Below are positions 1 through 35,271 of a stretch of 35,271 nucleotides of DNA, piece by piece. Position numbers and translations under genes: made by a program. The stretch comes from a virus: the IMG/VR virus record IMGVR_UViG_3300037502_001792, positions 1 to 35,271 of that record; one strand, written 5' to 3'. The notes below the pieces were generated by a model that was not told the DNA's origin, ran no database searches, and saw nothing but the letters and a program-made list of their open reading frames with translations. Within the stretch, counting starts at the first letter, position 1. Every line of letters begins with the position of its first letter.

Positions 1-127
1 AAGCATCATCAGCCACACCAGCAGTTGCAGTTGTGTTCAGGTTGTTCTTGGCAACATAGCTTGCAGCTAGCTTGCCCTTAATTCCTGATCCAACTCCACC
101 GCCATTAAGCCCACCAACCCATACCCA
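1..127. repeat. Terminal direct repeat, left copy
   Basis: Bases 1-127 are identical to bases 35145-35271. An exact 127-base overlap at the two ends is what a de Bruijn assembler using k=127 leaves on a circular contig, so this is most simply an assembly overlap and not a phage terminal repeat. Removing one copy gives a 35,144 bp circle and restores an uninterrupted gene across the join. Confidence 0.95.
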
Positions 128-391
128 AAGGTACTCATTGTCAGCAGCAGCTACCTGAGCTACGCCAACAAGAAGCCCCTGAGAACCAGCATTTGTAGTA
201 GTAAGCATAGCGGCCTGGCCGTCCTGCTCAATCTTAACAAATGCGTACTGGTCGATTGCCCCATCAGCCTGAACAAACACGAACTCGCCAACTGGCAAGC
301 TACCTACAGTTCGCAAAGCAGCTGGAAGAGGTGTATCTACACCAGTCCAAGTTTTAAGGTAATTTACTCCAAACGATCCTACCTGTGACAT
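1..391 (-). CDS. Small virion (decoration-like) protein, 5' part of gene crossing the join
   Basis: Reading leftward from ATG at 391, with Shine-Dalgarno CGGAGGAAT about 8 bases upstream, the frame stays open to base 1 and continues on the circle from 35144 to a double stop (TAATAA) at 35052-35047. The joined protein is 161 residues. It is rich in Gly, Ala, Val and Thr, with a beta-type pattern and no charged clusters, starting MSQVGSFGVNY and ending VAHLKVN. It lies directly after the major capsid gene in the late unit, where capsid decoration or head-stabilising proteins usually sit. That role is inferred from position and composition; I recognise no specific family. Confidence 0.8.
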   Translation of the reverse strand, partial: MSQVGSFGVNYLKTWTGVDTPLPAALRTVGSLPVGEFVFVQADGAIDQYAFVKIEQDGQAAMLTTTNAGSQGLLVGVAQVAAADNEYLWVWVGGLNGGGVGSGIKGKLAASYVAKNNLNTTATAGVADDA

Positions 392-407
392 ACTCTATTC
401 CTCCGAA

Positions 408-1364
408 TTAAGCGTAAATTACACCCTGGAGAACCGGAGCAGAGCAGCAAAGGTTTCCTTCAACGATAATAACCGTGAAGAAAGCATCCTGGTCAACTGG
501 TCGGTCCATAGTTGGCGTAAGTGGCTTGAAGTCAGCTCCACGAACAAGGTCGATTGTCCAATAGTTAGTATTGAGCAATCGGCACGAGTTAGTTTCGAGA
601 ACTGCAGAACCGTATCCACCATCGAATACAAAGTCGCAACCATCGTAGCTGAGCTTGCGGAATCCAGCCTTAGCTTCCTTGGTAGGGAGATGAATACGCT
701 GAATTGCAGTCAGGGATGAGTGCAGGTACTTCCATGCAGTGCGGTCCATGATTCCAAGGTCAGGCTGCTCATCGCCACGAGTCAATCGGCTGATTGCATC
801 GGTGATATTCTCCTGAATGTTGGAAGCAGAAAGAGTTACGTTGATTGCAAGGTTACGAGCAAACGCGTTGCTTGTACGATCAATCTTTCCGTAAGTTCCC
901 GACGAAGGTGAAGTCGAAACAGCCTTCTTCAACCCGTCAAACTCCATACCGCCAAACGCAGTTCCATCTCCACGAAGGGAAGCGGAATACACGTTCTTAA
1001 GTCGGCTAACGGCAGCCTCAACCTTGCTCTCAGCAAGATCAAGAAGCTGTGCCTCATCGCGGTTAGCTCGTCGCTCACGGCCACTCATCGCTACAGGCTC
1101 ATAGAGCTGCTTAATGCCAAACTGAAATGCAGTCAGGTCATCAATTGATGAAAGGTCAAAAGACTGATAGCCAGAGTAAAAACCTCCAACTGGCACGTCA
1201 TTGTACATGACGGGCTTTCGAAGTTCATAACCACCAGAAATACGCTTAATTCGTCCAGCATCCTGCAAAGCAGCCGAGAACGGGTGATGCGCGGTTACAA
1301 CATCCGCGATATCGTCCGACTGATCAAAGAGGGTTGCTACGAGTGCCTCTTCTAAATTAGCCAT
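408..1364 (-). CDS. Major capsid protein
   Basis: This 318-residue protein is the building block of the head. It follows the scaffold gene and precedes small decoration-like genes, the standard place for the capsid gene. The N-terminus has a long acidic and hydrophobic helix (residues 1-30), then a basic, Gly/Tyr-rich segment (SGGYELRKPV, near 43-52) and a long helical middle (about 90-130) with RRANRDEAQLLDLAESKVEAA-like spacing, as in HK97-fold capsid proteins of podoviruses. The C-terminal half is beta-rich. The start has an AAGGGAT Shine-Dalgarno that lies inside an inverted repeat (see 1369-1393). The fold assignment is by overall resemblance; the identity as capsid is well supported by synteny. 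Confidence 0.85.
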   Translation of the reverse strand: MANLEEALVATLFDQSDDIADVVTAHHPFSAALQDAGRIKRISGGYELRKPVMYNDVPVGGFYSGYQSFDLSSIDDLTAFQFGIKQLYEPVAMSGRERRANRDEAQLLDLAESKVEAAVSRLKNVYSASLRGDGTAFGGMEFDGLKKAVSTSPSSGTYGKIDRTSNAFARNLAINVTLSASNIQENITDAISRLTRGDEQPDLGIMDRTAWKYLHSSLTAIQRIHLPTKEAKAGFRKLSYDGCDFVFDGGYGSAVLETNSCRLLNTNYWTIDLVRGADFKPLTPTMDRPVDQDAFFTVIIVEGNLCCSAPVLQGVIYA

Positions 1365-1368
1365 TTTA

Positions 1369-1393
1369 TTATCCCTTATACGTTATGGGATAA
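1369..1393 (-). promoter_or_regulatory. Hairpin covering the capsid gene ribosome-binding site
   Basis: TTATCCC (1369-1375) and GGGATAA (1387-1393) form a perfect 7 bp inverted repeat with an 11-base AT-rich loop. In the leftward mRNA the GGGAU of one arm is also the likely Shine-Dalgarno of the capsid gene, whose ATG follows a few bases later. There is no U-run, so it is not a terminator. It could control capsid translation or be an RNA-processing site; both are inference. Confidence 0.55.
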
Positions 1394-1401
1394 CTTTACG
1401 G

Positions 1402-2433
1402 CTATTCTCCGTGGAAACGCCGCTTCAGGTTATCCCTAAATGTTTGTGCGTGTACCCTGGGAGTTCCGCTGCCAGCAGAGCCAGATATTGATTTTGCAGC
1501 TTGTTTTGCCTTTTGAGCTACTGCTTGCTGCTGTTGGATAACCGGCCCTGTGGTCATCTTTTGCATGATGCCGGAGAAGGTCGGGTTACCATTAACGACA
1601 TAGTTGTATGCAGTTTCAAGGACCTCTTCAGCGCTAGAATACCTGCCGGTTGCGTTAAGAGCTTGAACTACTGGAGCCATTTCAGCCTCTAACTGCGAAG
1701 CTGTTTCCGGGTCCTTAAACAACGGTTTGCCGTTCATAAACAATTCTACGACACGCTGGTTGTATAGCTCAAGAGCCTTTTTCTCTTGCTCTTGCGCAAT
1801 CGACTCGTACTTCTCTGCAGCAATACGCTCTGCCTCTTCCCTTGTAAGGTAATTTGTTGGCTGCTCGTATTGCTGTGCTGGCTGGTCCAAAAGCTGGTTT
1901 ATATCTACGCCGTAGGACTGCAACCACTCCATAGCGGTGCCGATAGGATCATTCTTCATAGCTCTATCCCAGGCTATGGACCGCCTAGCAATATCGCTTA
2001 CACTAATACCCTCCTTGGCATAGTCGTCTTCGTACTGTTTAATTACGTCATAGACTGACTGATTGTGCTTATGCAGTTGATTTACTTCCTGCATTTTTCG
2101 GTCGTATTGCATACGAGTCTCGTATGCGCGTCGGTTGAGGTATTGTTGTAAAACATGGGCGTTTTGAGCCGAAGGATTAAGAAAAGCCTCCTTTTCCGAT
2201 GCGTTCATATCGCTTGGCGGTACGAGCAACGGGCGCTCTGCCTGTGGCGCTTGCTGTTCAACCGGCGTACTTTGTTCTACTTCGCCACTGGTTTCTTGCT
2301 TGGAAACTTCCTCTTTTTCCTCTTGGCGATCGCTATTCAACTGTTGTTTTAATGTTTCCCTAATAGACAGGGTGGCTGGCTCACGTTGAACTACTACCTC
2401 AGTGGATTCTGCTGATTGGTTATTATCTTCCAT
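1402..2433 (-). CDS. Capsid scaffold protein
   Basis: This 343-residue, strongly hydrophilic protein is rich in Gln and Glu. It is predicted to be mostly helical, with coiled-coil-like stretches (about 90-135 and 190-230). The first 80 residues are acidic and disordered, and the C-terminus is basic (RDNLKRRFHGE). An acidic N-terminal part, a helical core and a short basic tail immediately upstream of the capsid gene are the usual marks of a podovirus scaffold protein, whose basic C-terminal helix binds the coat subunit. The start overlaps the preceding gene by 11 bases, suggesting translational coupling. No protease is visible, so the scaffold may leave intact as in P22. Confidence 0.75.
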   Translation of the reverse strand: MEDNNQSAESTEVVVQREPATLSIRETLKQQLNSDRQEEKEEVSKQETSGEVEQSTPVEQQAPQAERPLLVPPSDMNASEKEAFLNPSAQNAHVLQQYLNRRAYETRMQYDRKMQEVNQLHKHNQSVYDVIKQYEDDYAKEGISVSDIARRSIAWDRAMKNDPIGTAMEWLQSYGVDINQLLDQPAQQYEQPTNYLTREEAERIAAEKYESIAQEQEKKALELYNQRVVELFMNGKPLFKDPETASQLEAEMAPVVQALNATGRYSSAEEVLETAYNYVVNGNPTFSGIMQKMTTGPVIQQQQAVAQKAKQAAKSISGSAGSGTPRVHAQTFRDNLKRRFHGE

Positions 2434-2749
2434 TTCTATACCTATCTATTACTTGGTTATGGATTTGTTTGACTAAACGCCGCTCTGCTTGTTTCGCCTC
2501 TTTTTCCGGCGAGTAGCCTCGGTCGTACGCGTCGCCAATCTCGATTGCCCCTGCCGCCTTGTAAGCCGCTCGTAGCTTCGATTTGCTTGTGTATACTTCT
2601 TTTGGATTAAGTGGGTTTTTGGTGGGAGCCATTTCATCTTGAATAAACAAGTCACGAGCGTTTGATACAACCCGCTTGGCTACTTGTTCTATTGGCACAA
2701 CCTTTTGTTTAACTGGACACCATTGAAACAACCTATATTTTTCACTCAT
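2423..2749 (-). CDS. Conserved phage head-region protein, unknown function
   Basis: A 108-residue basic protein. The middle segment YTSKSKLRAAYKAAG (about 54-68), followed by AIEIGD, resembles a motif seen in small proteins next to capsid genes in many podoviruses, but I cannot assign a function. The C-terminal 35 residues are charged and helical. It is packed tightly in the late unit, overlapping the upstream gene by 4 bases (ATGA type) and the scaffold gene by 11. A virion or assembly role is inferred from position. Confidence 0.7.
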   Translation of the reverse strand: MSEKYRLFQWCPVKQKVVPIEQVAKRVVSNARDLFIQDEMAPTKNPLNPKEVYTSKSKLRAAYKAAGAIEIGDAYDRGYSPEKEAKQAERRLVKQIHNQVIDRYRNGR

Positions 2750-3243
2750 TCATCCTCCATCGTTGTTAGCAAAAATAGGATTTTCATTCGTTTACGATTA
2801 CGCTGTTTGCGTTGTTCTTCGGCAATTTCTGCCTGTCGAATTGCAGCAACATACGCTTTTTGCTCTGCCATCAACGCTTGCTGCCTGGCTTCTTCTGCCG
2901 CTTTGTACTCCGCAATTTTTGCGTAGTATTCGGCAACAACTGCATCAACTTGAGCTTTAATTTCCTCAGTGTATTCAAATTGAGGACTGACGTTTAATGC
3001 TTCATTTGCAACGGCTTCAACCGCTGCTTCAACAGTAGCGCCTTCATTTAGTTGACGCTCAAGGAGTGCTTTGAGATTAAGCTCTTTACGCTTCCTGCGT
3101 TTTGCTTTTGGGAGTTTGCCTTGTAGAAGCTGTGCAGCTAACTCTATTTCCCAATCCGCTTCAGACTTACGACGACGAAAACCATCAGGGTCAAGTATTT
3201 GAACCTGTAGTAAACTTTGTCGTGGATTGAGAAATATCAGCAT
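2746..3243 (-). CDS. Helical, charged protein of the head gene cluster
   Basis: A 165-residue protein dominated by Ala, Glu, Lys and Gln. Residues about 65-150 look like one long amphipathic helix or coiled coil (AEYYAKIAEYKAAEEARQQA region), and the N-terminal third is basic. It shares one base with the upstream gene and 4 bases with the downstream gene, so it is co-translated with the head genes. I recognise no family; a structural or assembly-chaperone role is a guess from context. Confidence 0.7.
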   Translation of the reverse strand: MLIFLNPRQSLLQVQILDPDGFRRRKSEADWEIELAAQLLQGKLPKAKRRKRKELNLKALLERQLNEGATVEAAVEAVANEALNVSPQFEYTEEIKAQVDAVVAEYYAKIAEYKAAEEARQQALMAEQKAYVAAIRQAEIAEEQRKQRNRKRMKILFLLTTMEDE

Positions 3244-3530
3244 TAGGCATCTATAATTTCAGCAACTACCGTATGTGTGTCCATGTATTGAGCTTGAACT
3301 GCTTTTACCTGCTCCTCACCGGCCAAACCGTAGTAAACGCTTAAAGCGTTAGTAATCATAGTTTGGAACATAGCAGCAACGGCTGCTGTGCAAACCTGCT
3401 TCAAAAGGTAATCAGCAGCGGTCACATTTGGAAACTCAGTTTCTGAATACCCATGCACCTTTGCAATAATTTCCAAATACGGTTCAAAGCCTTCTGGTAG
3501 CGGCAATTCAAATACAATTCGTGCTTTCAT
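3243..3530 (-). CDS. Small unknown protein of the late unit
   Basis: A 95-residue, mildly acidic protein with a hydrophobic, Ala-rich helix in the middle (about 50-72). The hydrophobic stretch is interrupted by polar residues, so it is probably amphipathic and not a membrane span. It overlaps the thioredoxin-like gene by 4 bases (ATGA) and abuts the next gene by 1 base, so it belongs to the same translational chain. No recognisable domain. Confidence 0.65.
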   Translation of the reverse strand: MKARIVFELPLPEGFEPYLEIIAKVHGYSETEFPNVTAADYLLKQVCTAAVAAMFQTMITNALSVYYGLAGEEQVKAVQAQYMDTHTVVAEIIDA

Positions 3531-4030
3531 CGTGTTAGCTCCGCAATACCTTTGTTAATCTCAGCGAGCTTGTTACCCATCAACTCCATGTTGTAGGTAA
3601 GTTCTCCGCGCTGTGCAAAAAGGTTGATAAGTTTTTGCTTTTTGTCGTTCGCTACTTTTTCTTCCTGCTGAATCTTGCTTGGAATTACCTCGCCAGTAGC
3701 AAGCCAATGTGCGAGCGAATCAGAATAAAGCATACCAAAGTGGCGGTATTTAAGTTCGCCGCGTTCAAATACAAACAACGCCGGAACGGAGTCTTTGACC
3801 ACATCGGACTTATCCATTTTCATCCAAGTGCGTTTGAACTCGGATGGTTTAGGAGTCTTGTCCATTGGATGTGACACTTCCAATGCTCCACAATCAAAAG
3901 CTGATAGATCTACCTTTGCTAAATGATCATTCAACCTGTCGCAGTAAGGACAATTTTTTGCCCATACTTTAACTAAAACAAGTTCATTTTTAATAAACTC
4001 TTTTGCGGTCTCTTCCGTTAATTGCAACAT
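3527..4030 (-). CDS. Thioredoxin-fold protein with CPYC active site
   Basis: A 167-residue protein whose first ~115 residues have the thioredoxin layout: a beta strand (VLVKVWAKN), the redox motif C27-P-Y-C30, and the cis-proline strand (SVPALFVF, about 92-99). CPYC is the glutaredoxin-type dithiol motif. A charged coiled-coil-like tail (about 120-167) is added at the C-terminus and is not part of the usual fold. The gene starts 12 bases after the stop of the cysteine-rich fibre gene, in the late unit. This suggests it acts on disulfides of that fibre or assists virion assembly in the cytoplasm. The redox fold is well supported; the partner is inference. Confidence 0.85.
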   Translation of the reverse strand: MLQLTEETAKEFIKNELVLVKVWAKNCPYCDRLNDHLAKVDLSAFDCGALEVSHPMDKTPKPSEFKRTWMKMDKSDVVKDSVPALFVFERGELKYRHFGMLYSDSLAHWLATGEVIPSKIQQEEKVANDKKQKLINLFAQRGELTYNMELMGNKLAEINKGIAELTR

Positions 4031-4042
4031 TCATTCTCCAAG

Positions 4043-6022
4043 TTATTTACCAAATACATACCAGTTTTGACTAAGAACATAGGCACCAGAGCATCCTGAG
4101 TAATAGGTTGCTGCTTCGCAAGTTGTTTGATCCCCGTAACCAGAACACGACGGATCTCCTTCGCAAAGGCTATCAATGCTGTTCCAAGTGCAGTTTGAGT
4201 AACTTTGTGTGCATCCTGCTGTTGTTCCGCACGTCGCTTCATTCAAGCCGGAGCATGATTCAACTCGGCGAAATGGACTTATGTGCACCCAATCTTTGAA
4301 ATTACTCAGCGTGTACGAAGTCGTGTGATTTATTTGCTGAGTGCCGTAGGGGACAATAATCACATCATTATTTGCAGAACTTGCATTATAGACCCAATAG
4401 TCTCTGTCAGGACAGGTGTTCATGTCTGGCAGTGTTAATGTAATAGCGGTTTGCCAAGTGCATCCAGGCTCGGCGTTGCAATTTGTTGAATCATCAATGC
4501 CGCCACAAGCTGCCGTTCCGCTGCATGACGCGCCGTAAGTGCCGGTACAGTTGCCAGTCGCATACGTTCCAGTACACGAATACGAATCGTAAGTTCCAGA
4601 ACAACTAACGTACCAAGACCCACCAGTACAAGCGCCAGTGCCGCTATCATAGGTACAATAACTACCACCATTTGCTGCATTACAAGCTGTGCCGTCACCG
4701 CCACCATCGCTGTAATTAGAACAATCATCAAAGTTTTGCGTACATCCGCTAGTAGACCCACACGCTGTTTCATCCAGGCTAGAACAGTCTTGCGGCGTGT
4801 TAGTCCAAGAACAGCCAGTGTAGCTTTCGCAGGTTCCTTGATCGCCAAAAGCTGAGCACGATGCCTGCTCCCAAGTACAGCCAGTTTGCCCTTCGCATCC
4901 ACTTTGGTCGCCATTGAAAGTGCTGCATGAATAACCTGCAAACCACGAGCATCCACCGTGAGCATCACGAGCAAGACAATCGGTTTCGTTTGTGTATGAA
5001 GAACAAGCGTTTGTAGGAACTCCACTACAAACAGCGGTCGCTGGATCTGCAATCCATTCTGTTGCGGTGTTATCAAGAGTCTGATTAGCTGTAACGTACT
5101 TTACTCGAAGTGCTGTACCACCTGAACTTACTAGCGTACTTGTAGGAGCTGATGTACCACCTGCATATACACCCTGTTGAAAACCGCCATAGCCGTAATG
5201 CGCGAATGCTGCTTGTACGTTGTAACTGATGAGTGTATTGGTAGGTTGGTAGTAAACTGCTTGACCGTTCCCACCGCTGATCCAAGTGGAAACCTCACCA
5301 CTTGAGTTGACTCCTATATGTCCTTTGTTAACTCCCCCAAATCTAAAATCCAGCCATGTGTAAGATCCACTGTTGTCAAACAGGGCGTGACGTGTGGTCC
5401 CTGGTTGCCCGTTCGATTTACCAGACGCTGCAATCGTAAGCACACCGCTAAATGCTGTGCCCTCAATGAGCATATTGCCCGATTGAACGTTGCCGCCAGT
5501 CAACAGTTTTGCAGATACGTTATCAATCGTTAATCGTGCTGTGTTACTTGGAGTAAATACCAATCCAGCAGAAGTGTTTGCGCATACAATTCGATAAGAA
5601 TATGTTCCGGCGGTTGTTAGTGTAGCAAGCGTATTCCCAGCAAAAGTTACCACCACGGAACCAGCGGTAAAGTTTGAGATAGTAAACGATACGTCAAATC
5701 GTTCACCTAGGTTAAGCGTGGGAGTTTGATTTAGCGTTGCAGTCCCATTTGACGTTTTTGATACAGAGTTGCTGCTGTATGCCCATCCAGCTCCAACATT
5801 CCATCCGGTTGCGCTTCCTGTAAACGATCCGTTTGTAATGCGCTCTGATGCACCCGATGCCACTGAAAGTGTGTCAGTAGAATCATTAAAATTAAAGTTT
5901 TGTGTATCTTGCGCAATTTGACCAGTCGCTCCACCAAACGCAACTCCGCCAGTTGTAAGAACTGGAACACCATCAACAGTCCAATCTAAATTACCTGTGA
6001 ACGGATTAAAAACGTAAGGCAT
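4043..6022 (-). CDS. Cysteine-rich tail fibre or spike protein
   Basis: A 659-residue protein. The N-terminus (MPYVFNPFTGNLDW) is typical of phage fibre proteins that attach through the first domain. Residues about 40-330 are Gly/Ser/Thr-rich beta repeats. Residues about 333-545 and 586-648 contain some 33 cysteines arranged in repeats of the form C-S-x(6-8)-C-x(4-6)-G-C-[ST]-[WQ], several with the core DQxxCExxTGCxW. Such modules are expected to be held by disulfides, in the manner of small extracellular PSI-like or EGF-like modules. The start abuts the preceding stop (TAATG type). Its position between portal and head genes is unusual for a receptor-binding fibre. A receptor-binding or surface-decoration role is inferred. 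Confidence 0.7.
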   Translation of the reverse strand: MPYVFNPFTGNLDWTVDGVPVLTTGGVAFGGATGQIAQDTQNFNFNDSTDTLSVASGASERITNGSFTGSATGWNVGAGWAYSSNSVSKTSNGTATLNQTPTLNLGERFDVSFTISNFTAGSVVVTFAGNTLATLTTAGTYSYRIVCANTSAGLVFTPSNTARLTIDNVSAKLLTGGNVQSGNMLIEGTAFSGVLTIAASGKSNGQPGTTRHALFDNSGSYTWLDFRFGGVNKGHIGVNSSGEVSTWISGGNGQAVYYQPTNTLISYNVQAAFAHYGYGGFQQGVYAGGTSAPTSTLVSSGGTALRVKYVTANQTLDNTATEWIADPATAVCSGVPTNACSSYTNETDCLARDAHGGCSWFAGYSCSTFNGDQSGCEGQTGCTWEQASCSAFGDQGTCESYTGCSWTNTPQDCSSLDETACGSTSGCTQNFDDCSNYSDGGGDGTACNAANGGSYCTYDSGTGACTGGSWYVSCSGTYDSYSCTGTYATGNCTGTYGASCSGTAACGGIDDSTNCNAEPGCTWQTAITLTLPDMNTCPDRDYWVYNASSANNDVIIVPYGTQQINHTTSYTLSNFKDWVHISPFRRVESCSGLNEATCGTTAGCTQSYSNCTWNSIDSLCEGDPSCSGYGDQTTCEAATYYSGCSGAYVLSQNWYVFGK

Positions 6023-6270
6023 TACGATCTCACAACAGAGGTAAGTGTTGAACCACTATATCCTAAAGTTAAAGTTGCAACCGTCACACTCGCTAGTTTG
6101 TAGGTAACACCAGTAAGGTTTGTTCCAGTGTATGAAAGTACAATTTCATCATGAGGCTGATTTACAAGCCCCTGTACCATTTCCTGATACACGTTACCAT
6201 TCCGAGTAACAGTTGCAACGGGAATGTCGGGATTGACGCTTGCAGCGGAATTGGAAACTACTGTACTCAT
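6022..6270 (-). CDS. Small beta-rich protein between portal and fibre
   Basis: An 82-residue protein rich in Thr, Val and Ser, with alternating hydrophobic residues (KLASVTVATLTLGYSG) that suggest a small beta domain. It overlaps the portal gene by 4 bases and the fibre gene by 1 base, so all three are coupled. It might be a fibre-attachment or head-surface protein. I do not recognise the family. Confidence 0.65.
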   Translation of the reverse strand: MSTVVSNSAASVNPDIPVATVTRNGNVYQEMVQGLVNQPHDEIVLSYTGTNLTGVTYKLASVTVATLTLGYSGSTLTSVVRS

Positions 6271-8885
6271 TCTTCAGTATCCTCAATCTCAATGCCTACG
6301 GGATTACCAGCTTCATCGCTAATTATCTTACCACGACGTTTCTTCGGCTTGCTTGGCTTTTCTTTTTCAATAACCATAGGCTTATCAGTTGTTACCATGA
6401 TAGCGCCTTGTGGCTGTCGCTGAAGCGTTTCCATGCTGAGACGAATCCGTTCAATAGACTGCTCGGATGCCAAACGTCGCTCCTCCATAAGTTTTTCAGC
6501 CTCGGATAGTTTAATGCGCATCTGCTCCAAATCCAGCTTTTGGATTTCAAGAATATGCTGCATCTGGCTGCTTTCCTGCTTAATAAGCGCTTTATCGGCT
6601 TCCGTTTGAGCGCCGGTCTGCACTTTTAGCATATCAACCTCAACGGCTGACTGTTTAACCTGCACCTCTTGCTGTTGAATAGCAATTTGCTGCATAGCCA
6701 TATACTCGGAGGACTGCTGCTTTTGAATTGCAAGTTGAGCCTCCAACTGGTCGCGTTGAGCTTTGAGTTGTTGGTTTTGCACTTCAATTTGATTTTTAAC
6801 CTGTCGGTCTTGTGCTTCCATTTGAGCAGTTTGAAGCCGAGCTTGTGCCTCAATCTGAGCAATCTGCAAGCGTCCTTGGACTTCAAGCATCGTTGGGTCT
6901 GGTGGAGGAGGTTGTTTAGCAGCCTCTTCCTTGGCTCGTGCGATTTCGCCAATTTGCTTGAGGGCTTTTGTAAAAATGCCATCTAGCTCCTTGCCGCCTT
7001 TGAACCGCCGAATCATGTTTTGGAAAAGGCTAATGCTAAACTCTGCAAGTGGTGGGTATTGATCAACAAGACCTCGCATTTGGTCAAAAAACGCACCAGC
7101 GGTTTGTATAAGTGCTGTGCCTTCTTGTTGTTGTTGCTGTTGATCAATAGCAACCATTGAATCAGAAGCAATTTGTATACGGTAGCAGCGCTTCTTGCTA
7201 TCGCGCAGAATCTCAATAATTTCTGCCTCAACTTTTTCGATTTCAGCTTCAGGATTGCCAGGCATTTGTGCTTCCATGCCCTCTGGCATTTCTGGCATAC
7301 CCTCTGGCTCCTCAACCGGCTCACCCCCAAACGGCATTTCTGGCTGTGGTACTTCCATGCCCATTGGCTGTGGCATTGGTGCTGACGGTTGTGATGGAAG
7401 TGTTTCTGCAATAAGCCTGTCGGCGTCTGCTACATCAAGGATTGTTTCTTCGTCAAACTGCTCGGCGATGATTGTACCCAGGTGCATAATTGCATCCGAG
7501 ACAAACTTGGTGAATTGATTCTGTCGAACAATTAACCCCATTGACGACCATTGGTTTTCCAACCTATTGGCCGTAGCTGACTTGTACTGCTCTGATGTGC
7601 CTCGAAGTAGGTCAGATACCTTTAAGGTTTCATAAAGCTGCTGTAGCGCATTCTGGCGGTTCTGCTGAAGGATATTGAGTACGTTTGCAAACTGCTCGAC
7701 CGGGGCAAACTCGATAGACCCTTGTAGTCCACCTCGGCCACGGTTAGACGGCCAGTTGTCGACCGGCAAGCCTTTCAAGTCATCCTCAAACAACTGTTGG
7801 AGCGTAAGCCCCATAGCTGAGTCAAAAACGAAGTTAGCTCGAACTGCCTGTGTCATGGCATGGATTCGAGTAGTTAGTCGCTCAACCTCAAGGATTTGAT
7901 CCTTAACGTGTGTGTAGTCTGAAACTGGAATTACGGAGTCTGGGTCAGTAGATTGACGAATTACGCTGCATGGATAAAACCGCTCAAACTTAATTGGCGG
8001 TTCCGACTCCTCAATGATAATTTTTTCGTAGTTAGCTTGAAGCCAATAGACCTTGTTTGTTGCTTCGCACCAGATTTCCCAAACCTCCGCCTTACCTTCG
8101 AGTTTTTCGTTTTTCTGGGTTACATCGCGGCGAGATAGCTCAGGAAAACTGTCGTAGTGCAGCTTGTCTGCTATTTCCAATCCGAATCGTTCTTCCACCT
8201 GGTAACGGTCAAGAAACGCTCGCTTGGCTTGCCATTCAATTTCACTTTCGTTTCGAGCATCCGAACAGCGGTAGTCGTTATACTGAACAACTTCAAGTAC
8301 GGCCTTTTCGTCGACCTTTTGTTCAACCTCAACCGATACCAGCAGAATATTGCCACCGGCTTCCTTTGCATTGGTAATGTCGCCGTCAAACGGCTGGCCG
8401 TCGGCGGTAAACATTGAGCCTGACGGGTCACGGATAATAGCTATCTCTTGGAATACCTTTTCAAACTTAGGCACATAACGCGCCCATAGTACGGCTTGAC
8501 CTGTTAAGAGAAACTGAAGTGCTGCGTTGTAGCCTACTTTGTCAAAATCGAAGTGAGTGTCCATCGAATACTGAGTGTTTCGCTCAATGACGACACTGCC
8601 TAATTCGTAGGGGATTCCACCAGCTCGCTTGCGCAGGTTTACTTCTGCTTTTGGTGTTGAACTATAAAACGCTGGTAGAAGTGTATTGACGCAGTACCAC
8701 CATACGTTCAAACGGCGTTGTGCATCTTTCAAACTCTCGATTTGTTTTAGTGCATTGTAAACGCGAATGGATTCTTCGGCTGCACGAACAAACTTTTCAT
8801 GTCGTTTTTCGGCTTCAAGGATTTGTGTTTTCCACCAGCGAGGCGAGTACTTTTTAACGGAATTAGCTGGCAATTTTATTTTCAT
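6267..8885 (-). CDS. Portal protein
   Basis: This 872-residue protein forms the dodecameric ring at the packaging vertex, on which the terminase docks and through which DNA passes. The N-terminal ~480 residues have the podovirus portal pattern: a helical wing (SPRWWKTQILEAEKRHEKF), LLPAFYSSTPKAEV, a clip/stem region and YKSATANRLENQW. Residues about 500-545 form a Pro/Met/Glu-rich flexible insert, followed by a six-glutamine run near 585. Residues about 640-830 form a long Gln/Glu/Lys helix, matching the C-terminal barrel of P22-type portals. It is longer than P22 portal (725 residues) because of the insert and tail. It lies directly after large terminase with a 4-base overlap. Confidence 0.88.
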   Translation of the reverse strand: MKIKLPANSVKKYSPRWWKTQILEAEKRHEKFVRAAEESIRVYNALKQIESLKDAQRRLNVWWYCVNTLLPAFYSSTPKAEVNLRKRAGGIPYELGSVVIERNTQYSMDTHFDFDKVGYNAALQFLLTGQAVLWARYVPKFEKVFQEIAIIRDPSGSMFTADGQPFDGDITNAKEAGGNILLVSVEVEQKVDEKAVLEVVQYNDYRCSDARNESEIEWQAKRAFLDRYQVEERFGLEIADKLHYDSFPELSRRDVTQKNEKLEGKAEVWEIWCEATNKVYWLQANYEKIIIEESEPPIKFERFYPCSVIRQSTDPDSVIPVSDYTHVKDQILEVERLTTRIHAMTQAVRANFVFDSAMGLTLQQLFEDDLKGLPVDNWPSNRGRGGLQGSIEFAPVEQFANVLNILQQNRQNALQQLYETLKVSDLLRGTSEQYKSATANRLENQWSSMGLIVRQNQFTKFVSDAIMHLGTIIAEQFDEETILDVADADRLIAETLPSQPSAPMPQPMGMEVPQPEMPFGGEPVEEPEGMPEMPEGMEAQMPGNPEAEIEKVEAEIIEILRDSKKRCYRIQIASDSMVAIDQQQQQQEGTALIQTAGAFFDQMRGLVDQYPPLAEFSISLFQNMIRRFKGGKELDGIFTKALKQIGEIARAKEEAAKQPPPPDPTMLEVQGRLQIAQIEAQARLQTAQMEAQDRQVKNQIEVQNQQLKAQRDQLEAQLAIQKQQSSEYMAMQQIAIQQQEVQVKQSAVEVDMLKVQTGAQTEADKALIKQESSQMQHILEIQKLDLEQMRIKLSEAEKLMEERRLASEQSIERIRLSMETLQRQPQGAIMVTTDKPMVIEKEKPSKPKKRRGKIISDEAGNPVGIEIEDTEE

Positions 8886-10297
8886 ATCTGGGTACGCGCC
8901 TGTCGTGCTCTCATTTTAGCAATATAGCTTTGAAGTTTAACTAACCCCTTACCAACTACATCTTGCGGTTGTTCCCATTTGGAATCAATCAACCGAGCTT
9001 TGCAGAGGTAGCGTAAAGCGTCTACGGCATGGTCGTTGCCAGTAGTGTCTAAGTCCTCTGGTGAGCGTTTGTCTATCGTCATGGATGGTAAAGTTTCCAA
9101 TAGGTATGGGCAACTAGCAAAGATGTACAGTAACGGCGGGTTGGACACTAGCCGTTGTCGGACCTGAGCCCAGCCTGATATGCGGTCATTATCGGCTGCA
9201 CGAAACGCAGGGTGTTTGTATTTGGAGAATACGGCAGTAAATTGGTCGTTAATGCTTGGTCCACCTTCATGACTGAAAATCGATGGGTCAGCTACTGCTA
9301 TTGCATTTTCTCCCACGGAAACTGAGGCAATTCGGTTAGCTTGTTCGACGTTATCGACTCCTTTTCCCCACATTTCGCGATAGATAACGATAGATCCCTT
9401 TGGATACGGTACCTCGTTACCTCTGTCATCACGTCCAGAACTAACAGCGCCCCAGACGGCAGCAAAAGGACTCCGATAACCCCAATCATACCCCAAATAA
9501 CGGGGCCAATGCTTTGGTATGTTGAAAGGAGCAACAATATGTTTAGAACTAAACTCTGGAAAATAACTGCCTTCATGGATCTCAAAATCTCCTTCTAACC
9601 AAGCGCGTACAAGTTCTGGGCTACCAACCATGTGCAGACGGTTGATGTATTCGGGGTCACGAGCGAGCAATATCTGGTTGTCTGTCACTCGACTGGGAAT
9701 GTATATGTAATCGAAGCCAGCTCCATTAGGTAAATCCTTCCGAAGTACCTTCATACCTTTTGGGGCTGGCTTTATGAACAACTCCTTTAGCCAAGAGTGC
9801 CCTATACCACCAGGGTTGAAGGTAAGGATGATTTGACCGCCTCCCTTGCCTCGTAGCGCTCCGAATAGCTTCCAGATACACGATGGGTCAGCATAGTTAC
9901 CAGCTTCTTCTATGGCGCAATCTGAGAGGTTCTGGCCCTGGTATTTCTCAGCATCAGCATCGTTAGCTAGTGGCCTAAACCGTAACCGACCACCATTGGG
10001 AAAAGTGAACTGCTTTTTCTGGTCCTGCCAGTGAGCGTTAAGGGGTAGGTAAATCTGCTTGGCTCGCTCAATTAAGTCATCGGCCTGGGGTAACTCTTTA
10101 CGGAAGAATATGGCGTTAAAGTCAGGTCCAAACTGCTCCTGTTTGACGGCAAACTTACCCAAAACCCCGTCAGTCTTCCCGCCACCACGAGCACCACCAT
10201 AGCCAATTAGCGTAATAGGACACGCTACCAAAGCCTCCTGCGGCCCAGCTTGAGGTGCCCATACAACCTGTTCATTTAAGCCTCGATTGTCGTTCAC
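8882..10297 (-). CDS. Terminase large subunit
   Basis: ATPase-nuclease motor that packages DNA into the head. Walker A is GGARGGGKT (about residues 34-42) and Walker B is CAIEEA (about 127-132). The C-terminal RNase H-like nuclease shows LGYDWG, VADPS and the late-acidic motif DHAVDALRY. I choose the GTG at 10297, giving 471 residues: it makes a GTGA overlap with the methyltransferase stop and has AGAGG about 10 bases upstream. The longer ATG frame from 10342 would overlap the methyltransferase by 49 bases. Gene order small terminase, large terminase, portal is standard. The packaging type (cos or headful) cannot be told here. Confidence 0.92.
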   Translation of the reverse strand: MNDNRGLNEQVVWAPQAGPQEALVACPITLIGYGGARGGGKTDGVLGKFAVKQEQFGPDFNAIFFRKELPQADDLIERAKQIYLPLNAHWQDQKKQFTFPNGGRLRFRPLANDADAEKYQGQNLSDCAIEEAGNYADPSCIWKLFGALRGKGGGQIILTFNPGGIGHSWLKELFIKPAPKGMKVLRKDLPNGAGFDYIYIPSRVTDNQILLARDPEYINRLHMVGSPELVRAWLEGDFEIHEGSYFPEFSSKHIVAPFNIPKHWPRYLGYDWGYRSPFAAVWGAVSSGRDDRGNEVPYPKGSIVIYREMWGKGVDNVEQANRIASVSVGENAIAVADPSIFSHEGGPSINDQFTAVFSKYKHPAFRAADNDRISGWAQVRQRLVSNPPLLYIFASCPYLLETLPSMTIDKRSPEDLDTTGNDHAVDALRYLCKARLIDSKWEQPQDVVGKGLVKLQSYIAKMRARQARTQI

Positions 10298-10938
10298 AAC
10301 GGCAATACCTCTTGGCGTAAGCGTTGAACGATTATATCGCAATATTTTTGCTCACGTTCTATGCCAATGCTTTTACGATTCATATCTTTAGCAGCTCTAA
10401 GCGTAGTTCCTGCGCCCGCAAATGGGTCTAAAATGCTTGCCACGGCTTTTTTTAGCTTAATATCGGCCTGACTGATGCACCATTTCATTACGTCTAACGG
10501 CTTTTGCGTTGGATGCCATCGCTGTTCAGGGCGTTTTCGCATACAACCGTTCCATAGGTAGTCAATTTTACGAACGGCACCAGGTAAGTTAGTCCAAGCT
10601 AATTCACAGTCGGCAAAGTCGCCTGTTATATGCTTATCCCAAACTAACCAACATGATGATGCTGGCATAGCATAGTAATTCCCGCCAAATACGATAGCTG
10701 GTTGAATAATGAGCCGATTAATTAAGTCCTGTGCTATGGGCTTGTTATCCCAATTATCATCACCATAATCTTTTGCAGGAACAAGTTTTCCTCTGCTCTT
10801 GTTAGCCCCAGCCGCTTCCCCTATCCCATAAGGCGGATCGGTAAGCACTAAATTAACTGGCTCTAAATGCGGTAGAATATCCTTACAATCCCCGTGGTAG
10901 AGAGTAACGTAATCATCCTGGTAGTAAGGTTTTATCAT
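10294..10938 (-). CDS. DNA adenine/cytosine-N4 methyltransferase (beta-class order)
   Basis: A 214-residue amino-methyltransferase that moves a methyl group from S-adenosylmethionine to an exocyclic amine in DNA. The catalytic motif DPPYG is near residue 34 and the AdoMet-binding motif DPFAGAGTT near 172. Motif IV before motif I is the beta-class arrangement. The short region between them, with HPTQKP, resembles small phage methyltransferases with no restriction partner. Specificity cannot be read from sequence. It overlaps both neighbours by 4 bases and sits inside the packaging genes, so it is made late, which suits marking or protecting progeny DNA. Confidence 0.88.
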   Translation of the reverse strand: MIKPYYQDDYVTLYHGDCKDILPHLEPVNLVLTDPPYGIGEAAGANKSRGKLVPAKDYGDDNWDNKPIAQDLINRLIIQPAIVFGGNYYAMPASSCWLVWDKHITGDFADCELAWTNLPGAVRKIDYLWNGCMRKRPEQRWHPTQKPLDVMKWCISQADIKLKKAVASILDPFAGAGTTLRAAKDMNRKSIGIEREQKYCDIIVQRLRQEVLPL

Positions 10939-11147
10939 TTACCAGTAACCATAACAGCATTATCGCTGTAAATTCTTTCTACGTTACAGGCTGGGTTCTG
11001 GCAGACAAAGTATGGCCCAGAACAACCAGCAAATAAGCTCACATATGGCTCATCGCTTTCCCCTACCTTGACTGTGCTTACATGAGCGCAAACCGGACAA
11101 CGCTTGCTGTTCTCTTCCTCAACCTTCTCCCGATGCTCTATCCCCAT
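10935..11147 (-). CDS. Small zinc-ribbon protein
   Basis: A 70-residue protein with a treble of cysteine pairs: CPVC near residue 17, a single Cys near 42, and CQNPAC near 49-54. This would bind one zinc ion. The start overlaps the upstream gene by 10 bases, and the stop overlaps the methyltransferase start in an ATGA arrangement. Small zinc ribbons next to terminase genes are common in phages, but their role is unclear. Confidence 0.7.
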   Translation of the reverse strand: MGIEHREKVEEENSKRCPVCAHVSTVKVGESDEPYVSLFAGCSGPYFVCQNPACNVERIYSDNAVMVTGK

Positions 11148-11359
11148 ACCTTCCTATACACCCCTTCCTTTACCTTCACCTCAGACAAACGTAGGTACTC
11201 CCTACACCGCTTGCCACCACAGTTGAACCTAGCACTCGCCGTTACAATGATGCCGACATAGCCACAGTGTCCACAGCGATAGTAACTAATCCTCGGTATT
11301 TTCGGTAAGGTATTTTTGGACGAACTCTTCCTTGGTAAGCGGCTTGGCACTGACGACAT
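11138..11359 (-). CDS. Small zinc-ribbon protein
   Basis: A 73-residue basic protein with CGHCG (about 30-34) and a second Cys pair in FNCGGKRCREY (about 47-55), a plausible zinc ribbon. The ATG at 11359 has AGGTGAGG just upstream but overlaps the small-terminase gene by 74 bases. The conserved-looking part begins only after that overlap. A shorter product from a rare start codon near 11286 is possible, so the N-terminus is uncertain. Confidence 0.6.
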   Translation of the reverse strand: MSSVPSRLPRKSSSKNTLPKIPRISYYRCGHCGYVGIIVTASARFNCGGKRCREYLRLSEVKVKEGVYRKVWG

Positions 11360-11747
11360 TCCTCACCTCACCGCTAATCTCAATCTGATGCTGCTCACTC
11401 CAGCCAAGCTTAGTCTTTAACAGGTGAAGCAATATAGGCGTATTCCCATTCATAGCCTCAGCCACAGCTACAGACGCTAACCCACGCTGCATCTCAGCCT
11501 GCCCCTCCAAAAACTCCTCCATGTAATACTTCTCAAGGATGTACACCGATACCCGCGCAGCAAGCGCTGTAGAGCCCTTGGATAAGCCTAGACGAGCCAA
11601 ATCCCGTATCTGATACCCTAACTGCTCATCCTTAACGTGATGCCGCGTCTGCGGAACCTCACGCATTATAGGCGGCAATATTTCCGGCTCCGAAATTTTA
11701 GCCTCAACCTCAACCACCGATTCCTGTTTTAATTCGTCTTCATTCAT
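11286..11747 (-). CDS. Probable terminase small subunit
   Basis: A 153-residue protein, the first gene of the late leftward unit and two small genes ahead of large terminase. The first 30 residues are acidic and disordered. The middle (about 45-125) is helical, with LARLGLSKGSTALAARVSVYILEKYYMEEF and a segment NTPILLHLLKTKLGWSEQ. The latter matches the pattern in many phage small terminase subunits of a helical core followed by a K-x-GW-x-E segment. It would recognise phage DNA and start packaging. Assignment rests on this pattern and position. Confidence 0.7.
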   Translation of the reverse strand: MNEDELKQESVVEVEAKISEPEILPPIMREVPQTRHHVKDEQLGYQIRDLARLGLSKGSTALAARVSVYILEKYYMEEFLEGQAEMQRGLASVAVAEAMNGNTPILLHLLKTKLGWSEQHQIEISGEVRNVVSAKPLTKEEFVQKYLTENTED

Positions 11748-11961
11748 AAAAACCTACGCCTTACTAGGTAAAACACTGGTTGAACTACAATAGGGGAATT
11801 TTATGCGGGGGATGAGATATACGAATAACCGGTACCCACTCAATTTTCAAAACGGTTTTGTTTTCCGAAACTTTTGTAAATGATTTCAACATGTTACCCC
11901 TGGAAAGCCGTCCAGAAACGGCAATGCCCTATAAGACATGATATCGGTCAATTGGGGGTAA
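11748..11961. promoter_or_regulatory. Divergent control region with nested inverted repeats
   Basis: This 214-base gap lies upstream of the late unit. GTTACCCC (11893-11900) pairs with GGGGTAAC (11955-11962). Inside it, GCCGT (11907-11911) pairs with ACGGC (11918-11922). ATGATATCG (about 11938-11946) pairs with CGATATCAT (about 11966-11974). A weak leftward promoter could be TTGAGT/TATATC (minus strand, 11843-11838 and 11821-11816, spacer 16). The region may hold the late promoter, operator sites or a packaging-initiation site; I cannot decide which. Confidence 0.4.
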
Positions 11962-12255
11962 CTATGCGATATCATTTAATAATTCTGTAAACTGTTGTGC
12001 TGTCATACCCGACACTCGGTACAACTCCCCTACCTCAAGCGGATGGTATAACACTTTGGCGCGTTCCCTGTACCGTAGCGAGTATGTGCTTATGCCAATC
12101 AAGTGCGCAAACTGGTCTCTGCTTAGTCCGAGATACCTACGCACTGCAAGGTACAGGTTGCCTCGTGCATTGCGTAAGGTATGGCGATACCCTTCTTGTA
12201 CCCGTCCCCTCATCTGCAATTCACTGTGCTTTACATGGCGGACTGTTGACCACAT
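11962..12255 (-). CDS. Small HTH regulator (XRE/Cro-like)
   Basis: A 97-residue basic protein. Residues about 34-80 (NLYLAVRRYLGLSRDQFAHLIGIS...) fit the five-helix XRE/Cro fold, with the helix-turn-helix at LSRDQFAHLIGIS-TYSLRYRE. Only about 10 residues follow, so it is a pure DNA-binding protein like Cro. It is transcribed leftward between the late and early units, divergent from the early operon. It is thus well placed to bind the palindrome at 12311-12320 and its copies. An internal start at MRGRVQ (about residue 15) is possible. Which genes it represses is inference. Confidence 0.72.
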   Translation of the reverse strand: MWSTVRHVKHSELQMRGRVQEGYRHTLRNARGNLYLAVRRYLGLSRDQFAHLIGISTYSLRYRERAKVLYHPLEVGELYRVSGMTAQQFTELLNDIA

Positions 12256-12303
12256 ACCCTCACTTTGCTGCGTACATTATTATTGATCAAGCATCTAATT
12301 CTC

Positions 12304-12333
12304 TTGACTACTGTATACAGCATAGAGTAGGAT
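12304..12333 (+). promoter_or_regulatory. Early promoter with palindromic operator
   Basis: TTGACT (12304-12309), an 18-base spacer and TAGGAT (12328-12333) resemble a sigma-70 promoter. The spacer contains the 10-base perfect palindrome CTGTATACAG (12311-12320). Near-identical sites recur at 13665-13674 and 15198-15207. It drives the first early operon. A repressor bound in the spacer would block transcription. Confidence 0.5.
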
Positions 12334-12390
12334 TGCTTTATTGAGTTAACCGAATAGGCTTAACCGATTGAAACAACTACGGAGATACAT

Positions 12391-12678
12391 ATGAGAAACC
12401 TTATCATCACTGCGATTATCAACTACTACCTACACGATAGCCGTGGCTATGCCGAGTATTTGCGAGGGTCACACGATGCGAGTGATCGCCACGATCAAAT
12501 ATGCCAAGCACTGTCGCGTTTAACCGATGCAATGCTCCTGTCGGTGTATCAACGCTGCCTTGTAGGTAACGAAGTTATTATCTGCAGTGCCGATAGCGAT
12601 GGCCAGTATGCCGACATCTATCAGCCGGTTGGTAAGTACTACGGCGGGATGACAGAGGATGGCACGGTTCACACCTAA
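12391..12678 (+). CDS. Early protein of unknown function
   Basis: A 95-residue protein, first gene of the rightward early operon. ATG is preceded by CAACTACGGAG, the ribosome-binding element shared by the early genes. The N-terminal half is helical (MRNLIITAIINYYLHDS) and the C-terminal half is Tyr/Gly/Asp-rich. No known domain recognised. Position suggests expression immediately after infection, possibly in host takeover. Confidence 0.7.
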   Translation: MRNLIITAIINYYLHDSRGYAEYLRGSHDASDRHDQICQALSRLTDAMLLSVYQRCLVGNEVIICSADSDGQYADIYQPVGKYYGGMTEDGTVHT

Positions 12679-12756
12679 GCGAGTGCGATCAACAGGGTAT
12701 CTGTCACAGCAGATGCCCGATTGATCGGATAGGCCGATCCAACTAAGGAGATCCAC

Positions 12757-12990
12757 ATGATAACAAAACGAATGATCGACATCGTTGACAGCAACGGAAA
12801 CAAAATTAGCGAGATACGCTGCAACGCTCGTAGCGTTGAAGTATCAAACAAGATGAAAAGAGATTTCGGGATAGTGCAGTCGTATCAGTTATCCAGCTAT
12901 ACGACAGGGGACGGAACACGGCGAGACTGCTGGAAGCCGTCCCGCACCAAAACACTCGCAACGCTCATCGGCATCACGCACAATCAATAA
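12757..12990 (+). CDS. Early protein of unknown function
   Basis: A 77-residue basic protein (Lys/Arg-rich, GDGTRRDCWKPSRTK near 52-66) with start element CAACTAAGGAG at 12740-12750. The 78 bases before it hold only a short inverted repeat around CCGATTGATCGG. The basic middle could bind nucleic acid, but no fold is recognised. Confidence 0.65.
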   Translation: MITKRMIDIVDSNGNKISEIRCNARSVEVSNKMKRDFGIVQSYQLSSYTTGDGTRRDCWKPSRTKTLATLIGITHNQ

Positions 12991-13010
12991 CCAACTAAGG
13001 AGGCAAAACA

Positions 13011-13256
13011 ATGGATGCAGCACAAATATACAGAGACTATCGCTACGCTATGCGCCAACTGTGCGCGATTGATGTTGAACCCGATTATGAGCGTGATGAT
13101 GTTGATCGGCAACACTGGCTCAAGCGCTGTCATGAACTGTGGGAACGGTACAAGGAAGCAACGGGAAAGTGCCTGAGCTTCGAACAAGATTATGACTTAG
13201 GCAGAATTGAAGCTTATGAGTACAGGTATCAAACACTGGGCTATAGTTGGTACTAA
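13011..13256 (+). CDS. Early protein of unknown function
   Basis: An 81-residue helical, charged protein rich in Tyr, Asp and Arg (YRDYRYAMRQL...DYERDDVDRQHW). The start is preceded by CAACTAAGGAGG (12992-13003), a near-perfect Shine-Dalgarno. No domain recognised. Confidence 0.65.
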   Translation: MDAAQIYRDYRYAMRQLCAIDVEPDYERDDVDRQHWLKRCHELWERYKEATGKCLSFEQDYDLGRIEAYEYRYQTLGYSWY

Positions 13257-13268
13257 GGAGATCTAACA

Positions 13269-13634
13269 ATGGGCTTTCCACATATAGAGAAAATACTTCG
13301 ACAGCATTTTGACGTGCCCGAAGATGTTCAACGATTAGCGAACCTTGCTACCTCTGACTTGTTATGGGGTCCGATTGGCTTGGACGATGATTGGGAACGC
13401 GAGAATTATCAGAGTTTCCAGTCGGCATGTAAACGAATTGCCGAATATATCGACACACTACCGAGCCAAGTTTGGGTTGATGTTGATTGCGATTGCGTGA
13501 TGGAATCAGAGCCCCAAGGCGAGGAAGTTGAAGGGGAATGGATTGAACCCTATTGGGAATCAATTTACCTCGTAAACGGTAGAAAAGAGCTAGTTGAACT
13601 ACTCCTTAACAATTATTTGGTGGGTTATGTTTAA
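13269..13634 (+). CDS. Acidic early protein of unknown function
   Basis: A 121-residue, very acidic protein (Asp and Glu far exceed Lys and Arg), with the patches DVDCDC, EEVEGE and WIEPYWE. ACTAAGGAG precedes the ATG. Strongly acidic small early proteins of phages sometimes mimic DNA to block restriction or host DNA-binding proteins. That would be a guess here, as no Ocr, ArdA or Ugi-like sequence signature is visible. Confidence 0.68.
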   Translation: MGFPHIEKILRQHFDVPEDVQRLANLATSDLLWGPIGLDDDWERENYQSFQSACKRIAEYIDTLPSQVWVDVDCDCVMESEPQGEEVEGEWIEPYWESIYLVNGRKELVELLLNNYLVGYV

Positions 13635-13646
13635 TGGCAGCTAAGG

Positions 13647-13675
13647 TTGACTAACTAACTCTAACTGTTTACAGT
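13647..13675 (+). promoter_or_regulatory. Second early promoter with operator-like palindrome
   Basis: TTGACT (13647-13652), 17 bases, then TACAGT (13670-13675). The palindrome CTGTTTACAG (13665-13674) overlaps the -10 element. The start of transcription would fall near the hairpin around GGACATCCTGACAGGGTGTCC (about 13683-13703, written as two arms GGACA and TGTCC). This lies ahead of the gene at 13740. Confidence 0.45.
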
Positions 13676-13739
13676 GCAACACAGGACATCCTGACAGGGT
13701 GTCCGATGCTGTAATGTTACAGCCAACTAGCGAGGATCT

Positions 13740-13967
13740 ATGACCATATTTGATAAGGCAGTTATTCAAGCCAAGCGAGCATGTAAGCGCGAGCAACGCG
13801 CAGTATTTTTGCACTGTACCTATAGTGGGATCGTGCTGAAATACGAGCACCTCGGTGTAATCGCGCAACCAACTTACCTGGTAAACGGAAGCAAGGTGAT
13901 CGACGTGACAAAAAATATTGATACACCAACGTTTGCACAATGCAGCCGTTATGCAGAGATTTACTAA
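13740..13967 (+). CDS. Early protein of unknown function
   Basis: A 75-residue basic protein (AKRACKREQRAVF near 11-23) followed by a beta-like segment (CTYSGIVLKYEHLGVIA). Start element CAACTAGCGAG at 13724-13734. It is the first gene after the internal early promoter. No family recognised. Confidence 0.65.
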   Translation: MTIFDKAVIQAKRACKREQRAVFLHCTYSGIVLKYEHLGVIAQPTYLVNGSKVIDVTKNIDTPTFAQCSRYAEIY

Positions 13968-13992
13968 TAACTAACCAACTAAGGGAAATATT

Positions 13993-14187
13993 ATGTCAGA
14001 TCAACGCATTGAACTATATTTCGCGCTGTATCAATTGTGCTGCGATTACCACTCCGGCCAATGGTCTAGAGGCTATCGTATTATGTCGCGGATCAATCGG
14101 CTTGGGGTTCGAATTGTAAACGCTACCGAAATACGAGACACCGAAATTTACCGCCAGCTTGAAGTGAAATACGCCGATAAACTGTAA
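13993..14187 (+). CDS. Early protein of unknown function
   Basis: A 64-residue protein, helical and rich in Tyr, Arg and Ile. Start element CAACTAAGGGA at 13976-13986, 25 bases after the preceding stop. No domain recognised. Confidence 0.62.
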   Translation: MSDQRIELYFALYQLCCDYHSGQWSRGYRIMSRINRLGVRIVNATEIRDTEIYRQLEVKYADKL

Positions 14188-14235
14188 AGCCCCTATAACC
14201 ACTAACCAACTACGGAGAATATACAGGAGTAAACC

Positions 14236-14445
14236 ATGACGGAATGGGAAGACATTACCAAGAATTTAGAGCCGGTGACTTGGGAACAGATCAAACAGTT
14301 TTACAAGGACGGTCGTAGGGAAATACTGCCAGAAGATTGGGAAGAGGCGTTCTGCTTTGCGTTCTCAAAGACAAGAAACCCCTACTGGATCGATCTGTTG
14401 GCAACTGGATATAGAGCCGCCCAAGCGAAGTATCAGCCAAAATAG
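14236..14445 (+). CDS. Early protein of unknown function, last of first early operon
   Basis: A 69-residue, Trp- and Glu-rich protein (MTEWEDITKNLEPVTWEQ). CAACTACGGAG lies at 14207-14217, but a second, better-spaced AGGAG lies 7 bases before the ATG. It is followed after 28 bases by a strong terminator. No domain recognised. Confidence 0.65.
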   Translation: MTEWEDITKNLEPVTWEQIKQFYKDGRREILPEDWEEAFCFAFSKTRNPYWIDLLATGYRAAQAKYQPK

Positions 14446-14473
14446 CCCCTACGAGCCCCGCCATTGCATTATT

Positions 14474-14514
14474 AGCCCCAGCCTTACCTCTCGGTAGGGT
14501 TGGGGCTTCTTATT
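14474..14514 (+). terminator. Rho-independent terminator of the first early operon
   Basis: AGCCCCA (14474-14480) pairs with TGGGGCT (14501-14507). The stem continues inside as CCTTACC (14482-14488) with GGTAGGG (14493-14499) around a TCTC loop. It is followed by TCTTATT. This 14-15 bp stem ends rightward transcription before the convergent initiator gene. Confidence 0.8.
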
Positions 14515-14545
14515 GCAACCCAGGCCATCCTGGAGCCTCTGGCAG

Positions 14546-15046
14546 CTAATCAGGGATATCATCAGGGTAGTACCCATGATCGTGAAAGAATCGATCCCTA
14601 TCACTCAACGGCTTCTTAGGCTCAAAATAGGATCTAGTTATGTTGATCTTAGTATTTTGGATCTTAGTAGATGGATCTAAGTAAGTAGATCTTAGTAGTC
14701 GGCCAGATTGGCCGGGGTTGGTGGCCAAATTGGCCGGGGTTGCGGTCAGATTGGCCGACCCCCTGGCCAGATTGGCCGGGGTTAGTGTGTGCAAATATCG
14801 CCGATTATTTGCTATGGCTCGCTTCAGGTATCCAGCGGTCACCAACTTGGTCACAGCTCTCGCTACCGCTCGCGGAGATGACTGTAAAGCCTCTGCAATT
14901 GCTTCCCGACTTGCAAAGCATTGCTTCTGAGATTCCTCAAATTGCTCCACATAGGCAAAGATGGCAGCTTCAAGGAGCCCCAAGGGTAGTAGCTCTACAT
15001 ATAACTTGAGAAAATACCGGGGTGCGGGTAGAGTTGGTTTGTTCAT
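14546..15046 (-). CDS. Replication initiator, winged-helix, with the origin inside the gene
   Basis: A 166-residue protein. I choose ATG at 15046 (MNKPTLPAPRYF), with AAGGAA upstream, over a longer frame. Residues about 10-85 form a winged-helix domain: LLEAAIFAYVEQF, then SREAIAEALQSSPRAVARAVTKLVTAGYL as the recognition region, then a basic wing. This is typical of phage and plasmid initiators and of lambda O-type N-termini. Residues about 88-138 are low-complexity (repeated ANLA/ANLT and Ser/Thr), because the DNA there is the iteron and GATC arrays. The tail (about 140-166) is acidic and may load a helicase. The gene is transcribed against its early neighbours. Confidence 0.75.
   Translation of the reverse strand: MNKPTLPAPRYFLKLYVELLPLGLLEAAIFAYVEQFEESQKQCFASREAIAEALQSSPRAVARAVTKLVTAGYLKRAIANNRRYLHTLTPANLARGSANLTATPANLATNPGQSGRLLRSTYLDPSTKIQNTKINITRSYFEPKKPLSDRDRFFHDHGYYPDDIPD
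14631..14700. repeat. Five tandem GATC-led 14-15 bp AT-rich repeats (probable unwinding element)
   Basis: Units start at 14631, 14645, 14660, 14674 and 14688 and read GATCTAGTTATGTT, GATCTTAGTATTTTG, GATCTTAGTAGATG, GATCTAAGTAAGTA and GATCTTAGTAGTC. Spacing is 14, 15, 14 and 14. The plan recalls the AT-rich GATC 13-mers of E. coli oriC. Spacing not divisible by three means the protein reading frame shifts from unit to unit, so selection is on DNA. A further GATC lies at 14593. Confidence 0.85.
14701..14783. repeat. Four 21-22 bp iterons with dyads (probable replication origin)
   Basis: Copies start at 14701, 14723, 14744 and 14765. The core is GGYCARATTGGCCG, followed by GGGTT in three copies and ACCCC in the third. 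Each has the dyad GGCCA-n3-TGGCC (one mismatch in copies 2 and 3). Spacing of 22, 21 and 21 places them on one face of the helix. Four iterons inside the initiator gene match the plan of lambda ori in gene O. Confidence 0.88.
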
Positions 15047-15060
15047 AATGTTCCTTCTGA

Positions 15061-15099
15061 CCCTGTGCTTACCGGCTAAAGTTGGCACAGGGTTTTTTT
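15061..15099 (+). terminator. Strong rightward terminator in the initiator leader
   Basis: CCCTGTGC (15061-15068) pairs perfectly with GCACAGGG (15085-15092) and is followed by seven T residues (15093-15099). On the plus strand this is a classic intrinsic terminator. On the minus strand the same hairpin lies in the 5' leader of the initiator mRNA, next to its AAGGAA ribosome-binding site, so it may also influence initiator synthesis. Confidence 0.85.
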
Positions 15100-15113
15100 A
15101 ATGGTGCACAGCC

Positions 15114-15143
15114 GTTATAGCCCCCCCATCAGTAACCCGTAAA
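15114..15143 (-). promoter_or_regulatory. Likely promoter of the initiator gene
   Basis: On the minus strand, TTTACG (15143-15138), an 18-base spacer and TATAAC (15119-15114) resemble a sigma-70 promoter. Transcription would start near 15107 and give a leader of about 60 bases containing the CCCTGTGC hairpin. Confidence 0.45.
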
Positions 15144-15172
15144 GTTTTTTTTACATAAACCCGAATCCCCTG

Positions 15173-15207
15173 TTGTGTACAGTGAATCTATTTGGTACTG
15201 TTTACAG
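15173..15207 (+). promoter_or_regulatory. Promoter and operator of the second early operon
   Basis: TTGTGT (15173-15178), 17 bases and TACTGT (15196-15201) form a weak promoter. The palindrome CTGTTTACAG (15198-15207) overlaps the -10 element, as at 13665. A half-similar GTGTACAGT lies at 15175-15183. It precedes the first gene of the second early operon. Confidence 0.4.
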
Positions 15208-15241
15208 CAGGGCAATAAAGCCCACAACTAGGATGGCAACA

Positions 15242-15580
15242 ATGGCAAAAAACCCTTTAGACCTTAAACACGTTAAAAGTGTGCGCGTAATCGCATTGCA
15301 GGATCTCGCCACAAACGAGATAGCTGGCAAAATCGTCGCCAATTTCAGTGATAACGGAGTGTGCACTGCTCAGGCGTTTATCCACTCGGGTAAACTGTCC
15401 CAATGGCAGATGAAACCAGTTTCATGCGGTGGCGCTGGTTATGACAAACTCAACTCGTGCCTTGCCGATATGTTTTACTGGCAATGTTTCGAAAATTGGT
15501 CCGAAGTAAAGGATCTAGAAGCCGGATTACTTAACAAGTGGTTCGAGAGTCACGGCTACAAGGCAACCGTTTTGATTTAA
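15242..15580 (+). CDS. Early protein of unknown function
   Basis: A 112-residue protein. The start chosen is ATG at 15242 (MAKNPLDLKHV), which follows CAACTAGGATG at 15225-15235. Another ATG sits 9 bases earlier, and a longer frame would run through the promoter. There is a beta-rich first half, then SCGGAGYDKLNSCLADMFYW, a Gly-Tyr-Asp-Lys motif I have seen in small phage proteins of unknown function. First gene of the second early operon. Confidence 0.68.
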   Translation: MAKNPLDLKHVKSVRVIALQDLATNEIAGKIVANFSDNGVCTAQAFIHSGKLSQWQMKPVSCGGAGYDKLNSCLADMFYWQCFENWSEVKDLEAGLLNKWFESHGYKATVLI

Positions 15581-15590
15581 GGTGACATCA

Positions 15591-15908
15591 ATGAAGAAAC
15601 TACTTTTGGCCTTATTAGCACTCCCAGCCCCAGCAATGGGGCAGTTTCCAAGCCCGTACGCGCCCCAAGGAGCGCCAATCGTGGTGCAACCTGGCTATGG
15701 GGTGGTTATACCGCCTTCAAGCCCCTACGGGCTGCCAGAAAACCCCTACGGCACCGGCTACAGTGTCGTGACACGGCAGCGCATGGACAGGGATATGACA
15801 GACTCCGAAACAGTGACTTCGATACGACCAAACGACGCTTGGGGGAACCCAATCAAACCACTTTGGGAAATATTGGAAGATGCTGCAGACGGGGATTACG
15901 AAGACTAA
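15591..15908 (+). CDS. Exported Pro/Tyr-rich protein
   Basis: A 105-residue protein. I choose ATG at 15591 (MKKLLLALLALPAPAMG), giving a clear signal peptide with probable cleavage after about residue 17-18, over GTG at 15582. The mature part is rich in Pro, Tyr and Gly (SPYAPQGAP, SPYGLPENPYGTGY) and ends acidic. It should be periplasmic or surface-exposed. It is the first of four envelope proteins in a row in the early operon. Confidence 0.7.
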   Translation: MKKLLLALLALPAPAMGQFPSPYAPQGAPIVVQPGYGVVIPPSSPYGLPENPYGTGYSVVTRQRMDRDMTDSETVTSIRPNDAWGNPIKPLWEILEDAADGDYED

Positions 15909-15927
15909 ACAACAGGAGGGACAACAA

Positions 15928-16122
15928 ATGGCAACGATACAAAACTGGCTATATTTTGGCGCTGTAGGCGCTGTGATGGCACTAACGGGCTGCACGGGTA
16001 TGGAGATTGGGGGGAAGCTGTGGATAAGTCGGGTGGACGAGCGCCAAGAATCCCAAAAAACCCACAACGTACCCCTCAAGTGTTACCTGTGGACAAACTG
16101 TGCAGAAATGGAGGCAAAGTAA
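15928..16122 (+). CDS. Small lipoprotein
   Basis: A 64-residue protein from ATG at 15928, with CAGGAGGG upstream. A hydrophobic segment (about 7-18) ends in the lipobox LTGC (Cys about residue 22), so it is predicted to be lipid-anchored. About 40 mature residues follow. It could be an outer-membrane partner in a spanin- or exclusion-like pair with the next gene; this is inference from size and position. Confidence 0.68.
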   Translation: MATIQNWLYFGAVGAVMALTGCTGMEIGGKLWISRVDERQESQKTHNVPLKCYLWTNCAEMEAK

Positions 16123-16125
16123 GCC

Positions 16126-16290
16126 ATGCAACAGATTAAAAACCTACTTTTTACCCCTACGGGCCTTGCTGTTACGGTGCTTCACTTGGCGTTTTTTGTC
16201 GGGGTCGTAACCATGATCATCGGTGTTCGCGTTTATGTTCTAGGCGACGATCCAGCGGTAGCAGTGTCCAGCACCATTAGGCGCAAATGA
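16126..16290 (+). CDS. Small single-span membrane protein
   Basis: A 54-residue protein (ATG 16126, TGA 16288-16290), preceded by GGAGG about 11 bases upstream. One hydrophobic span covers about residues 13-40 (LAVTVLHLAFFVGVVTMIIG), with short polar ends and a basic C-terminus (TIRRK). Its stop overlaps the start of the transglycosylase gene (ATGA), so the two are coupled. It resembles small holin- or exclusion-type membrane proteins in layout only. Confidence 0.68.
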   Translation: MQQIKNLLFTPTGLAVTVLHLAFFVGVVTMIIGVRVYVLGDDPAVAVSSTIRRK

Positions 16291-16775
16291 GCACCGAGAC
16301 GAAAGGCAGTGGCTGGTTATGCGCTGCCTTGGTTTTAGCAGCTTGTTACGTCCCATTGCCGGAGACGATAGCGTACCACCAGGCTAGGGTACTCAAGCTA
16401 CCACTTGAGCCATCCCAGAGCCTTGTGGAGGCCGAAGTCACCAGGGCAGCTAAAGCGTACCAGCTTCCGGCTCGGTTGCTTCATGCCTTGGTGCGTGTCG
16501 AATCAGGCTACAAACTGCGGGCGGTGTCGCCAGTTGGTGCCAGAGGTCTGTCGCAAGTCATGCCGGTTAACGCCAAGCGTTGCGGGCTACCTTCGGCAGA
16601 TCACTTGTGGGATGCCGTCACAAACCTTCGCTGCGGTGCTCAAATACTGCGTGAGGAGTTCGACAGGCTCGGCAACATTGAAGACGCTCTCGCCGTGTAT
16701 AACTGCGGGCGCGTGAAATGCTACGAAGGGCAGAAATACGCTAAAAAAGTTGTTGCACTGTCAACAGCTAGGTGA
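16287..16775 (+). CDS. Early lytic transglycosylase (SLT family), exported
   Basis: A 162-residue peptidoglycan lytic transglycosylase. The N-terminus has a hydrophobic stretch with LAAC at 17-20, a possible lipobox, so it is probably exported and perhaps lipid-anchored. The SLT domain shows the catalytic Glu in VESGYK (E72), GARGLSQVMP (about 84-93) and the AVYNCG motif (136-141). It resembles VirB1-type and SLT domain enzymes. It lies in the early operon with three other envelope proteins, well away from the late lysis cassette and from the virion transglycosylase at 24914. A role in entry, exclusion of other phages or cell-wall remodelling is therefore more likely than final lysis; this is inference. 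Confidence 0.85.
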   Translation: MSTETKGSGWLCAALVLAACYVPLPETIAYHQARVLKLPLEPSQSLVEAEVTRAAKAYQLPARLLHALVRVESGYKLRAVSPVGARGLSQVMPVNAKRCGLPSADHLWDAVTNLRCGAQILREEFDRLGNIEDALAVYNCGRVKCYEGQKYAKKVVALSTAR

Positions 16776-16823
16776 TAACAATCGGGTGCGCGTCTGTACG
16801 CAGCGCACAACTAGGAGATAAAA

Positions 16824-17225
16824 ATGAAATTATTAGAAGCCTTGTTTGGTAGGCCAAAACCAACACAACCCACTAAAGCAGCACAACAAAAACCAGAAGA
16901 AGCAACGAAGGTTTGCCGGACTTGCAAACGGGTATTACCTCTGAGCAAGTACAGTCGAAACAGTGGCAACCCTGACGGGCTTCAATGTAGCTGCAAGAAG
17001 TGCAAAAGCACCTACATGAAGTCTTACTGGAGGCGCAAGAAGCTGGAACGATCTCCGAAAGTCGTTGCTGTGCAGCCTTACGACCCAGGACTGACACTGA
17101 GCATCCACAAAGTGCCACAAGCTGCGAGGGATTGGTTAAATGAGTACGCGCAAAGTAAGCGCATGTCCAAAAACGACCTCTACCTTCAGATGATCAACGA
17201 ATTCATGATTCTGCATAAGAAATAG
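16824..17225 (+). CDS. Zinc-finger protein with C-terminal ribbon-helix-helix-like region
   Basis: A 133-residue basic protein, start element CAACTAGGAG at 16808-16817. Residues about 31-62 carry CRTC-x(18)-CSCKKC, a zinc-binding cluster seen in many phage proteins next to HNH or DNA-binding domains. The C-terminal half (about 90-130) contains a short strand (TLSIHKVP) followed by two helices (AARDWLNEYAQSKRMSKNDLYLQMINEFM), matching a MetJ/Arc ribbon-helix-helix layout. It is probably a DNA-binding regulator. Confidence 0.65.
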   Translation: MKLLEALFGRPKPTQPTKAAQQKPEEATKVCRTCKRVLPLSKYSRNSGNPDGLQCSCKKCKSTYMKSYWRRKKLERSPKVVAVQPYDPGLTLSIHKVPQAARDWLNEYAQSKRMSKNDLYLQMINEFMILHKK

Positions 17226-17234
17226 GGGGGAACA

Positions 17235-17462
17235 ATGCTACTTAAAGAGATCAATTTCCCCCGCTATCAATTCGACGCTAACGGTTACAAGTTTGTGGTC
17301 TATATGGGCTACGATTCAGCCGGTCGCGTGATGTTTACGCCTGAGATCGGCTGGCAGGAGTTGGAGCGCGTCCTACAGCAGCCTTGGGAAACGCTGCTGG
17401 AAGACATAGACGACTGCATATACAACGCCGACCCAGAGCGATTCACTGTGGAGGATGTATGA
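17235..17462 (+). CDS. Unknown early protein
   Basis: A 75-residue acidic protein rich in aromatic residues (FPRYQFDANGYKFVVYMGYD), with a beta-type first half and a helical acidic second half. GGGGGG upstream is a poor ribosome-binding site. Its stop overlaps the next start (ATGA). No family recognised. Confidence 0.6.
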   Translation: MLLKEINFPRYQFDANGYKFVVYMGYDSAGRVMFTPEIGWQELERVLQQPWETLLEDIDDCIYNADPERFTVEDV

Positions 17463-17632
17463 CTGACATCATCTTAGCGCAGTGTTTGGAATGCAACTGG
17501 ATAGCAGAAGCAGAAGAGTTCGAAGAGTGCTGCCCAAACTGTGAAGCGATTGAACGGTACATAGGCAGCGAGCGCGAGATCAGTTGGTATGACTTCTGGC
17601 GTCAATGTGAAGAATTAAAAGGTAAAATATGA
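17459..17632 (+). CDS. Small zinc-ribbon protein
   Basis: A 57-residue acidic protein with CLEC near residue 9-12 and CCPNC near 25-29, a compact zinc knuckle pair of rubredoxin type. It overlaps both neighbours by 4 bases and directly precedes the annealase gene. It may be an accessory to recombination, but nothing in the sequence proves that. Confidence 0.65.
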   Translation: MTDIILAQCLECNWIAEAEEFEECCPNCEAIERYIGSEREISWYDFWRQCEELKGKI

Positions 17633-18474
17633 GCAAAGAATTAGCAGTAACAAACAGCTTGGAGATGCTCCAGGCACTTCGAAACACCGTAGCACCAGGG
17701 CTTACAGAGCCAGAGTTCGTGCTATTCGCTGAGATGTGCAGGGCAACCGGCCTCAACCCAGCAACAAAAGAAATTTGGGCTATTAAAGCCGGTGGTCGCC
17801 TTCAGCTTATGACGGGGATCAACGGGTTTTTGAAGATAGCTAACTCACACCCTCAATTCGACGGCATGGAAGTTACCTTTGAATGGGATGGAAAGCAGCT
17901 TATTAGCAGCACCGTGAAGGTATACCGCAAAGATAGGCGGTTCCCGTCCGTGGCTACCGCTTACATGGCTGAGTACGCAAAGCCCACGCCTATTTGGAAG
18001 CAGATGCCAACGGTGATGCTTTCGAAGTGTGCCAAGAGCCTCGCCATTCGAGAAGCCTTCATTAACGAGCTTGGAGGGCTCTACACGGCTGAAGAGATGC
18101 CTAGCAGCTTTGCAGCGCCACGCCCACAGGCTCCAGAAGGCATGGAAACGGTCGTTAGCACCAAGACAGGGGAAGTAGTGGGGTACAAGGGTAAAAACGT
18201 GTCCTTGGACGGTGTAGAAGCTCTGGAAGTGGTTGAGGAAGACGGCATTGAGGTTGTCCCCGAAGCAGCAGAGGAGCCGAGCCGACCGAGCAAGGCCAAA
18301 CCTACTTTTTATGACGTCAGCAAGTTTGACGAGAAGGCAAGGAAGGCTGCGGAAAAGTACTTAACCGACTGCGAGGCTAAAGAGATGGTGCCAGGTATAT
18401 GGCGAGCACCCATCAGGCTGTCGAAATTAACTCAGTGCATTACAGAGGATTGGAGCGATGCAGGTCATATATAA
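17629..18474 (+). CDS. bet: ssDNA-annealing recombinase, Bet/RecT family
   Basis: A 281-residue protein that anneals complementary single strands in phage recombination. The N-terminal ~165 residues match the Bet/RecT core: FVLFAEMCRATGLNPATKEIWAIK, MTGINGFLKIA, KVYRKDRRFPSVATAYMAEY and WKQMPTVMLSKCAKSLAIREAF. The C-terminal third (about 185-235) is acidic and disordered (EVVEEDGIEVVPEAAEEPS). A final helical part may contact a partner such as an SSB. No Exo/YqaJ-type nuclease partner is visible nearby; the ssDNA-binding-type proteins at 19701 and 19987 and the nuclease at 21680 are the closest candidates to work with it. Confidence 0.88.
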   Translation: MSKELAVTNSLEMLQALRNTVAPGLTEPEFVLFAEMCRATGLNPATKEIWAIKAGGRLQLMTGINGFLKIANSHPQFDGMEVTFEWDGKQLISSTVKVYRKDRRFPSVATAYMAEYAKPTPIWKQMPTVMLSKCAKSLAIREAFINELGGLYTAEEMPSSFAAPRPQAPEGMETVVSTKTGEVVGYKGKNVSLDGVEALEVVEEDGIEVVPEAAEEPSRPSKAKPTFYDVSKFDEKARKAAEKYLTDCEAKEMVPGIWRAPIRLSKLTQCITEDWSDAGHI

Positions 18475-18518
18475 GCGTAAGAAGAAGTTATTAAGGGAAA
18501 GGGCCGAAGGGGTTGTAA

Positions 18519-18716
18519 ATGAAAGCCAAAAAGAAACAAAACGTTATGGAGCGACGAGACGATACACCGAGAGCAGGGTTTCGCCGGTGGACGGTTATCG
18601 TAGAAGAACAATTGGTGAGTTATTTGAAGGACTACGCAAAGGACAACAAGGTCTTCGTAGCGGATGTGGTGACTGATGCGCTCAACGACTGGAAAAAAAG
18701 ACATACAAAGGGTTAA
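18519..18716 (+). CDS. Ribbon-helix-helix-like small protein
   Basis: A 65-residue basic protein with AAGGGG before the ATG. A strand (FRRWTVIVEE, about 21-30) followed by two helices (QLVSYLKDYAKDNKVFVADVVTDALNDWKKR) fits the Arc/CopG fold, so it is probably a DNA-binding regulator. A frame in another phase across 18458-18676 is judged a shadow. Confidence 0.6.
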   Translation: MKAKKKQNVMERRDDTPRAGFRRWTVIVEEQLVSYLKDYAKDNKVFVADVVTDALNDWKKRHTKG

Positions 18717-18837
18717 GGCTGCTTTGGAGCGCATTGTGGAGTCGTTTAAGTCGGACGAAGTACTATCCGAGTTTGAACGAGGCCAAGTTGACGCTCTAAG
18801 GTGGGCTCTGCAAGTAATTGAAGAGTTGGAAGAATAG
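18676..18837 (+). CDS. Short helical protein
   Basis: ATG at 18676 begins a 53-residue frame (MRSTTGKKDIQRVKAALERI..., ending LQVIEELEE) that overlaps the previous gene by 41 bases. The sequence is an amphipathic helical hairpin with a good charge pattern, and it ends 5 bases before the tRNA-Asn. The start context contains GTGGTGACTG, a weak ribosome-binding site. The coding nature is likely but not certain. Confidence 0.5.
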   Translation: MRSTTGKKDIQRVKAALERIVESFKSDEVLSEFERGQVDALRWALQVIEELEE

Positions 18838-18842
18838 TTTTT

Positions 18843-18915
18843 TGAGGTGTAGCTCAGTTGGTAGAGCGCTGGTCTGTTAAGCCGGTGGTCGTAGGTTCGA
18901 GTCCTACCGCCTCAG
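18843..18915 (+). tRNA. tRNA-Asn(GUU)
   Basis: A 73-base cloverleaf. The 7 bp acceptor stem TGAGGTG/CGCCTCA has U1-A72 and discriminator G73, as in bacterial tRNA-Asn. The D-arm is GCTC/GAGC, the anticodon loop CTGTTAA has GUU at 18876-18878, and the T-arm is GTAGG-TTCGAGT-CCTAC. The 3' CCA is not encoded. It lies between two early genes and presumably supplies Asn codons during infection. Confidence 0.95.
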
Positions 18916-18942
18916 TCAATTTACCGTAACATTGGAGGATAT

Positions 18943-19239
18943 ATGAAGGTAAAATTAGCGGAAGCATTGCTGCGACGGAAAGAGTTGCAGGGGAAAGTAG
19001 ACATCTTAAAGCAAATTCAAAACAAGGATTTGTTTGAGATAAAGGCACAAAGACGTAACGTGACTGATAGTATTGATGATATCATTGTGCAGGTGCCTAA
19101 GTTGACGGCTTCGCAGGTAACTTCGGAGTTTGATTGGCACGCTCGTCAGCTTCGGTTAGTCGATGCTGCGATACAGCAAGCAAACTGGACCTGTGAAATT
19201 GACATCGATCAAACGGCAATGAGCGATTACAAGGCGTAG
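18943..19239 (+). CDS. DIP1984-like coiled-coil protein
   Basis: A 98-residue protein. It starts KLAEALLRRKELQGKVDILK and contains FDWHARQLRLVDAAIQQANWTCEI. Both ends resemble the DIP1984/DUF6847 family of small helical proteins found in bacteria and phages, whose function is unknown. GGAGG precedes the ATG. It follows the tRNA-Asn directly. Confidence 0.65.
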   Translation: MKVKLAEALLRRKELQGKVDILKQIQNKDLFEIKAQRRNVTDSIDDIIVQVPKLTASQVTSEFDWHARQLRLVDAAIQQANWTCEIDIDQTAMSDYKA

Positions 19240-19357
19240 GTAAATTGTGGTGGGCTAAATCAAGGGGTTTATGGCGTGAGGAAAAGTGTGTTCCTGCACT
19301 TAATCAGGTAGGTCTTGGCCGAGATCGTTACAGTTCGTCATTTGAAAATGGCACCAA

Positions 19358-19430
19358 GCAAAAAATAGCTCAACAGGCAGAGCGCTAGATGTCTAATCTG
19401 GAGTTATTGGTTCGAGTCCAATCTTTTGCC
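19358..19430 (+). tRNA. Degenerate tRNA, possibly tRNA-Arg(UCU)
   Basis: GCAAAA pairs with TTTTGC to form the acceptor. The D-arm is GCTC/GAGC with an AACAGGCA loop, the anticodon stem CTAGA/TCTGG, the variable loop has 4 bases and the T-arm is ATTGG-TTCGAGT-CCAAT. Stem geometry gives loop TGTCTAA and anticodon UCU (19392-19394), with A37 as expected for AGA codons. Odd points are G in place of the near-universal U33, one extra A between acceptor and D-arm (six A residues in a row) and an A-C mismatch at 7-66. It may be functional with altered properties or decaying. Confidence 0.55.
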
Positions 19431-19604
19431 CCCACTGGTATGTGGACCCATGGTCTTCAGAGACTTGAAATCTGAGGAATTCCGAGTAAGTGAACTGTGA
19501 AAAGGTAACGTCCGACTTAAACGATTAGAAGTACAATCGAACAGTTTTTACCCGATTGCCGACTAACCAACCCTCAGAATAGGCCCCTTGGTTTAGTCCA
19601 TCAC

Positions 19605-19644
19605 AAAAAAATCCCCCCCCAGGGCGGCAAAACTCTGGAGGGGG
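19605..19644 (-). terminator. Leftward intrinsic terminator inside the early region
   Basis: CCCCC-C-CCAG (19613-19622) pairs with CTGG-A-GGGGG (19635-19644) with one mismatch. On the minus strand it is followed by seven U residues (A-run 19605-19611). It can stop leftward transcription only. The nearest leftward genes end at 22298, so it may catch late transcripts that read into the early genes as antisense RNA. Confidence 0.65.
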
Positions 19645-19659
19645 CAACTAGGAGGGCCA

Positions 19660-19716
19660 ATGGATGGCCTTACCTCGAAGAGTAGCAAACAGGAGGACAA
19701 ATGGGAACCAGAATAG
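19660..19716 (+). CDS. Possible 18-residue leader peptide
   Basis: ATG at 19660 follows CAACTAGGAGGG (19645-19656), the shared early start element, but opens a frame of only 18 codons (MDGLTSKSSKQEDKWEPE). This ends 16 bases inside the next gene, whose own start has AGGAGG. It may couple translation of the ssDNA-binding-type gene. Weak but worth noting. Confidence 0.35.
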   Translation: MDGLTSKSSKQEDKWEPE

Positions 19717-19985
19717 GAGCCTGGAAAACAAAGAATTGCCAGCTAACCGTGTGGCAAAACCCCGAAGGCATCAGCTTTCAATTCGGGAAGCACTACAAAG
19801 ACAAAAAAACAGGGGAATGGCGCGAGTCGAAGCGGCTTTACGCCGATGAACTACCCCACATCATTGATATGCTGCAGCGGGCAGTGCAATGGAGCCAAAA
19901 CCGCACCAATTTGGAGAGCTCCGCAGCACTCACCGAGCCAATATCGTCAGTAGTAAAAAACGTAATGGATAAGTTAAGGGAGTAA
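19701..19985 (+). CDS. ssDNA-binding-type protein (PC4-like), copy 1
   Basis: A 94-residue protein. The beta-hairpin-rich core KNCQLTVWQNPEGISFQFGKHYKDKKTGEWRESKRLY (about 11-47) followed by a long helix (LPHIIDMLQRAVQWSQ) resembles phage ssDNA-binding proteins of the PC4/p15-like fold. CAGGAGG precedes the ATG. It is a paralogue of the next gene, sharing the YKDK-TGEW--SK-LY pattern, but lacks its acidic tail. It probably coats single strands during replication or annealing. Confidence 0.65.
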   Translation: MGTRIGAWKTKNCQLTVWQNPEGISFQFGKHYKDKKTGEWRESKRLYADELPHIIDMLQRAVQWSQNRTNLESSAALTEPISSVVKNVMDKLRE

Positions 19986-19986
19986 T

Positions 19987-20283
19987 ATGCCACCAGTAAC
20001 ATCATACAAGGAAAAAGGTCTTCAAGTAGCCGTGTGGGAGAACCGCACCGGAGGCTACAGCTACACCATCAGTAAGCGCTACAAGGACAAGCAAACAGGC
20101 GAATGGAAGGACTCCAAGTATCTCTACAAGGAGGATATGGAGGCTTTGACGCTGCTTATACAATCAGCACTGAGCTACGCACACGACCGCGCAGAGCATC
20201 AGCATGAAGGCATCCCAAGCGGGCAAGGTAAGCAAGGTCCAAGCCCTGTCACTGAGTTCGATATGGACGACATTCCATTCTGA
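19987..20283 (+). CDS. ssDNA-binding-type protein (PC4-like), copy 2, with SSB-type tail
   Basis: A 98-residue protein starting 1 base after the previous stop. It has the same core (LQVAVWENRTGGYSYTISKRYKDKQTGEWKDSKYLY, about 12-47) and helix, a Gly/Pro/Gln-rich linker (about 75-88) and the C-terminus FDMDDIPF. That tail is nearly identical to the last residues of bacterial SSB (DDDIPF), which bind RecO, PriA, exonuclease I and other host replication proteins. It probably acts as the phage SSB and recruits host enzymes. The fold is inferred; the tail is seen directly. Confidence 0.75.
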   Translation: MPPVTSYKEKGLQVAVWENRTGGYSYTISKRYKDKQTGEWKDSKYLYKEDMEALTLLIQSALSYAHDRAEHQHEGIPSGQGKQGPSPVTEFDMDDIPF

Positions 20284-20297
20284 TACAACCGATTTTC

Positions 20298-20350
20298 GGG
20301 GGCGGTAGGTTGCGTGGGACACGACACGCAATGCAAAGGCTACCGTCCCC
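20298..20350 (+). ncRNA. Two-stem structured intergenic RNA element
   Basis: Outer stem: GGGGGCGGTAG (20298-20308) pairs with CTACCGTCCCC (20340-20350), 11 pairs with one G-U. Inner stem: TTGCGTG (20310-20316) pairs with CACGCAA (20325-20331), loop GGACACGA. An 8-base bulge (20332-20339) separates them. It fills most of the 85-base gap. No U-run follows on either strand, so it is not a terminator; it could be a leader element or a small RNA. Confidence 0.65.
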
Positions 20351-20368
20351 ACTTAACTGGAAGGACAG

Positions 20369-20689
20369 ATGAAAACAACTGAAGAACTGGCAGAGCGATA
20401 TGTAGCGCATAATCGGTCATACCCTTACGACCCGCTAAATGCTGAAGATAGATATCAAAGAAACTCTTTTTTGGCTGGCTATGAAGCATGTAGAAATCAC
20501 ATTCACTTGCATTGGAAAGAAGAATGGAAAGAACTCTATAAGGCCATTGAAGAGAGCAGCCTTCCAGCAATGGATGCTATGGAAGGTCGATATTTGCGAA
20601 AGGTAAAAGAGTTAGAAGCAAAAATTGCCGAGCTTGAGACTCAACTTGAAAACTGGCAGCACAATGCAATACACGGAGACAATATATGA
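20369..20689 (+). CDS. Early protein, helical, unknown function
   Basis: A 106-residue protein with GGAAGGA upstream. Its N-terminus MKTTEELAERY matches that of the next gene (MKTPEELAEEY). The C-terminal 40 residues form a clear coiled coil (LRKVKELEAKIAELETQLEN). It overlaps the next start by 4 bases. Function unknown. Confidence 0.65.
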   Translation: MKTTEELAERYVAHNRSYPYDPLNAEDRYQRNSFLAGYEACRNHIHLHWKEEWKELYKAIEESSLPAMDAMEGRYLRKVKELEAKIAELETQLENWQHNAIHGDNI

Positions 20690-21180
20690 AAACACCTGAA
20701 GAGTTGGCAGAAGAGTACGCAAACAGCATTACGCGAGAATCAGCCCGGTTTATCCGACAAGATGTTAGTTTTGCGTTTTTTTCCGGCTACCAAGCCGCAC
20801 AGGAACACGCACACGCAGCACTGGAGGAAGCAGAGGCTGAGATAGACAGGCTGCAAACTAAGCTAAGCGATACGGGGATACTGGCTACTGACCATATTGT
20901 TGACGTCAGCAAAATGGTGGATGTGAGTAGTTCAGAAACGCTTAACAACTGGATCTCGGTGAAGGATCGGTTGCCGGAAATTCCAGAAAATGATTACAGC
21001 AATCGTGTTCTCTTGCTTAGAACAGATGGATTTATAGTAATTGCCAGAATAGAAAAATGTGTTCGATTTGTGCGGCCTCTTCAGCAAGCCTTAATTGTTG
21101 AAACTGACAACGGCGATCCTATTGAAGAATTTACCCACTGGATGCCGCTACCTGAACCGCCGAAGGAGTCTAAAACATGA
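20686..21180 (+). CDS. DUF551-domain protein
   Basis: A 164-residue protein. The N-terminal third shares MKTxEELAExY and a following helical segment with the preceding gene. The C-terminal part (about 84-160) has NNWISVKDRLPE, then VLLLRTDG and, near the end, EFTHWMPLPEPP. This is the layout of DUF551, a small domain common in phages with no known activity. It overlaps the next gene by 4 bases. Confidence 0.8.
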   Translation: MKTPEELAEEYANSITRESARFIRQDVSFAFFSGYQAAQEHAHAALEEAEAEIDRLQTKLSDTGILATDHIVDVSKMVDVSSSETLNNWISVKDRLPEIPENDYSNRVLLLRTDGFIVIARIEKCVRFVRPLQQALIVETDNGDPIEEFTHWMPLPEPPKESKT

Positions 21181-21368
21181 GTTGGAAATACATACGAGAT
21201 GAACTACCGCCGTATAACAAAGAAGTTATTTGGTGTAATCCGTACTCAGGCATCATGGTAATTAGCGCAATCAATGGCGATTGGGATGGCGATTTGAGCA
21301 ATGAGTATTTTGAATACTGGCAAGAACTGCCACAACTACCGGAGGTGAAGAATGCCGATGCATATTAA
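21177..21368 (+). CDS. Short DUF551-like protein
   Basis: A 63-residue protein consisting of little more than a DUF551-like module: WKYIRDELPPYNKEVIWCN at the start and YWQELPQLPE near the end. It looks like a shortened tandem copy of the domain in the preceding gene. Its end overlaps the next frame by 17 bases. Confidence 0.7.
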   Translation: MSWKYIRDELPPYNKEVIWCNPYSGIMVISAINGDWDGDLSNEYFEYWQELPQLPEVKNADAY

Positions 21369-21720
21369 AGTTGACCCAAAGCATAGCCCGTTTATTGTTG
21401 GCGGCTCTGTGATGAGTAGCCTGTCGCAGTTATATTACAACAGCGGCTATGAGGAATTAAGCAACCTCGTAGGTTTGGTTGAGGCACTGGAATATCTTGC
21501 ATGGTGGATAAAAGGTACGCCACAATACAAAAAACAGTTACAGGAGGATAAATGCCACTCAACAAAAAAGGCCTTAAAATCCGCGCTGCGCTCGAAAAGC
21601 AATACGGCAAAAAGAAAGGCGAGCAAGTCTTCTACGCGATGGAAAACTCCGGCAAAATCAAAGGCGTCAAGAAGAAGTAATGGTAAACTCAAGAGCCAAA
21701 GGCGCAAGAGCCGAGCGTGA
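21352..21720 (+). CDS. Unusual 122-codon frame reading across the next gene
   Basis: Residues 1-66 look like a normal small protein (KVDPKHSPFIVGG, then helical LVGLVEALEYLAWWIKG). From codon about 67 the frame runs through the whole 21552-21680 gene in another phase and yields a Lys/Ser/Arg-rich tail. In the frame of the following gene, a TAA (21549-21551) abuts its ATG. A one- or two-base indel near the AAAAAA run at about 21530 would therefore give a neat 66-residue gene. Either this is overprinting or the tail is a frameshift artefact. Confidence 0.45.
   Translation: MPMHIKVDPKHSPFIVGGSVMSSLSQLYYNSGYEELSNLVGLVEALEYLAWWIKGTPQYKKQLQEDKCHSTKKALKSALRSKSNTAKRKASKSSTRWKTPAKSKASRRSNGKLKSQRRKSRA
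21552..21680 (+). CDS. Small conserved Lys-rich phage protein
   Basis: A 42-residue basic protein (MPLNKKGLKIRAALEKQYG, then KKGEQVFYAMENSGKIKGV). The K-x(3)-KGEQVFYAxxNxGxI pattern is common among tiny phage proteins. AGGAGG lies 5 bases before the ATG and the stop overlaps the nuclease start (TAATG). Too short for usual gene finders but convincing. Function unknown. Confidence 0.75.
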   Translation: MPLNKKGLKIRAALEKQYGKKKGEQVFYAMENSGKIKGVKKK

Positions 21721-21994
21721 GCTTGCTCACCGCCTCCAAGAATACGGCTACCAAGCCCACCGTACCCAGCAGTTTTGCGGTAAGGCTGGTAACTCTGACG
21801 TTGAGTGCAAAGAACTAGCAAACTACCACATTGAGTGTAAAATGGTGGAAGCCTTAAACATCGATAAGGCTATCGACCAAGCTACACGCGATTGTGGCGA
21901 GCGCACACCAATAGTCGTGCACCGCAAGAAGCAACGTCCCTGGCTAGTCACCATGTATTTGGAAGATTGGCTAAAACTGCAAAATGAAGATTGA
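21680..21994 (+). CDS. PD-(D/E)XK nuclease, Holliday-junction-resolvase-like
   Basis: A 104-residue protein with the layout of small archaeal Hjc-like and phage resolvases: GARAERELAHRLQEYGY (E14 candidate metal ligand), GKAGNSDVEC (D40), HIECK (E52, K54) and a later helix (IDKAIDQATRD) and strand (PIVVHRK, LVTMYLEDW). These are the residues expected for the PD-(D/E)XK core. It would cut branched DNA before packaging or in recombination, acting with the Bet annealase of the same operon. Confidence 0.8.
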   Translation: MVNSRAKGARAERELAHRLQEYGYQAHRTQQFCGKAGNSDVECKELANYHIECKMVEALNIDKAIDQATRDCGERTPIVVHRKKQRPWLVTMYLEDWLKLQNED

Positions 21995-22301
21995 TTTATC
22001 CGGCATTGCTGACGTTGATAAAATCGCTATCCCCGAAGTAGTGCTGTGGCTGGCAGTTATAGAACGCGCCATGCTCGATGCCGTATACCCACGCCGTGAC
22101 TTGGGCATAGCGTTTCGTCGCGACCTACACGACTTCTTCTACAATGAGGTTCCACGGCCTCACAACCTCGTCTACATCTGCAACATTCTATTCGATATAC
22201 CAGACGCTCATGTGGCTGTAAGAAAGCGCCTGGAGGCCATGCTGGACGAGCCAGACGCCCCTGAGTTCATTCGTAGCAAGCGCTACAAAGGCTACTACTA
22301 G
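21984..22301 (+). CDS. Unknown protein, last gene of the early unit
   Basis: A 105-residue protein, mostly helical (IPEVVLWLAVIERAMLDAVY), with basic patches and a C-terminal RSKRYKGYY. It overlaps the nuclease gene by 11 bases and the convergent holin-like gene by 4. No terminator is visible at this convergence. No known family recognised. Confidence 0.68.
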   Translation: MKIDLSGIADVDKIAIPEVVLWLAVIERAMLDAVYPRRDLGIAFRRDLHDFFYNEVPRPHNLVYICNILFDIPDAHVAVRKRLEAMLDEPDAPEFIRSKRYKGYY

Positions 22302-22483
22302 CGCTTCTTCTTCTTGTCGATTACCGACCAAACCTGAGTACCCCCGTAGAGCAATGCACCAGCTACAACCGGCTCTGCTGCCTTTACCAAGCCTTCAGCC
22401 TGGTCCTCAGTCACACCAATGGTAAGCAAGCTACCAGCCGCAAGGGTCAACAAGTGCCGTACAATGGAGAGTAAAATTGGCAT
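22298..22483 (-). CDS. Holin-like small membrane protein
   Basis: A 61-residue protein with two hydrophobic stretches (about 5-22 and 33-50), a short acidic turn (EDQAEGLVKAAE) and a strongly basic tail (DKKKKR), the layout of a class II holin. GAGGA lies upstream of the ATG. It is the last gene of the late unit and follows other envelope-directed genes, as expected for a lysis cassette. The second span is weak, so a one-span protein is possible. Confidence 0.65.
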   Translation of the reverse strand: MPILLSIVRHLLTLAAGSLLTIGVTEDQAEGLVKAAEPVVAGALLYGGTQVWSVIDKKKKR

Positions 22484-23262
22484 AGGAGTTTCCTCATCGC
22501 GTTAAACACCCTGCGCCCGTACTGACAATCACGTTGACGAGGGTCAATAAAATTGCCCCGAATACAGTTCATCCAGGGCTCCCAGTAATAGGTTAGGTTA
22601 CAATGCGCGTACTGCTCAACCCACTTTTTGACATCTACCACCCGACCATCCACGCCGTCTAGGTCTACTATACACGGCTTAGTGACTTTAGGATTTGGTC
22701 CATGCTTTTCGCAGACAACTCCCCGGATGCAACGTCTGCCGATAGGATTATCCACAAGGACACAATTAGGCAAAGCAACAGATACACGAGACAACAGTAC
22801 TCTTCTAGCAGTTTCATTCAGGTCACACTCCAAACACGGGGATGCGTAACACAACAACTCCCCCTTAGCCGATTCCAACCTTAACTTCACCTTATTCAAT
22901 GTACGCTCAAATCGTGACACCACCGACCCAGCCCAACGCTTAACGTCTCTGTTGGCCTTGGCTGCTGTATAGCCCCAGAACGGCTCATATCGGCCACAGC
23001 GCTTGTTTCTCATGCAGGGGCCATTGAGGATATGGATTCGAACAATCTTTGGCCTGGGGTCAGCCAGGAGCGTATCACCGCACTTGCAATCCTTGGCAAA
23101 CGTAGGCTCCAACCAGCCAGTAACTATAGGCTCCTTACCGCTCCAGGTTCTCATCATGGCTTGGCAATTCCACGACTCATTGCATAAGCCTAGGTAACTC
23201 ATGCCCTGACCACTGGCTGTGTTTGCAATCGCAAGCATCCACACAACCAGTAAAAGCCTCAT
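22447..23262 (-). CDS. Secreted cysteine-rich protein, possible cell-wall hydrolase
   Basis: A 271-residue protein with a signal peptide (MRLLLVVWMLAIANTASG, about residues 1-19) and about 17 cysteines in the mature part, so disulfides in the periplasm are likely. Motifs such as VRIHILNGPC, WGYT, SPCLECDL, VDLDG and YYWEPWMNC are spaced like strands of a TIM-barrel glycosidase. The acidic residues in LECDL and YYWEP are possible catalytic ones. Its position between the spanin-like and holin-like genes suggests the endolysin. I do not recognise the family and the enzymatic role is inference. Confidence 0.6.
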   Translation of the reverse strand: MRLLLVVWMLAIANTASGQGMSYLGLCNESWNCQAMMRTWSGKEPIVTGWLEPTFAKDCKCGDTLLADPRPKIVRIHILNGPCMRNKRCGRYEPFWGYTAAKANRDVKRWAGSVVSRFERTLNKVKLRLESAKGELLCYASPCLECDLNETARRVLLSRVSVALPNCVLVDNPIGRRCIRGVVCEKHGPNPKVTKPCIVDLDGVDGRVVDVKKWVEQYAHCNLTYYWEPWMNCIRGNFIDPRQRDCQYGRRVFNAMRKLLCQFYSPLYGTC

Positions 23263-23501
23263 CGGTCCAAGGCTCTATCCAGCTTCTTTTCTATGCGGTC
23301 CAGCCGCTCCTTTACGCCGTTGACCTCAGTCTGTAGCACCTGTACCTGTGCTGTAAGCGTGTACTTGGTTTGCTCCAAGTCGTGCAACGAACCCTTTAGG
23401 TTTTTGTAATCCAGGCCGACAATACTTACAACCACGCCAATGACGGCTTTAATGGCTAAGTCTATCCAATACCGCAACTCAGTGACTTCGCCAGTTGTCA
23501 T
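23259..23501 (-). CDS. Membrane-anchored coiled-coil protein of the lysis cassette
   Basis: An 80-residue protein. One hydrophobic span (about 12-30, YWIDLAIKAVIGVVVSIVG) is followed by a coiled coil to the end (LEQTKYTLTAQVQVLQTEVNGVKERLDRIEKKLDRAL). GGAGGTG precedes the ATG. The order span then coiled coil fits an i-spanin or a holin-accessory protein. No lipoprotein partner is seen next to it; the lipoprotein at 15928 lies in the early unit. Confidence 0.65.
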   Translation of the reverse strand: MTTGEVTELRYWIDLAIKAVIGVVVSIVGLDYKNLKGSLHDLEQTKYTLTAQVQVLQTEVNGVKERLDRIEKKLDRALDR

Positions 23502-23887
23502 CGCACCTCCAAATCAGCCGTATCAATTCCATTCATCAACTGCATAAATGAACTCATCGCTGCTCGACTAGCTACAATGATGGCTTTGGGTCCAATCAGC
23601 CCATAAGACGTCCCAAGCAAAATACATCCATGAGTATCAGCATCGCTATTGCCAGCATGAATAAGTATGTCGCTGCGTCCTGGCACATCCTGCACCTTGT
23701 AGCATTCGCCAAACTTCAAAGACTGATGCTTTACCAGCTTATAGTGACCGCTAGGTATGCATGACACCATGCGCTCATTGTTGCGCCATTTGTCCTCAAG
23801 CGTAACGCAGACTGGACGCCCGTTGGCAGTAAGCACGCCAAACGTTGCATCCTGATACTCGCCAATCCGCGTTACCTTGAGCTTCAT
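23498..23887 (-). CDS. DUF5675-family protein
   Basis: A 129-residue protein matching DUF5675: TFGVLTANGRPVCVTLEDKWRNN near the start, IPSGHYKL, then DVPGRSDILIHAGNSDADTHGCILLG. The His and Cys of the last motif (IHxGN...GCxLLG) recall L,D-transpeptidase YkuD-type active sites, so a cell-wall role is possible. It is common in phage lysis regions. It overlaps both neighbours by 4 bases. Confidence 0.82.
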   Translation of the reverse strand: MKLKVTRIGEYQDATFGVLTANGRPVCVTLEDKWRNNERMVSCIPSGHYKLVKHQSLKFGECYKVQDVPGRSDILIHAGNSDADTHGCILLGTSYGLIGPKAIIVASRAAMSSFMQLMNGIDTADLEVR

Positions 23888-24903
23888 GCTTCCAGCGCCT
23901 CAATGCGAGCTTCCAATGCCGCAATTTTTTGTTGCGTTAATTCAGCAAACTCTTGAAACGCTTTGATCATACGCGATTCATTTTTGCCAAGCCCTGACAA
24001 TGTGTAAAACCCGTCTGGACCTTGCCCTACTAGGTCTGGGTATATCTCCTGCACTTCTTGAGCAATAAAACCAATTTGATGCCCTGAGCCGTCCTTGTAG
24101 TCAAACTCTACAGGCCGAAGGCTCATAATGTTGGCTAACTGCGAAGGTAGGTCAGTTATGTTTTCTTTTACTCTCTCATCAGATGTAGAGGTAAATGTCG
24201 CTTGGTTCGCTCCATTGGCTGTAATCGATCCAGAAGCAGCGTTGCCACCATTAATATAAAACAACGCAAATATATTTGAGGTAGTTGTGTTGTTATCAAA
24301 CTTGAAAAACCGAATAGCAGGGACACCAAGCCCTGCTGCGTTAATATATGCGTCAATCGCTGCCGTAGCATCTTTTACAACAGCCAATCGACCGCTCGGA
24401 CTAAATGGAAGTGTAGTTTGCCCGATAACAGAATCGCCGGTGCCAAACCAAGTTTGTCGTTGCACACTGTTGGTGCCAATACTTACCGGATTGGAACCGC
24501 TTTTGTTTATTTGTAGATATGTTGGAGCGCTAACAATTCGAGCAACCTCTGTGCCATCGGATTGAGTAAATAAAGTCACACCGACGTTATCACTCGCTCG
24601 TCCTCGTTGCGCTAATCCAATGGCATTTGTGCTTTCGCAAAGGGCATCAATAACACCAGCAGTCGGGGTGGCAGTTCCAACGCCTACGCGACTTATGTTC
24701 ATAGCTTGGTTATTGCCAAAGTTCAAATTACCAGCCATTGAGTTGCTACCGTCTTTGTTTAGGCATTGGTTAATGCCAGTAGCAAAGTCATTGTCTTGGG
24801 TATCGTGGCGACCAGCTTCAATGCCTATGCCAAGACTTGCATCGCCAGTCCATCCACCTGTACCAGCATTTCCCTTCGTATAACTTCCCGCTGCCCAAGG
24901 CAT
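23884..24903 (-). CDS. Tail fibre with S74 self-cleaving chaperone domain
   Basis: A 339-residue protein. The N-terminus (MPWAAGSYTKG, RHDTQDNDFATGINQCLNKDG) is the fibre head common in podoviruses. The middle is beta-rich (about 60-235). The C-terminal ~100 residues form a peptidase S74 intramolecular chaperone. TSDERVKENI (about residue 240) contains the Ser-Asp cleavage site and nearby Lys, then come RPVEFDYKDGSGHQIGFIAQEVQEIYPDLV and a final trimer-forming coiled coil. The domain helps the fibre fold as a trimer and is then cut off. It is likely the main receptor-binding protein. Confidence 0.87.
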   Translation of the reverse strand: MPWAAGSYTKGNAGTGGWTGDASLGIGIEAGRHDTQDNDFATGINQCLNKDGSNSMAGNLNFGNNQAMNISRVGVGTATPTAGVIDALCESTNAIGLAQRGRASDNVGVTLFTQSDGTEVARIVSAPTYLQINKSGSNPVSIGTNSVQRQTWFGTGDSVIGQTTLPFSPSGRLAVVKDATAAIDAYINAAGLGVPAIRFFKFDNNTTTSNIFALFYINGGNAASGSITANGANQATFTSTSDERVKENITDLPSQLANIMSLRPVEFDYKDGSGHQIGFIAQEVQEIYPDLVGQGPDGFYTLSGLGKNESRMIKAFQEFAELTQQKIAALEARIEALEA

Positions 24904-24913
24904 AGTCTCTCCT

Positions 24914-26839
24914 TTATGCGTTGTAGTAATTCATTACTTTTTGAACATACGTTTTGGTTTCTGTCGGAACCAATCTCAATATGTTTCGTGTTGTAACTGG
25001 CAACTCTTCAGACTCCAGTTTTTTTATGATGTTACGGATTCGCTGTGGTCCTGCATTGTATGCAGCCAGAGCCAGTCGCGTATCACCAAAATCCTCAAGC
25101 TGTTTTGCAAGGTACTTGCTGCCACCTTCTACGTTCTGTTGCGGGTCAAATGGGTCGCTCACTCCCATGTCTTTGGCTGTGCCAGGCATAAGCTGCATTA
25201 AACCCTTTGCGCCTTTGCGACTAACAGCGTTGGGATTGCCAGAAGACTCTTGTTGAATTACCGCTTTTACCAACTTAGGTTCTGCAAACTCATCTCCAAC
25301 AGGTATGCTAATGTTTTGCTTGCCTACTTGCATTGATTTTTGGGCTGGCGCAGGTTCGCCTCGTAGCGCCTCTATTTCTCTTGTAACAGCTTCAATTTGA
25401 GCATCTATATCCATCTCAGGAAGTGCAGCAGGCTTCGTTGCTGTAGGTTGCAAATCCTTTGGGGCAGCTTTGCCAGCGATAGTAACCAAATCACCAAGGC
25501 TAACAGCGGCAACTTCTTTAGGCATTGCTTTGCTTAAATTAGTTGTTAATTTGCCAACAAGATTTTGTCCTTTAGGAGTAGCTAAAGCTCGCAATGTAAG
25601 AGCGCCCAAAACACCTGATCCAACATCGCCAGCAGCAGCACCAAGAATAGCTCCACCTGCAAGCCCTGCCCCGCCAGTAGTATTAAGTAACTGCTGTACT
25701 TTGCCGATATCATAATCAGCACCAGTAGCCTTAAAGCCTCTTTCAATAATAGGGCTAACTACAATCAAGTCCTGCTTTTGCTTGTTAAGGTTTTTTACTT
25801 CAGGCGCATACTTTTCAATATGCCCCTTCATATCCCTGTAAAGAGTACGCCAAAACCCAGGGTCAGATTGAGGGGAGTTTTTCCAATTCTCACCGATAAT
25901 CTTTTTCTGCTGATTCAGGTATACAAGACTCCCTTTGCCTTCTCGACGCAAAGCATCTTGTAAGCTAATAAGTTCGTTTAGGTATTTATCAACATCGTTC
26001 GCCGCTATGTTTTTAGAAACATATTGAAGCGTTTTATCAAACGAAGGTGGAGGGACTGGCCCTACCTTAGCTTCTGTTCCTTTCAGAACAGACTGAATTG
26101 AGTCTTCTGTTGCTTCTTTGGCGGCTTGTAGCTTTGGATACATAGACTCAGGGTCTATGCTTTTACCAAGAGTGCCTTTCTCAATAAGGTTATCAAAACT
26201 CTTTTTAAGCTGAGTAGTAGTATCCCCTTCTACTGTTTCAATAATAGCGTTCTTAGCTAACTTGTAATCAGAAGCCCTTGCGCCTCTAGCTTTACGCTGT
26301 AAGCCCATACCAACATCTTCTAGCAATGGAGCAATAGATGATGCAGCTTTAGCAGCGCCACTAACAGCAGCAGGAGCGGCGAATGCTCCTACCAATCCTG
26401 CGTATTGAGATTCAGGCGCAATCGCTTGCCCCGCTTCACTACCGAGGTATGCCGCTAATCCTGTACCAGCTTGGCCCAGCAACTTAGCCTTAGATAACGG
26501 CGATGGAGTAAGAAAACTTACCAATTCTTGCACTTCCGTTTCGGGCCTAACGCCAAGAATAGGTGCTGCAGCTTCCGCTCCTGCGCTCAGTAACTTGCTT
26601 GCTCCAAAAGTTTCTACAGGAGCGCCGGCATATTCCAAACCCTTTACTACGGGATATGACAATACATCTACTAACCCTGCGCCAGCCCTAGCAATACCGG
26701 TTGGTACATCAAAAGCAAATTGACGCAAGCCATAACCACTAGGCTCTGGTGATTCAGGTACAGAAGCAGTCAATGCAGCTTGCTCTTTAGCTATCTCGGC
26801 TTCCAATGCTGCTATCTGTGCGTCTATTGGGTCCATCAC
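24914..26839 (-). CDS. Ejection protein with C-terminal SLT transglycosylase domain
   Basis: A 641-residue virion protein. Residues 1-30 are a coiled coil. About 60-200 and 395-440 are Ala/Gly-rich and hydrophobic, able to insert in membranes. About 210-370 is helical. The last 130 residues form an SLT domain: the catalytic Glu in IQQESSGNPNA (about 530), GAKGLMQLMPGT, then LALAAYNAGP. This plan fits internal ejection proteins of podoviruses (T7 gp16 plan) that open peptidoglycan and form a channel at DNA entry. Confidence 0.87.
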   Translation of the reverse strand: MMDPIDAQIAALEAEIAKEQAALTASVPESPEPSGYGLRQFAFDVPTGIARAGAGLVDVLSYPVVKGLEYAGAPVETFGASKLLSAGAEAAAPILGVRPETEVQELVSFLTPSPLSKAKLLGQAGTGLAAYLGSEAGQAIAPESQYAGLVGAFAAPAAVSGAAKAASSIAPLLEDVGMGLQRKARGARASDYKLAKNAIIETVEGDTTTQLKKSFDNLIEKGTLGKSIDPESMYPKLQAAKEATEDSIQSVLKGTEAKVGPVPPPSFDKTLQYVSKNIAANDVDKYLNELISLQDALRREGKGSLVYLNQQKKIIGENWKNSPQSDPGFWRTLYRDMKGHIEKYAPEVKNLNKQKQDLIVVSPIIERGFKATGADYDIGKVQQLLNTTGGAGLAGGAILGAAAGDVGSGVLGALTLRALATPKGQNLVGKLTTNLSKAMPKEVAAVSLGDLVTIAGKAAPKDLQPTATKPAALPEMDIDAQIEAVTREIEALRGEPAPAQKSMQVGKQNISIPVGDEFAEPKLVKAVIQQESSGNPNAVSRKGAKGLMQLMPGTAKDMGVSDPFDPQQNVEGGSKYLAKQLEDFGDTRLALAAYNAGPQRIRNIIKKLESEELPVTTRNILRLVPTETKTYVQKVMNYYNA

Positions 26840-28131
26840 TTACCTGCTGATGCTCTCATGCGTTTCAATTCTGCTAACTGAGCTTGTAACTGTTCGAGTT
26901 TTTGCATTTTATTAGACGCAGAAACGGCACTAGCACCAGCCATGCCACCTTGTTCAGCCATCCAAGACTGCCAATCTTGCCGTTGTGGATTGTAAACTCC
27001 CGCAGGAAATACTTGTTCGCTTTTGTATTGTCTCCAAGCAGCATCAGCTCCAACCGAACTACCCTTGCTCTGAACGTAGCTTTCTAAAAAGTCAGCATAG
27101 TCTTGTTCTATTTTGCCTATTGTTTCCATTCCAGCAATAAGTCGAGCGTTTTCTGTTGGAGTGTTTGAAGAACTTGGGCCAGCTCCCATGAGCAATTTAG
27201 TTTCAAAGTCTGATACAGCGCCTGGCGAACGCAGCATTTGCACCATTCGAGGCCGTACGCTATCAAGAATAGTTTGATAGTCTCTTTGTTGTTGTTCGGA
27301 AGGACTCACAACAGCAAGAGCTTTTGAAGCTAACTCTCTCGGTGCACCTAGCAATCCGCCAGTCATGCCAGCGCCTTCCATTCCAGCCCTAGCCGTAGCG
27401 GCAATTTCCTCTAAATTTACGCCTCTTGATCGTGATGCTTCTATTTTCTTTTGAGCTTCTTTCGTTGCTGTTGTATCAGGTTTGAGGTTCTTTTCAGCGT
27501 ATTCTGAAGCTTGTCCCGGAGTCATGCCAAGCGTAATGCCACGAGCAATTAAAGCATCTCGCTTAGTTTGCATTTCCGTAGCTCCGGGCATTGGTGCCAT
27601 CTCCGCGCCAGCAGTACTAACAGAACCACCGGGAACTAATGCTTCGAGAAGTTTTCGTTTTGCATCTGCTTCTCTTCTAGCTTTTGCTTGTGCCACTTGT
27701 TCAGCTAACGGGCTTATTTCAAACTCTGCTGCGGTGGTTAAATCAGCTAATTTCTCAGCTTGCTTAATTTTCCTTGTCGCCTCCTGCTGCATCAATGCCG
27801 TAGCTAAATTGGAAAGACGGCTTTGATATCCTACGTCCCCTACGCCACGAATAAAGTCAGTTCGTTCTTGTGGAGTTGCAAGGGTCTGCATTTGATTGGC
27901 AAGGCTGTTTACCTCAAGTGTATCCCGCGCAGCTTGCTGACGTGCCTGATAACCCAAAAGCGATTGCAGCAGAATAGAGCCAAGGCCAACGCCTACAGCA
28001 CGACCTGTAGAAGTATACGGCGTTATCAACTGAGGCGTCATGGTGTTAAGGCTAGTCTGTGCTATGCCAAAACCCGTGTCGGTAGGAGTGTAGTTTAATC
28101 CTGTGAGTGCGTCAGTTAGCAAATCTGCCAT
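26836..28131 (-). CDS. Probable ejection (internal virion) protein
   Basis: A 431-residue protein, helical and Ala/Gln-rich. Residues about 40-65 are hydrophobic with small residues (AVGVGLGSILLQSLLGYQ), followed by long helices rich in Gln, Glu and Lys. The C-terminus is a coiled coil (KLEQLQAQLAELKRM). It overlaps the transglycosylase protein by 4 bases. Position and composition match podovirus ejection proteins. No enzymatic motif seen. Confidence 0.68.
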   Translation of the reverse strand: MADLLTDALTGLNYTPTDTGFGIAQTSLNTMTPQLITPYTSTGRAVGVGLGSILLQSLLGYQARQQAARDTLEVNSLANQMQTLATPQERTDFIRGVGDVGYQSRLSNLATALMQQEATRKIKQAEKLADLTTAAEFEISPLAEQVAQAKARREADAKRKLLEALVPGGSVSTAGAEMAPMPGATEMQTKRDALIARGITLGMTPGQASEYAEKNLKPDTTATKEAQKKIEASRSRGVNLEEIAATARAGMEGAGMTGGLLGAPRELASKALAVVSPSEQQQRDYQTILDSVRPRMVQMLRSPGAVSDFETKLLMGAGPSSSNTPTENARLIAGMETIGKIEQDYADFLESYVQSKGSSVGADAAWRQYKSEQVFPAGVYNPQRQDWQSWMAEQGGMAGASAVSASNKMQKLEQLQAQLAELKRMRASAGK

Positions 28132-28132
28132 A

Positions 28133-29041
28133 TTACCTCTGTTTACCTATTTGAGAACCAACGGCAGCCGTAGCACCTTGAATGAATGATGCCGTCGGAT
28201 TTGGTGATGCTCCTTGTGGTCCATAGCCGGAACCAATTTGTTGATCATAGAACGCATCCATTGGGTCAACTGCAGCAGCCCCGCCACCGGAACCACGCAT
28301 ACGAGCCATTCGCTCCTGGGCAGCAAGATTTCGTTGTTGCTGTGCTCGCTCAAAGGCTTGCTGTTGAGTCAACTGTTGCTGCTGGTAGTAGTTCTGTGAG
28401 CCTAGTGTGTATGGTTGCTGCAGGTACTCGTACTGAGCATACGGTGCCATTCCAGTCTGATATGCCTGTAAGTAATACTGCTGCTGAGCCGCTAGCGCAT
28501 CCTTTTCTGCTGCGCTCATAGCTTCTTGTCGCGCTAGGTCTTGACGCTGTGTGTTGGCCTTCATAAGTGCCTGAGCAGCAGGACCATTTGGGTCTAATCC
28601 TCGCTCTGCAATACTTTGCTGAGTGGCAACGTCCTGCCGAGCAAACTCCTCTGCGTTGCGCCGATTAAAGGTTTCCATGAGGTTCTCACGCTGACGCTCC
28701 ATTTCTTGCCCAAAGTACGGACTGTATTGCTGCTGCATTTGATATGGGTCACTGGTTTGGTAACGATTTGCAAGCTGCTGGTAAGCGGAAAAACCTCCTT
28801 GCATACCTTGCTGCGCCATTTGCTCGGGCGTTAATTGAGCCTGCCCCTGCTGTTGTGCAGGGTTTGTAGAGCGGTACTGTTGAACAAGCCCTTCAAGCCT
28901 TTTGATTTCTGGGTCATTTGGCCGAATACGCTTCAGGTAGTTAATGCGCTGCTCGCGTCGAGCGGTTGCGGCATTGTCCATTGGGACTGGCTTTTTATTA
29001 GCTGATGGGTCAGTTGCTAATGCGGTTTTGCGTTGTGCCAT
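28133..29041 (-). CDS. Gln-rich internal virion protein
   Basis: A 302-residue protein with very high Gln and Tyr content in the middle and C-terminal parts (YQMQQQYSPYFGQEM, NYYQQQQLTQQQAF). An N-terminal basic helix (ARREQRINYLKRIRPNDPEIKRLEGLVQ) and Gly-rich C-terminal region flank it. Low-complexity Gln-rich proteins of this sort occur among ejection or core proteins next to the tail genes. It ends 1 base before the next gene. Function inferred from context only. Confidence 0.65.
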   Translation of the reverse strand: MAQRKTALATDPSANKKPVPMDNAATARREQRINYLKRIRPNDPEIKRLEGLVQQYRSTNPAQQQGQAQLTPEQMAQQGMQGGFSAYQQLANRYQTSDPYQMQQQYSPYFGQEMERQRENLMETFNRRNAEEFARQDVATQQSIAERGLDPNGPAAQALMKANTQRQDLARQEAMSAAEKDALAAQQQYYLQAYQTGMAPYAQYEYLQQPYTLGSQNYYQQQQLTQQQAFERAQQQRNLAAQERMARMRGSGGGAAAVDPMDAFYDQQIGSGYGPQGASPNPTASFIQGATAAVGSQIGKQR

Positions 29042-29043
29042 AA

Positions 29044-30636
29044 TTATACCTGTCCACCCATATCGTAACGTACTTCAAAACCAAGTATTTGCATGGTCGT
29101 GTTTTTTAGGGAACCACCAAAACGAATTGCTGCGCAGTGTCCCTGGCCTTTTACAGCAAACCTGTCAAACACATACTCTACTTCGGCTGACCAAGGGGGA
29201 GGCGTTACTGCTGGTACTGGCGTAAATGGCGCTATTGGCAACGTAGTTCCTGGCGCAACTCCCCAAGGGCTACCCCACGGCGTAAATACTCCAGCCGGAG
29301 AACTGATTGCAGTCACGGTAGTTTGTCGTTTGAAGTCCGTATCAAGCCCTACATTGAACGATACCCCGCGCTTAACCTTGACTATAGGGCGTATGTCCTT
29401 AAACGCCTTGTAGTTCGCCCTGGAGCCATAGAAGCTAAATGCCAGCCTAGCAGCATAAGTAATAGCTTGAGCTTCGGTTGCAGTAGTGGCATCAGCTTGG
29501 CCAGTTTCGCCCTGCCAAATAATGCCAGTAGCAGAGGCATAAAATGGGAGTCGATTAAACAAGCAAGAGCTTAAACAATGCTCTGGATTAAATAACTGAA
29601 ATTGAGTCCAGGCTTTTCGGTCAATCGAATAAACCAAAAACGTACATCGAGTGCCAGTTTGAGGTAGGGTGATATACACCCGTCGACCTTGCGGCCAAAA
29701 GAACCCATGCCATTGATGATCAAACGCAATTTGACTAGCGGTTTCGCTAATTAACGGATTGATGTTTTTGCTTACAATATCAAGCGCCGACTCTGGGTCA
29801 GCCTGAAACAAGCCAGATAACGGGACAATTCCCTGCTCAGTAATTACCCAAACATCATTGTTTACTCGGACAAACGCACGACGACCGAGCGGCTTTCCAA
29901 TGTAATAGCGGGCTACCAAGCCCCAGGACGTAGGGTCGCCAGCATAGGAACCGCTATAAAAAACAATCTCACCTTCCGAACTGCATGCCCAAAACAAGTC
30001 TTGGACGCTCATGCTGGTGTTATTGCTGTAGCTGCCAATAGCTACTACATAGCCACCTTTGGTCATAACGTAGCTTAGGTCAAAGCTGGTAAGTGCAGGT
30101 GTGCCGCCTGTTCCAGTTACCTGCAGACCGCCATACCAAATCCGACTTGAAGCATTTTCAATAAAGTACAACCGCTCTTTGTGAGCATGTACTCCTACCA
30201 TTGAAGTTAAAGCCAAGCCCGTAAATGTAAGGTCGCTTGTCGTGGCTGCACTACCGTTCCAATAGCGAGCTTTGTCTACGCCATTACAAAGGTAAATCCT
30301 ATTGTTGTAGGTTGTCGACTGCCACTCTCCGCTAGTGACCGTGGACCCAGTAATGGTGGAGACGACACCTGCAGTATCAATTCCGTAGATCGTAGTGTCA
30401 TTTGATGCAACAAGTTTAGTAGTTGCATTTGCTAGGTTAATGGCTTCTACAAACTTGATTGGCGTTGCCGAGCCTGTGTCTGCGAACTGCTCATAGCCAA
30501 GGCGAACCGTTGACACATTAGCGCCTGGAAATATGTTTACCAGTTCCAATGCTGCAGCAGGGTCCATATTGTCTATGGGGCTAACTAGGTCTAGCCCCAT
30601 ATACGGTCCCGGCATGGTCATGCCCTGAAATGCCAT
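29044..30636 (-). CDS. Tail plug / DNA-stabilisation protein, P22 gp10-like
   Basis: A 530-residue protein. The opening MGLDLVSPIDNMDPAAALELVNIFPG and repeated blade-like units (TTKLVASNDTTIYGID, NNRIYLCNGVDKARYWNG, AHKERLYFIENASSRIWYGG, NDVWVITEQGIVPLSG) indicate a beta-propeller, as in P22 gp10 (472 residues) and related packaged-DNA stabilisation proteins. The gp10 hexamer sits below the portal-adaptor and closes the tail tube. The C-terminal 150 residues form a beta domain. Position near the adaptor gene fits. Confidence 0.8.
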   Translation of the reverse strand: MAFQGMTMPGPYMGLDLVSPIDNMDPAAALELVNIFPGANVSTVRLGYEQFADTGSATPIKFVEAINLANATTKLVASNDTTIYGIDTAGVVSTITGSTVTSGEWQSTTYNNRIYLCNGVDKARYWNGSAATTSDLTFTGLALTSMVGVHAHKERLYFIENASSRIWYGGLQVTGTGGTPALTSFDLSYVMTKGGYVVAIGSYSNNTSMSVQDLFWACSSEGEIVFYSGSYAGDPTSWGLVARYYIGKPLGRRAFVRVNNDVWVITEQGIVPLSGLFQADPESALDIVSKNINPLISETASQIAFDHQWHGFFWPQGRRVYITLPQTGTRCTFLVYSIDRKAWTQFQLFNPEHCLSSCLFNRLPFYASATGIIWQGETGQADATTATEAQAITYAARLAFSFYGSRANYKAFKDIRPIVKVKRGVSFNVGLDTDFKRQTTVTAISSPAGVFTPWGSPWGVAPGTTLPIAPFTPVPAVTPPPWSAEVEYVFDRFAVKGQGHCAAIRFGGSLKNTTMQILGFEVRYDMGGQV

Positions 30637-30645
30637 TTGCTTGCC

Positions 30646-31221
30646 TTAGTAGCGTCGTCGTTGAGGTTGCGGAACTCCCATTGTAGGAGCCCCATATTGT
30701 CTCTGCATTTGCTGCATAGCCTGTTCGCGAGTGCCATATACACCCGGCGACAACCGATACCTTCCCTGATTGTTAGCCGATTGTCCTAAATATTGTTCCA
30801 AGTTGCCTTGCTCTATTCGTATGGCTGGCTGCGGTTGCATACCGTAGCCTGGATCGATATCAGCGCGGCCACCGCCCATATTTGCACCTTGAGCAGCTAA
30901 CTGGGCTCCATATCCACCTGCCTGTTGATTACGAGCCGCCTCTACTGCATCAGCAAATGACATGCCTGGCTGCACCGCATTTTGATACATAGGCATACTT
31001 GCGTTTGGCATAGCGCCCTGAGCAGCCTGTTGTAGACTGCCCATATTGTTGACAGGAGCAGGGCCACGATTGCCGTACTGAGGCTGCTGTGGTCTCGGTA
31101 GTGCTCTGCCCTTTTGTGTCATCAACTGGCCTTTTTCGCCGCGATATACACCAGGAGAAAGCCGAGTCATCTTAGGTTCACGAGCAAGTGCGCCTTTCAG
31201 CATCTTACCTTTTTCAGCCAT
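30646..31221 (-). CDS. Low-complexity virion-region protein with repeated RLSPGVY motif
   Basis: A 191-residue basic protein rich in Gln, Gly, Met and Pro, likely disordered. RLSPGVY occurs twice, near residues 20-26 and 156-162. A similar RVSPGMY lies at the end of the next upstream protein. Each motif is followed by a short charged turn. It lies between the large membrane-active protein and the tail plug, so it is probably an internal or tail accessory protein. Confidence 0.65.
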   Translation of the reverse strand: MAEKGKMLKGALAREPKMTRLSPGVYRGEKGQLMTQKGRALPRPQQPQYGNRGPAPVNNMGSLQQAAQGAMPNASMPMYQNAVQPGMSFADAVEAARNQQAGGYGAQLAAQGANMGGGRADIDPGYGMQPQPAIRIEQGNLEQYLGQSANNQGRYRLSPGVYGTREQAMQQMQRQYGAPTMGVPQPQRRRY

Positions 31222-31222
31222 A

Positions 31223-32764
31223 TTATTTCTCCTTCTTGGATTTACTTACTCGATAATTGCTTTCCAGCGCTTGTCGTACTGTTTTTGCTTTTGTGACAAC
31301 ACCTTGATCATTCATATACATACCTGGAGATACTCGTCGCACTTCACCTTTAGGTGGAGGCTTCATGCTGTTTTGTTGTGTCGGCTGAACCCCTGCTGTT
31401 AGTTGTTGAGCGCCAGACAACATTTCGTTGTATTTAGTTTGATCAATACGCTCGTCTTTTAATGCTTCGTCAAGTTTTTGTTTAACTAGATCATAGGTTA
31501 CGCCTTGTTGTTGCGCAAAGTGCTGCATGTTTTTCACGGCAATAGCGGGATCATCACCGGCATTACTAACAGCGCCTTTTGCGTACCAAGCTGCAATATC
31601 CGCATTTTTTTGGCCTACAAAACCGTAAGCAGCAGCTAAAGCACCCGCTAGTGGAATTGTGTTGTTCCAGGCATTTGGTTGAGCTTCAGCAATCTTATCA
31701 ATGTTTTTCCATTTAAGAGTCGATCCGTCCTGGCCAAAATTGTACTTTGTTCCATCAGCTAAGGTGCCCATGTAATTTTGATCAAGAACCTTGTTCTCTT
31801 TCAAAACATTACGAATGTTATCTCGCATGAATTGCGCTTTGCCTTTGGAGCTTCCAGTCCAAGAACCAATAGCTCCGGCTGCTGCGCCAACTGCCGCGCC
31901 GATTGCCAATCCCCATGGACCGAAATACGAGCCAATCATCGCCCCGGATGCAGCCCCGCCTAACGCACCCTGTTGCGTTCGTTGAGAACCAGCAGCAGTT
32001 TCTCCAATCATTTCTGCTGTTTTGTATCCTTGGTAAACTCCGGCTGCTACTGCAAGCGGAGCGGCTGCTGCTCCTAAGGTTTGCGAACCGGCAAATTGCA
32101 TACCAGCCTGGTTAGCAGCTTGCGCCCCTAAACTTGCTGCTGTTGCGCCAGAAATTCCCGCGCCCAAGTTATCGCCAGATTGATATGATTTGTATGCTTG
32201 GTAGGCCGACAATAAAGCAAGTGCACCACTACCTACGGCATCCCAATTAACGGAACTCATGAAACCAGGATCATTTAATGCCTCGGATGGAATTTGAGTT
32301 GTTCCGCCTGTTGGAGTTTTAATAATAGAAACATCGCCATTCGTTGCAACGACTTCAGGTTTATATGGAGTATACAATCCATTACCAGTCATATCTGCTG
32401 TCGAAGTGAATCCTGTTTGGGCAGGAACCCCTTGAGCATTAGTAATAGCGTTGCCGACCTGATTGCCCATTCCAGATCCGAACGGTTGTTCAGTTGTACT
32501 TGTCCAGTTTCGAACATTAGGAAATCCGCGTAGAGCTTCGTTTGCTACAATACCACCAGCAACCACGCCCCCCGCTTGTGCTAATCCTGCGTTCTCGGCT
32601 TCTGCCTGCTGACGCTGCGCTCTTTCATCTGGAGTAGTAGGTGGTCCAAACCGTTGTTCAACAAGCTGTGTAGCCTGAGCACCTGGCATACGCTGCGCTC
32701 TTAGCCAACGGTAGTAAGCAATAGGGTCTTTTTGTGTGATTGCTGGCTCTTGCATTATATCCAC
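31223..32764 (-). CDS. Membrane-active ejection protein
   Basis: A 513-residue protein. Residues about 175-300 are Ala/Gly-rich with glycine-zipper-like stretches (GALGGAASGAMIGSYFGPWGLAIGAAVGAAAGAIGSW, quoted in part), which favour membrane insertion. A helical region follows, with KQQGVTYDLVKQKLDEALKDERI near 430, and the C-terminus carries RVSPGMY. This fits an ejection protein that helps form the DNA channel. The gene overlaps the adaptor by 10 bases. Confidence 0.7.
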   Translation of the reverse strand: MDIMQEPAITQKDPIAYYRWLRAQRMPGAQATQLVEQRFGPPTTPDERAQRQQAEAENAGLAQAGGVVAGGIVANEALRGFPNVRNWTSTTEQPFGSGMGNQVGNAITNAQGVPAQTGFTSTADMTGNGLYTPYKPEVVATNGDVSIIKTPTGGTTQIPSEALNDPGFMSSVNWDAVGSGALALLSAYQAYKSYQSGDNLGAGISGATAASLGAQAANQAGMQFAGSQTLGAAAAPLAVAAGVYQGYKTAEMIGETAAGSQRTQQGALGGAASGAMIGSYFGPWGLAIGAAVGAAAGAIGSWTGSSKGKAQFMRDNIRNVLKENKVLDQNYMGTLADGTKYNFGQDGSTLKWKNIDKIAEAQPNAWNNTIPLAGALAAAYGFVGQKNADIAAWYAKGAVSNAGDDPAIAVKNMQHFAQQQGVTYDLVKQKLDEALKDERIDQTKYNEMLSGAQQLTAGVQPTQQNSMKPPPKGEVRRVSPGMYMNDQGVVTKAKTVRQALESNYRVSKSKKEK

Positions 32765-33618
32765 GTCCCAAACATAGCTACGCCATTTCTTGCATACTGA
32801 AGTGGTCTAGTGCTTCCACCAGCCCAAATCACCTTTCCTGAAATTGTTCTACCAAACTCTTCATGTAACTGTTGCTGGAATACCGGGCGAATACTGTCAA
32901 GCCCGTGAATCTCTGCAAACCGTTCCAGAATACCCTGCTCTAACAACTTCTCTTGAAATATGCTGGTGTCCGTATCCGCACGAAACTCATTGTACGGACC
33001 GTTGTAATAGGCCCAAGTAACACCACCATCCGATACTGAACCGCTTGTATGCGTTGGTGCTGTTGATCCAGTCGTTCCACCGGCTGTAGTTTGGTAATAG
33101 TTGCCGTTGTAAAAACAGTACGAATTAGCGGCAAAAGAGGTAGAAGCCACCCAAGTTTTAGGAACTACCGATCTATCGGCTATGTACTCAAAAATGAGTA
33201 TATCGCCGTTATTGTTTGCACCAGGCGTAGGATTGATCAACAACTCAGTGTTGCTTAATCCGCGTATCTGGAACCGCTGATAGATTGTTGGCTCTAATCC
33301 AAAGCCTCGAATCTCGCCATACTCTTGCTCGCTCATTGGCCCCAAAACACGCCAGCGAGTGCTTTGGTTCCAGAACGTTTCGTATTGATAGCGAGAAAAA
33401 GCCGCTGGTAGCGCGTACGTCGATTGGCCAGCTACCAGCGTAATTGAGCCCGAAGCGTAACATTTAGGCCACGGATACGCTTCAAATATGTCACGGTTAA
33501 TGCGTTGCGCGATAGCAAGTAGCTGCTTGGTTGTCGTCTCGTTGGATGAGAAGATGTTGGACTCAACAGTGTAGCCAGCTTCATTTGCAACGTTTTGTAT
33601 AACCGTGGCTATGCTCAT
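32755..33618 (-). CDS. Head-to-tail adaptor, P22 gp4-like, with inserted domain
   Basis: A 287-residue protein. The opening (IATVIQNVANEAGY, then LLAIAQRINRDIFEAYPWP) and the later LLINPTPGANNNGDILIFEYIADR, FRADTDTSIFQEKLLEQGILERFAE match gp4-type adaptors that extend the portal ring. Between them, residues about 156-206 form a separate module (FAANSYCFYNGNYYQTTAGGTTGSTAP, DGGVTWAYY), a small beta domain common in tail and fibre proteins. P22 gp4 is only 166 residues, so the insert explains most of the extra length. It may project outward and bind a fibre or host surface. Confidence 0.78.
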   Translation of the reverse strand: MSIATVIQNVANEAGYTVESNIFSSNETTTKQLLAIAQRINRDIFEAYPWPKCYASGSITLVAGQSTYALPAAFSRYQYETFWNQSTRWRVLGPMSEQEYGEIRGFGLEPTIYQRFQIRGLSNTELLINPTPGANNNGDILIFEYIADRSVVPKTWVASTSFAANSYCFYNGNYYQTTAGGTTGSTAPTHTSGSVSDGGVTWAYYNGPYNEFRADTDTSIFQEKLLEQGILERFAEIHGLDSIRPVFQQQLHEEFGRTISGKVIWAGGSTRPLQYARNGVAMFGTWI

Positions 33619-34286
33619 ACTTTTCTGGGTCGCCCTCGTCGTTTTGGTTCGTCGGATGCCTCTTCAACATCGTCGTATGACTCTTCTTCTTCAACGATTT
33701 GTCGTCGATAGCCGCGAAGGTCAGTGCCTTCGTTAGCCTCAACTCGCTGAATCATAAGCTCTAGCTTTTCTTCAAGCGCTTTCTGTCGAGCCTCTGACTT
33801 CTCCAAAAGCTGTCGTAGCTTTACTACCTCGCTCTGGTCTGTCTGTGACGCTGCTACCCACTCCTGAGCCAACTTAACAAACTTGCTAAGGGGTCCGAGC
33901 TTTCGCTTAATCTCATCATGAGTCTCAGCCAACTGCTCTACAGTACGGAAGCCAAGATACTGAAGTTCCCGCATAGCGGTTCCAGTCATTGACGGCCACT
34001 CTTGTAGCGGCATACCGCTAGTAATTGGCTCGCCACCAGCCTGGAATCGTTTGTATTCCTCTGGGTACTCCTGTATGTCTTGAGGCTCAATCTTGCGTAC
34101 AGTCTCATCGCCACCTGGGAACTGAATGGAAATTGAAGGTATCTCGTCAAATATGGGACGGCCTTCACGCAGAGACTTTTCCTCATTTTCATTGTAGGCA
34201 AAAAAGAACCTGATGTTGGCTCCACGGTAACGCTTTTGTGGCGCACCGTTAGTCATCATCGGATGTTGCCATTGAAGATTTGGCAT
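33615..34286 (-). CDS. Virion-region protein with C-terminal AT-hook
   Basis: A 223-residue protein. The first 80 residues are beta-type. A helix-hairpin-like segment (MRELQYLGFRTVEQLAETHDEIKRKLGP, about 106-133) and a coiled coil (VVKLRQLLEKSEARQKALEEKLELM, about 152-178) follow. The last residues KRRGRPRKV are a textbook AT-hook (RGRP core), preceded by an acidic stretch. It overlaps the adaptor by 4 bases. It may link virion proteins to packaged DNA. Confidence 0.68.
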   Translation of the reverse strand: MPNLQWQHPMMTNGAPQKRYRGANIRFFFAYNENEEKSLREGRPIFDEIPSISIQFPGGDETVRKIEPQDIQEYPEEYKRFQAGGEPITSGMPLQEWPSMTGTAMRELQYLGFRTVEQLAETHDEIKRKLGPLSKFVKLAQEWVAASQTDQSEVVKLRQLLEKSEARQKALEEKLELMIQRVEANEGTDLRGYRRQIVEEEESYDDVEEASDEPKRRGRPRKV

Positions 34287-34301
34287 AATTCATTCTCCTA
34301 A

Positions 34302-34319
34302 ATAGGCATAATTGCCTAT
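34302..34319 (-). promoter_or_regulatory. Intercistronic hairpin
   Basis: ATAGGCA (34302-34308) and TGCCTAT (34313-34319) form a perfect 7 bp stem with a four-base loop. It lies 9 bases upstream of the AGGAG of the AT-hook gene in the leftward mRNA. No U-run; it could be an RNA-processing or translation-control site. Confidence 0.5.
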
Positions 34320-34332
34320 CTAGCATATACCA

Positions 34333-34647
34333 CTACGCTTCAATCACTACCAACGTGTTAATAGGGCTACCGCTTGTCTGGTACGCTGTAATTGCTCCAG
34401 AAGGTACAAACCCTTCTGTGAACCGAATTACGTTGCTACCTGCGCTGCTTGGCAACACATAACACTTGTTAGTTGATGTTGGCGTAATGCCGGTTAATGT
34501 CTCGCCATTCAATCCAATAGCTATGTTTGCTGCGCTATTGTTCTGAATAATAAGGCACTTACGAAACCCGTTGGCAGCCAAAATAGTAGTGCTTGTAGCT
34601 GTATTTACCGTCGGCGTAGTAGTTGCTGCGTTGCCAGATTGATTCAT
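34333..34647 (-). CDS. Small beta-rich virion protein
   Basis: A 104-residue protein rich in Thr, Asn, Ser and Ala (NQSGNAATTTPTVNTATSTTI, quoted in part), with a beta pattern and the core RKCLIIQNNSAANIAIGL. This is the style of phage head-decoration or head-fibre proteins. It lies between a terminator and an intercistronic hairpin. Function inferred. Confidence 0.65.
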   Translation of the reverse strand: MNQSGNAATTTPTVNTATSTTILAANGFRKCLIIQNNSAANIAIGLNGETLTGITPTSTNKCYVLPSSAGSNVIRFTEGFVPSGAITAYQTSGSPINTLVVIEA

Positions 34648-34656
34648 AAATCATCC

Positions 34657-34681
34657 AAAAAAAGGGGGGATTGCTCCCCCC
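34657..34681 (-). terminator. Leftward intrinsic terminator
   Basis: GGGGGGA (34664-34670) pairs with TCCCCCC (34675-34681) around TTGC, followed on the minus strand by seven U residues (A-run 34657-34663). It lies inside the late unit between two small virion genes and is probably leaky or antiterminated. Confidence 0.85.
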
Positions 34682-34687
34682 ATAGCA

Positions 34688-35008
34688 TCAAGTTGCCTTA
34701 GTGAACTTTAGGTAAAAGAAAGACGTACCGTTTGATACAACCACAAAGCAGTTAGTATCAGCATCGTTATCCTTCACAATACCTACAAATCCAGTTCCTA
34801 CAGTAGCTGGAGCACCGAACGAAGTGGTTAGCTCTGCTGCTGTTGGAGTAGTGTCATTGACGTTATTGATTGCCATTTTAGTACGAACGCCACCGGCTGT
34901 AGCTACTACAGCGTTAGTGCTCGTTACAGTTGTAAAAGTTCCGTCAGAAACTTCTACAGCCTGCTCGGGTGGCATACCCAAGCCGATAAGATTGGTTAAA
35001 CTTGGCAT
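34688..35008 (-). CDS. Small beta-rich virion protein
   Basis: A 106-residue protein. I choose ATG at 35008 (MPSLTNLIGLGMPPEQ), which follows GAGAGGAATT, over the ATG at 35020 that lies in the terminator tail. The first 20 residues form a helix. The rest is beta-rich with many Thr, Val and Ala and a segment VGIVKDNDADTNCFVVVSNG. A decoration or head-completion role is inferred from position after the capsid gene. Confidence 0.68.
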   Translation of the reverse strand: MPSLTNLIGLGMPPEQAVEVSDGTFTTVTSTNAVVATAGGVRTKMAINNVNDTTPTAAELTTSFGAPATVGTGFVGIVKDNDADTNCFVVVSNGTSFFYLKFTKAT

Positions 35009-35018
35009 AATTCCTCTC

Positions 35019-35043
35019 AAAAAGGGGGGCTGTTACGCCCCCC
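35019..35043 (-). terminator. Leftward intrinsic terminator after the decoration-like gene
   Basis: GGGGGGC (35024-35030) pairs with GCCCCCC (35037-35043) around a six-base loop, followed on the minus strand by five U residues (A-run 35019-35023). It sits just past the double stop of the gene crossing the join and would lower expression of genes downstream of the capsid set. Confidence 0.85.
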
Positions 35044-35049
35044 AGTTTA

Positions 35050-35271
35050 TTAGTTCACCTTGAGGTGCGCTACAGAACCAAGCTCTACAGCAGCAGCGCC
35101 AGTTGTAGCTGCAAGTCCAACAACATAAGAAATCTTAGTTGTTGAAGCATCATCAGCCACACCAGCAGTTGCAGTTGTGTTCAGGTTGTTCTTGGCAACA
35201 TAGCTTGCAGCTAGCTTGCCCTTAATTCCTGATCCAACTCCACCGCCATTAAGCCCACCAACCCATACCCA
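35050..35271 (-). CDS. Small virion (decoration-like) protein, 3' part of gene crossing the join
   Basis: This is the C-terminal part of the protein that begins at 391. Bases 35145-35271 repeat 1-127, and bases 35144-35050 give the last 32 residues (STTKISYVVGLAATTGAAA...HLKVN) and stop TAA at 35052-35050, followed by a second TAA. The closed frame across the join confirms the circular map. Confidence 0.8.
   Translation of the reverse strand, partial: WVWVGGLNGGGVGSGIKGKLAASYVAKNNLNTTATAGVADDASTTKISYVVGLAATTGAAAVELGSVAHLKVN
35145..35271. repeat. Terminal direct repeat, right copy
   Basis: Exact copy of bases 1-127. See the left copy for interpretation as the overlap of a circular assembly. 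Confidence 0.95.

Follow-up and report, generated by a model that had tools for sequence, protein, structure and literature searches.

The locus described here raises the question of why a phage should encode a fibre-like protein crowded with cysteines and, directly after it, a thioredoxin-fold protein (the redoxin), when phage virions are assembled in the reducing cytoplasm and phage adhesins are thought to manage without disulfides. The window, that is, the whole stretch of 35,271 bases analysed, is an uncultured phage record encoding a portal (PHROG 12082) and a major head protein (PHROG 9953). We think it probable that fibre and redoxin form a functional pair, in which the redoxin would serve as the dedicated thiol-disulfide helper of a disulfide-rich adhesin that is produced in the cytoplasm. 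On the minus strand, an 82-aa gene is followed by the 659-aa fibre-like gene, the 167-aa redoxin gene, genes of 95, 165, and 108 aa, a probable scaffold gene, and the head protein gene, and the Cys-rich fibre gene sits between the portal gene and those for the scaffold and major head protein; given this position, and a separate fibre gene in the tail-gene region, its product is at most a putative tail fibre. The genes of immediate concern are as follows.

6022-6270, minus strand: 82-aa protein, upstream of the fibre
4043-6022, minus strand: Cys-rich, 659-aa fibre-like protein with 34 Cys (open reading frame and relatives)
4031-4042, minus strand: 12-base gap between fibre and redoxin genes, with a ribosome-binding-like GGAG (sequence)
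3527-4030, minus strand: redoxin, thioredoxin-fold protein of 167 aa (open reading frame, Pfam, AlphaFold2, and Foldseek)
3243-3530, minus strand: 95-aa protein, downstream of the redoxin

The first-pass annotation had placed a CPYC thioredoxin-fold gene 12 bases from the fibre gene, and both the reading frame and the gap are confirmed. As for the small flanking genes, the 82-aa gene adjoins non-Cys fibres of the same slot too and so is not specific to the Cys-rich fibre, and the 95-aa gene is also present in L122, which has no redoxin, and so is not specific to the redoxin. An overlapping reading frame in another frame (4018-4242) is probably spurious, with tblastn matches only in L002-L007 and L010 and none in L008, L009, or L011-L016.

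The fibre-like protein can be divided into an N-terminal motif, a scaffold region, and two cysteine clusters.

5960-6022, minus strand: anchor-like N-terminal motif MPYVFNPFTGNLDW (sequence)
5030-5959, minus strand: fibre scaffold region, residues 22-331 (alignment, 33-71% identity among relatives)
4460-5029, minus strand: Cys cluster 1, residues 332-521, 24 Cys
4091-4255, minus strand: Cys cluster 2, residues 590-644, 8 Cys

The annotation had reported about 33 cysteines in a 659-residue fibre arranged in repeated C-S-x(6-8)-C-x(4-6)-GC-[ST]W modules. The fibre itself stands and the count is corrected to 34; the repeated modules are likewise present, but the formula is loose, as a few fit it strictly and in others the W or the first S is missing. 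The protein has no PHROG match, and the scaffold spliced without both clusters gives only a weak one (E 0.0085). A stretch of the scaffold region from about residue 60 looks like a jelly roll. Inspection of the sequence suggests that the clusters are insertions in a common fibre domain, cluster 1 apparently lying within the C-terminal beta domain and cluster 2 apparently being a second insertion ahead of the last strand (NWYVFG). Thirty-two of the 34 cysteines are in these two clusters, which are separated by an ordinary fibre segment, and cysteine makes up 10.5% of residues 332-644 compared with 0.7% in the remaining late proteins of the phage (6,197 residues). The motif MPYVFNPFTGNLDW is present also on same-slot non-Cys fibres (variants in L138, L145, and L077), and the fibres of L007, L010, L058, L160, and L161 have other N-termini in its place.

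The clustered cysteines are strongly conserved. In 16 aligned close relatives, 32 positions are invariant and only Cys 147, 171, and 537 vary. Among 17 non-redundant relatives, a set that takes in four more distant ones besides the 16 aligned, cluster 1 has 24 cysteines in every member and cluster 2 has eight in all but L161, which has four; the number is never odd. Relatives keep 28 to 32 clustered cysteines while identity in the Cys region falls to about 45%, and constant even totals at such divergence are as predicted for paired cysteines. In most relatives cluster 1 is better kept than the scaffold: compared with the window, L058 and L160 are 67-73% identical in cluster 1 and 42-48% in the scaffold, whereas L161 shows similar values for both (48 and 47%). 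Even numbers would suit metal sites as well, and the clusters might then bind metal instead of forming disulfides. We regard this as most improbable: C-x(1-3)-C is absent from all 17 fibres, which counts against zinc-knuckle-type sites, the cysteines of the window fibre are spaced by six or more, as in extracellular Cys arrays, and an accompanying redoxin fits thiols better than metal ligands.

Structure prediction for the Cys domain gave a model with a pLDDT of 47, for which there was no PDB match. The Paramecium surface antigen domain (PF01508), itself an extracellular array of Cys repeats, gave weak Pfam matches below the cut-off in three of seven members (best E 0.048; for L163, described below, 14.3 bits against a cut-off of 21.2). 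The likeness is not significant, and probably reflects convergent Cys spacing.

The redoxin carries the expected features of a dithiol enzyme, together with one addition.

3941-3952, minus strand: CPYC active site (residues 27-30), unchanged across 10 aligned relatives
3782-3784, minus strand: presumed cis-proline Pro83 (SVPA), by analogy with thioredoxins; V82-P83 invariant in 10 relatives
3533-3676, minus strand: single long C-terminal helix, residues 119-166 (AlphaFold2 secondary structure)

The match to Pfam Thioredoxin is below the curated cut-off (E 4e-4; 20.7 bits against 23.5), but the AlphaFold2 model (pLDDT 89.7) has a thioredoxin fold, and thioredoxins give the best Foldseek matches (E 4e-6, with a TM of 0.75 by target length). 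The C-terminal helix is missing from ordinary thioredoxins. Redoxins with CPYC tend to be weaker reductants than those with CGPC. The window redoxin has CPYC, as in dithiol glutaredoxins, rather than the CGPC of canonical thioredoxins, and one published account gives CPYC as the motif of one glutaredoxin class (PMC4844277). In the one measurable pair dN/dS is about 0.04, which indicates strong purifying selection on the redoxin; synonymous sites are otherwise saturated or nearly so.

Strong evidence for a pair comes from linkage. Most loci are metagenomic fragments, and the relatives are partly redundant. Sixteen window-type fibre loci, about 11 of them distinct, extend past the fibre gene, and in all 16 the redoxin is the next gene. 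Three further contigs (L018, L019, and L020) end before the redoxin position and are outside this count. Every match to the redoxin profile belongs to one of these fibre loci or lies on a contig truncated upstream of the redoxin. The pair is also found on quite different phage backbones: L003, L009, and L011 have portals only 24-26% identical to that of the window, and in L007 and L010 neither a portal nor a head-protein match is detectable; all five nevertheless carry both genes, with fibres 67-79% and redoxins 70-76% identical to those of the window.

The linkage extends to more distant fibres. All three that have downstream DNA (L058, L160, and L161), which have other fibre N-termini and other genome contexts (65% G+C around the gene in L058), have a diverged redoxin gene 10-18 bases further on, with active sites CPNC, CPNC, and CGNC, respectively. 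The L058 protein matches Pfam Thioredoxin above the cut-off (3e-9) and that of L161 matches Glutaredoxin (2e-8); that of L160 is below cut-off. We considered four independent recruitments of a redoxin, but this is unsupported because the L058 and L160 proteins and the L160 and L161 proteins are recognisably related (31% and 25% identity), and the three look like one deeply diverged family related in a chain. L161 provides an internal comparison (1040-4860), with two consecutive fibres sharing the same N-terminus: a 31-Cys fibre is followed by the glutaredoxin, and the other has neither cysteines nor a glutaredoxin after it.

To what extent the redoxin is specific to Cys-rich fibres can be judged from backbone relatives. 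A portal profile identified 267, of which 80 were fetched, and we compared those spanning the interval from the portal to the 108-aa gene, with forward open reading frames inspected. Twenty-six carry other fibre-like or different genes between the portal and the 95-, 165-, and 108-aa genes, and from this gene content the slot (4031-6022 in the window) is a swap site. None of the 26 has a redoxin there by family profile or CxxC scan, and none has a Pfam Thioredoxin or Glutaredoxin match anywhere in its record; all five Cys-fibre records in the same search have a Thioredoxin match. L122 is illustrative, as it keeps the flanking 82-aa, 95-aa, and 158-aa genes around a fibre with five cysteines and has no redoxin. 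The co-occurrence of Cys modules and redoxin, which the first-pass annotation had offered as a check, is borne out, at 16/16 window-type and 3/3 distant loci against 0/26 relatives with other fibres. Mapping on the portal tree gives a minimum of four changes in the Cys trait, and in all four independent pairs the redoxin changes alongside, a number too small for significance (p 0.125).

This distribution bears on whether the redoxin has its target elsewhere and is next to the fibre gene by accident. The usual roles of phage thioredoxins and glutaredoxins lie with ribonucleotide reductase, with the processivity of DNA polymerase (T7 being an example), or with takeover of host redox, and T4 NrdC and similar redoxins of nucleotide metabolism share the fold and CxxC of the protein described here. 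Such a role is nonetheless highly unlikely, given that a redoxin is missing from all 26 backbone relatives and present in Cys-fibre phages of several backbones. In contrast to NrdC-type proteins, the window redoxin is encoded behind an adhesin gene in a structural module and bears the C-terminal helix, and no ribonucleotide reductase large subunit was found in 10 records, some of which are fragments and possibly incomplete.

Although the two genes are tied by presence, they are not tied by allele. Distances between fibres do not track those between redoxins (Mantel r 0.02, p 0.42), and L005 and L006 have redoxins and portals 100% identical to those of the window, but fibres only 69% identical. 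We therefore reject the idea of fibre and redoxin as one allele block; alleles recombine, and presence alone is linked. This suits an enzyme recognising reactive cysteines generally, and less so a tightly co-evolved binding partner.

The redoxin is adjacent to and co-occurs with one fibre class, as expected of a fibre-specific assembly chaperone, and it could be mainly that, with the thioredoxin fold as a mere binding scaffold. Like lambda Tfa, T4 gp38/gp57A, and the S74 endosialidase chaperone, it is small and adhesin-specific, and its gene is directly after that of the adhesin, where such proteins are encoded or else fused; the extra helix would suit such a role, and allele-level co-evolution is not required for it. 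These known chaperones are not redox proteins, however, whereas the redoxin has an intact dithiol within a thioredoxin fold and follows only Cys-rich fibres, not other fibres of the same slot. Moreover, the CxxC and the aligned Pro are retained across all redoxin types as identity drops to 25-31% or less, and we consider a non-catalytic role unlikely.

One Cys-array protein has no redoxin. L163 encodes (5425-6930) a 501-aa protein with 36 cysteines in the same array, the N-terminus of which (MIRLLLFVVFFPVIALAQP) is, judged by eye, apparently a typical signal peptide. There is no redoxin in the following 745 bases, and the next gene has a membrane-spanning-like stretch. The protein is possibly secreted rather than part of the virion, and if exported to the oxidising periplasm it could use the host Dsb system. 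Because it apparently has a signal peptide, the missing redoxin fits a thiol-handling role and is not a refutation of it, although a single short contig is suggestive only. The earlier proposal of a redox protein dedicated to the Cys-rich fibre is thus strongly supported by co-occurrence, with the qualification of this one, apparently exported, exception.

How might the redoxin act in such a pair? The fibre would be an adhesin with an exposed C-terminal domain bearing two disulfide-rich arrays, with about 16 disulfides per chain. The chain has no signal peptide and would be synthesised in the reducing cytoplasm, where the arrays would be unstable in folding and liable to mispair. The redoxin would be translated right after the fibre, perhaps docked on it by the C-terminal helix, and its CxxC dithiol would react with fibre cysteines to clear premature or wrong disulfides, as a reductase or isomerase; the native disulfide set would then be completed at or after lysis. 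The redoxin would most likely serve to prevent or repair wrong fibre disulfides in the cytoplasm. Since disulfides are reduced in the host cytosol anyway, a plain reductase would duplicate an existing function, and an isomerase-like activity would add more. Because no Erv1/Alr-type sulfhydryl oxidase (PF04777) was found in 10 records, the oxidant after lysis would be oxygen or glutathione disulfide. An oxidation-triggered maturation of the fibre, as proposed in the first-pass annotation, would go further, with the redoxin holding the fibre reduced and floppy until lysis and oxygen make it rigid and receptor-competent, a timed step of virion maturation; we view this as possible but doubtful.

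The pair could instead act at entry, through a packaged or fibre-bound redoxin working on host-surface thiols, or through disulfide exchange between fibre and receptor. The redoxin accompanies an adhesin, and its helix could perhaps bind the virion, but its sequence gives no sign of packaging and there is no reductant outside the cell with which it could be recycled, making action at entry distinctly unlikely. A cytoplasmic helper for fibre disulfides has a parallel in the poxvirus E10R-A2.5L-G4L pathway, in which a virus-encoded thioredoxin-like protein works, on the cytoplasmic side, on disulfides in virion proteins (PMC1318495). That pathway includes an Erv-type oxidase (PMC1318495), unlike the phage records searched here, and it belongs to different viruses and is not homologous to the phage pair as a system. 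The phage pair resembles both the fibre-adjacent chaperones and the thioredoxin-like end of the poxvirus pathway, and is a member of neither.

We found no paper on such a phage fibre-redoxin pair in a search that left many subscription journals outside its scope. Relatives of the fibre number 19 in viral contigs, with none among 50,697 phage records; named phages provide no useful relative, and Microcystis phage Mwe-Yong1 matches weakly and in the scaffold alone. Two pattern scans of bacterial genome contigs, which distant relatives may escape, found no relative of the Cys modules, and matches of a module-pair DNA pattern to L059, L063, and L069 are chance matches. If the favoured reading is correct, the pair shows how a tailed phage gets round the limit set by a reducing cytoplasm, with an adhesin of about 16 disulfides on several phage backbones, and provides a natural system in which to study how disulfide proteins fold in the bacterial cytoplasm. 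A redoxin gene directly after an adhesin gene could also be a genetic marker for finding other disulfide-dependent phage proteins.

We note several other features of the window. A separate fibre gene with a C-terminal S74 chaperone domain is located in the tail-gene region (23884-24903), and an N6/N4 DNA methyltransferase gene (10294-10938) adjoins the terminase gene. The plus strand encodes two tRNAs, tRNA-Asn(gtt) at 18842-18917 and tRNA-Arg(tct) at 19358-19432.

Follow-up and report, generated by a model that had tools for sequence, protein, structure and literature searches.

The phage genome described here very probably has its replication origin embedded in its own initiator gene, where an array of four iterons and an adjoining block of AT-rich repeats occupy the coding region between a winged-helix domain and a short C-terminal tail. 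Origins within initiator genes have been described as single cases (lambda, pSK41, pPR9), and here about 50 natural versions can be compared; because these have different sites, joint change of specificity in an initiator and its site copies becomes testable. Comparison of the sequences brings out the anatomy of the array, constraint at the level of the DNA, covariation between protein and site, and modular exchange.

Genome and initiator protein

The window (the whole 35,271-base stretch of DNA analysed) begins and ends with an exact 127-bp repeat (1–127 and 35145–35271), indicating that the genome is circular and 35,144 bp long. The genome also encodes a RecT-like annealing protein, a RusA-like resolvase and a DNA methyltransferase, and the phage proteins scanned include no recognisable helicase, P-like helicase loader, primase or polymerase, although small ORFs without profiles may escape such a scan. 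Two scans of genome contigs, one with the initiator and one with the terminase, found no prophage or host; the best phage matches of the capsid and RecT proteins are distant with mixed hosts, there are weak matches to Salmonella and Alteromonas phages, and Pam5 and MW202489 show no annotated equivalent. GC skew reaches a minimum near 12–13 kb, which is not used as evidence for an origin because it coincides with a switch in gene direction.

The initiator gene is transcribed on the minus strand (Table 1). Its product matches the HTH_36 domain (PF13730; 27.1 bits against a cut-off of 25) and PHROG replication-initiation families, and among the aligned family members both PHROG 270 and PF13730 (E≤0.1) are found in 20 of 20; together with the AlphaFold2 fold these profiles agree with the first-pass annotation, which had placed the repeats inside a winged-helix initiator gene. 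That annotation also considered the 166-residue protein unlike lambda O beyond the winged helix, and Phage_rep_O (PF04492) indeed has no match in the window record at E≤10; RepA_N (PF06970) likewise has none at E≤10. Residues 96–142, encoded by the iterons and AT-rich repeats, mostly have pLDDT values below 50, such that the linker between winged helix and tail is apparently disordered, and the tail contains one predicted helix (residues 149–156).

Table 1. Features of the initiator gene and putative origin (window coordinates).
Feature	Coordinates	Strand	Basis
Initiator gene, 166 aa (MNKPTL...YPDDIPD)	14546–15046	-	ORF, PF13730, PHROG, ~50 homologues in viral contigs
Winged-helix DNA-binding domain, residues ~17–88	14783–14998	-	AlphaFold2 model, pLDDT blocks 78–93
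Recognition helix, residues 58–71; R59 codon 14870–14872	14834–14875	-	Predicted helix; covariation of R59 with base -2
Iteron 1 (gene order), CGGCCAATCTGGCCA	14764–14778	-	Pattern match
Iteron 2, CGGCCAATCTGACCG	14743–14757	-	Pattern match
Iteron 3, CGGCCAATTTGGCCA	14722–14736	-	Pattern match
Iteron 4, CGGCCAATCTGGCCG; reading frame unlike iterons 1–3	14700–14714	-	Pattern match
AT-rich block, five 10-mers TACTAAGATC/TACTTAGATC/TAACTAGATC; putative DNA unwinding element	14631–14697	-	Repeats and AT content
Short C-terminal tail, residues 141–166, ending YPDDIPD	14549–14626	-	Tail types common to relatives and swapped

Iterons and AT-rich repeats

The motif GGYCARATTGGCCG occurs in four zero-mismatch copies starting at 14701, 14723, 14744 and 14765 (spacing 22, 21 and 21), exactly as first described. 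When the gene was shuffled by dinucleotide 200 times the longest chain had two copies, which excludes chance for the four-copy array. On the minus strand each iteron reads CGGCC-AATYT-GGCCR or nearly so, forming a semi-palindrome of 15 bp (e.g. 14700–14714) whose dyad arms match at 5 of 5 positions in one copy and 4 of 5 in the other three. The dyad symmetry claimed earlier is thus present, with a core that extends one base further left than had been stated. The proposal that the copies lie on one face of the helix fits the 21–22 bp spacing in the window but is no rule for the family, as spacings in relatives range from 21 to 24 bp.

The iterons are adjoined by a second array, overlooked in the first-pass annotation, of five AT-rich TACTWAGATC repeats with first bases at 14697, 14683, 14669, 14654 and 14640 (spacing 14, 14, 15 and 14), one of them a degenerate copy (TAACTAGATC). 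Tandem Repeats Finder, run on all 35,271 bases with a score of at least 40, reports only these two arrays (14700–14783, and the 14-bp array at 14645–14698). The A+T content of the block reaches 0.72, compared with local values of 0.35–0.57, and is the peak of the region profiled; its composition and repeats suggest that it is likely a DNA unwinding element. No DnaA boxes were found near the origin in the window, and the strand asymmetry in purines typical of the lambda AT tract is weak in the family (0.58 vs 0.53), and the window shows none (0.50).

Relatives and shared layout

Searches with the window initiator alone (viral contigs, genome contigs, and tblastn in phages and plasmids) yielded nothing useful because the window's version is divergent. 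Relatives were instead reached through the terminase, which identified 80 viral contigs, many of which have an initiator gene in the corresponding position. Since the sequences in alignment A1 were too varied for pattern scanning, subgroup alignments were used, and these scans plus one further member widened the set to ~50 distinct initiators; a last scan, with L037 as query, gave no new lineage.

These share a common plan of winged helix, semi-palindromic iterons with an A-rich centre, AT-rich repeats of 13–15 bp, and a short tail. Comparison of spacing across the related phages shows that the position of the array is kept, with 3–7 iterons lying directly after the winged helix in every full-length homologue examined, mostly at intervals of 21–24 bp. 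The AT-rich repeats follow directly after the iterons and have the general form TACHAAKAAAA, of which the first five letters were fixed by the search pattern; no more than 2 of 40 shuffles matched the AT-repeat score in any locus scored, these loci being a subset of the family. In the 65 nt after the iterons the A+T content averages 0.72, compared with 0.55 in the winged-helix part, and it is higher in all 47 of 47 genes. The repeats offer a view of this putative unwinding element across the family. A single lineage (L004, L131, L132 and L133) also has two perfect DnaA boxes (TTATCCACA), 11 bp apart and just before the iterons, at approximately nt 252–271 of the initiator gene.

The module is absent from four terminase relatives with long upstream DNA (L031, L013, L015 and L023). 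Upstream of the terminase, L031 has an intergenic AT-rich tract (4700–4915) that contains ATATGCATA and TAATTAGATC repeats and may be a replication module of another kind. In L141 (3639–3950), L142 (3639–3950), L055 (704–1015) and L103 (1555–1878), a second, small ORF for a winged-helix protein is located directly 5′ of the initiator gene.

Conservation of the array as DNA

The four window copies encode, in gene order, PANLA, SANLT, PANLA and, with a one-base shift, NPGQSG, so that the same DNA repeat specifies ANLA-type residues in some copies and NPGQSG in another, as the first-pass annotation had read it. Its broader claim, that the DNA and not the protein is conserved, holds across the family: in 43 of 46 arrays the iterons are spread over two or more reading frames (all copies share one frame in L057, L099 and L100), and fourfold-site identity over the whole array region in four subgroups is 0.84, 0.97, 0.98 and 0.97, compared with 0.50, 0.69, 0.43 and 0.44 in the winged-helix part of the same subgroups. 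Whole-array figures only are given, as silent-site figures with the iterons masked are partly circular, and recent gene conversion of the array could add to the identity. The shifting frames and conserved silent sites together indicate that the array DNA is under selection.

A protein-level explanation, in which the repeats matter as a repetitive peptide in the linker and the repetition in the DNA is incidental, would suit the three of four window copies that share a frame and encode xANLx, as well as the three co-framed arrays. We consider it scarcely credible, given the frame shifts and silent sites just described, the predicted disorder of the segment, and encoded linker peptides that are wholly unlike between lineages; among the relatives compared there is none that retains the peptide repeat and has lost the DNA repeat.

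Covariation of the recognition helix and half-site

The iterons have an A-rich centre, and the half-sites on either side of it differ by lineage (GGATC, GGGTC, GTGCC, TGTTC, TGTCC, TGGCC, GTATC, CGGCC and others); the half-site consensus letters were compiled by script and then checked by eye, with L103 and L105 having one clear palindromic copy each and L016 being mixed at position -3. In 37 sequences with a CAAAWTG-type core, Arg59 (window numbering, in the recognition helix) occurs with C at half-site position -2 in 13 of 13 and other residues occur with T in 24 of 24, while the rule does not extend to ~18 of 55 rows, most of which have iterons of other types that have no such core. Residue 59 is the only single winged-helix residue that predicts the base without error (22 of 22 in a non-redundant set; the next best predicts 21). 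On a tree built without residues 57–63, residue 59 and base -2 each change seven times. There are seven independent pairs on the best tree. The three on well-supported branches all agree, a number too small to reach significance by itself (sign test p=0.25); the remaining pairs agree too, as follows from the coincidence of both traits across the 37 rows.

The sister sequences L094 and L095 are a ready-made natural experiment on specificity. Their first 57 residues are identical, they differ by P58R (own numbering) in the recognition helix with few later changes, and all five iterons differ, from GGGATC/GAGATC to GGTGCC.

Exchange of C-terminal tails

The C-terminal tails form several classes, with endings such as DDIPE/DDLPD and KAMVRRK, whose distribution does not track the winged-helix lineages. 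Pairs that share a tail include L055/L096, L134/L142, L125/L030, L042/L135 and L046/L132, with winged helices that are at most 39% identical in amino acid sequence or unalignable, whereas the tail and downstream DNA are 83–91% identical. In the pairs with a measured iteron end the similarity begins ~55–130 nt past the last iteron, near the end of the AT-rich repeats. By these alignments, tails together with downstream DNA have been shuffled between unrelated winged helices, and the swaps suggest where in the protein contact with the host replisome is made.

We give roughly an even chance to a fuller reading of these patterns, in which the presence or absence of Arg59 would set one base in every iteron, all copies changing in concert, and the embedded origin would act as a portable specificity cassette, recombining freely with several unrelated replisome-recruiting tails through a breakpoint that lies immediately beyond the iterons.

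Origin function and alternatives

The embedded origin suggested by the first-pass annotation draws support from the comparisons of array position, reading frames, silent sites and the AT-rich block, and indirectly from the covariation of recognition helix and half-site. In the mechanism proposed, winged-helix dimers would bind each iteron via the recognition helix, in which R59 would recognise the inner C:G pair of the half-sites; the complex so formed would strain and open the AT-rich repeats; and the exchangeable tail would recruit host helicase or primase machinery, a role suggested by the lack of any recognised phage helicase, loader, primase or polymerase. With the origin embedded, recognition helix and sites stay within ~175 bp of each other, and they could be inherited or exchanged together as one cassette while the tail changes separately.

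The same repeats might be read as the operator of a winged-helix transcription regulator acting on its own or neighbouring genes, since semi-palindromic sites fit a dimeric regulator and the best Foldseek E-values of the winged helix are to MarR-family regulators; RepA-type structures were also matched (4pt7, 4pql, 4ro3 and 5kbj; query-normalised TM 0.39–0.66, E-values not significant), with 4pt7 (0.66), 4pql (0.64) and 4ro3 (0.64) having the top query-normalised TM among the PDB matches listed. The iterons, however, lie ~270–345 bp into the gene rather than at a promoter, a pattern scan of the window found no other good copy, and the adjoining AT-rich repeats in relatives, the DnaA boxes of one lineage and the PHROG replication-initiation profiles in 20 of 20 members also argue against an operator, which we regard as unlikely. 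A centromere-like partitioning or incompatibility site is more improbable still: TubR-like winged helices, which bind iterons, are among the weak structure-database matches, but no partner ATPase or tubulin-like gene was recognised in the window and the AT-rich repeats would be left unexplained.

Comparison with known replicons

Taking the array as an embedded origin, the lambda-like layout proposed at first is right as a plan, with iterons and an AT tract in the initiator gene, although by analogy the best functional precedent is the pSK41/pPR9-type plasmid initiators, and no P-like loader was recognised. In lambda O/ori-lambda and Stx phage origins, the iterons lie mid-gene and an AT-rich tract comes after them, on the same side as here (PMC7466680, PMC6022878). 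Like lambda O, the phage initiator has N-terminal DNA-binding and putative C-terminal recruitment parts with a linker between, and four iterons with dyad symmetry. It differs in its size (166 aa vs 299 aa), in its lack of a Phage_rep_O match and of a recognised P gene, and in an AT-rich tract composed of regular 14-bp repeats.

In its working parts the phage module appears closer to pSK41 Rep, and above all to pPR9. The pSK41 rep gene contains a central origin with four Rep boxes bound by the N-terminal winged helix, the ori-coded linker is dispensable, and the recruitment domain is separate and C-terminal (PMC5703833). The staphylococcal pPR9/pUSA03-type initiator is chimeric, with a PF13730 N-terminal domain and its own origin and the rest pSK41-like, and a pPR9 mini-replicon replicates (PMC5703833); the phage N-terminal domain is likewise PF13730. 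The iterons of RepA_N origins consist of inverted repeats that converge on a poly-A tract (PMC7145576), and the phage iterons also converge on an A-rich centre. Unlike these plasmids, the phage family has no RepA_N match, its post-origin C-terminal part is ~25–100 aa and of several unrelated types (120 aa in pSK41/pPR9), and its iterons are adjoined by regular AT-rich repeats of 13–15 bp.

AT-rich 13-mers are known as unwinding elements in RK2 oriV and oriC (PMC5043065), where initiator sites are similarly flanked by an array of AT-rich ~13-bp repeats; the phage repeats are unrelated in sequence, lie within the initiator gene, and have a putative unwinding role. In PLE RepA/ICP1 Odn replicons the DNA-binding domain covaries with its iterons, and both are exchanged together against a C-terminal domain that stays conserved (PMC8263062, PMC7145576), possibly driven by an origin-directed nuclease (PMC8263062). 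The PLE origin is noncoding, whereas in the phage family a single stretch of DNA would serve as both origin and gene, and one helix residue tracks one site base. The unusual aspects here are the scale of natural variation, the link between one residue and one base, and the freely swapped tails.

Other features

A terminator-like hairpin (14474–14507) is situated between the convergent initiator gene and plus-strand early genes, and a GGGTAGGG-type sequence recurs 3′ of most homologues. In the structural region, a minus-strand gene (4043–6022) encodes a 659-aa protein whose second half is Cys-rich with repeated C-x(n)-C motifs.
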